42,980 bases of DNA from contig JAFXQV010000016.1 in the NCBI GenBank assembly GCA_017526785.1, positions 1 through 42,980 of the forward strand, given 5' to 3'. The DNA comes from Oscillibacter sp. (lineage in GTDB: Bacteria > Bacillota > Clostridia > Oscillospirales > Oscillospiraceae). Positions within the stretch are counted from its first letter, which is position 1; every line of letters begins with the position of its first letter. Made by a program: the position numbers and the translations under genes. This document shows, piece after piece, positions 1 to 42,980 of this stretch. The notes below the pieces were generated by a model, which did no database searches, was not told the DNA's origin, and saw only the letters and a list, made by a program, of their open reading frames with translations.

Positions 1-344
1 GGTACTACCCCCGTGACCGAGTACGATATTGAGTACGTGACCCCGCAAAACGGCAAAATCAGCGGCGCGGCGAAAGCGGCCGCCGATACGACGGTCACCG
101 TGACAGTCGAACCCGACGCGGGCTACAAGCTCGACAAGCTCACCGTCAACGGCAACGCGATTACTGGCACCACGTTCAAAATGCCCGCCGAAAAGGCGAA
201 AGTTGAGGCCACGTTCGTTGTCGACGGCGGCGGCGGTGGCGGTACTACCCCCGTGACCGAGTACGATATTGAGTACGTGACCCCGCAAAACGGCAAAATC
301 AGCGGCGCGGCGAAAGCGGCCGCCGATACGACGGTCACCGTGAC
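1..344 (+). repeat. Near-exact intragenic direct repeat (about 104 nt, unit 240 nt)
   Basis: Bases 1-104 and 241-344 are identical, then diverge at an Ala/Val-coding stretch. The copies encode the start of consecutive InlB B-repeats plus the preceding GGTTPVTE linker. Identity at synonymous sites indicates recent duplication or gene conversion. A shorter, diverged copy of the same segment lies at about 478-560. Confidence 0.9.
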
Positions 345-954
345 GGCCACCCCCGACGCGGGCTACAAGTTCAGCAAGCTGACCGTCAACGGCAGGGACG
401 TCACCGGAACTTCCTTCACCATGCCCGCCGAAAAGGCCACGGTCTCCGCCACGTTCGAGAAAGTCGAAGAGTACGATATCACGTACCAGAGCGCCCAGCA
501 CGGCAAAATCAGCGGCGTGGCGAAAGCGGCCGCCGATACGACGGTCACCGTGACAGTCGAACCCGACGACGGCTACAAGCTCGACAAGCTCACCGTCAAC
601 GGCGAGGCGGTCACTGGCACTACGTTCAAAATGCCCGCCGGAAAGGCCACAGTCTCCGCCACGTTCGTGGTAAAGCCCCCGCAACAGGGTTGCTATATCG
701 CAACTTCCGTGTACGGCTCCTATGACGCCCCGGAGGTCTGGACGCTCCGCAGATTCCGCGACGACGTGTTAGGCCAGACTTGGTACGGCCGCCTGTTCAT
801 CAAGGCCTACTATGCCACCAGTCCCACGCTTGTGCGCCTGTTCGGCGACGCCGAATGGTTCCGGAACTTCTGGCGCGAGAAGCTCGACGGCCTTGTGCAG
901 AATTTGCAGGACGACGGCTTCGAGTCCACCCCCTATCAGGATAAAGACTGGTAA
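1..954 (+). CDS. Secreted repeat protein with CFI-box C-terminal domain (5' end cut by window)
   Basis: The frame is open to the left edge and already inside a repeat (GTTPVTEYDIEY), so the true start lies upstream and the GTG at 13 is not a start. Three ~75-residue divergent InlB B-repeats are visible (pattern YDIxYxxxxxGKISG, then VTVTxxPDxGYKxxKLTVNG, then FxMPAxKAxVxATF). Repeats 1 and 2 are separated by a glycine linker. The last ~85 residues begin GCYIATSVYGSYDAPEV and match the CFI-box C-terminal domain found at the ends of many bacterial secreted proteins, whose function is unknown. The InlB-type repeats suggest an extracellular or envelope location. No signal peptide can be seen because the N-terminus is missing. 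It is followed by a hairpin and by a second secreted repeat protein with its own promoter. The family call is confident; the role is unknown. Confidence 0.85.
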   Translation, partial: GTTPVTEYDIEYVTPQNGKISGAAKAAADTTVTVTVEPDAGYKLDKLTVNGNAITGTTFKMPAEKAKVEATFVVDGGGGGGTTPVTEYDIEYVTPQNGKISGAAKAAADTTVTVTATPDAGYKFSKLTVNGRDVTGTSFTMPAEKATVSATFEKVEEYDITYQSAQHGKISGVAKAAADTTVTVTVEPDDGYKLDKLTVNGEAVTGTTFKMPAGKATVSATFVVKPPQQGCYIATSVYGSYDAPEVWTLRRFRDDVLGQTWYGRLFIKAYYATSPTLVRLFGDAEWFRNFWREKLDGLVQNLQDDGFESTPYQDKDW

Positions 955-986
955 TTTATCCGGTTTTCCGTAACTCCGCCATGAAA

Positions 987-1026
987 ATGCCCCGTTCCCG
1001 TCTCCCCGGAGCCGGGGACGGGGCAT
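987..1026 (+). terminator. Hairpin after the CFI-box gene
   Basis: The outer stem is ATGCCCCGT (987-995) with ACGGGGCAT (1018-1026), enclosing an inner stem CCCCGG/CCGGGG (1004-1017). It begins 32 nt after the stop codon. There is no clear U-tract, so it may be a processed 3' end rather than a classic intrinsic terminator. Confidence 0.5.
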
Positions 1027-1068
1027 CGCAATTGTAAGATAAACGTAACACCGAAAGCGCCTTTTCTA

Positions 1069-1077
1069 TGCTATAAT
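1069..1077 (+). promoter_or_regulatory. Extended -10 promoter of the LRR_5 gene
   Basis: TGCTATAAT is a perfect extended -10 (TGnTATAAT, hexamer 1072-1077). No good -35 lies 16-18 bp upstream, which fits an extended -10 promoter. The leader to the ATG at 1137 is about 50 nt. Confidence 0.5.
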
Positions 1078-1136
1078 CAAACTGGCGGGGGTTCCATCCC
1101 TTTCCCGCCAAAATATGGAATCAGGAGGCGTACGTA

Positions 1137-4100
1137 ATGAAACGAAAATTGCTCGGTATTCTGACGCTCGTCTTTCTCCTGCTGATGAGTGCGCGGACGG
1201 CGTCCGCCACGTCGGACTACACGGTACCCGGCGGGCAGATTTCCATCAGCGCTACGGGCGTGGTGGTGTCCAGTTCGACGACTGTCACGGAGGCCATCAT
1301 CCCGGCGAAAGTCGGGGACGTGCCTGTCACCGCCATTGGAAAGGGCGTGTTCAAAGACCGCTCGAAGCTCACCCGCGTTGTCATCCCGGACAGCGTGAAA
1401 ACCGTGGGGGCGGACGCGTTCAACGGCTGCGGGGCGCTGGAAGATGTGACGCTCCCGGCGGGCGTCACGCTGGAAACCAACGCGTTCGCGTGGTGCCGTT
1501 CGGTCAATCATGTGAAGTTCACCGGAACGGGCGCTATGTCCGACTTCACGGACAGCTACACATGGACGCCGTGGTACTCCGGGTGCTACTACAACGACCA
1601 CGACTTGGAAATTGAGATACAGTCCGGTGTGACGAGTATCGGGGCGGACACGTTCCACAGTTGCGGGCGTCTGATAAAGGCGACCGTCCCCGACACCGTA
1701 AAGACCATCGGCGCGTCGGCGTTCGAGGGTTGCGGCAAGCTGGCGGACTTGTACTTTGTCCAGTACGCGGACGAAATCGGGGCGAACGCGTTCAAGAACT
1801 GCGGCGTGACGGGTGCTGTGACCGTCAAAGACGGCGTGGCGTTGATTCCGGCGGAGGCGTTTTATAATTGTTCCTCTCTGGAAACGCTGACACTTCCCAA
1901 CAGCGTCAAGACCGTTGGGGAGAACGCTTTCAACAGTTGTAGCGCGCTTGCAACGCTGACGCTCCCGGCAGACGTCACACTGGATACCAACGCGTTCGCG
2001 TGGTGCCGGGGCGTCAGTGATGTGACCATCACCGGGACGGGGGACACGCTCATGTCCGATTTCACGGACAGTTACACATGGACGCCGTGGTACTCCGGCT
2101 GTTACTACAATGACCACGACTTGGTTGTGACCATTCAATCGGGCGTAACGAGTATCGGGGCGCACACGTTCCACAGTTGTGGGCGGCTGACCGTGGCGAC
2201 CGTCGCCGACACCGTAAAGACAATCGGCGCGTCGGCGTTCGAGGGCTGTTCCAGTCTGGGAAGCCTGTCCTTCGTCGAGTACGCCGACGAAATTGGGGCG
2301 TACGCGTTCAAAAACTGTTCCGGCGCGACGGGTGCCGTGACGGTCAAGGACGGCGTGGCGTCGATTCCGGCGGGGGCGTTCTACGGCTGTTCGTCCCTGC
2401 AAACGCTCACGCTCCCCAACAGTGTCAAGGCCGTGGGCGCGGACGCGTTCAACGGCTGTTCGTCGCTGGCAACGCTGACGCTCCCGGCGGATGTCACATT
2501 GGATACCAACGCGTTCGCGTGGTGCCGGGGCGTCAGTGATGTGACCATCACCGGAACGGGGAAAACGGTCATGTCCGATTTCACGGACAGCTACTCGTGG
2601 ACGCCGTGGTACTCCGGCTGTTACTACAACGACCACGACTTGGTTGTGACCATTCAGCCGGGCGTGGCGAGTATCGGGGCGCACACGTTCCACAGTTGCG
2701 GGCGGCTGACCGTGGCGACCGTCGCCGACACCGTAAAGACAATCGGCGCGTCGGCGTTCGAGGGTTGCGGCAAGCTGGAAAGCCTGTCGTTCGTCCAGTA
2801 CGCCGACGAAATCGGGGCGTACGCGTTCAAAAACTGTTCCGGCGCGGCGGGTGCCGTGACGGTCAAAGACGGCGTGGCGTCGATTCCGGCGGGGGCGTTC
2901 TACGGCTGTTCGTCGCTGGAAACGCTCACGCTCCCCGAGAGTGTCAAGACCGTTGGGCAAGACGCCTTCAACGGCTGTGCCGCGCTGGCAAACGTGACGA
3001 TTCCGGCGGGCGTCACGCTGGACGGCAACGCCTTCGCGTGGTGCCGGGGCGTCAGCCACGTACTGTTTATCGGCAATGGCGAAATGTCCGACTTCACGGA
3101 CAGCTACACATGGACGCCGTGGTACTCCGGCTGTTACTACAACGACCACGACCTGACCATTGAAATCCAGTCGGGCGTAACGAGTATCGGGGCGCACACG
3201 TTCCACAGTTGCGGACGGCTGACCGTGGCGGCCGTCGCCGAGAGCGTAAAGAAAATCGGCGCGTCGGCCTTCGAGGGTTGTTCCAAGCTGGAAAGCGTAT
3301 CCTTCGCCCGCTACGCCGACGAAATCGGGGAATACGCCTTTAAAAACTGTTCCGGCGCGGCGGGTGCCGTGACGGTCAAGGACGGCGTGGCGTCGATTTC
3401 GGCGGGCGCGTTCTACGGCTGTTCGTCCCTGCAAACGCTCACGCTCCCCGAGAGCGTCAAGACCGTTGGGCAGGACGCCTTCAACGGCTGTTCCGCGCTG
3501 GCCGACGTGACGCTTCCGGCGAATATCACGCTGGACAACAACGCCTTCGCGTGGTGCCGTGGCGTCAGCCATGTGACGTTCACCGGGACGGGCGAAATGT
3601 CCGACTTCTCGAACAGTTACTCTTGGACGCCGTGGTACTCCGGCTGTTACTACAACGACCACGACGTATCCATTGACATCGCGCCGGGCGTAACGAGTAT
3701 CGGCAACAGTGCCTTCCGGGGTTGCGGACGCGTGCAAAGCATGACCGTCCCGCTGAGCGTCACGCGCATTGACTACGCCGCCCTGCATGACTGCGCGACG
3801 CTCCATGTCTACTACGCCGGGACGGAGGCGCAGTGGGGCGGCGTGGACAACATCGGCACGTCCGGGAACACAAAACTGGTCATGCACTACGGCAGCGCGG
3901 CAAAGCTGGTCGTGACCGCGCCCGACGGGCGGACGGTGCTTTCACAGGAATTCTCCGCGCCGGAAAGCGCCGTTGTGTTTGTCGTGGGCTACGACAGCGC
4001 CGGGAAAATGACCGAAACGCAGTCGAAAACGGGTGCCGCCGCCGTGTCGTTCAGCGTCTCCGACAAGCGCACGGCGAAAGTCCGGGTACTGACCTTCGGC

Positions 4101-4145
4101 ACGGATTACGCGCCCCTGCTTGCTCCGCTGGAAGCGACCGTTTAA
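1137..4145 (+). CDS. Secreted BspA-like leucine-rich repeat (LRR_5) surface protein
   Basis: The product is 1002 aa with a clear Sec signal peptide (MKRKLLGILTLVFLLLMSA, cleavage probably after ASA near residue 25). The start is fixed by AGGAGG at 1123-1128, 8 nt before ATG. Most of the chain is an LRR_5 solenoid with units such as xIGAxAFxGCxxLxxLxLPxSVKTVGxxAF. The solenoid is organised in a ~171-173-residue super-repeat. Each super-repeat carries an aromatic insertion containing TPWYSGCYYNDHD, present five times. The C-terminal ~100 residues (from about 3890) form a non-repeat beta-rich domain. There is no LPxTG or SLH motif, so cell attachment is unclear. BspA-family LRRs act in adhesion and matrix binding; a host- or neighbour-binding role here is inference. 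Confidence 0.9.
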   Translation: MKRKLLGILTLVFLLLMSARTASATSDYTVPGGQISISATGVVVSSSTTVTEAIIPAKVGDVPVTAIGKGVFKDRSKLTRVVIPDSVKTVGADAFNGCGALEDVTLPAGVTLETNAFAWCRSVNHVKFTGTGAMSDFTDSYTWTPWYSGCYYNDHDLEIEIQSGVTSIGADTFHSCGRLIKATVPDTVKTIGASAFEGCGKLADLYFVQYADEIGANAFKNCGVTGAVTVKDGVALIPAEAFYNCSSLETLTLPNSVKTVGENAFNSCSALATLTLPADVTLDTNAFAWCRGVSDVTITGTGDTLMSDFTDSYTWTPWYSGCYYNDHDLVVTIQSGVTSIGAHTFHSCGRLTVATVADTVKTIGASAFEGCSSLGSLSFVEYADEIGAYAFKNCSGATGAVTVKDGVASIPAGAFYGCSSLQTLTLPNSVKAVGADAFNGCSSLATLTLPADVTLDTNAFAWCRGVSDVTITGTGKTVMSDFTDSYSWTPWYSGCYYNDHDLVVTIQPGVASIGAHTFHSCGRLTVATVADTVKTIGASAFEGCGKLESLSFVQYADEIGAYAFKNCSGAAGAVTVKDGVASIPAGAFYGCSSLETLTLPESVKTVGQDAFNGCAALANVTIPAGVTLDGNAFAWCRGVSHVLFIGNGEMSDFTDSYTWTPWYSGCYYNDHDLTIEIQSGVTSIGAHTFHSCGRLTVAAVAESVKKIGASAFEGCSKLESVSFARYADEIGEYAFKNCSGAAGAVTVKDGVASISAGAFYGCSSLQTLTLPESVKTVGQDAFNGCSALADVTLPANITLDNNAFAWCRGVSHVTFTGTGEMSDFSNSYSWTPWYSGCYYNDHDVSIDIAPGVTSIGNSAFRGCGRVQSMTVPLSVTRIDYAALHDCATLHVYYAGTEAQWGGVDNIGTSGNTKLVMHYGSAAKLVVTAPDGRTVLSQEFSAPESAVVFVVGYDSAGKMTETQSKTGAAAVSFSVSDKRTAKVRVLTFGTDYAPLLAPLEATV
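1551..3660 (+). repeat. Five-copy ~515-bp super-repeat inside the LRR gene
   Basis: The anchor TGGACGCCGTGGTACTCCGG occurs at 1563, 2079, 2598, 3111 and 3624, giving spacings of 516, 519, 513 and 513 bp. All spacings are multiples of three. Long stretches between anchors are nearly identical in DNA, so copy number could change by recombination. Confidence 0.9.
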
Positions 4146-4173
4146 CCCGTTAGAAGTTGCAATTTCTAAAAAG

Positions 4174-4201
4174 CGCCCTCCCCTGTCACCGGGGGAGGGC
4201 G
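4174..4201. terminator. Bidirectional intrinsic terminator
   Basis: CGCCCTCCCC (4174-4183) pairs with GGGGAGGGCG (4192-4201). It is flanked by an A-rich run on the left and GTTTC on the right. It lies between the convergent stops of the LRR_5 gene (4145) and sbcC (4209), so it can serve both. Confidence 0.8.
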
Positions 4202-4208
4202 TTTCGCG

Positions 4209-6956
4209 TCAGACACGGATAGAGACCGCGCTTCCGCCGCTTTTCCGCTTCGTGACCAAAATCTGACGGTCAATCTGTTCTTTGAGGGCGTCGACATGGG
4301 AGATAATGCCAATCAGGCGGTCACAGTCGGCCAGACTTTTGAGGGCGCGGATGGCCTGCTGTAACGCGTCGGGGTCGAGGGAACCGAAACCTTCGTCAAC
4401 AAACATCGTGTCGAGCCGGACGCCGCCCGACGACGATTGTATTTCGTCCGACAGCCCCAGCGCCAGCGCCAGCGACGCTTGGAACGATTCCCCGCCCGAA
4501 AGCGTGTTCACGTCGCGCTCTGTGCCGTTGTAGAAGTCCATCACGTCCAGTTCCAGACCCTGCTTGGCCTCGGAGGCGTCCCGCCGCCGGAGTTCGTACT
4601 GCCCATCCGACATGATTTTCAGGTGCCGGTTCGCCCGGTACAGAATGCGGTCGAAACAGGTCATCAGCACGTATGTTTCGAGCTTGACGCCGCGCCCCCG
4701 GTTGCCGTTGGCCGTGACGGACAGCGCGTGAACCCATGTATACTTGTCCTCTAAGGCGCGCAGGGTGTCACCGCCCGCGCGGATGTTGGCCGCCGCCGCG
4801 CGGTTCACGCTGGCGCGGGTACTGAACTCCTTTAACTGTTTCATGACCAGTCCGGCGCGGCCGGAGAGCGTCGAGAAATCGGCGTCCAGTTCTTCGCGGT
4901 CGGGCGTGTCCTCGGCCGAAACCTGCTCTTCCAGTTGCGCGATACTGCCCCGGAGACGTTCGGCGTCGCGCTGTCCGTCCTCCACGGCCTTCCGGGCGCG
5001 TTCGAGTGCGTCGCGCATCGTCTCGCGGGACTGTTCCAGCGTCTTGATTTTCTCCCGCGCGGCGGCTTCGCTGTCGTACTGTAACGCGGCGTCAAGGTCT
5101 CGGAGCTGTGCCGTGAGTTCCTGTAAGCGCGTACTGTCGGCGGTCGTTTGCTGTTCGCGTTCTTGGATACGCGTTTCGAGTTCCTGCAAGTCGGCTTCCC
5201 GTACGGGTATTTCCGCGTCGAGTTCCTCCCGGCGCTTGACAAGTCCCCGCACTTCCCGCGCCCCGGCTTGTACGCGTTCCGCTTCGGCTTCGGCACTTCG
5301 TAACGCGCCGGAAAGCCCCGCCTCCATGTCGTCCAGCGTCGCGCAGTCCGGGAACAACGCCGCCCCGCGTCCGCGCAACGCCTCCCGCGACGATTCCGAC
5401 TGCCCTTTCAGGCTTCCGGCGTACGTGCTGGCGGCCGTCGCGGCGGACTGCGCTTTGTCGGCGTTCTGCCTGCACTTTTTCAGTTGCGCCTCTGTCGGGG
5501 CGTGGGCGGACTTCGACGCCGGGCGCGGGTGTTCCGTCGAGCCGCACACCGGACACGGCGCGCCCGGTTTCAGGCACGTTTCCGCCAAAATCCCCGCCTG
5601 TTCGTCTAAAAACGCCTGATTCTGCGTGTCATATTCCGCTTGTAAGCGCTTCGCCGTGTCCCGGGCTTGCAGGTACGCGTTTTGGGCGTTCGTGAAATCC
5701 TGCTCTAACTTGTGATACGCCCCGATATCGGCCTGAAACTGGTTCAGGTCGCTTTTCCGGGCGTCGGCGTCCCGCTGGGCGGCTTTGAGACGTTCCAGAC
5801 GCGCCGGGGCGTCCTCTAACGCCGCCCGTTCCTCCCGGAACGCCTCCAGCCGCCCGGACAGCTCCGCGCGTTCGGCCGCGTCGGCTTCGGCGTCTATCTG
5901 GCGGTGTTTCAGCGTCCGCGACAGCCGCGACAAGTCTGATTTGAGTGCCTCGCGCTTCGCGTACTCCGAAAGACGCGTTTCGAGCGCGGCGGCCTCCGCG
6001 CCCAAGCGTTCGTATTCCGGCTGACGCGCGGTTTCGGCGTCCAATGCCTCTTGGCGGCGCTTTAAATCGGGTTCCAGCGCCGCGAACCGCGTTCTTGTCT
6101 CCTGTAAGCGCTTCCGGGTGGCTTCCAGACGTTCCGCGCGTCGCAGTTCGGCCTTTACGGCGTCTAACCGCTGTTCGATATCGGCCTTTTCGGCTTCCGC
6201 CGACGCTTCGGCGGCGGCGTCTCTGTCAATCAGCGCGTCGAGAATCTCCGCCGCACGTTCGATGTCGTCCGGCAAAAGCGCCCCCGAAAGAAGCGTGTCC
6301 ATCTCCGCCGACAAGGCCTCGTCCGCGTCGCGGAGCGTGCCGTCCATGTACTGCCGCACACTTGCGCGGGCTTCGTCGCAACGCTGTTTTAACGCCCTGT
6401 CCTCGTCCTTCAAGCGTTCCTGCAAGCGTTCGTAACACCCCGTCTTGAAAATTTCGCGGAAAATCTCCGTCCGGGCATCGGTCTTGGCGTGCAGAAACTT
6501 CATGAAACCGCCCTGCGCGAGCATGGCGACCTGTGAGAACTGTTCGCGGTCGAGTCCCAAAATGTCGCGTACGGCGTTCGTGACATCCCTTGCCTTGGTG
6601 ACAATCCGGCCGCCGGGGCAGCGGAGTTCCGCCGACGCCTTTTTCTCTTTTCCGCGGCATGTCTGCGCCGGACAGCGCGTGACCGTGTACGCCTTGCCGT
6701 CGCACAGAAATTCCAGCGTGACCTCCGTCAAGGTGCCGTCGTCGGCGTACTTCGACCGGAGCATGTCTTTTGTGCGGCTGTCTCCGCTGGGTTCGCCGTA
6801 CAGGGCATAGGCAATGGCGTCGAAAAGCGTCGTCTTCCCCGCGCCCGTGTCGCCCGTTATCAGATAAAGCCCCTGCCCGCCCAGCTTGTCTAACTGTAGC
6901 GTGGTCTTGTCCGCGTAGGGGCCGAACGCCGAAAGCGTCAATGTTACAGGCCTCAT
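4209..6956 (-). CDS. sbcC: SbcC, Rad50-like ATPase subunit of the SbcCD nuclease
   Basis: This 915-aa SMC/Rad50-type ATPase works with SbcD to cleave hairpins and process DNA ends. The N-terminal ATPase half has Walker A GDTGAGKTT near residue 35. Long Glu/Arg/Ala-rich coiled coils flank a zinc hook CPVCG near residue 470. The C-terminal half has the ABC signature TLSGGESFQASLALALGLSD followed by Walker B MFVDEGFGSLD. Length is typical for Firmicute SbcC. The ATG overlaps the sbcD stop (ATGA at 6953-6956), so the pair is translationally coupled and transcribed from the sbcD promoter. Confidence 0.97.
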   Translation of the reverse strand: MRPVTLTLSAFGPYADKTTLQLDKLGGQGLYLITGDTGAGKTTLFDAIAYALYGEPSGDSRTKDMLRSKYADDGTLTEVTLEFLCDGKAYTVTRCPAQTCRGKEKKASAELRCPGGRIVTKARDVTNAVRDILGLDREQFSQVAMLAQGGFMKFLHAKTDARTEIFREIFKTGCYERLQERLKDEDRALKQRCDEARASVRQYMDGTLRDADEALSAEMDTLLSGALLPDDIERAAEILDALIDRDAAAEASAEAEKADIEQRLDAVKAELRRAERLEATRKRLQETRTRFAALEPDLKRRQEALDAETARQPEYERLGAEAAALETRLSEYAKREALKSDLSRLSRTLKHRQIDAEADAAERAELSGRLEAFREERAALEDAPARLERLKAAQRDADARKSDLNQFQADIGAYHKLEQDFTNAQNAYLQARDTAKRLQAEYDTQNQAFLDEQAGILAETCLKPGAPCPVCGSTEHPRPASKSAHAPTEAQLKKCRQNADKAQSAATAASTYAGSLKGQSESSREALRGRGAALFPDCATLDDMEAGLSGALRSAEAEAERVQAGAREVRGLVKRREELDAEIPVREADLQELETRIQEREQQTTADSTRLQELTAQLRDLDAALQYDSEAAAREKIKTLEQSRETMRDALERARKAVEDGQRDAERLRGSIAQLEEQVSAEDTPDREELDADFSTLSGRAGLVMKQLKEFSTRASVNRAAAANIRAGGDTLRALEDKYTWVHALSVTANGNRGRGVKLETYVLMTCFDRILYRANRHLKIMSDGQYELRRRDASEAKQGLELDVMDFYNGTERDVNTLSGGESFQASLALALGLSDEIQSSSGGVRLDTMFVDEGFGSLDPDALQQAIRALKSLADCDRLIGIISHVDALKEQIDRQILVTKRKSGGSAVSIRV

Positions 6957-8104
6957 GCCGTCGCCTCCTGTATCTCCTCCATGATGTGTTCGCAGAAGCG
7001 GCGCTGTTCGTCACGCATGGGGCGGCTGTTCTGCTGTTCGTAGAACGCGGCGAACAGGTCAACGGGCGTCCGGCCGTCGAGCGCGGCGGGGGCGTCCAGA
7101 CGCGCGGCGGCACGCGTACGGGCGTTGTCGTACTCCAGCCGCAACACGTTCGGACAGCGCGTCCGGAGTTTGCCGATTGCGTCGGGGATTTCGTCCTCGT
7201 CGGTCAGAATCACGCGGAAATAGTCGTCGGCGCGGGGGTCGTCACGTTCCCGCGACAGGATTTCGGCCAGCGTGCCGCGCAACTCGCGCATTTCGTGGAG
7301 CGGTTCCAGCGGGACAGTATGGAGTTTCAAGACGCCCTTCGCGCCGAGTTCCGCGACCGTGACCGACTTTTCGTGGCGGACTTCCGAAAACGAATACTTC
7401 AGCGGCGTTCCGCAGTAGCGCACGGATTCGCGCCCGACGTACTGCGGCTTGTGGATGTGTCCGAGCGCCACGTAGTCGAACGGCGCGAACACGGACAGGT
7501 CGACATTATCCAGCCCGCCGACGCTGACGCTTTCGGAATCGGACAGTTCGGGCGTCACCGCGCCGCCGTTGCCCGTGACGAACTGGTGCGCGATTAACAC
7601 GTTACGTTCGGCCGCCGGAACGTTCATCTGTTCGACGGCGACGCGGAGCGCGTCCGTGTAGGACGTGATTTCCGCGTCCGGGAAGCACTCCCGCACATGG
7701 ACGGGCTTCACGAACGGGAGCGAATAAACGTTGACGCTTCCGAACTCGTCGGAGAGCGTCACGGGCGTGACACTTCCGCTGTAAAGCGGCGCGATGTGAA
7801 TGCCGCTGGCCTCCATGAGCGACGCCCCGAACGATACGCGCTCCGGGGAATCGTGGTTGCCGCTGATAAGGAACGTCGGCAGATTACGCCCTGCAAGGCG
7901 CGTCAGGAAGTCGTCCAGAAGCTGGACGGCCTCGGCGGGCGGTACGGAGCGGTCGTACACGTCCCCGGCAATCAGCACGGCGTCGGGCTTCTCGCCGTCG
8001 ACAACGCGGAGAATTTTTTGCAGAATGTCGCGCTGGTCGTCAATCAGGTTGTGTTCGTTGAGCCGCTTCCCGAGGTGCAGGTCTGAAAGATGTATCAGCT
8101 TCAA
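6953..8104 (-). CDS. sbcD: SbcD, Mre11-like nuclease subunit
   Basis: The product is 383 aa with all calcineurin-like phosphoesterase motifs: HLSDLHLGK near the N-terminus, GDVYDR, SGNHDSPERVSF and LGHIHKPQ. These bind two metal ions for exo/endonuclease activity with SbcC. I choose the TTG at 8104 (MKLIHLSDLHLG). It has GGGAGGCG just upstream and gives the standard N-terminus. Longer versions starting at 8137 or 8164 would begin inside the -10 and -35 of the consensus promoter at 8136-8164. The gene overlaps sbcC by 4 nt. Confidence 0.95.
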   Translation of the reverse strand: MKLIHLSDLHLGKRLNEHNLIDDQRDILQKILRVVDGEKPDAVLIAGDVYDRSVPPAEAVQLLDDFLTRLAGRNLPTFLISGNHDSPERVSFGASLMEASGIHIAPLYSGSVTPVTLSDEFGSVNVYSLPFVKPVHVRECFPDAEITSYTDALRVAVEQMNVPAAERNVLIAHQFVTGNGGAVTPELSDSESVSVGGLDNVDLSVFAPFDYVALGHIHKPQYVGRESVRYCGTPLKYSFSEVRHEKSVTVAELGAKGVLKLHTVPLEPLHEMRELRGTLAEILSRERDDPRADDYFRVILTDEDEIPDAIGKLRTRCPNVLRLEYDNARTRAAARLDAPAALDGRTPVDLFAAFYEQQNSRPMRDEQRRFCEHIMEEIQEATA

Positions 8105-8135
8105 ATGGGTATCGCCTCCCGTGTCGGTTTTCGCC

Positions 8136-8164
8136 ATTATAGCAAGAGTTTTATTCGCTGTCAA
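8136..8164 (-). promoter_or_regulatory. Consensus sigma-A promoter of sbcDC
   Basis: On the minus strand, TTGACA (8159-8164) and TATAAT (8136-8141) are separated by exactly 17 bp. The predicted transcript starts near 8129 and gives a ~25-nt leader to the TTG start at 8104. Confidence 0.85.
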
Positions 8165-8184
8165 ATTCCCGCCTGCATGGCAAA

Positions 8185-8205
8185 CTCCCCGATTCCGTGT
8201 CGGTT
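8185..8205 (+). repeat. Left copy of a 21-bp direct repeat flanking the accessory island
   Basis: The 21 bases starting CTCCCCGATT and ending TGTCGGTT are identical to 11763-11783. Here the sequence cannot fold into the hairpin seen at the right copy, because the closing arm TCGGGGAG is absent. Its last two bases are the first two of the next promoter's -35. See the right copy and the findings. Confidence 0.85.
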
Positions 8206-8232
8206 GACAGTCTACGGAAAAGTGTGTATACT
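8204..8232 (+). promoter_or_regulatory. Promoter of the small membrane protein/STAND operon
   Basis: TTGACA (8204-8209), a 17-bp spacer and TATACT (8227-8232). Transcription would start near 8239. That excludes the ATG at 8235 and points to the ATG at 8268. It is divergent from the sbcDC promoter, with 39 bp between the two -35 boxes. Confidence 0.8.
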
Positions 8233-8267
8233 CTATGAATAAATTTCATCACGCGGAGGACATCTTC

Positions 8268-8504
8268 ATGATTACCATTGACGTTTTGAGCGCAATCCAT
8301 ACCCTGAATGAAATTTGCGGAATCCTGTCGTTCCTTGTGTCCTTAATCGCGCTGTGGAAGGTTTCGGACATTCAGAAAAATGTCAAGGTTGGGATTTCCG
8401 GAAACTCCGCCAAGCTCGACATCGCCGGACAGCGCGTCACAGGCAATAAAAACAGCCACATTTCACAGGCCGGACGTGATAACGTATTCCATAAGCCGCA
8501 ATAA
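8268..8504 (+). CDS. Small single-span membrane protein with C-terminal QAGRD motif
   Basis: The product is 78 aa. The start is set by GGAGGA (8255-8260), 7 nt before ATG. The in-frame ATG at 8235 sits on the predicted transcription start and has no ribosome site. One transmembrane helix (ICGILSFLVSLIALWKV, about residues 16-33) precedes a ~45-residue Gly/Asn/Ser-rich tail. The tail ends NKNSHISQAGRDNVFH. The next gene's product begins with a related segment (SHKDVMQAGHDINIY). The gap to that gene is 32 bp, with a shared promoter. I recognise no named family. Architecture and context suggest a membrane-targeting effector or partner of the STAND-like NTPase; this is inference. Confidence 0.75.
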   Translation: MITIDVLSAIHTLNEICGILSFLVSLIALWKVSDIQKNVKVGISGNSAKLDIAGQRVTGNKNSHISQAGRDNVFHKPQ

Positions 8505-8536
8505 CCCCGGAACCGCACAATAAGGAGGTGGCGTAA

Positions 8537-11116
8537 TTGCACGGTGAAAAAATCAGCCAGTCCGTGGGCGGACTGTCCCATAAAGACGTTATGCAGGCGG
8601 GGCATGACATCAACATTTATCCGTCCGCGCCGCCGCCCCCGCCGCCCGCTTCCCGCTGGGTACGCATTGACGCGGACTTCATCGACACACATCAGGACGT
8701 GGAAGACTACGACTTGTCGAACTATCTGGAAGGCGCGGATTGCACATGGGGACTGGTCATTCAGGATAAAATAGTCAATCGCCCCATGCTGGACACGCTC
8801 CTTGACGCGCTCCGGACACATAACGCCGTGGCCTTGCTTGGACCCGGTGCCGAGGGCAAGACCACCCTGCTTATGCAGGCCGCCGTCCGCATGTCGCAAG
8901 AGGGTTGGACGGTGTTCTATGACGACGCCCCGAACAGCGGTGACCCGGACACAGAGGAACCGTCACTTTTCCCCGTGCCGCCAGCCGAAGCGGGTGCGAA
9001 AACACTCTATATCGTCGACAATGTGCCGTTCCGGAGGGATTCGGGGGCGTTTCTGCGGACGGCGGGCGCGGGGCAACGCGTTCTCGTGGCGGGACGGAAA
9101 AATGAGTGGAACCAGTTCGAGCGCAAAAACAGAATCCCAAGACGCAACATTACCGAGTTGGAGACCGAAGCGACCACATCGACGGAGGCGGACGCGTTCG
9201 CGCAATATCTGACCGACACAGGACGGATTGCGAATACGCCCGAAGCCATAGCCGAAACCCGGACTTTGTTTCTGGAGAAAAGCAACGGTTCTTTCTACGC
9301 CGCCATGCTGATGACCATAAAAGGCAAGCAGTTGGAGGAAATCGCCGGGGATATTCTGTGGAATATCGAGAAACCGCAGAACTACGGCGAGGAACCCCCG
9401 CCGATTATGAAACAAATCGCGTGTCTGTGCATGGTGGAATCACTGGGACTGAAAATGCCCAAGCGAATGTATGCCGAACTGCTCAAACGCTACGGCCTGA
9501 ACGCGCTGGAGGTCAATCAGCGCGTGGAGCGGGAAATTCGGACGGTGGGCGGCTATGTGGAAACGCGTCACCCCGTTATTTCCGGGCTGTTCGCGGCGTA
9601 CATCGAAGACACGTACTTTTTCGACAGGGAAGCGGCGTTATCGGACTTTCTCTCCGTAAGCCTCGGCGCATGCGCGGAGGAGTTCCTGTCTAATTCGGAG
9701 GCGCGGGAGCTTATCAAGGCCGCTATGCGTGCCTGCGTGGAATATCGCCCGACATTTGACTATATTTTCGGCCTGTTCGCGGAACTCCCCCAGCCGCCAC
9801 AAGATATGCTTATGCCTTTCCTGAACGTGGTCAAAGACCCGTCATGGCTGGACAGGCTCTGCCGCCAGTTTTACGAGAAGCATTTTCAGAACGGACGCGG
9901 CGGCGGATACGCACAATTTTGGCTCAAATGGGGCAAAGTTCAGGAGCAGCGGCAACAGACCGGGGACATCGCGCAACCATTCACCGCGCAATGGGTCTAT
10001 CATCAGGGCGTGAGACGGACGCCGGAAGAAGCCGGACTTTGGTTAGCGTGGGGAGCGTTGGAGGAACGGGAAGATAACCTCGGCGTGTCCTGTACAGACG
10101 AAAACACCGCCCGATGGATTTACCGTCAGGGAACCTTGAAAGCCCCCACCGCCCCGAATTTGTGGTTGGCGTGGGGAGCGTTGGAGGAGCGGAAAGACAA
10201 CCTCGGCGGCGTGTCCTGTAAGGACGAAAACACCGCCCGATGGATTTACCGTCAGGGAACCTTGAAAGCTACTGACGCCTCAATTTGGTTAGTGTGGGGA
10301 GCGTTGGAGGAACGGGAAAACAACCTCGGCGGCGTGTCCTGTAGAGACGAAAACACCGCCCGATGGATTTACCGTCAGGGAACCTTGAAAGCCCCCACCG
10401 CCCCGAATTTGTGGTTAGCGTGGGGAGCGTTGGAGGAACGGGAAGACAACCTCGGCGGCGTGTCCTGTAAGGACGAAAACACTGCCCGATGGATTTACCG
10501 TCAGGGAACCTTGAAAGCCCCCACCGCCCCGCATTTGTGGTTAGCGTGGGGAGCGTTGAAGGAACGGGAAGACAACCTCGGCGTGTCCTGTAAGGACGAA
10601 AACACCGCCCGATGGATTTACCGTCAGGGAACCTTAAAAGCCCCAAACGTCGCGCTAATATGGCAAGCGTGGTCAAATTTAGAGCTGACCGTTCCGAACC
10701 GTTTGCGCGGCTTTGATACGCCATACAGCGCCGAATGGATTGCGGAGAATGGCTATCGGAACAGTCATAACGTGACGCTGTTACAAAACGCGGTCTGCTT
10801 GGCGATTGCCAATCAGGAAGACGACAAAGGCCGGGAACTGTTGTCAGAATACAGGCAAGGCGCGGAGTACATCCGACGGGCAACAGACAACGCGCGGCGG
10901 GACAGCGACTATGACCCGTATAGAGCATATACTTTAAATTACGCCTTTTTGATTTGTTTCCGTCTGTTGGGCATGGAGGCGGAGGCGGACGCAATCCGTG
11001 AGGCGTTCGCGGAAGCGGGCGTCGATATGGAGCAAGTCAAGGCGCGGGAGATGGAATATTGGACGCGATACCCCGTATATACCCCGCTTCTGGCGTGGCT
11101 GCGGGACAACCCTTGA
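8537..11116 (+). CDS. STAND-like P-loop NTPase with N-terminal QAG motif and C-terminal HAT/TPR-like repeats
   Basis: The product is 859 aa and starts at TTG behind AAGGAGGTG (8522-8530). Residues 1-29 are Gly/His-rich and contain GGLSHKDVMQAGHDINIY, resembling the tail of the upstream protein, followed by a proline run (32-37). Walker A is GPGAEGKT (102-109). A Walker B-like strand is LYIVDN (157-162), and VLVAGRKNEW (182-191) sits where STAND proteins have their arginine sensor. A helical arm/winged-helix-like region follows. Tandem ~42-residue repeats (about residues 478-720) have the HAT signature AxWIYRQGTLKxP...LWLAWGALEE. This matches the STAND plan of signalling motif, NTPase switch and superstructure-forming sensor repeats. 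A conflict or immune function is inferred from architecture and from the adjacent toxin-antitoxin remnant. A specific STAND subfamily cannot be assigned by eye. Confidence 0.8.
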   Translation: MHGEKISQSVGGLSHKDVMQAGHDINIYPSAPPPPPPASRWVRIDADFIDTHQDVEDYDLSNYLEGADCTWGLVIQDKIVNRPMLDTLLDALRTHNAVALLGPGAEGKTTLLMQAAVRMSQEGWTVFYDDAPNSGDPDTEEPSLFPVPPAEAGAKTLYIVDNVPFRRDSGAFLRTAGAGQRVLVAGRKNEWNQFERKNRIPRRNITELETEATTSTEADAFAQYLTDTGRIANTPEAIAETRTLFLEKSNGSFYAAMLMTIKGKQLEEIAGDILWNIEKPQNYGEEPPPIMKQIACLCMVESLGLKMPKRMYAELLKRYGLNALEVNQRVEREIRTVGGYVETRHPVISGLFAAYIEDTYFFDREAALSDFLSVSLGACAEEFLSNSEARELIKAAMRACVEYRPTFDYIFGLFAELPQPPQDMLMPFLNVVKDPSWLDRLCRQFYEKHFQNGRGGGYAQFWLKWGKVQEQRQQTGDIAQPFTAQWVYHQGVRRTPEEAGLWLAWGALEEREDNLGVSCTDENTARWIYRQGTLKAPTAPNLWLAWGALEERKDNLGGVSCKDENTARWIYRQGTLKATDASIWLVWGALEERENNLGGVSCRDENTARWIYRQGTLKAPTAPNLWLAWGALEEREDNLGGVSCKDENTARWIYRQGTLKAPTAPHLWLAWGALKEREDNLGVSCKDENTARWIYRQGTLKAPNVALIWQAWSNLELTVPNRLRGFDTPYSAEWIAENGYRNSHNVTLLQNAVCLAIANQEDDKGRELLSEYRQGAEYIRRATDNARRDSDYDPYRAYTLNYAFLICFRLLGMEAEADAIREAFAEAGVDMEQVKAREMEYWTRYPVYTPLLAWLRDNP
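10103..10726 (+). repeat. Tandem 123/126-bp repeats encoding HAT-like units
   Basis: Units begin at 10103, 10229, 10352, 10478 and 10601 (codon AAC of NTARWIYRQGTLK), giving periods of 126, 123, 126 and 123 bp. A diverged unit precedes them (about 9980, AQWVYHQG). Copies are almost identical in DNA, including synonymous sites. Variation is confined to a few residues around APTAPNLW and ERE/KDNLG. Confidence 0.92.
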
Positions 11117-11163
11117 TTTCTGTCGCCAAGTCCCCTGCATGGTCGTAATCCCACGATTTTTCA

Positions 11164-11191
11164 TTGACAGCCCGCCGCCGCCATGCTACAA
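11164..11191 (+). promoter_or_regulatory. Promoter of the antitoxin/toxin pair
   Basis: TTGACA (11164-11169), a 16-bp spacer and TACAAT (11186-11191). The leader to ATG 11237 is about 40 nt. The promoter starts 47 bp after the STAND stop, so the pair can be expressed separately. Confidence 0.75.
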
Positions 11192-11236
11192 TGTCACAAA
11201 ATGTGGGTGTGGGTACTGGAACAGGAGGCAATGGTC

Positions 11237-11476
11237 ATGACGGTAACAAATCTGGTGGAATTTCGGCGGAATCTTTCCGTTTTTCTGGAAAAGGCCTCAC
11301 AGGGCGCGGAAGTTATCGGCGTTGACTGGGAGGGCGGCGATGTCGTTGTCATGAGCGGTGAAGCCTACCGGGGTCTGTTGGAAACTGTGCGCTTGACCCG
11401 CATACCCGGCATGAAAGAAAAACTGCTGGACGGCATGCAAACGCCGATTGAGGAGTGTGACGACTTTGCATGGTAA
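11237..11476 (+). CDS. Phd/YefM-family antitoxin
   Basis: The product is 79 aa. GGAGG (11224-11228) lies 8 nt before the ATG at 11237. The frame is open further upstream to 11183, but that ATG overlaps the -10 box. The N-terminal Phd/YefM fold is recognisable (TVTNLVEFRRNLSVFLEKASQ, then VVVMSGEAYRGLLETV). The C-terminal toxin-binding tail ends ECDDFAW. Such antitoxins bind and neutralise a YoeB/Txe RNase and repress their own promoter. The stop overlaps the start of the damaged toxin gene. The antitoxin itself looks intact. Confidence 0.85.
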   Translation: MTVTNLVEFRRNLSVFLEKASQGAEVIGVDWEGGDVVVMSGEAYRGLLETVRLTRIPGMKEKLLDGMQTPIEECDDFAW

Positions 11477-11735
11477 GTACCAGATTGTCATCACGAAAAG
11501 CGCCCAAAAGGACAAGGAAAAAGTCAGAGCCATTCCCGCCCTGAATAAGGAAGACCGAAGAACTGCTGGAAATCCTGCGGGAGAATCCCTTCCAGACGCC
11601 GCCCTATGAAAAACTGCAAGCGGATTTCAAAGGCGCGTATTCGCGCCGATTGAATCGGCAACACCGCCTTGTTATATGGTCGATGAGGAGCGGAAAACGG
11701 TCAAAATCATAGCGATGTGGACACACTACGAGTAA
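11466..11735 (+). pseudogene. Broken Txe/YoeB-family mRNA-interferase toxin
   Basis: The family can be read across three frames: KYQIVITKSAQKDKEKV, then ELLEILRENPFQTPPYEKL...GAYSRRLNRQHRLV, then YMVDEERKTVKIIAMWTHYE and a stop at 11733-11735. One extra base near 11546-11550 (ALNKK/TEELL) and one missing base near 11673-11676 (RLV/YMV) separate the frames. Frame is therefore lost and later regained. The likely start is TTG 11466 behind AGGAG 11451-11455, overlapping the antitoxin stop. Family catalytic-region motifs (SRR, QHR) remain visible. The toxin is probably inactive; two sequencing errors are the alternative. Confidence 0.8.
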
Positions 11736-11762
11736 CGGCCGTTCTCCGAACGCTGTTTTGTT

Positions 11763-11791
11763 CTCCCCGATTCCGTGTCGGTTTCGGGGAG
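11763..11791. terminator. Bidirectional terminator; contains the right copy of the 21-bp repeat
   Basis: CTCCCCGA (11763-11770) pairs with TCGGGGAG (11784-11791), followed by TTTGTTTT on the plus strand and GAACAAAAC on the minus strand. It serves the toxin remnant and spoVAE, which converge here. The left arm plus loop (11763-11783) is the exact 21-bp repeat found at 8185-8205. Confidence 0.85.
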
Positions 11792-11798
11792 TTTGTTT

Positions 11799-12155
11799 TC
11801 AGCGTTTCGTACCCGGGCGGAACAAGAGCGCCGCCAGTACGCCGCACACCGCCGCCGCCGTGACGCCGCCGGCCGCCGCCGTCAGTCCGCCCGTCAGCAC
11901 GCCCAGCCAGCCGCGTTCGGCCACGGCCTCCCGCACGCCTTTCGCCAGAACATGTCCAAAGCCCGTCAGCGGCACCGCCGCCCCGGAACCGCCCCACGCC
12001 GCGACGTGTTCATAAATCCCCAGTGCGCTGAGAAGCACGCCCGCCACGACGTAGCCCGTCAGAATCCGCGCCGGGGAAAGCCGCGTCCGGTCGATGAGTA
12101 CCTGTCCCACGGCGCAGAGAATCCCCCCGCATACGAACGCCCGCAAATATTCCAT
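11799..12155 (-). CDS. spoVAE: SpoVAE, stage V sporulation / spore dipicolinate-channel protein
   Basis: This 118-aa polytopic membrane protein matches SpoVAE in length and pattern: MEYLRAFVCGGILCAVGQVL with a following RLSPARIL segment, GGSGAAVPLTGFG in the middle, and a C-terminal helix ending LLFRPG. In spore formers SpoVA proteins move Ca-dipicolinic acid across the inner spore membrane. GGAGA precedes the ATG. spoVAC and spoVAD, its usual operon mates, are absent from the window, so the gene is either a stand-alone paralogue or separated from them. It follows a 55-aa unknown gene after 12 nt. It is the strongest sign that the organism makes endospores. Confidence 0.92.
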   Translation of the reverse strand: MEYLRAFVCGGILCAVGQVLIDRTRLSPARILTGYVVAGVLLSALGIYEHVAAWGGSGAAVPLTGFGHVLAKGVREAVAERGWLGVLTGGLTAAAGGVTAAAVCGVLAALLFRPGTKR

Positions 12156-12167
12156 GCCGCTGTCTCC

Positions 12168-12335
12168 TTACACCCGCTCGCGCTCGTCCGACACAAAAGA
12201 CTGCAGTTCCGCGAACGTCACGATATCGCTCTGCCTCCGCAACGCGGCGCGGATGGCCGCCGGGAGTTCCTCGTAATAGCCTCTTGCGCCCGCGTGGGCG
12301 CGTAACAGCGCGGATAAGTCCGCGTAATTCAGCAT
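12168..12335 (-). CDS. Small hypothetical protein upstream of spoVAE
   Basis: The product is 55 aa (MLNYADLSALLRAHAGARGYYEEL...), soluble and helical, with a C-terminus rich in charged residues. The ATG at 12335 follows a weak GGGGGCG. A longer reading to 12395 has no ribosome site. It is probably co-transcribed with spoVAE. No family is recognised. Confidence 0.6.
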   Translation of the reverse strand: MLNYADLSALLRAHAGARGYYEELPAAIRAALRRQSDIVTFAELQSFVSDERERV

Positions 12336-12403
12336 AGTATCGCCCCCGCGTTCAGTTTGCCCGTCCCGCGCCGGACTATCCGCGATTTTTTTCAAAAAAG
12401 GTG

Positions 12404-12432
12404 TTGACGCGCCGGAAAAAGTGTGCTATAAT
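12404..12432 (+). promoter_or_regulatory. Promoter of tRNA-Thr
   Basis: TTGACG (12404-12409), a 17-bp spacer and TATAAT (12427-12432), ending 22 bp before the tRNA 5' end. Confidence 0.85.
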
Positions 12433-12454
12433 CCGCCCTGTCAATTGGAACCGC

Positions 12455-12530
12455 GCTAGTGTAGCTCAGTCGGTAGAGCAGCTGATTCGTAATCAGCAGG
12501 TCAGGTGTTCGAGTCACCCCACTAGCTCCA
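12455..12530 (+). tRNA. tRNA-Thr (anticodon CGT)
   Basis: A 76-nt cloverleaf: acceptor GCTAGTG pairs with CACTAGC. The D arm is GCTC...GAGC. The anticodon stem is GCTGA/TCAGC with loop TTCGTAA (CGT, reads ACG). The T arm contains GTTCGAGTC. Discriminator T and CCA are encoded. Confidence 0.97.
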
Positions 12531-12534
12531 TGAA

Positions 12535-12562
12535 AGATACCCGCCTAACAGGCGGGTATCTT
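12535..12562 (+). terminator. Terminator after tRNA-Thr
   Basis: AGATACCCGCCT pairs with AGGCGGGTATCT across a short AAC loop, followed by TCGCGTTTT. It also sits just beyond the malQ stop, so it could end malQ transcripts too. Confidence 0.85.
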
Positions 12563-12594
12563 CGCGTTTTGGCCTGCAATCCCGCAAGGCCGCG

Positions 12595-14091
12595 TCAAGC
12601 GTCGGCGTTCGTCCGGCCGTAACGCGCCGTAACGGCCGCGATTTCGTTGCGGAGTGCGTCGGACAGTTCCTCCTCCCGGACGCGCCAGCGCCAGTTCCCG
12701 CCGACACTCGACGGCCGATTCATGCGGCAGTCGTTGCCAAGCCCCATATAGTCCTGCAGGGGAATCACGCACAGCCGCGCCGGACTGCTCATCGCCAGCG
12801 ACACAAACGGCTTGACAAGTTCCGTGTCGGGCGTGTAGAAGTCGCAGAGATACTCCCGAAGCTGCCGCAGTTCCTCCGGCTTGATATTGTCCAGCCACCC
12901 GGCTGACGTTTCGTTATCGTGCGTCCCAGTGTAGGCCACGCTGTTGACGGGGTAATTGTGGGGGAGGTAGTCGACGGCCGCGCCCGTGTCGCGGGAGTCG
13001 AACGCGAATTGCAAGACCTTCATGCCGGGGAAGCCCGTGTCCCGGACGAGTTGCCGTACGCTGTCCGTGACGTATCCCAAATCCTCCGCGATAACCTCGC
13101 GGCGTCCCAAATGGCGCTCCATGGCGCGGAAGAAGTCCAGCCCCGGCCCCTTGCGCCAATGGCCGTTGACGGCCGTCGTCTCGCCGTACGGGATGGCGTA
13201 ATACTCGTCGAAGCCGCGAAAGTGGTCGATACGCACCACGTCGCAGAGCGCGAAAACCGCTTTGAGGCGTTCCGCCCACCACTGGTAGTCGGTCTGTTTG
13301 TGGTAGTCCCAGTCGTAAAGCGGATTGCCCCAGAGCTGTCCGTCGGCGGAGAAGCCGTCCGGCGGACACCCGGCAACCGCTGTCGGACGGTTGTCCGCGT
13401 CCAGTTGGAACAGTTCCGGGTTCGCCCACGCGTCGGCGCTGTCCATGGCGACATAAATCGGAACGTCGCCGATAACGCGGATATGTTTCCCGCGCGCGTA
13501 CGCCCGGAGCGCCGCCCACTGCCGCGAAAACTCCCACTGCACCCGCTTCTGGAACGCGATTTCGTCCGCCAGTTCGGCGCGGCATGCTTTCAGGGTGTCC
13601 GGGCGGCGCAGGCGGATTTCCTCCGGCCAGTCCGTCCACGGCCTGCCGCCGAATTTGCCTTTCAGCGCCATGAACAGCGCGTAATCGTCGAGCCAGTGTC
13701 GGTTGCCGTCGAGGAAGGCGCGGTAGTCCGCGTCGTCGAGCGGTTCGCCGTCCGCGAACGCCCGGCGCAGGAGCGGCAAACGGGTCTCGTAGAGCGCTCT
13801 GTAGTCGATTCGGCCGGAGGAATCGACGGGCGGGATGTCACTTTCGGAGAGCAGGCCGCGCCGTACAAGTTCGTCCAAGTCAATCAGATACGGGTTCCCG
13901 GCGAAGGTCGAAAAGGACTGGTACGGCGAATCCCCGTACCCGGTCGAACCCAGCGGGAGTATCTGCCAATAGGACTGCCCGGCCGCCGACAGGAAGTCGA
14001 CCCAGTTCCGGGCGTGGCGCGAAAAGCTCCCGATTCCGTGCGCCCCCGGCAGACTGAACACCGGAAGTAAAATGCCGCTTTCTCGTTTCAT
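12595..14091 (-). CDS. malQ: 4-alpha-glucanotransferase (amylomaltase)
   Basis: This 498-aa GH77 enzyme transfers glucan segments between maltodextrins and releases glucose. It begins MKRESGILLPVFSLPGAHGIG, the usual bacterial MalQ start, behind AAGGG; the extra open frame upstream to 14292 lacks family similarity. Family motifs seen are GSTGYGDSPYQSFSTFAGNPYLIDL, the nucleophile region VVRIDHFRGFDEYYAIP, the acid/base region VIAEDLGYVT, and YTGTHDNET around the stabilising Asp. Divergent to a sugar ABC operon across ~260 bp, which supports a maltodextrin substrate for that transporter. Confidence 0.97.
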   Translation of the reverse strand: MKRESGILLPVFSLPGAHGIGSFSRHARNWVDFLSAAGQSYWQILPLGSTGYGDSPYQSFSTFAGNPYLIDLDELVRRGLLSESDIPPVDSSGRIDYRALYETRLPLLRRAFADGEPLDDADYRAFLDGNRHWLDDYALFMALKGKFGGRPWTDWPEEIRLRRPDTLKACRAELADEIAFQKRVQWEFSRQWAALRAYARGKHIRVIGDVPIYVAMDSADAWANPELFQLDADNRPTAVAGCPPDGFSADGQLWGNPLYDWDYHKQTDYQWWAERLKAVFALCDVVRIDHFRGFDEYYAIPYGETTAVNGHWRKGPGLDFFRAMERHLGRREVIAEDLGYVTDSVRQLVRDTGFPGMKVLQFAFDSRDTGAAVDYLPHNYPVNSVAYTGTHDNETSAGWLDNIKPEELRQLREYLCDFYTPDTELVKPFVSLAMSSPARLCVIPLQDYMGLGNDCRMNRPSSVGGNWRWRVREEELSDALRNEIAAVTARYGRTNADA

Positions 14092-14145
14092 AATGTGTTC
14101 CCTTTCCGCGAGTTTTGATGTGTCAAGGAATTTGTTTGCGCATTC

Positions 14146-14174
14146 ATCATAACCAGTACGCGGACAAAAATCAA
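14146..14174 (-). promoter_or_regulatory. Likely malQ promoter
   Basis: On the minus strand, TTGATT (14169-14174), a 17-bp spacer and TATGAT (14146-14151), about 50 nt upstream of the ATG at 14091. Confidence 0.6.
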
Positions 14175-14234
14175 GCCCCGGCATTATCGTCATTATGAAC
14201 AGTTTTCGCGTATTGTTTTGTAGAGGTTGCGGCA

Positions 14235-14263
14235 TTGCAAAAAGACGCGTTTTTTTGTAAAAT
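14235..14263 (+). promoter_or_regulatory. Promoter and putative operator of the maltodextrin ABC operon
   Basis: TTGCAA (14235-14240), a 17-bp spacer and TAAAAT (14258-14263). Between the boxes lies a near-perfect 18-bp palindrome, AAAAAG-ACGCGT-TTTTTT (14239-14256), with a CG centre typical of LacI-family operators. A repressor bound there would block RNA polymerase. The regulator is not encoded next to this operon. Confidence 0.55.
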
Positions 14264-14351
14264 AATGTGTCGGAAAGACGGTTGTCCGTCAAAACTCTTT
14301 GCCGAAAACTCTATTTTGGCAAACCAATTTTTTGGAAGGAAGCGTGAAAGA

Positions 14352-15671
14352 ATGAAAAAATGGTTGTCTCTGCTCCTTGCGGCCATGCTGACACTCAGCC
14401 TCGCCGCGTGCGGCGGCGGCGGCGGTACGTCCGCCCCCGCTGACGGCGGTTCCGCCGACAGTGCCGCGCCCGCCGCGTCCGGGAACGCAATCCGCCTTGT
14501 CAACGGCAAAATTGAGGTCGACGCCCCCCTGAAAAAACTGGCCGCGATGTACAAGGAGGAAACCGGCGTCGATGTCAGCATTGAGTCCATGGGCGGCGGA
14601 ATCGACATTCAAGGCACCCTGAAGGGCTACTATCAGGCCGGAAACATGCCCGATATCTTCGTCAACGGCGGCGCGTCCGACTTCGCCAACTGGTCGGGGC
14701 TGTGCGCCGACATGAGCGGCGAGGCGTGGGCGGCCGACACCGACGCCGCCTACATCAATGAGGACGGCACGGTGGGATTCCCGTACACCGTGGAGGCCAT
14801 CGGCCTTGCCTACAACGCCGACATTCTCGAAAAGGCCGGGGTCGACCCCGCGACCTTGACAAGCCCCGCCGCCTATGAGGCCGCTTTCGCCACGATTGAC
14901 GGCATGAAGGACGAACTCGGGCTGACCGCCGTCGTCGGCTACTATACGGAACCCGTCAACCTGTACTGGTCGACAGGTAATCACCTGTTCGGCAACTACG
15001 AGGACGCCGGACTTGCGCGCGACGATACCACCTACTTTGACATGCTCAGCGACGGCGGAAAATTAGACGTTGACCGCTTCACGGACTTTGCCAAGTTCGT
15101 GGGACTGCTCCAGCAGTACGCCGACCAGAGCATGATGATTTCCGGCACCTACGACCAGCAGATTTTGAATTTCGCCTCCGGGAAGTACGCCTTTGTCACG
15201 CAAGGCTCGTGGATTGGCGCGACGATGACCTCTGACGACGCCGACGCCTATGCCGCCGCCGGGAACTTCAAGGTGGGTATGGCTCCGTACGCGTTCCAAG
15301 ACGGTATCGACACCATCCTGACAAACTCCCCGTCGTGGTGGGCGGTCTACAAGGACGGCAACGTGGAGGGCGCGAAAGCGTTCCTGCAGTGGCTGACGAC
15401 CGACGCCGCGCAGGAAGTCCTCGTCATGGAGGCCGGATTTATCAGCCCGTTCAATTCCAGCACCTATGTCGCCACAGACCCCTTTGCCCAGACCATCGTC
15501 GACTACCAGAACGCCGGGAAGACCTCCGGCTGGCACTGGCTCGGCAACAAGGAAGGCCTCGCCCAGAACTACACCGGACAGGTCTTTAACGACTACGCGC
15601 AGGGCAACCTCGACACCGACCGCTTCGTGCAGGTCATGCAGCAGGTTTGCGCGACCGCCTACGGCGGATAA
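14352..15671 (+). CDS. Sugar ABC transporter substrate-binding lipoprotein (maltodextrin type)
   Basis: The product is 439 aa. The ATG at 14352 follows GGAAGGAAG. Residues 1-20 form a lipoprotein signal peptide with lipobox LAAC, then a Gly/Ala/Ser linker. The mature part is a family 1 extracellular solute-binding protein: a VNGKIEVDAPLKKLAAMYKE-type start, MPDIFVNGGASDF, and the C-terminal block PSWWAVYKDGNVEGAKAFLQW. It should capture oligosaccharide outside the membrane and deliver it to the two permeases that follow. Divergent malQ suggests malto-oligosaccharides. A hairpin after the gene may raise its expression over the permeases. Confidence 0.93.
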   Translation: MKKWLSLLLAAMLTLSLAACGGGGGTSAPADGGSADSAAPAASGNAIRLVNGKIEVDAPLKKLAAMYKEETGVDVSIESMGGGIDIQGTLKGYYQAGNMPDIFVNGGASDFANWSGLCADMSGEAWAADTDAAYINEDGTVGFPYTVEAIGLAYNADILEKAGVDPATLTSPAAYEAAFATIDGMKDELGLTAVVGYYTEPVNLYWSTGNHLFGNYEDAGLARDDTTYFDMLSDGGKLDVDRFTDFAKFVGLLQQYADQSMMISGTYDQQILNFASGKYAFVTQGSWIGATMTSDDADAYAAAGNFKVGMAPYAFQDGIDTILTNSPSWWAVYKDGNVEGAKAFLQWLTTDAAQEVLVMEAGFISPFNSSTYVATDPFAQTIVDYQNAGKTSGWHWLGNKEGLAQNYTGQVFNDYAQGNLDTDRFVQVMQQVCATAYGG

Positions 15672-15695
15672 CGCATAACGGCCTTGTAGCGTAAC

Positions 15696-15716
15696 AGCGG
15701 GCAGTCTCTGCCCGCT
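15696..15716 (+). terminator. Intercistronic hairpin (attenuator) after the binding-protein gene
   Basis: AGCGGGCAG (15696-15704) pairs with CTGCCCGCT (15708-15716), then a short T-containing tail. Partial termination or 3'-end protection here would give more binding protein than permease. Confidence 0.55.
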
Positions 15717-15750
15717 TCCGTATTCTTGCACTGGAAAGGGGTAAAAGGCT

Positions 15751-16809
15751 ATGGATTCCGTCAACCCGATGAAAAAAGCGGCGTCTCTGCTGCTTCTCGT
15801 GGCGGGAGTGGCACTGTTGGGCGCGTCGCTGGCCATGGACTGCATGGGCGGCGGCGGCGCAATATACCAGTACCGCGGCGCAGTCCTGATTATCGGCATT
15901 GTGTCGTTTTTCTTGGGGCTGTACCTGTTCCCGACCATGACGCACCACCGCGACATTGTCAATGTTATCTTCCTGTTCCCGCTGCTCTTCACCTTCGGCG
16001 TCACGGTCATTATCCCGCTCGTACTCGGTATCTTCTACTCTATGACCGACTGGACGGGTATCCGCTATACGCAGTTCGTCGGGCTTGCCAACTACGCCCA
16101 GATGTTCCATGAAGTCAGCTTCCTTTGGTCACTGCTCATTACGGTGCTGTTCGTGGTGTTCAACATGGTGCTTGTCAACTTGGTGGGCTTCGCGCTGGCG
16201 CTGTTGTGTACAAGTCGGCTGAAAGGCGTTGGCTTCTTCCGGGCGGCGTACTTCCTCCCGAACCTTATTGGCGGTATCGTCCTCGGCTACGTCTGGCAGT
16301 TCGTTTTCAACAACGTCCTTGTGAAAGTGACGGGCGCTTCCCTGCTGACGAAAACTTCGTCCGCGTTCGCGGCGATAATCATTGTCTATATCTGGCAGTA
16401 CGCCGGATATATCATGCTGATTTACGTCAACGGCCTTGTGACCGTCCCGGGCGACGTGCTGGAGGCCGCCGCAATCGACGGCGCGAACGCGTTCACAACG
16501 CTTATCCGCATTAAGATTCCCATGATTGCGTCCACGATTACCATTTGCACGTTCCTGACGCTGACTTCCGCCTTTAAGCAGTTCGACGTGAACATGGCCT
16601 TGACGAACGGAACAGGCTCCGTTATGGACTTCATGGGGCAGTATCTCTCCAACGGCACGCAAATGCTCGCCCTCAACATCTACAATACCGCCATCTCCAA
16701 AAACAGTTACGCGCTCGGACAGGCGAAAGCGGTACTGTTCTTCGTAATCCTCGCCTGCGTGTCACTCGTTCAGGTGCGGATTTCCAACAGCAAGGAGGTT
16801 GAGCTGTGA
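15751..16809 (+). CDS. Sugar ABC transporter permease (MalF type)
   Basis: The product is 352 aa and starts at ATG behind GAAAGGGG. An N-terminal two-helix extension (about residues 10-55) precedes the usual six-helix BPD_transp_1 core. The cytoplasmic EAA loop that contacts the ATPase reads DVLEAAAIDGANAF. It is the first of two permeases. Its TGA overlaps the start of the next gene. There is no ATPase gene in the operon. Confidence 0.93.
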   Translation: MDSVNPMKKAASLLLLVAGVALLGASLAMDCMGGGGAIYQYRGAVLIIGIVSFFLGLYLFPTMTHHRDIVNVIFLFPLLFTFGVTVIIPLVLGIFYSMTDWTGIRYTQFVGLANYAQMFHEVSFLWSLLITVLFVVFNMVLVNLVGFALALLCTSRLKGVGFFRAAYFLPNLIGGIVLGYVWQFVFNNVLVKVTGASLLTKTSSAFAAIIIVYIWQYAGYIMLIYVNGLVTVPGDVLEAAAIDGANAFTTLIRIKIPMIASTITICTFLTLTSAFKQFDVNMALTNGTGSVMDFMGQYLSNGTQMLALNIYNTAISKNSYALGQAKAVLFFVILACVSLVQVRISNSKEVEL

Positions 16810-17675
16810 TGAAAACCAAACTCAAGACCTCGACTTTCGTCACGATTATGGCAATCGCCGTTGTCGTGGCGCTGTACACGCTGGCACCGTTCTTTCTGGT
16901 CTGCATTAACGTCCTGAAAAACGCCAACGGCATTGTGGCCGACCCGGTGTCGCTTGCCGGGGCGAGTTTCAACCAGCTTGTGACGAACCTGACGAACGTC
17001 GTCAACAACTCGAATTTCAGTTTCTGGTTCGCGTTCGGCACGTCCGCGCTGATTACGATTATTTCCCTCATCCTGCTGGCGCTGTTCGGCGGCATGGCGG
17101 CTTGGGTCATCTGCCGCAACAAAACCGCTTGGAGTAACGCTATTTACATGGTCTTTATCGCGTCCATGATTATCCCGTTTCAGGTGGTCATGCTTCCGCT
17201 GATTTCGACGTTCCGCGACGTGGGCAACTTCGTCGGGATTCCCATGTTACAGTCGATTCCGGGCATTGTGTTCGCCTACTGCGGCTTCGGGGGGGCTATG
17301 ACCGTGTTTATCTTGACGGGCATGGTGAAAACGGTTCCCTACGACTTGGAGGAGGCTGCGTCCATCGACGGCTGTTCCTACGAGGGGATTTACTTCCGGA
17401 TTATCTTCCCGCTTCTGCGCCCGTCGGTCGTGACGGTTACTATCCTCAACGGCATGTGGATTTGGAACGACTACCTGCTCCCGTCGCTCATGCTCGGGCA
17501 GAACGGAAAGGTAAAAACGCTCCCGGTCGCGGTACAGGCCTTTGTCGGCTCCTACGTCAAGCAGTGGGACTTGATTCTGACCGCCGCGTTACTGGCCATG
17601 ATTCCCATGATTGTCATTTTCCTGATTGCCCAGCGTCAGATTATGAGCGGCATGGTGGAGGGCGCGGTCAAGTAA
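16809..17675 (+). CDS. Sugar ABC transporter permease (MalG type)
   Basis: The product is 288 aa with six predicted membrane helices and EAA loop DLEEAASIDGCSYEG. The ATG at 16809 overlaps the preceding TGA (TGATG), indicating translational coupling; GTG 16806 is an alternative start. AAGGAGG is at 16792-16798. It forms the heterodimeric membrane pore with the preceding permease. Confidence 0.93.
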   Translation: MKTKLKTSTFVTIMAIAVVVALYTLAPFFLVCINVLKNANGIVADPVSLAGASFNQLVTNLTNVVNNSNFSFWFAFGTSALITIISLILLALFGGMAAWVICRNKTAWSNAIYMVFIASMIIPFQVVMLPLISTFRDVGNFVGIPMLQSIPGIVFAYCGFGGAMTVFILTGMVKTVPYDLEEAASIDGCSYEGIYFRIIFPLLRPSVVTVTILNGMWIWNDYLLPSLMLGQNGKVKTLPVAVQAFVGSYVKQWDLILTAALLAMIPMIVIFLIAQRQIMSGMVEGAVK

Positions 17676-17711
17676 GCGTCACGGTTCCGCCCTCTGCCGC
17701 CTTGCGGCGGC

Positions 17712-17743
17712 AAATCCCCCCGTTCCGGAGAACAGGGGGATTT
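17712..17743 (+). terminator. Hairpin between malG-like and DUF624 genes
   Basis: AAATCCCCC (17712-17720) pairs with GGGGGATTT (17735-17743), followed by CCTTTG. An adjacent smaller stem TGCCGCC/GGCGGCA lies just upstream. It probably terminates part of the transporter transcript before the DUF624 gene. Confidence 0.6.
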
Positions 17744-17773
17744 CCTTTGCCTGAAAGGAGGCATGTTATTACT

Positions 17774-18409
17774 ATGAAACTGCTTGACCCGGAAAGCCCG
17801 CTCATGTCGGCGCTGGGTACGCTCTGCGACTTGGTATTTTGCAACGTGCTATTCTGCCTGCTGTCCTTGCCACTGTTCACCGTGGGGGCGTCGGCCGCGG
17901 CGCTCTATGACTGTACGCTCGCCATTGTGGAGCAACGGGAAGGCTCGTCGATTGTGGCGCGGTTCTGGAACGCGTTCCGGCGGAATTTCCGGCGCGCCAC
18001 CGCGTTATGGTTCGTACTGCTGGGGTGTGCGCTGTTCCTGTGGGCGTACGCCCGCGCCGTCGACGCGCTCTCCGGAGACCTGCAACGCCTCTACAGGGTA
18101 ACATTTTTTGTCCTGCTGTTCGTGTTCCTCGCGGGCGGCCAGTACGTTTTCCCGCTACAGGCACGTACGCGGGGCGCGTCTGTCTCGTACACGCTCAAAA
18201 CGGCGTGGCTGTTAAGCGCCGCCGCCCTGCCGTGTACGCTGTGCGCGCTGGGAATCGGCGTCGCGGCGGTGTACCTGTCGTTTTTCCTGAACCCCGCCGC
18301 GCTCAATACGGCCGTGTTCCTGTGGGCGTTCGGCGTGTTCGCCGTAATTGCCTACCTGCAAAGTTTCCTGTACGTCCGGGCGTTCCGGATTCTCGACCGC
18401 ATGCCGTGA
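17774..18409 (+). CDS. DUF624 (YesL-family) membrane protein
   Basis: The product is 211 aa with about five hydrophobic helices. The N-terminal hallmark is LCDLVFCNVLFCLLSLPLFTVGASAAALYD, and a conserved FWNAFRRNFRRATALW loop follows. AGGAGG (17756-17761) is 12 nt before the ATG, slightly long. YesL/DUF624 genes are habitually found with sugar ABC transporters and glycosidases, but their biochemical role is not established. A second member of the family is at 35041-35733, in the other sugar locus. The stop codon abuts the convergent EAL gene with no spacer. Confidence 0.88.
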   Translation: MKLLDPESPLMSALGTLCDLVFCNVLFCLLSLPLFTVGASAAALYDCTLAIVEQREGSSIVARFWNAFRRNFRRATALWFVLLGCALFLWAYARAVDALSGDLQRLYRVTFFVLLFVFLAGGQYVFPLQARTRGASVSYTLKTAWLLSAAALPCTLCALGIGVAAVYLSFFLNPAALNTAVFLWAFGVFAVIAYLQSFLYVRAFRILDRMP

Positions 18410-20026
18410 CTACGCGCTCTTGGCTCTTTCGCCGTCCACGACCATCGTCGCCGAACCGTACGCCTTCAACGGGCGGCCGTTCTCGTCGAACTCCGTCGTA
18501 TAGCGTACATGGAACGGAACCCGCCCCACCGTAAGCGGAATAATTCCCTCGATATGTTCCCTGCCCGCTTCGAGTTGCCGTATCCAGTCGCGGTACATGT
18601 CGGCGTAGTCGGGCGGGAAAATGCCCATCTCAATGGCGGAGTCGGGGTAATTCTCCAGCACGGGCGGGAGGTGCAGGTCGCGCATACAGCGGAAGCAAGG
18701 CCGCATTTGCTTCGTGCCGAAGGCGTACTCCCACGCGTATACGTTGGCCTGTTCGCTGGCGAACCGGAAGCGGCGCTCACTGTCGAACAGAAGCGCGTAA
18801 TTCCGCTTTTCGGCGGTGACGTTCTGTATCATGGCGTAGAAAATGTACTGGTTCCCGGCCTTGCCGATGACCCGCATGTGGGTTCGGATACAGACCTTGT
18901 CCTCGCCGCAGCACTTGGAGCAGAATGTCCGCCACGTCTCACAGCTTTCCTCGTCGCTGGACTGAATCGCCCGCCGGATAGTCTTTTCATAGAGGGCGCG
19001 GTTTTCGGGGCCTACGTTGTCCCACGGGTTGGAGTGAATGATTTCCTTCTCGGTGGTGTTCATGCCCAGTTCGTGGACATACTTCTGGTTGACGCGCAAC
19101 ATCTCAATGTGGCCGTTCTCGTAACTGAAAATGCAGGCCGCGCCGACGTAGTTACTGAAAATCAGCGTCTCCAACGAATCCGGGTTCCAGAATTTTTCGG
19201 CGTCCATGGGTTGCAGGAGTTTGAGCGCCGGGGCGGTCGGCTCTAAATTCGTACGCTTCAGGGTCTCTATCATCTGTTCGCCGGTGACCGGGCGGGAGTA
19301 GAGATAGCCCTGAATGTAGTTGCACCCGATACTTTTCATGTAATCGGCCTGTTCGACGGTCTCGACGCCCTCGGCGATAGTCGGCGTTTTGAGCCACTTG
19401 GCCATCTGTACCATGGCGCTGACAATCGCGCCGCCGCGTCCGCCCACGTCGCCGCTTAGGAAGTTCATGTCGAGCTTGATAATGTCCACGTCAAGGTCTT
19501 TCAGGGCGTTGAGCGACGAGTAGCCGCTCCCGAAGTCGTCCATTTCGACGATGTAGCCCGCGTCGTGGAGCTGCCGTATCGCGGACGACACAAGCTCTGT
19601 GCCGCCGACGGCGGAGGATTCCGTAATCTCCGCCCGCAGGTACTTCACGGGAATGTCGTACTTCTCGCGGATTTTCTCAATTTCTCCGATGTAGTCGCGT
19701 TCAAAGATATCGTGGCGGGATATGTTGAACGAGACAGGCACGACCGGAATTTGCGCGTCCAGACACTCCCTCTGGAAGCGGCACACGGTCTCAAAGACGT
19801 GCAAATCCGCGCGCTGAATGAGGCCGTTCTTCTCCAGAACCGGGATGAAGTCGGCGGGATACTGCCGCCCGAACGCGGGGTGATTCCATCTCATGAGCGC
19901 CTCCGCGCCTGTCATTCGTCCGGTGGAGTGGTTGTACTGCGGCTGGTAACACGCGAAAATCTGATTTTCGCGGATTGCGTCGTCAAAACCGCTTAAAATT
20001 TCCTGTTCCGTCATGGTCTTTTGCAT
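18410..20026 (-). CDS. EAL-domain c-di-GMP phosphodiesterase with C-terminal PAS-like sensor region
   Basis: The product is 538 aa. The EAL domain is N-terminal (about residues 15-255), with all catalytic residues visible: EALMRW (Glu42), FNISR, EITES, DDFGSGYSSL, KLDMNFL, AEGVE and QGYLYSRP. It should hydrolyse cyclic di-GMP. The remaining ~280 residues resemble two PAS-type folds, with a Cys cluster CETWRTFCSKCC around residues 370-385. There is no GGDEF domain and no membrane helix, so it is a cytoplasmic sensor-linked phosphodiesterase. GGAGG sits 7 nt before ATG 20026. It is a single gene with its own promoter. The domain order, EAL first, is less common than sensor first. Confidence 0.92.
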   Translation of the reverse strand: MQKTMTEQEILSGFDDAIRENQIFACYQPQYNHSTGRMTGAEALMRWNHPAFGRQYPADFIPVLEKNGLIQRADLHVFETVCRFQRECLDAQIPVVPVSFNISRHDIFERDYIGEIEKIREKYDIPVKYLRAEITESSAVGGTELVSSAIRQLHDAGYIVEMDDFGSGYSSLNALKDLDVDIIKLDMNFLSGDVGGRGGAIVSAMVQMAKWLKTPTIAEGVETVEQADYMKSIGCNYIQGYLYSRPVTGEQMIETLKRTNLEPTAPALKLLQPMDAEKFWNPDSLETLIFSNYVGAACIFSYENGHIEMLRVNQKYVHELGMNTTEKEIIHSNPWDNVGPENRALYEKTIRRAIQSSDEESCETWRTFCSKCCGEDKVCIRTHMRVIGKAGNQYIFYAMIQNVTAEKRNYALLFDSERRFRFASEQANVYAWEYAFGTKQMRPCFRCMRDLHLPPVLENYPDSAIEMGIFPPDYADMYRDWIRQLEAGREHIEGIIPLTVGRVPFHVRYTTEFDENGRPLKAYGSATMVVDGERAKSA

Positions 20027-20071
20027 GGGAACGCCTCCTCTATGTATGCGGGGGTGATATCTCTATCCGGC

Positions 20072-20100
20072 ATTATAATATCCGTGCCGGGAAAATACAA
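20072..20100 (-). promoter_or_regulatory. Promoter of the EAL gene
   Basis: On the minus strand, TTGTAT (20095-20100), a 17-bp spacer and TATAAT (20072-20077). Confidence 0.75.
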
Positions 20101-20121
20101 GAAATTTCACAGAAACTTTAT

Positions 20122-20151
20122 AAAAAAATCCCTCCCCGTCGGCGGGGAGGG
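20122..20151 (-). terminator. Intrinsic terminator of the oad operon
   Basis: The stem CCCTCCCCG/CGGGGAGGG (20130-20151) is followed on the minus strand by ATTTTTTT. It lies 10 nt after the oadA stop codon. Confidence 0.9.
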
Positions 20152-20160
20152 ACACGGAAA

Positions 20161-21597
20161 TCAGAACTTCATTTCTACATACAACTCGCGGACTTCGTTG
20201 GGGTCGCGCTGTTTCTTGGGGGCGGGGGGCGGCGCGTCGCGCCACTTTAAGAACTTCGGCGCGACCTGCGGGAACAGCGCCAGCGACAGCACGTCTTCGT
20301 CACACTTGGCGATGTCCTTGTACTCCTCGCGGTACTTGTCGAGTTCGGGCTTGAGGAGGTCGGCGGGGCGGCAGTCAATCATCTGGTCGGGGGTGATTTC
20401 GGCCTTGTTCAGCACGAACTCGTCCACGGGGCCGGGAAGTTTGCCGTACTCGCCGCGCAGCATGGCCTTTGTCTCCTTGGTGAAGGCCTTGTAGCGCTCG
20501 CCGAGAATCACGTTCATAACGGCCTGTGTGCCGACAATCTGGCTTGTGGGCGTGACAAGGGGCGGGTATCCGCAGTCCTTGCGGACGCGCGGCACCTCCT
20601 GCAAGACCTCGTAATACTTATCCTCGCGCCCGGTCTGCTTCAACTGGGAAATGAGGTTGGAGAGCATGCCGCCCGGCACTTGATACAAGAGCGTGTTCGT
20701 GTCGACGCTTAACACCTTCGGGTCAAGGTATCCCTCGTCCTGCAGGCGCTTGGCGACGCCCCGGAAGTGCGCGGCCGCCTTGCTCATCTTGTTGAGGTCA
20801 AGTCCGGTGTCGCGGACGGTGCCTTTGAGCGTGGCAACAAGCGATTCCGTGGCGGGTTGAGAGGTGCCGTTGGCCATGGCCGAAAGCGCCGTGTCCACGA
20901 TGTCCACGCCCGCGTAGGCCGCCATAAGGTAAACCATGTCACCCGTTCCGGTCGTGTTGTGGGTGTGCAGGTGAATCGGAATGGAGACCGTTTCTTTCAG
21001 GCGCTTGACCAGAGAGTAGGCGTGCATGGGGAGCAGGAGGTTCGCCATGTCCTTAATGCAGATAACGTCCGCGCCCATCTGTTCGAGTTCCTTCGCCATC
21101 TTGACAAAGTAATCCTCGTTGTGAATGGGGGAAATCGTGTAGCTCAGCGTACCCTCGACCGTGCCGCCGTATTTCTTGGTGGACTTAATCGCCTGTTCGA
21201 GATTGCGGACATCGTTCAGGGCGTCGAAAATGCGGATAATGTCAATGCCGTTCTCAATGGACTTGCGGCAGAACTGGTCTACCACGTCGTCGGCGTAGTG
21301 CTTGTAGCCAAGGATGTTCTGGCCGCGAAAGAGCATTTGCAGTTTGGTATGGGGGAGCGCGGCGCGGAGTTTGCGGAGGCGTTCCCACGGGTCTTCATTG
21401 AGAAAGCGCATGCAGGCGTCGAACGTCGCGCCGCCCCAGCACTCCAGCGACCAGTAGCCCACGCTGTCGAGCAGTTCGCACGCCGGAAGCATATCCTCAA
21501 CGCGCATACGGGTTGCCGCCTGCGACTGGTGCGCGTCACGGAGAATCGTGTCCGTAATGCGGAGGGGAGCCTTATTTAAAAATTCCATTGTTTCCAT
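20161..21597 (-). CDS. oadA: Oxaloacetate decarboxylase alpha subunit (carboxyltransferase, no biotin domain)
   Basis: This 478-aa carboxyltransferase moves the carboxyl group of oxaloacetate to biotin, releasing pyruvate. Visible motifs are TDTILRDAHQSQAATRMR, ECWGGATFDACMRFLNEDPW, QMLFRGQN, CIKDMANLL and LHTHNTTG (metal ligands), as in OadA and the pyruvate carboxylase CT domain. Many OadA proteins carry a C-terminal biotin domain; this one ends after the conserved PxLxKYREE region and uses the separate carrier at 22875-23225. GGGAGGG precedes ATG 21597. It is last in the oad operon. Confidence 0.94.
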   Translation of the reverse strand: METMEFLNKAPLRITDTILRDAHQSQAATRMRVEDMLPACELLDSVGYWSLECWGGATFDACMRFLNEDPWERLRKLRAALPHTKLQMLFRGQNILGYKHYADDVVDQFCRKSIENGIDIIRIFDALNDVRNLEQAIKSTKKYGGTVEGTLSYTISPIHNEDYFVKMAKELEQMGADVICIKDMANLLLPMHAYSLVKRLKETVSIPIHLHTHNTTGTGDMVYLMAAYAGVDIVDTALSAMANGTSQPATESLVATLKGTVRDTGLDLNKMSKAAAHFRGVAKRLQDEGYLDPKVLSVDTNTLLYQVPGGMLSNLISQLKQTGREDKYYEVLQEVPRVRKDCGYPPLVTPTSQIVGTQAVMNVILGERYKAFTKETKAMLRGEYGKLPGPVDEFVLNKAEITPDQMIDCRPADLLKPELDKYREEYKDIAKCDEDVLSLALFPQVAPKFLKWRDAPPPAPKKQRDPNEVRELYVEMKF

Positions 21598-21612
21598 AAT
21601 CGCCCTCCCGAA

Positions 21613-22872
21613 TCAGCCAAACAGGGAAATCAGAACGCCCGCCGCAATCGCGGAACCGATAACGCCCGCGACATTCGGCCCCATGGCGTGCATGAGCAGG
21701 AAGTTGGAGGGATTGTACTTTTGCCCGACCTGCTGGGACACGCGCGCCGCCATCGGCACCGCCGACACGCCAGCGGAGCCAATCAGAGGATTGATTTTCT
21801 CTTTCAGGAACAGGTTCATGAACTTGGCGAGCAGTACGCCGCCGGCCGTGCCGAAGCCAAAGGCCACAATGCCCATGGCCATAATGGCGAGCGTCCGGCC
21901 GGAAAGGAACGTCGTACCCGTCGCCGTCGCGCCCACGGACACGCCCAAGAACAGCGTGACAATATTGATAAGTTCGTTCTGCACGGTCTTGCTGAGGCGC
22001 TCCGTGACGCCGCACTCCCGGAACAGGTTCCCGAGCATGAGGCAGGCAATCAGCGGCCCCGCCGACGGCACCAGAAACGCCACGAAAATGGTCACCATGA
22101 TGGGGAATACGATTTTCTCCACTTTGGAGACTTCGCGGAGCGGACGCATGACAATTTTACGTTCCTCTTCCGTGGTGAGCGCCTTCATAATGGGGGGCTG
22201 AATCACGGGGACAAGCGCCATGTACGAGTAGGCGGCAACGGCAATCGGACCGAGCAGGGCGGGGGCGAGTTTCGCCGTGACGAAAATCGCGGTGGGGCCG
22301 TCCGCGCCGCCGATAATGCCAATGGACGCGGCCTCGTTGCCCGTGAAGCCCATGACGCGGCACCCGGCGTAGGTCATGAAAATTCCCAGTTGCGCCGCCG
22401 CGCCAAGAAGCAGGCTTTTCGGGTTGGCAATCAGGGGGCCAAAGTCGGTCATAGCGCCCACGCCCATGAAAATCAGGCACGGGTACACGCCCAGCTTGAC
22501 GCCCAGATAGAGTACGTCCACGAGACCCGGCGTGATGACTTCGCCGACGGAAACCTGCTGTAACACGGCTTCCGCGACGCCGAGCGACTTCATTTCGGAG
22601 AGGAAGCGCGCGGTAACGGGCGCGCCGCCGAACAAATCCCAGTGGATATGGCCGCCAGCAAAGAAGATTTCGTGGTACATGTTCGCGCCGGGCAGGTTCG
22701 TCATGAGCATGCCAAAGGCGATTGTGACCATCAGCAGGGGTTCAAACTTCCGGCCGATTCCCAGATAGAGCAGGAAACAGGAGATGATGAGCATCACCAG
22801 ATTTTTCCAGCCGTCCCCCTGCGTCACGAGATAAAATCCCGTGTCGCGCAGAAAATCAAATAACGCCTCCAT
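21613..22872 (-). CDS. oadB: Na+-translocating decarboxylase beta subunit
   Basis: This 419-aa polytopic membrane protein of the OadB/GcdB/MmdB family couples decarboxylation of carboxybiotin to sodium export. Hallmarks are GVGAMTDFGPLIANPKSLLLGAAAQ (read in parts), the conserved IGGADGPTAIF loop, and the C-terminal block HAMGPNVAGVIGSAIAAGV. It starts 2 nt after the biotin-carrier stop and is followed by oadA after 15 nt. Length and motifs are complete. Specificity for oxaloacetate is inferred from the alpha subunit. Confidence 0.95.
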   Translation of the reverse strand: MEALFDFLRDTGFYLVTQGDGWKNLVMLIISCFLLYLGIGRKFEPLLMVTIAFGMLMTNLPGANMYHEIFFAGGHIHWDLFGGAPVTARFLSEMKSLGVAEAVLQQVSVGEVITPGLVDVLYLGVKLGVYPCLIFMGVGAMTDFGPLIANPKSLLLGAAAQLGIFMTYAGCRVMGFTGNEAASIGIIGGADGPTAIFVTAKLAPALLGPIAVAAYSYMALVPVIQPPIMKALTTEEERKIVMRPLREVSKVEKIVFPIMVTIFVAFLVPSAGPLIACLMLGNLFRECGVTERLSKTVQNELINIVTLFLGVSVGATATGTTFLSGRTLAIMAMGIVAFGFGTAGGVLLAKFMNLFLKEKINPLIGSAGVSAVPMAARVSQQVGQKYNPSNFLLMHAMGPNVAGVIGSAIAAGVLISLFG

Positions 22873-22874
22873 GC

Positions 22875-23225
22875 TTACGACCTCCGGTCAATGACGCAAA
22901 GCAGCGTGCCGGACTGCACGGTAGCCCCCTTGGTAGTATCCACGGACAGAATCTTGCCGTCACGCGGGCTGAGGATTTCGTTTTCCATTTTCATGGCTTC
23001 CAGAATCATGAGAACCTGTCCGCGCGTGGCCATGTCGCCGGGCTTGACGTTGACGGAGACAATCGTGCCGGGCATGGGGGCGGTGACGCGTTCGCCTCTG
23101 GCGTCGCCGTCGGAGGCGGGCGCGGCCGGAGCGGGTGCCGAAGAGGTCGACGGCATGTCGCCCGTGAGTTCCTCCAGCTCGATTTCGTAGGCGGTGCCGT
23201 TGACGTTTACTCTGTACTTTTTCAT
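22875..23225 (-). CDS. Biotin carboxyl carrier protein of the decarboxylase
   Basis: The product is 116 aa. The N-terminal MKKYRVNVNGTAYEIELEE segment is typical of GcdC/MmdC/OadA biotin domains. A flexible Ala/Pro/Ser linker (about residues 25-45) is followed by a biotinyl domain with the biotinylated lysine in EAMKMEN. The lysine carries CO2 from the alpha to the beta subunit. AAGGAGA precedes the ATG. Being separate from oadA, it makes this a four-polypeptide complex. Confidence 0.95.
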   Translation of the reverse strand: MKKYRVNVNGTAYEIELEELTGDMPSTSSAPAPAAPASDGDARGERVTAPMPGTIVSVNVKPGDMATRGQVLMILEAMKMENEILSPRDGKILSVDTTKGATVQSGTLLCVIDRRS

Positions 23226-23256
23226 AGATGTTCTCCTTTTCTAATCCTGTGGGGAG

Positions 23257-23529
23257 TTACAGTCTTCTCATGGAGAGGATACGGATACCGGTTACGTCGG
23301 TATCGAGTTCCTCGGCGATTGCCGCGGAGACGGCGGCCACCATTTCGGGGACATTGGGACCCGTAAAGGGCGACTTGGGCAGAACGACGGGCGGGGCGGG
23401 TTCGGGAGCCGGGGGCGCTGTGCGCGAGAGTACGCGTCCCATGGTCATTGTCAGCACAATCAAGCAAATCAGCCCGAAAAAGACTGTGCCCAAACCCATA
23501 AGAATGACGAAAATTGCCGGATAATCCAT
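23257..23529 (-). CDS. oadG: Oxaloacetate decarboxylase gamma subunit
   Basis: The product is 90 aa with one N-terminal membrane helix (AIFVILMGLGTVFFGLICLIVL), a Pro-rich linker and a short soluble C-terminus. This is the OadG plan, which anchors alpha to beta. AGGAGG lies 7 nt before ATG 23529; a longer frame to 23571 would run over the promoter -10 boxes. It is first in the oad operon. Confidence 0.88.
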   Translation of the reverse strand: MDYPAIFVILMGLGTVFFGLICLIVLTMTMGRVLSRTAPPAPEPAPPVVLPKSPFTGPNVPEMVAAVSAAIAEELDTDVTGIRILSMRRL

Positions 23530-23569
23530 TACAACGCCTCCTGAGCTTGCAAATTTCCGAATTTCCTTC

Positions 23570-23604
23570 ATTATAATTATATCAGAGCGTTTTTCAAATT
23601 ACAA
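23570..23604 (-). promoter_or_regulatory. Promoter of the oad operon (tandem -10 boxes)
   Basis: On the minus strand, TTGTAA (23599-23604), a 17-bp spacer and TATAAT (23576-23581). A second TATAAT follows immediately (23570-23575), with TTGAAA 16 bp upstream of it. The two overlapping promoters are 6 bp apart. Confidence 0.75.
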
Positions 23605-23765
23605 GTGTTAATTCGGAAAATTTCTACATATTTTTCACCGAAGTTTCCAAGTAAAATTGTAGGGAAAGACAAAAAAATTTCCCCCTTGTGGAGAGTTGCT
23701 TTAACGCCCCTGTATTCACTGAACGAATCAGCCGCCGAAAGCGTTACGGTTTCCGGCGGTCTGTT

Positions 23766-25142
23766 TCACACTCTGCGCGTCACGCGGGTGCGACGCGGAA
23801 ATGTCCTTTTGAACAGTCCGGACGCAAATTTCGTATACAACGGAACATCGACGCTTGTTAGGTTGTCGCAATCCATAAAGGCATTTTCTTCTATTTCCGT
23901 CACGCTGTCGGGAATCGTGACGCTTGTCAGCCCCACGCAACCAGAGAAAGCCTTCTCTTTGATTGTCTTCACGCTGTCGGGAATCGTGACGCTTGTCAGC
24001 GCCGCGCAACCCAAGAAAGCGCTCTCTCCGATAATCGTCACGCTGTCGGGAATCGTGACGCTTGTCAGCCCCACGCAACCAGAGAAAGCCCTACCTTCGA
24101 TTATCCTCACGCTGTCGGGAATCGTGACGCTTGTCAGCCCCACGCAACCAGAGAAAGCCCTCCAACCGATTTCCGTCACGCTGTCGGGAATCGTGACGCT
24201 TGTCAGCCCCACGCAACCAGAGAAAGACCCATCTTTGATTATCCTCACGCTGTCGGGAATCGTGACGCTTGTCAACGCTTTGCAACCACGGAAAGCCTCA
24301 ATTCCGATAGTCTTCACGCTGTCGGGAATCGTGACGCTTGTCAGCCCCGCGCAACCACTGAAAGCCCAACCTCCGATAGTCTTCACGCTGTCGGGAATCG
24401 TGACGCTTGTCAGCACCGCGCAACCAAAGAAAGCGTGCGCTCCGATAGTCTTCACGCTGTCGGGAATCGTGACGCTTGTCAGCCCCGCGCAACCAGAGAA
24501 AGTGAGCTCTCCGATAGTCGTCACGCCGTGTTGAATTTTCGCTTCTGTAATCGTTGCGCGTTCGTTCCACCACGGCGTGTCATAGGTATATGTTTCGGAA
24601 TCGTATTCAAAATTCCACATAGCCCCGGTGCCGGAAATTGTCAGAACGCCGTTTTCGTCCAGCGTATAGGTTACATTGTCCCCGCAGTTGCCGCTCTTGA
24701 CAATCCGCACGGGTTGCGGTTGCGGCGGCAGTGTCACGGGGCGCGGCTTTGGTGTGGGTTGCGGCGTTGTGGGCGTTGGCGCGAGTTGCGGCGTTGTTGT
24801 GGGCGTTGGCGCGGGTTGCGGCGTTGGCGCGGCGATACCGTACAGCGTCCGCAGAGCGTTTATCAGGCGTTCAACGGGTTCCGCACTTAACAGCAGTTCA
24901 TTTTCGAGAATATGCCGCGCCTTCATGACGGCGCGTTCATCGCCCGGCGCGGCGTTCTCCAGTTCGGACAGCGTCCCGCGCTCCGCGAGTTGCCGCAGAA
25001 TGTTGGCGTAGGCTTTCAGCTCCGGCGACAGGTCGCCGATAATCGCGTGCATACGCTTCGCGTCACGGAACACGCTTGCCCCGAACTCGTACCGCATGTA
25101 AAGCAATACACTTTCCAGACTTTTGGGGTCGTAAGCTGACAT
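23766..25142 (-). CDS. LRR_5 protein without signal peptide
   Basis: The product is 458 aa. AAGGAGA precedes ATG 25142. Residues 1-105 form a helical domain of unknown family (MSAYDPKSLESVLLYMRYEF...). A Pro/Thr linker (about 106-145) follows, then a short beta segment (CGDNVTYTLDENGVLTISG) typical of the entry to LRR_5 solenoids. About ten 23-residue LRR_5 units (SVTIPDSVKTIGxxAFxGCxxLT) make up the rest. The C-terminus is basic (FKRTFPRRTRVTRRV). No signal peptide, lipobox or membrane helix is present, so it is predicted to be cytoplasmic, unlike the secreted LRR protein at 1137-4145. Function unknown; a binding scaffold is likely. Confidence 0.85.
   Translation of the reverse strand: MSAYDPKSLESVLLYMRYEFGASVFRDAKRMHAIIGDLSPELKAYANILRQLAERGTLSELENAAPGDERAVMKARHILENELLLSAEPVERLINALRTLYGIAAPTPQPAPTPTTTPQLAPTPTTPQPTPKPRPVTLPPQPQPVRIVKSGNCGDNVTYTLDENGVLTISGTGAMWNFEYDSETYTYDTPWWNERATITEAKIQHGVTTIGELTFSGCAGLTSVTIPDSVKTIGAHAFFGCAVLTSVTIPDSVKTIGGWAFSGCAGLTSVTIPDSVKTIGIEAFRGCKALTSVTIPDSVRIIKDGSFSGCVGLTSVTIPDSVTEIGWRAFSGCVGLTSVTIPDSVRIIEGRAFSGCVGLTSVTIPDSVTIIGESAFLGCAALTSVTIPDSVKTIKEKAFSGCVGLTSVTIPDSVTEIEENAFMDCDNLTSVDVPLYTKFASGLFKRTFPRRTRVTRRV
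23870..24520 (-). repeat. 69-bp tandem repeats encoding 23-residue LRR_5 units
   Basis: A ~30-bp core (plus strand CACGCTGTCGGGAATCGTGA followed by CGCTTGTCA) recurs every 69 bp about nine times. The intervening ~38 bp vary. The unit length equals 23 codons and the frame is kept throughout. Confidence 0.92.
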
Positions 25143-25186
25143 TTTGCGCTCTCCTTATCGTTAAGTGTTTCAGAACCCCGCCACCT

Positions 25187-25269
25187 GTCCCCCTCCCCTT
25201 TCAGGGGCGGGGGACGATAATTGAGACGTAAAATCAGTGAAATTACGGCAAGTCCCCCCTGAAAGGGGG
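25187..25269. terminator. Paired GC-rich hairpins between the LRR_5 gene and ftsH
   Basis: The first stem, GTCCCCCTCCCC (25187-25198) with GGGGCGGGGGAC (25204-25215), has one mismatch. The second, CCCCCT (25255-25260) with AGGGGG (25264-25269), lies 6 bp from the ftsH stop. The two share the core CCCCTTTCAGGGG in opposite orientations. The second is the likely ftsH terminator. Neither has a strong U-tract. Confidence 0.55.
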
Positions 25270-25275
25270 TATGCG

Positions 25276-27528
25276 TTATGCTTCCGGTTCGTCTTTATTG
25301 AGGCTTACTGGCGGGGTTTCGGTCTCGTCCGGCACGTTATCCGGTTCCACGGCTTCCGGCGTGTCCGGTTCCGTTGCTTCCGGCGTGTCCGGTTCCGTGA
25401 CTTCGGGCGCGTCGGCGGGAGGCTCGATTTTCTCGGAAATCATGTGGACTTTCTTTGCCGGAGCCTCGATTTCCTCCGGCGCGGACGGCCGGAAACCGTC
25501 CTGTTTCGTCGACGCGTACGGGTTTTCGACCGTCGACGGGTCGCGGCCTTCGATAATCGCCACCATTTCCGCGCCTGTAATCGTCTCCTTTTCCAGCAGA
25601 TAGGTTACGACTTTGTCCATGTCGTCGCGGTTCTCGCGGATTGTCTCGACGGCGGTCTGATAGCATTTGTCCAGAATCTGCTTAACGGCCTCATCCATGC
25701 GGGCGGCGGTGTCCTGCGCGCAGTCCATGCCGTAGCCGCCGTCAAGGAACTGCGTCCGGCGCGACGCTAAGGCCATCATGCCGAACTCCTCGCTCATGCC
25801 GAACATGGCGACCATGTTTCGCGCCACGTTCGTGGCCTCCTGAATGTCCTGTGAAGCGCCGTTTGTCATGGTGTTCATGACGACCTCTTCGGCGGCGCGT
25901 CCGCCCATGGAGACCGTGATTTTCGCCATTAGCTCTTCGCGGGTACGCAACTCGGTTTTGTCCTCTTCCGGCATAAGGAGTGTGTAGCCCAAACTCCCCT
26001 GCGTGTGCGGGACAATCGTAATTTTCTGAACGGGTTCCGTGTTCTTCTGGCGGTAGGCCACCATTGCGTGTCCGACTTCGTGGTAGGCGACGAGTTTCTT
26101 TTCAAACTCGGTCAGCACGCTTCCCTTTTTCTCTGTTCCGGCGATGACAAGCTCAAACGCCGCTAACAAGTCCTCCTGCGTGACCAGTTTCCGCCCCTTG
26201 CGGACGGCGCGCAAGGCGGCCTCGTTGACCAAGTTCGCCAAGTCTGCGCCGACGGTTCCGGCCGTGGCAAGCGCGACTTTCTTCAAGTCCACGTCCTCCG
26301 CCAGCTTGATGTTCCGCGTGTGGACTTCCAGTGTTGCGATACGCCCGGCAAGGTTCGGGCGGTCAATCGTAATCCGGCGGTCAAAGCGCCCCGGACGCAA
26401 CAGGGCTTGGTCAAGGACTTCCGGGCGGTTCGTGGCGGCCAGCAGGATTACGCCCTTTGTCGGGTCGAAGCCGTCCATTTCCGCCAAAAGCTGGTTCAAC
26501 GTCTGTTCGCGCTCGTCGTTGCCGCCCATGCGGTTGTCGCGGGATTTGCCGATGGTGTCGATTTCGTCGATGAACACGATACAAGGCGCGACTTTGCTGG
26601 CCTCCTTGAACAGGTCACGAACGCGGCTCGCGCCCACGCCGACGAACATTTCCACGAAGTCGGAGCCGGAAATCGAGAAGAACGGCACGCCCGCCTCTCC
26701 CGCGACGGCTTTCGCAAGCAGTGTTTTCCCGGTACCCGGCGGCCCCACTAACAAGGCACCCTTGGGGAGTTTCGCGCCGATTTCGGTATACTTCCCGGGG
26801 TTGTGGAGAAAGTCGATGATTTCCGTGACGGATTCCTTGGCCTCGTCCTGCCCCGCGACATCCCGGAACGTCACGCCCGTGGAGCGTTCCATATACACTT
26901 TCGCGTTGGACTTGCCCACGCCGCCAATACCGCCGATTCCGCCCAGTCCGCCACGCGACGCCATCCAGTTCATGAACAGCGACATGCTGAACAGCACCAC
27001 AATGAACGGCAACAGGTTAATGAAGAACACCAGAACCGGACTCATCGGCGGCTGGTAGTCCTCGTTGATTCGGATATTGCCGCCGCAGTTCCGCAGAAAG
27101 GCCACCGTGGCGTCGTTGCTCTCGACCTGCACCGTGAACAGGCGGAGACTGGCGTGTAGTTCGTGGCCGCCGGGACCCGTGAAGGCGTAACTTGGGTTCC
27201 CGTCGGCGTCGGTCTCCTTGGTGTAGGCGGTCTCGCCGTCGCCGCTGTACACGTAGCCGTCGACGGGGACGATGAGCAAAATATCCTCTTGGTTGTCGAA
27301 GTCGACCGACTGCACCTCCCCGGCCTCCGCCATCTTGAGAAAGTCGCTGTACTCGACCTCCAGCGACGAGGCGCGGCGGCTGGAGTTGGTCATATAGGAC
27401 GTGCCGTAGTTGAACAGCACGGAAATGACAATGGCAATCATGACGAGTTGTGCCACACTCCGAAAGTTTTGGTTCTTGTTATTATTCCCTCCGCCGCCCT
27501 GACTGCCGCGGTTGTTCCGATTGTCCAT
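25276..27528 (-). CDS. ftsH: FtsH, ATP-dependent membrane zinc metalloprotease
   Basis: The product is 750 aa. The start is ATG 27528 ([14 protein letters not shown]); the open frame further upstream covers the promoter. Two membrane helices (about residues 25-45 and 165-185) flank an external domain. The AAA+ domain has Walker A GPPGTGKT (about 262), Walker [10 protein letters not shown] and the second region of homology [20 protein letters not shown]. The protease site is HEVGH (about 486). It degrades membrane and regulatory proteins. It is longer than the usual ~650 aa because of a ~100-residue disordered acidic tail with TEPDTPEA-type repeats. Confidence 0.96.
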
Positions 27529-27571
27529 GCAAGGGAGTCTCCTTTCACTCGCAAAATGTCCGCGTTCGGAG

Positions 27572-27600
27572 AGTATAACACAATTCCGGGGCGCTGACAA
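27572..27600 (-). promoter_or_regulatory. Promoter of ftsH
   Basis: On the minus strand, TTGTCA (27595-27600), a 17-bp spacer and TATACT (27572-27577); leader about 40 nt. Confidence 0.75.
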
Positions 27601-27651
27601 GCGGGACTTTCCTTTTTTGGTAAAGTTTCTGTAAATTCCGCGTTTCCCTAT

Positions 27652-27680
27652 TTGCCAGACGCGCCGCCGTGGTGTATAAT
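27652..27680 (+). promoter_or_regulatory. Promoter of rlmB
   Basis: TTGCCA (27652-27657), a 17-bp spacer and TATAAT (27675-27680), divergent from the ftsH promoter. Confidence 0.8.
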
Positions 27681-27739
27681 AGCGTGACCGAAGCCGTCCC
27701 GGCGCGGGACGGACAACGAGCTTGATGTGAGGATTGACC

Positions 27740-28489
27740 ATGGAAGAACGAAACGGACTGATAGAGGGGCGGAACGCCGTCACGGAGGCACTGCGGGCGG
27801 GCGTGCCTGTGGATAAGGTGTGGCTGTTGCGCGGGGAGGACAGCGCCCCGTTACGCAGAATCGCGGCGTCAGCGCGCGCGGCCGGGGCGGTCGTGGCCGA
27901 CGCCGACCGCCGCAAGCTGGACAGCATGAGCGTCACGGGCGCACATCAGGGCGTTATCGCGTCCGTGGCCGCGCAGAGGTACGCCGAGGTCGCGGAGCTG
28001 TTGCAAGTGGCGGAGGAGCGCGGGGAGAAGCCGCTTTTAGTTGTGTGCGACGAAATCTCCGACCCGCACAATCTGGGGGCGATTATCCGGACGGCGGAGT
28101 GTGCCGGGGCGCACGGCGTGATTATCCCGAAGCGCCGGAGCGCCGGACTGACGGCGGTCGTCGCCAAGGCGTCGGCGGGAGCCGTGGCACATCTCCCGGT
28201 GGCGCGGGTGCCGAACATTCCCGCGCTCTTGAAGGACTTGAAAAAGCGCGGGCTGTGGATTTACGGCGCGGACGCGTCCGGGAGTGCTTCCCTGTACGAA
28301 ACCGACTGGACGGGCGCGGCGGCGATAGTAATTGGCAGTGAGGGCGCGGGCATGACGCGTCTTGCCGCCGAGCAGTGCGATTTTATGGTAAAGATTCCCA
28401 TGAAGGGGCATATCAATTCCCTGAACGCGTCGGCGGCCTGCGCGGTGTTACTCTATGAGGCCATGCGCCAGCGCGGCGGCGAAAAGTAA
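27740..28489 (+). CDS. rlmB: 23S rRNA (guanosine-2'-O-)-methyltransferase, TrmH/RlmB (SpoU) family
   Basis: The product is 249 aa. An N-terminal substrate-binding domain (about residues 1-80, GRNAVTEAL) precedes a SPOUT knot domain with motif 1 DPHNLGAIIRTAECAGAHG, motif 2 AAIVIGSEGAGM and motif 3 IPMKGHINSLNASAACAVLLYEA. This matches RlmB, which 2'-O-methylates G2251 in 23S rRNA; a related SpoU enzyme with another target cannot be excluded. ATG 27740 follows a GAGG sequence; TTG 27734 is an in-frame alternative. The next gene follows after 11 nt, suggesting one transcript. Confidence 0.9.
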   Translation: MEERNGLIEGRNAVTEALRAGVPVDKVWLLRGEDSAPLRRIAASARAAGAVVADADRRKLDSMSVTGAHQGVIASVAAQRYAEVAELLQVAEERGEKPLLVVCDEISDPHNLGAIIRTAECAGAHGVIIPKRRSAGLTAVVAKASAGAVAHLPVARVPNIPALLKDLKKRGLWIYGADASGSASLYETDWTGAAAIVIGSEGAGMTRLAAEQCDFMVKIPMKGHINSLNASAACAVLLYEAMRQRGGEK

Positions 28490-28500
28490 GGTGGTGCTGT

Positions 28501-31161
28501 ATGTCAGTCAAGAGCAAGCGGCGGGCGCGGAAGCGTCAGTTAGCCGAGAGGGCAAAAGCGGATTCCGTGCCGGGAGTGGGCGCGACATCGGAGAACGGGG
28601 AAACGTTCACGCTCAATTCGATACTGGCGGATTTCCGGGCGAACAAGGAGCTTGAACAGGCGGCGGAGGGGATAAAGCCTGTCAAGGACGCCGACATGGA
28701 CTTTGCGGACATTCCGGAGCCGGGCGAAGCCGTCGCGCCGGAGCCGCCGGAGATTGCGGAGCCGTCGGAGATTGTGGAGCGGCTGTCGTACCTGTTCGCG
28801 GCGGACGAAGGCGCGGAGCGTCCGGCGGACGAACCCACGGAACATCTCACAGTGGACGAACCCGCGCAACGCCTGCCGGATATCTCCAAAGCGGACGAAA
28901 TGCCGGAGTACGTGTCGGAGACATTTTCCACGGAAGAGGCGGCGGAACGCTTTTTTGACCAGTTCATGGCGGACGAAGCCGCCACGGAAGCGCCGACAAT
29001 GGAGAACGTCACGGCAACGCCGACAACGGAGACTGTCGCGGAAGCGCCGACAACGGAGACTTTCACGGAAACAGCGTCCGAAGCCGTCGCGGCGGAAACG
29101 CTGTCCGGAACCGTGACGGAATCCGTCACGGCAACGCCGACAACGGAAGCCGTCGCGGGAACAATATCCGAAACTGTCGCGGAAGCCGTCACGGAAGCGC
29201 CGACAATGGAGAACGTCACGGAAACAGCATCCGAAGCCGTCGCGGAAACGCCGTCCGGGACTGTGACGGAAGCTGTCAGCGCGGACGCGGCGGAAGATTT
29301 GTCCGACACGCGGACTTTCCCGCGTATGCGGGACAAAACGGCGTCCCCGCCCACATTCTGGAAACGGATATTCGGGCGTTCCAAGCCCGCGAAAAATGTC
29401 AGGGAGGCCGACGCCGCCGAACCGCGTTCTGTGTCGCTGGAAGAGGTCGTCGGCAACACCGTCGACGCCGTCAAGGCCGACGCCATGCCGAAGCGTTCCC
29501 TGTTCTCGCGGCGGCGTCTGGAGGACGCCGGGGACGAGCTTCCTGAACCCGCCCATACCGAGGTCATAGGCCCCGAACCCGATTTGAAAACCGCCGCCGA
29601 GGAGGCGCGCAAAGAGTACGTCAAGCGCGTGGAGGGACTTCTTCCCGCGCTGATTCCCGCGCTTCTGCCCCTGCTGGTTCTCTCGCTGGAGGCATTAGGC
29701 CTGCGCCTGCCGTTCCTGACAGGCGGCGCGGTTTTACGTCCGCTGTTGCTGTTAGGCTGTCTGTGCGTTACGCTGTGGCTGTGCCGCAGTGTGTTCACGG
29801 ACAACCGCTGTACGGCCACATTCCTGTGTGGGGTGTCGGGGGTCGCGGCCGCGCTGGACTGCGTGACCATGCCGTTTCTGTCCGGGCGGAGCATGGCCGA
29901 GCCTTACGGCGCTGTGGCGTGTCTGGCACTGCTGGCCGCCAAACTGGGTTCCAGTCTCGAAAGCCACGGCACCTATGACACCTTCCACGCGGCCGCGCTT
30001 GACCGGAATCCGCCGTACCTCGTCACGGATACCGTATACGGCACCTGCAAGCGGCGCGGCAGTGTCACCGGGTTCTACACGGCCGCGCTGGCGCAGAACT
30101 TCTCCACGCGCTGGCAGATGTTCTCCATGCCCGTGACGCTGGCGGCAAGCCTTGTCTTTGCGGCGCTCAGTTCGGTGGGAATCGAGCGCGGCGGCGACTT
30201 CTTCCTGAACTGGTCGGCGATTCTGGCCGCCGGGGCGACACTCGTCCTCCCCTTCTGCTGGGGACTGCCGTGGGCGCGGCTGGCGTCACGGCTCAAAAAG
30301 TCCGGCTGTGCCATAGCCGGCTGGCGCGGCGCGGCGCGGATGTCGCGCAAAAAGAAAATGATTGTCACCGACAGCGACCTGTTCCCGCCGGGTGCGGTGC
30401 GTCTGGAAGATGTGCGGGTCTACGAGGGCGAAATGCCCGCCGTCGCCTCCGTCACGGCCAGCATGATTCGGGAATCCGGGTGCGGGCTGGAACGCGTTTT
30501 CGACGACCTGCTCAAGAGCGAGGGCGGCGACTACATGCCCGTCCGGGACTTCCACTTCTACGAGGACGGCGGATTTTCCGGTACCGTCGGGGAGGACAAA
30601 ATTTTGCTGGGAACGTCGTCCTTCCTGCGGAAAATGTCCGTCCGCTTCCCGGGTGACTTCTACTTCCCGACGGGGCTTTACCTGTCCGTCAACGGCGAAC
30701 TTATCGCCACGTTCGCCCTGAAATACGAGGCCATGGAAAACGTAAACTTCGCGCTCCGCGTGATGCGCCGGAACCGCGTCACCGTGATTTTAGCGGCGCG
30801 TGACCCGAACCTGACCCCGAAATTACTGCAACGCGTATTCCGCCGCCGGGTGGATGTGGAGTACCCCGGACTGAACAACCGCATTTCCCTGAGCGCGGCG
30901 CGGACAAACCGCGAACTCCCGCGCGGCTTACTGTTCCGGGAGGGGCTGTCGCCTTACGCCGAAATCATGACCGGGAGTCTGCGGCTCTGCGGGGGCGTAC
31001 GCCGCGCCACAAGTCTTGCGCTGTTCGGCAGTATCGTCGGGACACTGCTTGCCTTCTATCTGGTGTATCAGGCCAAGTATTATCTGCTCTCGCCGCTGAA
31101 TCTGCTGTTGTTCCTGTTCCTCTGGACGGTTCCCACGCTGTTACTCATGGACTTGTCCTGA
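28501..31161 (+). CDS. Degenerate P-type ATPase-like membrane protein with disordered N-terminus
   Basis: The product is 886 aa. Residues 1-375 are low-complexity and acidic, including tandem Glu/Thr/Ala repeats (EAPTMENVTATPTTETV) around residues 160-265. About six membrane helices follow (378-592), then a cytoplasmic part and two terminal helices (about 840-885). The order matches the core of a heavy-metal P-type ATPase: LPFCWGLP at the CPx position, KKSGCAIAGWRGAARM before the P-domain, GTVGEDKILLGTSSFL as in the N-domain, and VILAARDPNLTPKLL at the TGD position. The phosphorylation motif DKTGTLT is replaced by TDSDLFPPG, and TGDN and GDGxND are missing. Pumping by phosphorylation is therefore not expected. 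It may be a sensor or scaffold. The P-type resemblance is read by eye. Confidence 0.65.
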   Translation: MSVKSKRRARKRQLAERAKADSVPGVGATSENGETFTLNSILADFRANKELEQAAEGIKPVKDADMDFADIPEPGEAVAPEPPEIAEPSEIVERLSYLFAADEGAERPADEPTEHLTVDEPAQRLPDISKADEMPEYVSETFSTEEAAERFFDQFMADEAATEAPTMENVTATPTTETVAEAPTTETFTETASEAVAAETLSGTVTESVTATPTTEAVAGTISETVAEAVTEAPTMENVTETASEAVAETPSGTVTEAVSADAAEDLSDTRTFPRMRDKTASPPTFWKRIFGRSKPAKNVREADAAEPRSVSLEEVVGNTVDAVKADAMPKRSLFSRRRLEDAGDELPEPAHTEVIGPEPDLKTAAEEARKEYVKRVEGLLPALIPALLPLLVLSLEALGLRLPFLTGGAVLRPLLLLGCLCVTLWLCRSVFTDNRCTATFLCGVSGVAAALDCVTMPFLSGRSMAEPYGAVACLALLAAKLGSSLESHGTYDTFHAAALDRNPPYLVTDTVYGTCKRRGSVTGFYTAALAQNFSTRWQMFSMPVTLAASLVFAALSSVGIERGGDFFLNWSAILAAGATLVLPFCWGLPWARLASRLKKSGCAIAGWRGAARMSRKKKMIVTDSDLFPPGAVRLEDVRVYEGEMPAVASVTASMIRESGCGLERVFDDLLKSEGGDYMPVRDFHFYEDGGFSGTVGEDKILLGTSSFLRKMSVRFPGDFYFPTGLYLSVNGELIATFALKYEAMENVNFALRVMRRNRVTVILAARDPNLTPKLLQRVFRRRVDVEYPGLNNRISLSAARTNRELPRGLLFREGLSPYAEIMTGSLRLCGGVRRATSLALFGSIVGTLLAFYLVYQAKYYLLSPLNLLLFLFLWTVPTLLLMDLS

Positions 31162-31165
31162 GCAG

Positions 31166-31200
31166 AAAAGCCCTCTCCCGGCTGTCGGGAGAGGGCTTTT
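31166..31200. terminator. Bidirectional intrinsic terminator
   Basis: AAAAGCCCTCTCCCG (31166-31180) pairs perfectly with CGGGAGAGGGCTTTT (31186-31200) across a GCTGT loop. It separates the convergent genes ending at 31161 and 31207. Confidence 0.95.
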
Positions 31201-31206
31201 CGTATA

Positions 31207-32277
31207 TTACAGCGTCAAGTCTCCGTTGCGAATCCACCCGGCGCGGCGGCAGGCGTCACAAATCAGCGGCGTGAGCACCGCCGGGAGTACAAAGCAAATC
31301 AGGCACAGTCCAAGCCAGTCGAACGCCCCGGGCGTGACTGCTACGGCACCTTTCGCGGCCGCTTCGGCAGACGGCGCAATCCAGCCCGTCCAGACGCCGA
31401 TAGGGCCGCATAAGCCGCATGTCCCCATACCGGAGTTAATCGCGGCACCGTTCATTTCGAGGCGAAAGACGCAAGTCGCGAGCGGCCCCGTCAGCGCGGA
31501 AACGAGCGTCGGCGGAATCCAAATGCGCGGATTGCGTACGATGTTCGGCATTTGGAGCATGGACGTGCCGAGGCCTTGACTGACCAGACCGCCCCAGCGG
31601 TTTTCGCGGAACGACATCACGGCGAATCCCACCATTTGGGCGCAACATCCCGCCACGGCTGCCCCGCCTGCCAAGCCCGTAAGCGTCAGCACTTGACATA
31701 TCGCCGCCGACGATATGGGGAGCGTCAGCGCCACGCCCACGAGTACCGACACCGCCACGCCCATCCAGAACGGTTGCAGGCGCGTGGCGCGGTCAATCAG
31801 TGCGCCGAACGCCTGCGCGGCGGTTCCGATTGGCGGGGCGATAAGTTTCGCCAGCGCCACGCCCACAAGAATCGTCACGGCGGGCGTCACTAAAATGTCG
31901 ACTTTGGTTTCCTTCGAGACGGCCTTGCCGCACTCCGCCGCCACAATCGCAATGACCAGCACGGCCAAGGGTCCCCCCGCGCCGCCTTCGGCGTTGGCGG
32001 CGTACCCGACGGCCGCCAGAGAGAACAGCACCATGGGGTCGGCTTTGAGCGCGTACCCGATAGCCACCGACATGGCCGACCCCGATACCGACATGGCGTA
32101 AGTCCCGATATCCGCCAGAGAGGACATGTGCAGTTGCTGTCCGAGGGTGCGGATAATGGTACCGATTAACAGGGAGCAAAAGAGGCCTTGCGCCATTGCG
32201 CCGAGGGCTTCGATACCGTAACGCCGCGCGGAAAAGACGATATTTTTCCGCCGGAGGAAACTTTTGTAGCGTCTCAT
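31207..32277 (-). CDS. PTS EIIC-like membrane protein (PfoR type)
   Basis: The product is 356 aa with about nine hydrophobic helices and glycine-rich loops (MNGAAINSGMGTCGLCGPIG). It resembles the PTS_EIIC_2 family that includes Clostridium perfringens PfoR. There are no EIIA, EIIB or EIIC phosphorylation partners nearby, so sugar phosphotransfer is doubtful and a regulatory or orphan transport role is possible. The start is taken as ATG 32277 (MRRYKSFLRRKN); TTG 32301 is open but lies at the predicted transcription start. The gene is alone on its transcript. Confidence 0.78.
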   Translation of the reverse strand: MRRYKSFLRRKNIVFSARRYGIEALGAMAQGLFCSLLIGTIIRTLGQQLHMSSLADIGTYAMSVSGSAMSVAIGYALKADPMVLFSLAAVGYAANAEGGAGGPLAVLVIAIVAAECGKAVSKETKVDILVTPAVTILVGVALAKLIAPPIGTAAQAFGALIDRATRLQPFWMGVAVSVLVGVALTLPISSAAICQVLTLTGLAGGAAVAGCCAQMVGFAVMSFRENRWGGLVSQGLGTSMLQMPNIVRNPRIWIPPTLVSALTGPLATCVFRLEMNGAAINSGMGTCGLCGPIGVWTGWIAPSAEAAAKGAVAVTPGAFDWLGLCLICFVLPAVLTPLICDACRRAGWIRNGDLTL

Positions 32278-32312
32278 GGGAGAATCCCCGCTTTCCGTCA
32301 AGTGTTCCCCGC

Positions 32313-32341
32313 ATGATACACGCCGGGAAAGCGGTTGTCAA
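32313..32341 (-). promoter_or_regulatory. Promoter of the EIIC-like gene
   Basis: On the minus strand, TTGACA (32336-32341), a 17-bp spacer and TATCAT (32313-32318). Leader about 29 nt to ATG 32277. Confidence 0.8.
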
Positions 32342-32492
32342 TGCGCGGCCGCGTTTTTCGTCCGTCCGCACAGAATCGCGGCGGCAAACGCTGAAAATTT
32401 TGTGCGTTTCGCGTTGTCAAGCGCGGTTGTCTCCTTTCTTGGGACGAATCAGAATGCGCGGATAAATACCTAACAGACACCCGGAGGATTGC

Positions 32493-32576
32493 ATGGAAAG
32501 CGCGTCCCGGCAGGAAATCGCGGATATGGCGCGGGCGCTGGTCTCGGAATTTGAGCGCATCGCCTGCGTGTATTAG
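32493..32576 (+). CDS. Possible 27-residue small protein
   Basis: CCGGAGGATTGC places GGAGG 5 nt before ATG 32493. The product (MESASRQEIADMARALVSEF, then ERIACVY) would be one amphipathic helix. No strong promoter is visible. It may be a genuine small protein or a truncated remnant. Confidence 0.35.
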   Translation: MESASRQEIADMARALVSEFERIACVY

Positions 32577-32609
32577 GGCGGCCTGTTTTGAGACAGCCTC
32601 TTGTACTCG

Positions 32610-34220
32610 TTACGCTTTGGTTTCGGCTTCCGTCAGGCGCGTGACGGGATAGGATTTTGTCTCCCCGCCCGGCGGCGTGACGAGATGTGCCATTTCCACG
32701 TCGTTCAAACTCGTCAGATACGGCGTCTGCGTGCAGCTCTGTAACGCGGCGGCCTTCTTGAACTTCTCGACGTTCGCGGTACCCATGGCCACGGGGGAGA
32801 TTGTCCCCGCCCCGGCCACACAGCCGCCCGGACACGCCATGCCTTCCAGCAGACCGCCGTTGTACTTTCCGGCTTTGGCCATCATCATCATCTTGCGGCA
32901 CTCGCGGAGGCCGTCGGCGCGCTGGATTTCCACTTTGCGTTCGGGGGCAAGGTGCGTGATTGTCTCGGCGACCGCCGCCGCCACGCCGCCGCTGACCGCG
33001 AAGCCGCGTCCGTACCCGGTGCCGTTCTCCAGTTTCTCTTCCGGGTCTTCCTCGATTTTGGTGAAGTCAATGTCCTTGGCGTCGAAAATGCCCTGCATTT
33101 CCTCGAACGTCAGCACGAAGTCCACGTCAGAGCGAATCGTGCGGCGGTTGGCCTCGGACTTCTTGGACGCGCAAGGCCCCACAAAGACTACCTTGCTGTC
33201 GGGATACAGCAGTTTGACCATACGCGCCGTGATGACCATGGGCGTCAGTGCCATGGAAATGTACTCGCTCTGTTGCGGGAAGAGCTTCTTGCACATCATG
33301 CTCCACGCCGGACAGCAACTCGTACCCATGTAGGGCATTTTCTCCGGGACTTCCTCCAAGAACGCGTGCGCCTCCTGCACGGTACACAAGTCCGCGCCGA
33401 TTGCGACTTCCACGACCTCGCTGAAGCCCAGCAGTCTCATGGCGGCGCGGATTTTGCCGGGGGTGGCCTCCTTGCCGAACTGCCCCACGAACGCCGGGGC
33501 GACGCAGGCTATCACCTGTTCGCCGCGCTGAATGGCGCGGACGGTCTGGTAAATCTGGCTCTTGTCGGCAATCGCGCCGAAGGGACAGTTGACAATGCAC
33601 ATGCCGCAGTTTACGCACTTGTCGTAATTGATTTTGGCGCGTCCCAATTCGTCGGACTGAATGGCGTCCATACCGCAGGCGGCGGCGCAGGGGCGCTCAA
33701 TCTTGGAAATCGCCCGGTACGGACACTGCATGAAGCACTTGCCGCACTTGATACACTTGCTCTGGTCGATGTGGCAGTGCTTGTTTTCGTCGAGGTAAAT
33801 CGCGTCCTTGGGGCATACGTTCTGGCACGGATGGGAAAGGCAGCCCTGACAACTGTCGGTAATGCGAATCTGTTTCGGCGGGCAGGCGTTACAGGCAAAA
33901 GGAATGATATTGACGAGCGGCTTTTCAAAGTGCTTCTTGGAGGCGGCGTCGCCCATTTCGTCCATTTCGTCGATAGTCGCGCTGATGGGGAGCTGGTTGT
34001 TGGGGTCCTGCATGTTCAGACCCAGCGCGAGGCGGATGCGTTCCTTGATAATGGCGCGTTCCAGAAACACGTCTTTCCGGTGCTTGGCGACTTCGCCGGG
34101 GATGAGCTTGTAGGGAATCATGTTGACCCGCGAAAGGTCGCCGCCCTCGTAGGCCAGCAGTGCCACTTCCTTAAATACGCTTCTGCGGATGTCGTCCACA
34201 GCGCTGTGTACGCCTCTCAT
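32610..34220 (-). CDS. Monomeric [FeFe]-hydrogenase, group B-like
   Basis: The product is 536 aa. AAGGAGG lies 7 nt before ATG 34220. The N-terminal ~100 residues are followed by a Cys-rich segment, two or more [4Fe-4S] ferredoxin motifs (CIKCGKCFMQCPYRAI and CVNCGMCIVNCPFGAI), then the H-cluster domain. The H-cluster domain has L1 GTSCCPAWSMM, L2 GPCASKKSEA and L3 EGMACPGGCVAGAG. The L1 cysteines TSCCP differ from the TSCCPGW/TSCSPxW of group A enzymes and fit group B. Group B enzymes are poorly characterised; expected chemistry is reversible H2 formation with ferredoxin. No maturases (HydEFG) or electron partner subunits are in the window. Single gene with its own promoter. Confidence 0.88.
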   Translation of the reverse strand: MRGVHSAVDDIRRSVFKEVALLAYEGGDLSRVNMIPYKLIPGEVAKHRKDVFLERAIIKERIRLALGLNMQDPNNQLPISATIDEMDEMGDAASKKHFEKPLVNIIPFACNACPPKQIRITDSCQGCLSHPCQNVCPKDAIYLDENKHCHIDQSKCIKCGKCFMQCPYRAISKIERPCAAACGMDAIQSDELGRAKINYDKCVNCGMCIVNCPFGAIADKSQIYQTVRAIQRGEQVIACVAPAFVGQFGKEATPGKIRAAMRLLGFSEVVEVAIGADLCTVQEAHAFLEEVPEKMPYMGTSCCPAWSMMCKKLFPQQSEYISMALTPMVITARMVKLLYPDSKVVFVGPCASKKSEANRRTIRSDVDFVLTFEEMQGIFDAKDIDFTKIEEDPEEKLENGTGYGRGFAVSGGVAAAVAETITHLAPERKVEIQRADGLRECRKMMMMAKAGKYNGGLLEGMACPGGCVAGAGTISPVAMGTANVEKFKKAAALQSCTQTPYLTSLNDVEMAHLVTPPGGETKSYPVTRLTEAETKA

Positions 34221-34438
34221 ATTGTTCCTCCTTTGCATATCGCACGGCGTTTCCCCTTGGAGGCTTCATTATACTGGATGTTCGGCGAATTTGCAAGCGG
34301 TTATTTTGCCCTGTCGGTGTCACTTTGTTAAGGAACTGGAAACTGGAAAACGGCATAAAAGAGCAGATTTTGGGGTTCAATTCAGCACGGACGACCGGCG
34401 TTACAAAATCCATGTCGCTGGAAGGATACTCCCAAACG
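34221..34438. other. Intergenic stretch
   Basis: The left part holds the hydrogenase promoter. From about 34320 to 34438 I see no convincing gene, hairpin or repeat. A plus-strand frame reading LRNWKLENGIKEQ is open for about 60 codons but has no ribosome site and no recognisable family. Confidence 0.5.
34268..34296 (-). promoter_or_regulatory. Promoter of the hydrogenase gene
   Basis: On the minus strand, TTGCAA (34291-34296), a 17-bp spacer and TATAAT (34268-34273); leader about 40 nt. Confidence 0.75.
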
Positions 34439-35044
34439 CTAACGACCGGATTCCAGATATGCGATATATTCCAGCGCGGAAGCCATGCGCGGACTGTTCG
34501 GAATCACGCCTAAAAAAACGGAGTCCGTAAAATCAGCGTTTTGAAAAACAGGAAAGCGTGAAACATTCACCGCGTTCGTCCCGTATGCGATTGTCGCGAG
34601 GTATTCATTTTCGGCAAGAAAGTCGTACGCCTCTTGATTCATCAGGACAACGTCAATTTGTTCCGCGTCTATCATAGCCAGCAATTTTAAACGCGAGGCG
34701 TACGCGTATTGATGATTGGCGAGCGTGGGATTATCGGAAAGGTAAAGATTGCGGTATAAGAGTACCTCACACTTTCGGACATCTTTACCGGAATCACGGA
34801 CAAACGCTCCCGACAAAGCCTCCGCCGTATCTTCGCTGATAACCACATTCGCGCAGGCGACATATAGCAGGACTTCCTTTCGGGAGAAATGCCGATAAAG
34901 TCCGTAGCACAGAATGTAGGCGAAAAGAAGCGTCAAAACAATTGGCAGTTTGTAATAGGAGAAGATATAGTCCGCTTTTTGCGCCGCGCTCATGCGGCGG
35001 AACGCTTCCCGCCTGTCGGCGCGTTCTTGCGCTGTCAGATTCAT
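34439..35044 (-). CDS. Unknown membrane-anchored protein in the LacI/DUF624 operon
   Basis: The product is 201 aa. A basic/amphipathic N-terminus (about residues 1-30, ERADRREAFRRMSAAQKADY) precedes one membrane helix (LPIVLTLLFAYILCYGLY). A ~145-residue domain follows that is probably outside the membrane and alpha/beta in character (VLLYVACANVVISED, MIDAEQIDVVLMNQEAYDFL). The latter pattern is reminiscent of a periplasmic-binding fold fragment, but I cannot assign it. ATG overlaps the DUF624 stop (ATGA at 35041-35044), so it is coupled to a sugar-locus gene. Confidence 0.8.
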   Translation of the reverse strand: MNLTAQERADRREAFRRMSAAQKADYIFSYYKLPIVLTLLFAYILCYGLYRHFSRKEVLLYVACANVVISEDTAEALSGAFVRDSGKDVRKCEVLLYRNLYLSDNPTLANHQYAYASRLKLLAMIDAEQIDVVLMNQEAYDFLAENEYLATIAYGTNAVNVSRFPVFQNADFTDSVFLGVIPNSPRMASALEYIAYLESGR

Positions 35045-35733
35045 GACGTTTCCCCGTCGCTTTCCATGCCTTGACCGTCCCCGTCGCTTTCGTCGTCTTG
35101 TCCGGCCGACGGGTCAAACGAACAGGCGCGGATTACCCCCGCAAGCAGATAGGAACTCAGCAGGGCGCATAAGCCTTCCCCGAAAATCAGGACAGGCGTA
35201 AACAGCGCGACCGCGACATAAAACATGGCAAAATGAATGGCGGCGGTCAGAATCGTGCAGAAAAGATAATGCGTCCCGATGAAAAAGGAGTTTTTCAACA
35301 TTGCCCAGTTGGTATTAACGACGCTGGCCGTCAGAGGGAATACGTACAGCAAGACAACGGCGTAAGCGATGGAGGCGGCGATGACCAGCGCGGAAACCAG
35401 CGTCCAGAACACAGCGGCGGCACCCTGCGAGGCGCGGAACAGGTGATAAAGGATATAGGCGTCTCCCGCTAAAAACAATCCCGCGCCCAGAAGAATCAGC
35501 CAAAGGGCGGTGGCCTGACGGAAATTCTCCCGGAAAGCCTTGAAAAACTGCCGCGTCAGACTGTTTTCCCGTTCCTGAACAATTTTCAGCGTCACGGAAT
35601 ACAAAGCCGTGGTAGAGGCTCCGACGGTAAAGACCGGGACGCAACAGACGAACCACAGCAGATTCAGATAGCAACTGTACGCGAGTTTCAGCAGGGTTTG
35701 ACTGAACGGGCTTTCATAGGAAAAGAACTTCAT
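35041..35733 (-). CDS. DUF624 (YesL-family) membrane protein
   Basis: The product is 230 aa with about five helices. The family signature is LAYSCYLNLLWFVCCVPVFTVGASTTALYS, with the loop FFKAFRENFRQATALW as in the 17774-18409 paralogue. The last ~25 residues are an Asp/Glu/Gly-rich tail absent from that paralogue. It overlaps by 4 nt both the LacI gene upstream and the unknown gene downstream, so all three are translationally coupled. Role unknown; conserved association with oligosaccharide ABC loci. Confidence 0.88.
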   Translation of the reverse strand: MKFFSYESPFSQTLLKLAYSCYLNLLWFVCCVPVFTVGASTTALYSVTLKIVQERENSLTRQFFKAFRENFRQATALWLILLGAGLFLAGDAYILYHLFRASQGAAAVFWTLVSALVIAASIAYAVVLLYVFPLTASVVNTNWAMLKNSFFIGTHYLFCTILTAAIHFAMFYVAVALFTPVLIFGEGLCALLSSYLLAGVIRACSFDPSAGQDDESDGDGQGMESDGETS

Positions 35734-36791
35734 TTTTGATTGTCCTCCGGTTTTCCGCCCGTGGATTCCCGCCAGATAAGGTCTGTCTGGGTGGTCACCG
35801 TCCGGTAGTCCAGATTCGGCTCCTTCATTCTGGAGAGCAGAAGCTGTACGGCGGAAAAGGCCATAATCTGCGTATGGATATGGACAGTGGTCAGCGGCGG
35901 GGAAATTATCCGGGATTCCGGGGAATCGTCAAAGCCGCACAGCCACACGTCCTCCGGCACGGACTTTCCGATGTCCCGCAAGGCTTGCAGGACGTGCAGT
36001 GCAATAAAGTCGTTGGCGCACAAAAAGACCTCCGGCAATTCGTTCATGTCGCGGATTTGCGCCTGAATCTCCTCCCGCTCGTTGCTCTTGACGCACTGCG
36101 CCTCGTCGACGGGCGTCCCGTTCAACAGCATGGCGAGGCGTAACGCGGCGTAACGCTCGAAAAAGGACTGGCAGTGGCAGTAGTTCCCCACAAATCCGAT
36201 ACGCCTTTTCCCCCGGCGCAACATCTCCCCGACAAACTTGCCGATTTCCGTTATGTTCTCCATGTAGAGGTGGTCAGCGGGCAGGACGCCTTGGCAAAAG
36301 ACGGCGGGCGCGTCGACAAAGAGCGTGGGAAGGCCGAGGCCGCAAATCATTTCCGCGTAAGGGCGGTCAAAGACCTCAACGCAGAGAATCGCGGCGGCGC
36401 GTTCCGGGCGGAACGTGGCGGGGAGAATGCGGTTTTTCAAATGCTCCTCCCGTATCCGGTGCGTGTTCATGGTGTAGCCCAATTCCGAAATTTCCTGTTG
36501 AAAATTGTCCAGCATGGGAGACGCAAAGTGGGAATGGTTCAAAAACTCCCCGCTTAAGAGCGAGATTTCCCGTCCGCCGTCCGCTTCGCGGGGGAAGTCC
36601 AGCGGCGCGGCAATGCCGGATACGGTGCGAAAATAGGAGAACTGCTTGTAGCCCATTTCCACGGCTTTTTGCAGGATTTTCTCTCTTGTGGCGTCGGCCA
36701 GTCCGGTGCCGTTGTTGATTGCCTTGGAAACAGTGTTTCTGGAGACGCCCAGTTCGTCCGCAATATCCTGAATCGTCACTTTTTTCTTCAT
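35730..36791 (-). CDS. LacI-family transcriptional regulator
   Basis: The product is 353 aa. AAGGAGG lies before ATG 36791. The N-terminal helix-turn-helix is TIQDIADELGVSRNTVSKAI, with hinge-region KILQKAVEMGYKQF. The effector-binding domain includes RRIGFVGNYCHC, FLCANDFIALHVLQALRDIG and the C-terminal block LCGFDDSPESRIISPPLTTV. It is divergent from the ABC/GH32 operon, whose promoter contains a palindrome suited to such a repressor. The likely effector is the imported sugar or its phosphate. The in-frame extension to 36875 is not supported. Confidence 0.93.
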   Translation of the reverse strand: MKKKVTIQDIADELGVSRNTVSKAINNGTGLADATREKILQKAVEMGYKQFSYFRTVSGIAAPLDFPREADGGREISLLSGEFLNHSHFASPMLDNFQQEISELGYTMNTHRIREEHLKNRILPATFRPERAAAILCVEVFDRPYAEMICGLGLPTLFVDAPAVFCQGVLPADHLYMENITEIGKFVGEMLRRGKRRIGFVGNYCHCQSFFERYAALRLAMLLNGTPVDEAQCVKSNEREEIQAQIRDMNELPEVFLCANDFIALHVLQALRDIGKSVPEDVWLCGFDDSPESRIISPPLTTVHIHTQIMAFSAVQLLLSRMKEPNLDYRTVTTQTDLIWRESTGGKPEDNQK

Positions 36792-36848
36792 GGTCGCCTC
36801 CTTTTCCGGATAAATGTCACGAAAATTACGCCCGTCAGAATGAAAAAT

Positions 36849-36867
36849 GAAGTCATGCGCTGACTTC
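36849..36867. promoter_or_regulatory. Perfect 7-bp dyad in the lacI leader
   Basis: GAAGTCA-TGCGC-TGACTTC. It lies about 58 nt upstream of the lacI ATG and downstream of its promoter. It may be an operator for a second regulator or an mRNA hairpin. Confidence 0.5.
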
Positions 36868-36886
36868 ACAGGCATAATCTTCGTTC

Positions 36887-36914
36887 ATTATACCATGAAA
36901 CAAAAATTTGTCAA
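36887..36914 (-). promoter_or_regulatory. Promoter of the lacI-DUF624 operon
   Basis: On the minus strand, TTGACA (36909-36914), a 16-bp spacer and TATAAT (36887-36892). Confidence 0.8.
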
Positions 36915-36996
36915 ATCAAAAGACGGAAAAGTACGCAAAGCGGATTCAAGAAACGCGCCTCCAGCGCAAATTCTCTTTTTTACACAATTTTGAAAT

Positions 36997-37010
36997 GTGC
37001 TTTTGCAAAA
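36997..37010. promoter_or_regulatory. Upstream operator-like half-palindrome
   Basis: ATGTGCTTTTGCAAAAT around this position matches the promoter palindrome (ATGTGCATTTGCACTAT) at most positions. TTTTGCAAAA (37001-37010) is itself a perfect dyad. The two sites start 58 bp apart. A second LacI-type site would allow looping or cooperative binding. Confidence 0.45.
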
Positions 37011-37043
37011 TGTTACAAAATGGATTTTTGTTGTCAAAATCTG

Positions 37044-37072
37044 TTGACAAACATGTGCATTTGCACTATAAT
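37044..37072 (+). promoter_or_regulatory. Consensus promoter with internal operator, ABC/GH32 operon
   Basis: TTGACA (37044-37049), a 17-bp spacer and TATAAT (37067-37072) form a perfect consensus. The spacer ends with GTGCA-TT-TGCAC (37055-37066), a dyad abutting the -10 box. A bound LacI-family repressor would block initiation. Such a strong promoter would need tight repression. Confidence 0.8.
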
Positions 37073-37145
37073 CCGTATCGTTATGTTTCCCGCTTGCGTA
37101 CGCATTCCGGCGGAGAAGCAAATACGTCAGACAGGGAGGAATATT

Positions 37146-38087
37146 ATGAACAATTCAACCTCTCCGGCGCAAAGTCCGGGGAAAAGCGGCGTTATCCACA
37201 ACACGCTTGTGTATATGCGCCAGCACTGGCAACTGTACGTTCTGTTCATTCTGCCCGCGTTTCTGCTCACACTGATTTTCAAGTACATCCCCATGGGCGG
37301 CGTCCTGATTGCCTTCATGGACTACAACCCGTTCCGGGGACTGCTGGGCAGCGAGTGGGTGGGCTTTGAACACTTCGAGCGGTTCCTGACATCCCCCGAC
37401 TTTCTCCGCTATCTGGCCAACACGCTGAAATTGAGTGTTTTTGGCCTGTTGTGGGGATTCCCCGTCCCGATTCTGCTGGCGTTCCTTCTCAACCGCATTC
37501 TGAGCAAGGGCATTAAACGGAAAATACAACTGGTTCTGTACATGCCCAATTTCGTTTCCGTTATCGTCCTCTGCGGTATTGTGCGGATTCTGCTTTCGCC
37601 CACGGGCATGATTAACTCCCTTCTGGGGACTTCCGCCAACTTTATGACCATGCCGCAGGCGTTCCGTACAATCTACATCGCAAGCGGCATTTGGCAGGGC
37701 GCGGGCTGGGCGTCGATTATCTACACGGCGGCGCTCTCCAACGCGAGCAAGGACTTGAAAGAGGCCGCTGTCATTGACGGCGCGAACCTGATTCAGCAAA
37801 TTAAAGCGGTCGAGTGGCCGGCGATTAAGGACACGGTTTTGATTCAGTTCATCATGCAGGTGGGCAACGTCATGAGCATCGGCTTTGAAAAGGCCTACGC
37901 CCTCCAAACCGACCTGAACCTGAACGCGTCGGAAATCATCTCCACTTACGTCTATAAGAAAGGTATCTTGGACGGCGACTACGGATTTTCAACCGCTGTC
38001 GGACTGTTCAACACCGTCATTAACGTGATTCTGCTGGTCTCTATGAACAAGATTGTACAGCGGATGAACGAGGGCAAGGGCATTTGA
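37146..38087 (+). CDS. Oligosaccharide ABC transporter permease (LplB type)
   Basis: The product is 313 aa. AGGGAGGA (37133-37140) precedes ATG 37146; upstream in-frame codons lie over the promoter. Six helices are predicted. The family start region is WQLYVLFILPAFLLTLIFKY with PMGGVLIAFMDYNPFRG, and the EAA loop is DLKEAAVIDGANLI. LplB/YtcP permease pairs with LipO-type lipoproteins move complex oligosaccharides. First gene of the operon. Confidence 0.94.
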   Translation: MNNSTSPAQSPGKSGVIHNTLVYMRQHWQLYVLFILPAFLLTLIFKYIPMGGVLIAFMDYNPFRGLLGSEWVGFEHFERFLTSPDFLRYLANTLKLSVFGLLWGFPVPILLAFLLNRILSKGIKRKIQLVLYMPNFVSVIVLCGIVRILLSPTGMINSLLGTSANFMTMPQAFRTIYIASGIWQGAGWASIIYTAALSNASKDLKEAAVIDGANLIQQIKAVEWPAIKDTVLIQFIMQVGNVMSIGFEKAYALQTDLNLNASEIISTYVYKKGILDGDYGFSTAVGLFNTVINVILLVSMNKIVQRMNEGKGI

Positions 38088-38101
38088 CGGGGGTGCGTGG
38101 A

Positions 38102-39001
38102 ATGAAGAAAAAAAGCGAGTTCGCAAAGTATCCCGCAGAGGATAAGGCCATTCTCATTGTGGGCTATATTCTGCTTGGATTGTTCGTCGTAGCGATTCTT
38201 CTCCCCATGGCCTATATCATTCTGGCGTCGTTCATCGAACCCGTCACGCTACAGAACAGCGGCCTGACGTTCGATTTCAGCAAGTGGACGCTGATGGCCT
38301 ATGAGCGCGTCATTTCCAACGCGCAAATTTGGATAGGCTTCAAGAACGCTATCATTTATTCGGTGGTGTTCACCGTGCTGTCGGTTGTGATTACGCTTTT
38401 AGCGGCGTATCCGATGTCACGGCCGGACTTCCGCGGGCGCGGCCTGTTCAATACCATGTTCATTATCACGATGTTCTTTGGCGGCGGCCTGATTCCGACT
38501 TACTTGCTGATTAGCAACCTCGGCATGTTAGACAGCATGTGGGCGGTCGTGCTTCCGGGCGCGTTCAGCGTGTGGAACATGATTATTGCCCGGACGTACT
38601 ATCAAGGCGTCCCGCGTGACTTGCAGGAGGCGGCGGAAATCGACGGTGCCACGGAAATGGTCTACTTCTTCAAGATTCTTCTGCCCGTCTGTACGCCCAT
38701 TATCGCAACGCTTGCTATGTGGCAGTTTGTCGGCATGTGGAACAGCTATTTTGACGCGATGATTTACCTGAACAGCGCCTCAAAACAGCCGTTGCAACTG
38801 GTTCTCCGCTCTATCCTGATTCAGAACCAGCCGGAGCCGGGCATGGTGTCCGACATGCAGTCCACGGCGGCGCGCGCGCAGTTGGCCGAACTGCTCAAGT
38901 ACGCCACGATTATTATTTCCAGTCTGCCGCTGATGGTCATGTATCCGTTCTTCCAGAAATACTTTGACAGCGGCATTATGGCGGGAGCCGTCAAGGGCTG
39001 A
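38102..39001 (+). CDS. Oligosaccharide ABC transporter permease (YtcP type)
   Basis: The product is 299 aa. ATG 38102 follows a GGGGGTGCGTGGA stretch 14 nt after the previous stop. Six helices are predicted. The EAA loop is DLQEAAEIDGATEM, and the C-terminus is MYPFFQKYFDSGIMAGAVKG, typical of the YtcP/MalG side. Partner of the preceding permease. Confidence 0.93.
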   Translation: MKKKSEFAKYPAEDKAILIVGYILLGLFVVAILLPMAYIILASFIEPVTLQNSGLTFDFSKWTLMAYERVISNAQIWIGFKNAIIYSVVFTVLSVVITLLAAYPMSRPDFRGRGLFNTMFIITMFFGGGLIPTYLLISNLGMLDSMWAVVLPGAFSVWNMIIARTYYQGVPRDLQEAAEIDGATEMVYFFKILLPVCTPIIATLAMWQFVGMWNSYFDAMIYLNSASKQPLQLVLRSILIQNQPEPGMVSDMQSTAARAQLAELLKYATIIISSLPLMVMYPFFQKYFDSGIMAGAVKG

Positions 39002-39072
39002 CAGGCTTTCCGGTTCGTCGGCGGACGATTTCCCTTTGTGTCACCGTACTTTCATTTTAAGGAGGATTTTTG

Positions 39073-40761
39073 ATGAAAAGAAGTAAGCGTAGTCTTTTGG
39101 CCTTGGCGCTGTGTCTGCTGATGCTCGCCGGGACGCTCGTCGGTTGCGGCGGCGGCAATACCGCCAGCGACGGCGGCAACGCCGTCAGTGACGGCGGCGG
39201 CGCGTCCGTGGAGGTCTCCCCCGAATCGCTGACCTTGCCCCTCGCCGAAAAAGCCACCATTTACGGCCTGACGAATTTCCCCGCCGGGTCGGAGTCCGAA
39301 CCCAACAACCGCACCATTTTCAAGCGTCTGGAAGAGGCCACCAATGTTCATGTCGAGTGGCGTACCATTCAGATGGACCAGTGGAGCGACAAGATTTCGC
39401 TGGAAATGGCGAACGCGAAAACCCTGCCGGAATTTGTGTTCAACGCGCAGTTCAGCGACACCGACCTTTTGAAGTACGCCAAGCAGGGCGCGATTATCTC
39501 TCTGGAAGAGTACATCGACAACTATATGCCCAACCTGTTAAAGGTCTTTGAACAGGCTCCCGAATACCGCACGATGTGTACCGATGAGGACGGTCACATC
39601 TGGGCGCTTCCGTGGATTGAACAGCTCGGCTACGAGAAGACCGCCATTCAGACCGTCGGCTACATGAGCTTCATTAATACCGCGTGGCTGAACTTCCTCG
39701 GGCTGGATATGCCCACCACCGTTGACGAGTTCGAGAACGTCCTGATTCAGTTCCGCGACAACGCCGACAAGCTCAAAGCCCAATTTGACATTCAGGGCGA
39801 CATTATCCCCATGTCCTGTATCATGAACGATGGCGACCAAGACCCGTGCATTCTCATCAACGGTTTCGGAGAGGGTATCGGCGACCCCGACCGCGGACGC
39901 CATATCGCCGTCAATGATGACCGTCAAGTAGTCTGCACCGCTTCGCAAGAGGGCTTCAAGAAGGGTATTGAGTGGCTGCACAAGCTCTACGCCGAAGGTC
40001 TGATTGACCCGGAGGCGTTCACGCAAGAATGGTCAACCTATGTCGCTAAGGGCAAGTCCGGGCGTTACGGCTGCTGCTTCTCTTGGGATATCGCCAACAT
40101 CGCCACCCTTGAGGGCTGGGCTCCGCTGCCCCCGCTGGCCGCCGACACCAAGAACATCACGCCCGCCAACGGCTCTTTCACGTCCGGCTTTGACCGTGGT
40201 CGTTGCGTCATTACCGCCGCCGCCAAGAACCCCGCTTTGATTTGCACTTGGCTTGACCAGATGTACGACCCGTTCCAGTCCCCGCAGAACAACTGGGGAA
40301 CCTACGGCGAAGACGATGATTTCGACATTTTCGTGCTGGGAACCAATGACGCCGGAGAGCCTATGCTTCAACATGCGCCTTTGGGTGACGCGTCCCCGGT
40401 GGAAGTCCGGGAAGCGGAATCTGTCAACGGACCGCTTGCCATTCTCGATTCCTACTACGGCGTCTATGTCACCTGTCCCGATGACGCGCAGTACCGTTTG
40501 GACTGGATTAAGGACATCTACACTCCGTACATGAACAACAAGTACGTCTTCCCGAACGTGTTCATGAACGCCGACGACACCAAGACCATTTCCAACCTTC
40601 AGGCGGACATCTCGACCAGAATCAACACCGCGAAATCTGACTGGGTTATGAACGGCTTCACCGACGCCGACTGGAACCAGTTGCAGGCCGATTTGGAGGC
40701 GTACCGCCTGAGCGACTATCTGGCCATCTTCCAGAAGTATCTCGACGCCTACTACGCGTAA
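39073..40761 (+). CDS. Oligosaccharide-binding lipoprotein (LipO/YtcQ type)
   Basis: The product is 562 aa, longer than maltose-type binding proteins, as usual for the LplB/YtcP class. AAGGAGG precedes ATG 39073. The signal peptide with lipobox LVGC (Cys about residue 24) is followed by a Gly/Ser/Asn linker. Mature motifs include NRTIFKRLEEATNVHVEWRT, ANAKTLPEFVFNAQF and the late block WMQ-like DWVMNGFTDADWNQLQADLE. It should bind the oligosaccharide delivered to the two permeases. The following GH32 enzyme points to fructans, fructo-oligosaccharides or sucrose. Confidence 0.93.
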   Translation: MKRSKRSLLALALCLLMLAGTLVGCGGGNTASDGGNAVSDGGGASVEVSPESLTLPLAEKATIYGLTNFPAGSESEPNNRTIFKRLEEATNVHVEWRTIQMDQWSDKISLEMANAKTLPEFVFNAQFSDTDLLKYAKQGAIISLEEYIDNYMPNLLKVFEQAPEYRTMCTDEDGHIWALPWIEQLGYEKTAIQTVGYMSFINTAWLNFLGLDMPTTVDEFENVLIQFRDNADKLKAQFDIQGDIIPMSCIMNDGDQDPCILINGFGEGIGDPDRGRHIAVNDDRQVVCTASQEGFKKGIEWLHKLYAEGLIDPEAFTQEWSTYVAKGKSGRYGCCFSWDIANIATLEGWAPLPPLAADTKNITPANGSFTSGFDRGRCVITAAAKNPALICTWLDQMYDPFQSPQNNWGTYGEDDDFDIFVLGTNDAGEPMLQHAPLGDASPVEVREAESVNGPLAILDSYYGVYVTCPDDAQYRLDWIKDIYTPYMNNKYVFPNVFMNADDTKTISNLQADISTRINTAKSDWVMNGFTDADWNQLQADLEAYRLSDYLAIFQKYLDAYYA

Positions 40762-40825
40762 TCCGGAAACCGCGTTCATTTTCTAAATTCCGGGCTTGAA
40801 GTGACAACTCCCTTTCTTTCTCTAA

Positions 40826-40855
40826 GGGGCGTCCGGAATGTTTTCCGGGCGTCCC
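40826..40855 (+). terminator. Hairpin between the binding protein and GH32 genes
   Basis: GGGGCGTCCGGAA (40826-40838) pairs with TTCCGGGCGTCCC (40843-40855), with two G-U wobbles and a TGTT loop. No U-tract follows; TATAAT (40858-40863) does. It may protect the upstream mRNA or give partial termination, with a weak secondary promoter for the GH32 gene. Confidence 0.55.
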
Positions 40856-40890
40856 ATTATAATTACGCTATGATTGGGAGGAATGTTATT

Positions 40891-42366
40891 ATGATAAGTG
40901 AGGAACTGCGGAAAGCGCGGGAATTTGAGGCGGCTTACGAGCCGCTTGTCCCGGAAACGGAACGTCCGCTCTTTCATGTCACGGCTGGCGTCGGCTGGCT
41001 GAACGACCCCAACGGATTTTCCGTCTACGGGGGAGAGTACCACCTGTTCTATCAGTACCACCCCTATTCCACGCACTGGGGACCCATGCACTGGGGGCAT
41101 TTGAAAACCAAGGACTTCCTGAAATGGGAACGCCTTCCCGTTGCGCTTGCCCCGGACAGAGACTATGACAACGGCGGCTGTTGGTCGGGCGGCGCGCTTG
41201 AACTCCCGGACGGGCGTCAGCTTCTGATGTACACCGGACGCCGGACACAAGAGGAAAACGGCGTGGAAATCGCCTATCAGGCGCAATGTCTGGCCGTCGG
41301 CGACGGGCGCGACTATCAGAAGTACGAGGGAAACCCGGTTCTGACGGCGGAACATCTCCCCGGCGGCGCGTCCCCTTACGATTTCCGCGACCCGAAAATC
41401 TGGCGCGAGCCGGACGGAACCTATCACGCGGTGACAGTCACGCTCATGGAGGACGGCGGCGCGGTTCTGCTCTACGCGAGCGACGACGGCTTTTCGTGGC
41501 GCTTTGAGAGCGTCCTTGCACGTTGCCGGAACGAATACGGCGCTATGTGGGAGTGTCCGGACTTCTTCCCGCTGGACGGCAAACAGGTCTTGATTGTCAG
41601 CCCCATGGAAATGCGTCCCATGGGCTTGGAGTTCCACACAGGTTACGGAACCGTTTGCATGATTGGGCGCTACGACGGCGCGTTTTCGCGGGAAAGTGTG
41701 CGTTCGCTGGACTACGGCCTCGACTTCTACGCCGCCCAGACGCTGGAAACCCTCGACGGACGCCGCGTTATGATTGCGTGGATGCAGAATTGGGCGACGG
41801 TTGCCTGTCAGCCGCACGGAATCCGCTGTTTCGGGGAAATGACGATTCCGCGGGAACTCTCCATACGCGACGGCCTTCTGATACAGAATCCCGTACGGGA
41901 GTTGGAGCGTTACCGCGTGAACCCGGTCATATACCGCGACATTCTGGTAACGGAGGAAATCAGTCTGGGAGGCGTACGGGGGCGCGTGCTGGACATGACG
42001 GTTTCCGTCGCGCCGACTTCCGAAAGCGGATACCGTTGCTTCAAAATCCGCGTGGCGAAGGACGGCGAACGGGAAACGGTCGTACAGTATGCGCCGGAAT
42101 CCGGCGTGATTACCATTGACCGGAGCCGTTGCGGAGCGCCGTATGAAATGCCCCATGTACGCCAATTCCTTGCGCGGCCTCAAAGCGGAAAATTGAAACT
42201 GCGTTTTATCATGGACAGGCACAGTTTAGAGCTTTTTGTCAACGACGGGGAGCAGGCGGCGTCCCTGTTGCTATGCGCGCCGGAATCCGCCGACGTTATC
42301 AGCTTTGCGGCTGACGGCGGCATTGTGCGCATGGATGTTGAGAAATACGGCCTTGAAATGCCGTAA
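40891..42366 (+). CDS. Cytoplasmic GH32 beta-fructosidase (sucrose/fructan hydrolase)
   Basis: The product is 491 aa. GGGAGGA (40876-40882) is 8 nt before ATG 40891; ATG 40870 is in frame but lies within the leader. All three GH32 catalytic motifs are present: WLNDPNG (nucleophile Asp39), FRDP (Asp about 167) and WECPDFF (acid/base Glu221). HLFYQYHP and WGHLKTKDFLKWE also match. A C-terminal beta-sandwich (from about residue 355) ends with LELFVNDGEQ. There is no signal peptide, so it acts inside the cell on sugar imported by the ABC transporter. Sucrose versus fructo-oligosaccharide cannot be separated by eye. It is the last gene of the operon controlled by the palindromic promoter. Confidence 0.95.
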   Translation: MISEELRKAREFEAAYEPLVPETERPLFHVTAGVGWLNDPNGFSVYGGEYHLFYQYHPYSTHWGPMHWGHLKTKDFLKWERLPVALAPDRDYDNGGCWSGGALELPDGRQLLMYTGRRTQEENGVEIAYQAQCLAVGDGRDYQKYEGNPVLTAEHLPGGASPYDFRDPKIWREPDGTYHAVTVTLMEDGGAVLLYASDDGFSWRFESVLARCRNEYGAMWECPDFFPLDGKQVLIVSPMEMRPMGLEFHTGYGTVCMIGRYDGAFSRESVRSLDYGLDFYAAQTLETLDGRRVMIAWMQNWATVACQPHGIRCFGEMTIPRELSIRDGLLIQNPVRELERYRVNPVIYRDILVTEEISLGGVRGRVLDMTVSVAPTSESGYRCFKIRVAKDGERETVVQYAPESGVITIDRSRCGAPYEMPHVRQFLARPQSGKLKLRFIMDRHSLELFVNDGEQAASLLLCAPESADVISFAADGGIVRMDVEKYGLEMP

Positions 42367-42413
42367 TTGCGGCGTTTTATGGGCGTAAAATTATAAGAAG
42401 GAAGGGAAACAGC

Positions 42414-42980
42414 ATGAGAATTAAACTTCCCGAGCGGCTGGCGGCGTTGTTCCTGTCGCTGGTCATGGTTCTGTCCTGTAGCGTGCCTTACGGGTTCGCG
42501 GCGGAGACAGACGGCGCGGAAAAGGCTGTAGTGTCTGTAACCGTACCAGAGGAAACGGACGCGCAACCCGCAGAAGCGCCGGAAACTGACGACGCCGACA
42601 CGGTAACAGTCGCGGCACCCGTGGAAGCGCCGGAGGCGGACGACGCCGAAGCGGTAACAGTCGCGGCACCTGTGGAAGCGCCGGAAACTGACGACGCCGA
42701 AGCAGTCACGGACGCGGCACCCGTGGAGGCACCAGAGGCTGACGACGCCGACACAGTAACAGTCGCGGCACCCGTGGAAGCGCCGGAGACGGACGACGCG
42801 GAAAGCGTTGGTTTCGCAACTCTGAGCGCAGAGCAAACACTCACGGGCTTGACGGATTTCAGCTCGTTCAACCACGCGGAAGACGACCTGCTGAAAATCG
42901 ACACCGACGCGAAAAAAGTCACGCTGAATTTCACGCCGGGAGACCATTTCGTGGTCTACAACGGACTTGACCACAAAGTA
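42414..42980 (+). CDS. Secreted protein with acidic tandem repeats (3' end cut by window)
   Basis: The frame is open from ATG 42414 (GAAGGGA upstream) to the window edge, 189 codons. The N-terminus RIKLPERLAALFLSLVMVLS, ending GFAAE, is a Sec signal peptide. Residues ~45-140 form about five 18-residue repeats, VAAPVEAPE(T/A)DDAE(A/T)VT. A non-repeat domain then starts (LTDFSSFNHAEDDLLKID). Extracellular location is likely and function is unknown. It may be an adhesin or the start of a large surface protein. Confidence 0.8.
   Translation, partial: MRIKLPERLAALFLSLVMVLSCSVPYGFAAETDGAEKAVVSVTVPEETDAQPAEAPETDDADTVTVAAPVEAPEADDAEAVTVAAPVEAPETDDAEAVTDAAPVEAPEADDADTVTVAAPVEAPETDDAESVGFATLSAEQTLTGLTDFSSFNHAEDDLLKIDTDAKKVTLNFTPGDHFVVYNGLDHKV

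Follow-up and report, generated by a model that had tools for sequence, protein, structure and literature searches.

The window, that is, the whole stretch of 42,980 nucleotides analysed from an Oscillibacter contig, carries on its forward strand two genes separated by a gap of 32 bp. A short gene for a membrane protein of 78 amino acids with one transmembrane helix (8268..8504), called from its open reading frame and hydrophobicity and proposed as an effector, is followed by the gene for an nSTAND_NTPase5 protein of 859 amino acids (8537..11116), the proposed sensor and switch. Upstream on the same strand lies a sigma-70-type promoter, TTGACA-17-TATACT (8204..8232), with agreement at 11 of 12 consensus positions; across all 42,980 nucleotides promoter-like sites number four versus 1.8 expected in shuffled sequences. 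The best start of the small open reading frame is the ATG at 8268 with GGAGG 8 bp upstream, the start codon of the ATPase is the TTG at 8537 preceded by AAGGAGGTGG, and the ribosome sites of both genes are good. No terminator-like site was found on the forward strand between the two genes. The coordinates and sequences given in a previous sequence-only reading of this DNA, with a small membrane gene directly 5' of a STAND-type ATPase gene, are as stated there, and its proposal of one transcript fits the common strand, the shared near-consensus promoter and the lack of a terminator-like site between the genes. Judged by its anatomy, the pair is a real two-gene unit, or operon, with a size of 2.9 kb.

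The surroundings of the unit are not conserved. Homology to three closer relatives ends at 8142-8166, upstream of sbcD, with another neighbour present there in two of them and the contig of the third ending approximately 430 bp further; at malQ, homology ends at 12613 in one relative. Equally, the neighbours of sbcD and malQ differ in close relatives. The GC content at third codon positions is 0.62 in the small gene and 0.68 in the ATPase gene, with 0.79 in sbcD and 0.78 in malQ. The unit resides in a variable and possibly laterally acquired segment. A Phd/YefM antitoxin gene and a tRNA-Thr are found in the same segment.

In the small protein, the best hydrophobic window of 19 residues spans residues 12-30, with no lysine or arginine before the window and four within the 20 residues after it, a distribution from which, by the positive-inside rule, the tail should face the cytosol (Nout-Cin). 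The membrane protein noticed before can therefore be described as a one-helix partner, encoded on the strand of the ATPase gene, with a predicted cytosolic tail. An AlphaFold model from the single sequence predicts a helix over residues 3-59 and a tail of low confidence (mean pLDDT 69.9). Family searches against Pfam, NCBIfam and PADLOC at E <= 10 gave no match, including none to a Bell domain, for which these libraries may lack a profile, and the sole PHROG match was to a family of unknown function (E 0.091). As no family is matched, the effector role is indicated solely by the position of the gene and by the single helix.

The receptor-like ATPase and its relatives

The larger protein matches PF25199 (nSTAND_NTPase5) from residue 62 onwards at 72.6 bits (E 3.8e-20), well over the curated cut-off of 34 bits, which confirms its previous designation as a STAND-type NTPase. 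The domain, located by this profile match at 8720..9127 on the forward strand, lies in an intact frame of 859 codons; a P-loop is present, and the repeat array is intact as well. Merely 61 residues precede the matched stretch and no effector-type family was recognized among them. Neither a RHIM nor an amyloid-type Pfam family was found in the ATPase at E <= 10, a kind of negative to be read with the fact that the filters of HMMER discard most weak matches. PADLOC models matching at E <= 10 were restricted to PDC-S01 (0.0089) and PtuB (0.053), with no Avs model among them.

Two clear relatives of the ATPase have been identified, in Ruminiclostridium sufflavum DSM 19573 (L059) and in Clostridium carboxidivorans P7 (L060), which align over the ATPase domain and the repeat array at 29% and 28% identity, respectively, and possess the same HAT-like array. 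In the Oscillibacter protein this array (9983..10740, forward strand), delineated by repeat and profile analysis, has seven anchors spaced 41-42 residues apart and six units of about 41 amino acids each; on the DNA level, Tandem Repeats Finder (TRF) reports nearly identical copies at 10040-10644 with a period of 126 bp, 4.9 copies and 90% matches. No Pfam HAT model matched the ATPase; a profile built from the ATPase and its two relatives retrieved two Prp6 entries among the PDB sequences over the array (E 5.2e-21 and 1e-20). As Prp6 is a HAT-repeat protein, the assignment of HAT-type repeats made from the sequence alone is confirmed by this three-protein profile. The seven anchors are present in the R. 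sufflavum and C. carboxidivorans ATPases as well. The six units of one protein share a mean likeness of 68% in Oscillibacter, 67% in R. sufflavum and 63% in C. carboxidivorans, whereas between proteins the units show a likeness of 33% (Oscillibacter versus R. sufflavum), 31% (Oscillibacter versus C. carboxidivorans) and 52% (R. sufflavum versus C. carboxidivorans). Since the units are more alike within than between proteins, this pattern looks like concerted evolution of the repeats within each lineage, clearest in the Oscillibacter ATPase.

The three proteins differ in what stands in front of the ATPase domain, namely 273 residues in each of the two relatives versus 61 in Oscillibacter. The front region of the R. 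sufflavum protein is trypsin-like (PF00089, 22.2 bits versus a cut-off of 20.6, scored on its copy L051). That of C. carboxidivorans gave no match to Pfam trypsin at E <= 0.1 and is 45% identical to the R. sufflavum region (119 of 267 columns), with TAAHV and GxSGSG kept in both. PADLOC matches within the front region are to LmuA and Avs2 in R. sufflavum and to RT_UG9_large in both species. Directly 5' of the ATPase gene, a gene for an MBL-fold protein (PF00753 over cut-off) overlaps it in R. sufflavum and touches it in C. carboxidivorans, with PADLOC matches to LmuA (1.3e-64 and 8.8e-62) and Avs1a (1.1e-26 and 9.2e-27), respectively. The sequence-only reading had considered homologues devoid of both the N-terminal motif and a neighbouring small membrane gene to speak against a motif-based system. 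Literally, both relatives are such homologues, with QAG nowhere in the protein and the place of the small gene taken by the MBL gene; yet both have a fused trypsin-like region, as an effector swap predicts.

A wider view is provided by the scan of the order for PF25199, which exceeds the cut-off in 6 of 295 genomes, the Oscillibacter genome included, and from which six rows from five other genomes were inspected. One of these rows (G091) was dismissed, as it reads as an FtsY-like GTPase and not as a STAND protein. Five further PF25199-type proteins, of which L019, L053 and L056 score over and L022 and L055 under the cut-off, carry longer front regions, of 309 residues in L019, 291 in L022, 259 in L053, 213 in L056 and 451 in L055; because the L056 match begins at profile position 39, its front region comes down to approximately 175 residues if the missing start is allowed for. 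These front regions match SIR2 in L019 and L022 and, under cut-off, Cap4 nuclease in L053 and TCAD9 in L055, while that of L056 has no named match. Compared with these proteins, the Oscillibacter ATPase leaves no room for a fused effector, and the adjoining membrane gene carries a similar segment; this argues most strongly for the small protein as an effector in trans, a role which on these sequence comparisons we slightly favour. It seems that an effector module has given way to a tag with a trans-acting membrane partner, and this single comparison of nSTAND5 relatives is compatible with either loss or gain of the fused region.

Similarity of the tail and head segments

In the small protein the C-terminal motif region is NKNSHISQAGRDNVFH, encoded at 8445..8492 with its QAGxD word at 8466-8480; in the ATPase the N-terminal one is GGLSHKDVMQAGHDINIY, encoded at 8567..8620 with the word at 8594-8608 and followed by a proline-rich linker. 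Both regions lie on the forward strand. The small-protein tail SHISQAGRDNVFH and the ATPase head SHKDVMQAGHDINIY contain similar QAG-x-D segments. A shared SH followed by QAG-(R/H)-D had been proposed, and both motifs indeed occupy the termini assigned to them. On the other hand, the spacing from SH to QAG differs, with two residues in the tail and four in the head, and the residues after the aspartate are offset by one. Aligned over about 20 residues, tail and head reach a BLOSUM62 local score of 33, a score attained in 119 of 20,000 shuffles. Of 992 control pairings of a C-terminus with an N-terminus, drawn from 32 further mechanically chosen open reading frames of the window, two score as high (39 and 38). 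The similarity is modest and is to be regarded as suggestive. The QAGxD DNA word occurs 35 times in the Oscillibacter genome versus 33 times for a reversed control and is thus not enriched. By our own arithmetic, a genome should contain about 0.03 instances of two such words lying on one strand no more than 128 bp apart.

Comparison with known motifs has not placed the segments in a described class. The RHIM core is [VI]Q[VI]G. The cores found here, SQAG and MQAG, differ from it and neither protein gave a RHIM Pfam match at E <= 10, such that membership of the RHIM class was rejected. Alignment with published peptides (PMC8086366) gave shuffle p values of 0.36 (tail) and 0.91 (head) for the Frankia BASS3 peptide, borderline values of 0.044 (tail) and 0.052 (head) for the archaeal BASS3-like peptide of Methanothrix and 0.47 for tail and head alike with the Nectria sigma peptide. 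Filing as BASS3 was discarded, as the alignment with the Frankia BASS3 peptide is not significant, and by these p values BASS3 membership is without sequence support. The comparison with known amyloid motifs, which the sequence-only reading had suggested as a check, gave no significant alignment with the one published BASS3 peptide and no match to a Pfam model of RHIM or amyloid kind.

The pair is known from one locus only. In 149 near genomes, many of them congeneric, the search with the ATPase retrieved the protein itself and no relative at E <= 1e-5, and for the small protein the same genomes gave 16 rows, namely its own and 15 weak ones at E 0.08-0.64. In 391 genomes of the class, the N-terminal part of the ATPase retrieved itself, the R. 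sufflavum protein (E 5.3e-42) and, in genome G732, a weak match inside a long open reading frame (E 2.9e-4). With two candidates scored per genome, the ATPase profile found only the ATPase itself at E <= 1e-8 in 398 genomes of the phylum. Plasmids, phages and viral contigs gave no relative, one phage row appearing at E 7. A scan of genome contigs with two narrow peptide patterns gave 88 stretches with two relatives, more distant ones having probably been missed. A joint occurrence of small protein and NTPase in other neighbourhoods, to which the sequence-only reading had looked for corroboration, was not encountered in the genomes, plasmids, phages and viral contigs searched. Equally, a second motif pair was found neither in the class genomes nor among the viral-contig matches listed, nor in the loci inspected from the Oscillibacter genome itself.

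The word searches gave several candidates that were discarded. A longer motif word occurs in 5 of the 391 class genomes, Oscillibacter included, versus 4 for the reversed control, and the other four matches, to FtsZ, a cobalamin gene, an apparently antisense open reading frame and a frame with stops, were rejected as motif pairs. In viral contigs, a double-word filter left one pair among the 234 loci of the matches listed, which looks like junk, and stricter versions left five and zero, the five being phage repeat proteins of one kind. Within the Oscillibacter genome, where the loci of 30 of the 35 QAGxD places were examined, 12 places besides the one of the ATPase lie outside any complete, script-called open reading frame; in one further product (L327), of 77 amino acids and a hydrophobicity of 1.3, the word is located close to the C-terminus, but a clear membrane helix is missing. 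A search for NACHT domains at E <= 1e-10 was negative in all 167 genomes covered from the order, so that such receptors seem to be rare there.

Candidate mechanism, alternatives and known systems

Integrating these findings, the locus might encode an antiviral-STAND-like two-gene unit whose effector acts in trans. A trigger, probably a protein of an invader, would be sensed by the HAT-like array of the ATPase, upon which the nSTAND5 domain would oligomerise and gather the N-terminal QAG segments. The clustered segments would then bind the small membrane protein by its matching cytosolic tail, which would probably be templated in a cross-beta, amyloid-like form; gathered into clusters, the small protein would damage the membrane such that the infected cell is stopped. 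The sequence itself shows the domains, the repeats, the order of the genes, the promoter, the single helix and the lack of the effector region present in homologues, whereas we infer that the ATPase oligomerises, that the motifs touch and adopt an amyloid form, that the membrane is damaged and that the unit defends against phages. A trans-effector antiviral-STAND-like unit is credible from the sequence, while the entire sequence of events from trigger to membrane damage is held at not quite even confidence. The amyloid step draws on precedent, on position and on a modest likeness of the sequences, and an amyloid-like nature of the contact between the motifs is a tentative proposal, held at somewhat lower confidence than that.

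The motifs might alternatively engage in an ordinary, non-amyloid contact in which the small protein, as a membrane anchor or inhibitor, keeps the ATPase off and the output comes from the ATPase or an unlinked partner. One-helix proteins often act as anchors. Consistent with such a role, the lone small chain has no predicted beta structure and a low-confidence tail in the AlphaFold model, and the amyloid reading draws solely on composition, position and precedent. However, all seven inspected PF25199-type relatives have at least approximately 175 residues before the ATPase domain, so that a receptor without any effector would be odd, and we regard the anchor as unlikely. It might also be that the likeness of the motifs arose by chance, with the small open reading frame an unrelated or non-functional leader and the ATPase a degenerate defence gene that has lost its effector. 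The equal frequency of the QAGxD word and its control in the genome, the similar counts of the longer word and its reversed control in the class, the control pairs that score as high and the third-position GC, lower in the small gene than in the ATPase gene and lower there than in malQ and sbcD, agree with coincidence; good ribosome sites on both genes, a near-consensus promoter, the intact ATPase frame with P-loop and repeat array and the presence of both motifs at the expected termini argue in the opposite direction and make this explanation, too, an improbable one.

Several known systems invite comparison with the trans-effector unit. The bacterial BASS/Bell NLR amyloid signalosomes were reportedly described by Dyrka and colleagues in 2020. 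According to a review, adjacent bacterial genes encode a motif at the N-terminus of the NLR and at the C-terminus of the effector, the Bell effector having a transmembrane helix, the hosts named are mainly filamentous actinobacteria and cyanobacteria, and the outcome of signalling is said to remain to be explored (PMC7889193). The locus is alike in its adjacent genes and in a segment of about 20 residues that recurs at the head of its NLR-type ATPase and the tail of a small, putative effector with a transmembrane helix; this position plan is present, with a similarity reached by the shuffles and control pairs given above (119 of 20,000 and 2 of 992). It differs in its host, a clostridium, in its effector, a bare one-helix protein with no recognized Bell domain, in a motif that does not align significantly with the one BASS3 peptide tested, and in its chassis, an nSTAND5 ATPase with HAT-like repeats. 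The gene plan is thus already published.

With Avs, the ATPase has in common a central STAND ATPase and a C-terminal helical repeat array, and to the pairs of MBL and trypsin-like STAND proteins in R. sufflavum and C. carboxidivorans it is homologous over ATPase and repeats; unlike both, the locus has neither a fused effector region nor an MBL gene. Filing as Avs was rejected, as no PADLOC Avs model is matched and a fused N-terminal effector is missing. In systems with an effector-associated domain (EAD) or death-like adaptors, an effector from a gene of its own is brought to a core with an ATPase by an adaptor that both share (PMC8195603). Those adaptors are folded domains, whereas the common element of the locus is a short, probably unfolded segment. 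The RHIM of animal necroptosis resembles the locus by a short Q-x-G-containing segment thought to connect sensor and executor; the locus deviates from it by the lack of the RHIM core and of a Pfam match. Among the open-licence papers retrieved, none dealt with a lone one-helix protein partnering an NLR, and the top-ranked ones of one search did not contain the term 'HAT repeat', which is no proof of absence.

The most far-reaching version, a minimal clostridial NLR amyloid signalosome in which an Avs-like chassis has had its fused protease replaced by a new, BASS-unlike, prion-type tag that templates a bare one-helix membrane killer, is rather doubtful; if true, it would mean that antiviral STANDs are able to alternate between fused enzymes and membrane effectors recruited by amyloid. 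The locus provides a testable frame, and the small size of the unit is convenient for tests. As one chassis of ATPase and sensor comes fused to a trypsin-like region in two strains and with a tag and a 78-amino-acid protein here, function could be compared across an effector swap.

Borders and neighbours of the two-gene unit

In three same-genus relatives, homology to the window stops at 8142-8166, beside sbcD, with a different gene neighbouring sbcD in both relatives that are readable there (two of the three), and in one same-genus relative it stops at 12613, beside malQ. The unit of the small membrane protein and the nSTAND_NTPase5 ATPase is directly followed by a Phd/YefM antitoxin gene (11164-11476) with a near-consensus promoter of its own; by reading of the frames, the short frames 3' of this gene appear RelE-like in their first part, with no continuation into a single full-length toxin frame. 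Elsewhere in the window, BspA-type leucine-rich repeat proteins (LRR_5) are encoded at 1137-4145 (E 6.7e-146) and 23766-25142 (E 6.1e-74).

Units in relatives and proteins retrieved by the motif word

Ruminiclostridium sufflavum (L059:7277-11403) and Clostridium carboxidivorans (L060:7289-11304) each carry a two-gene unit that pairs an MBL-fold protein with one of trypsin-like-nSTAND5-HAT build. LmuA is the top PADLOC model for the MBL gene of these units, and the ATPase part of their partner proteins has no good match to any STAND model in PADLOC. The QAG-type motif word retrieved five viral-contig proteins (L096, L150, L170, L353 and L354; 542-608 aa) that consist of glycine-rich repeats including QAGADVNVTG-like units; they have no relation to the two-gene unit.

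The HAT-like repeat array

The HAT-like array of the window ATPase (10040-10644) is homogenised at the DNA level. Seven anchors per array are present in all three homologues (window, L059 and L060). Within each of these proteins the repeat units are 63-68% alike, while units of the window protein are 31-33% alike to those of L059 and L060, compared with 52% between the latter two. This pattern looks like concerted evolution of the putative sensor array at constant length.
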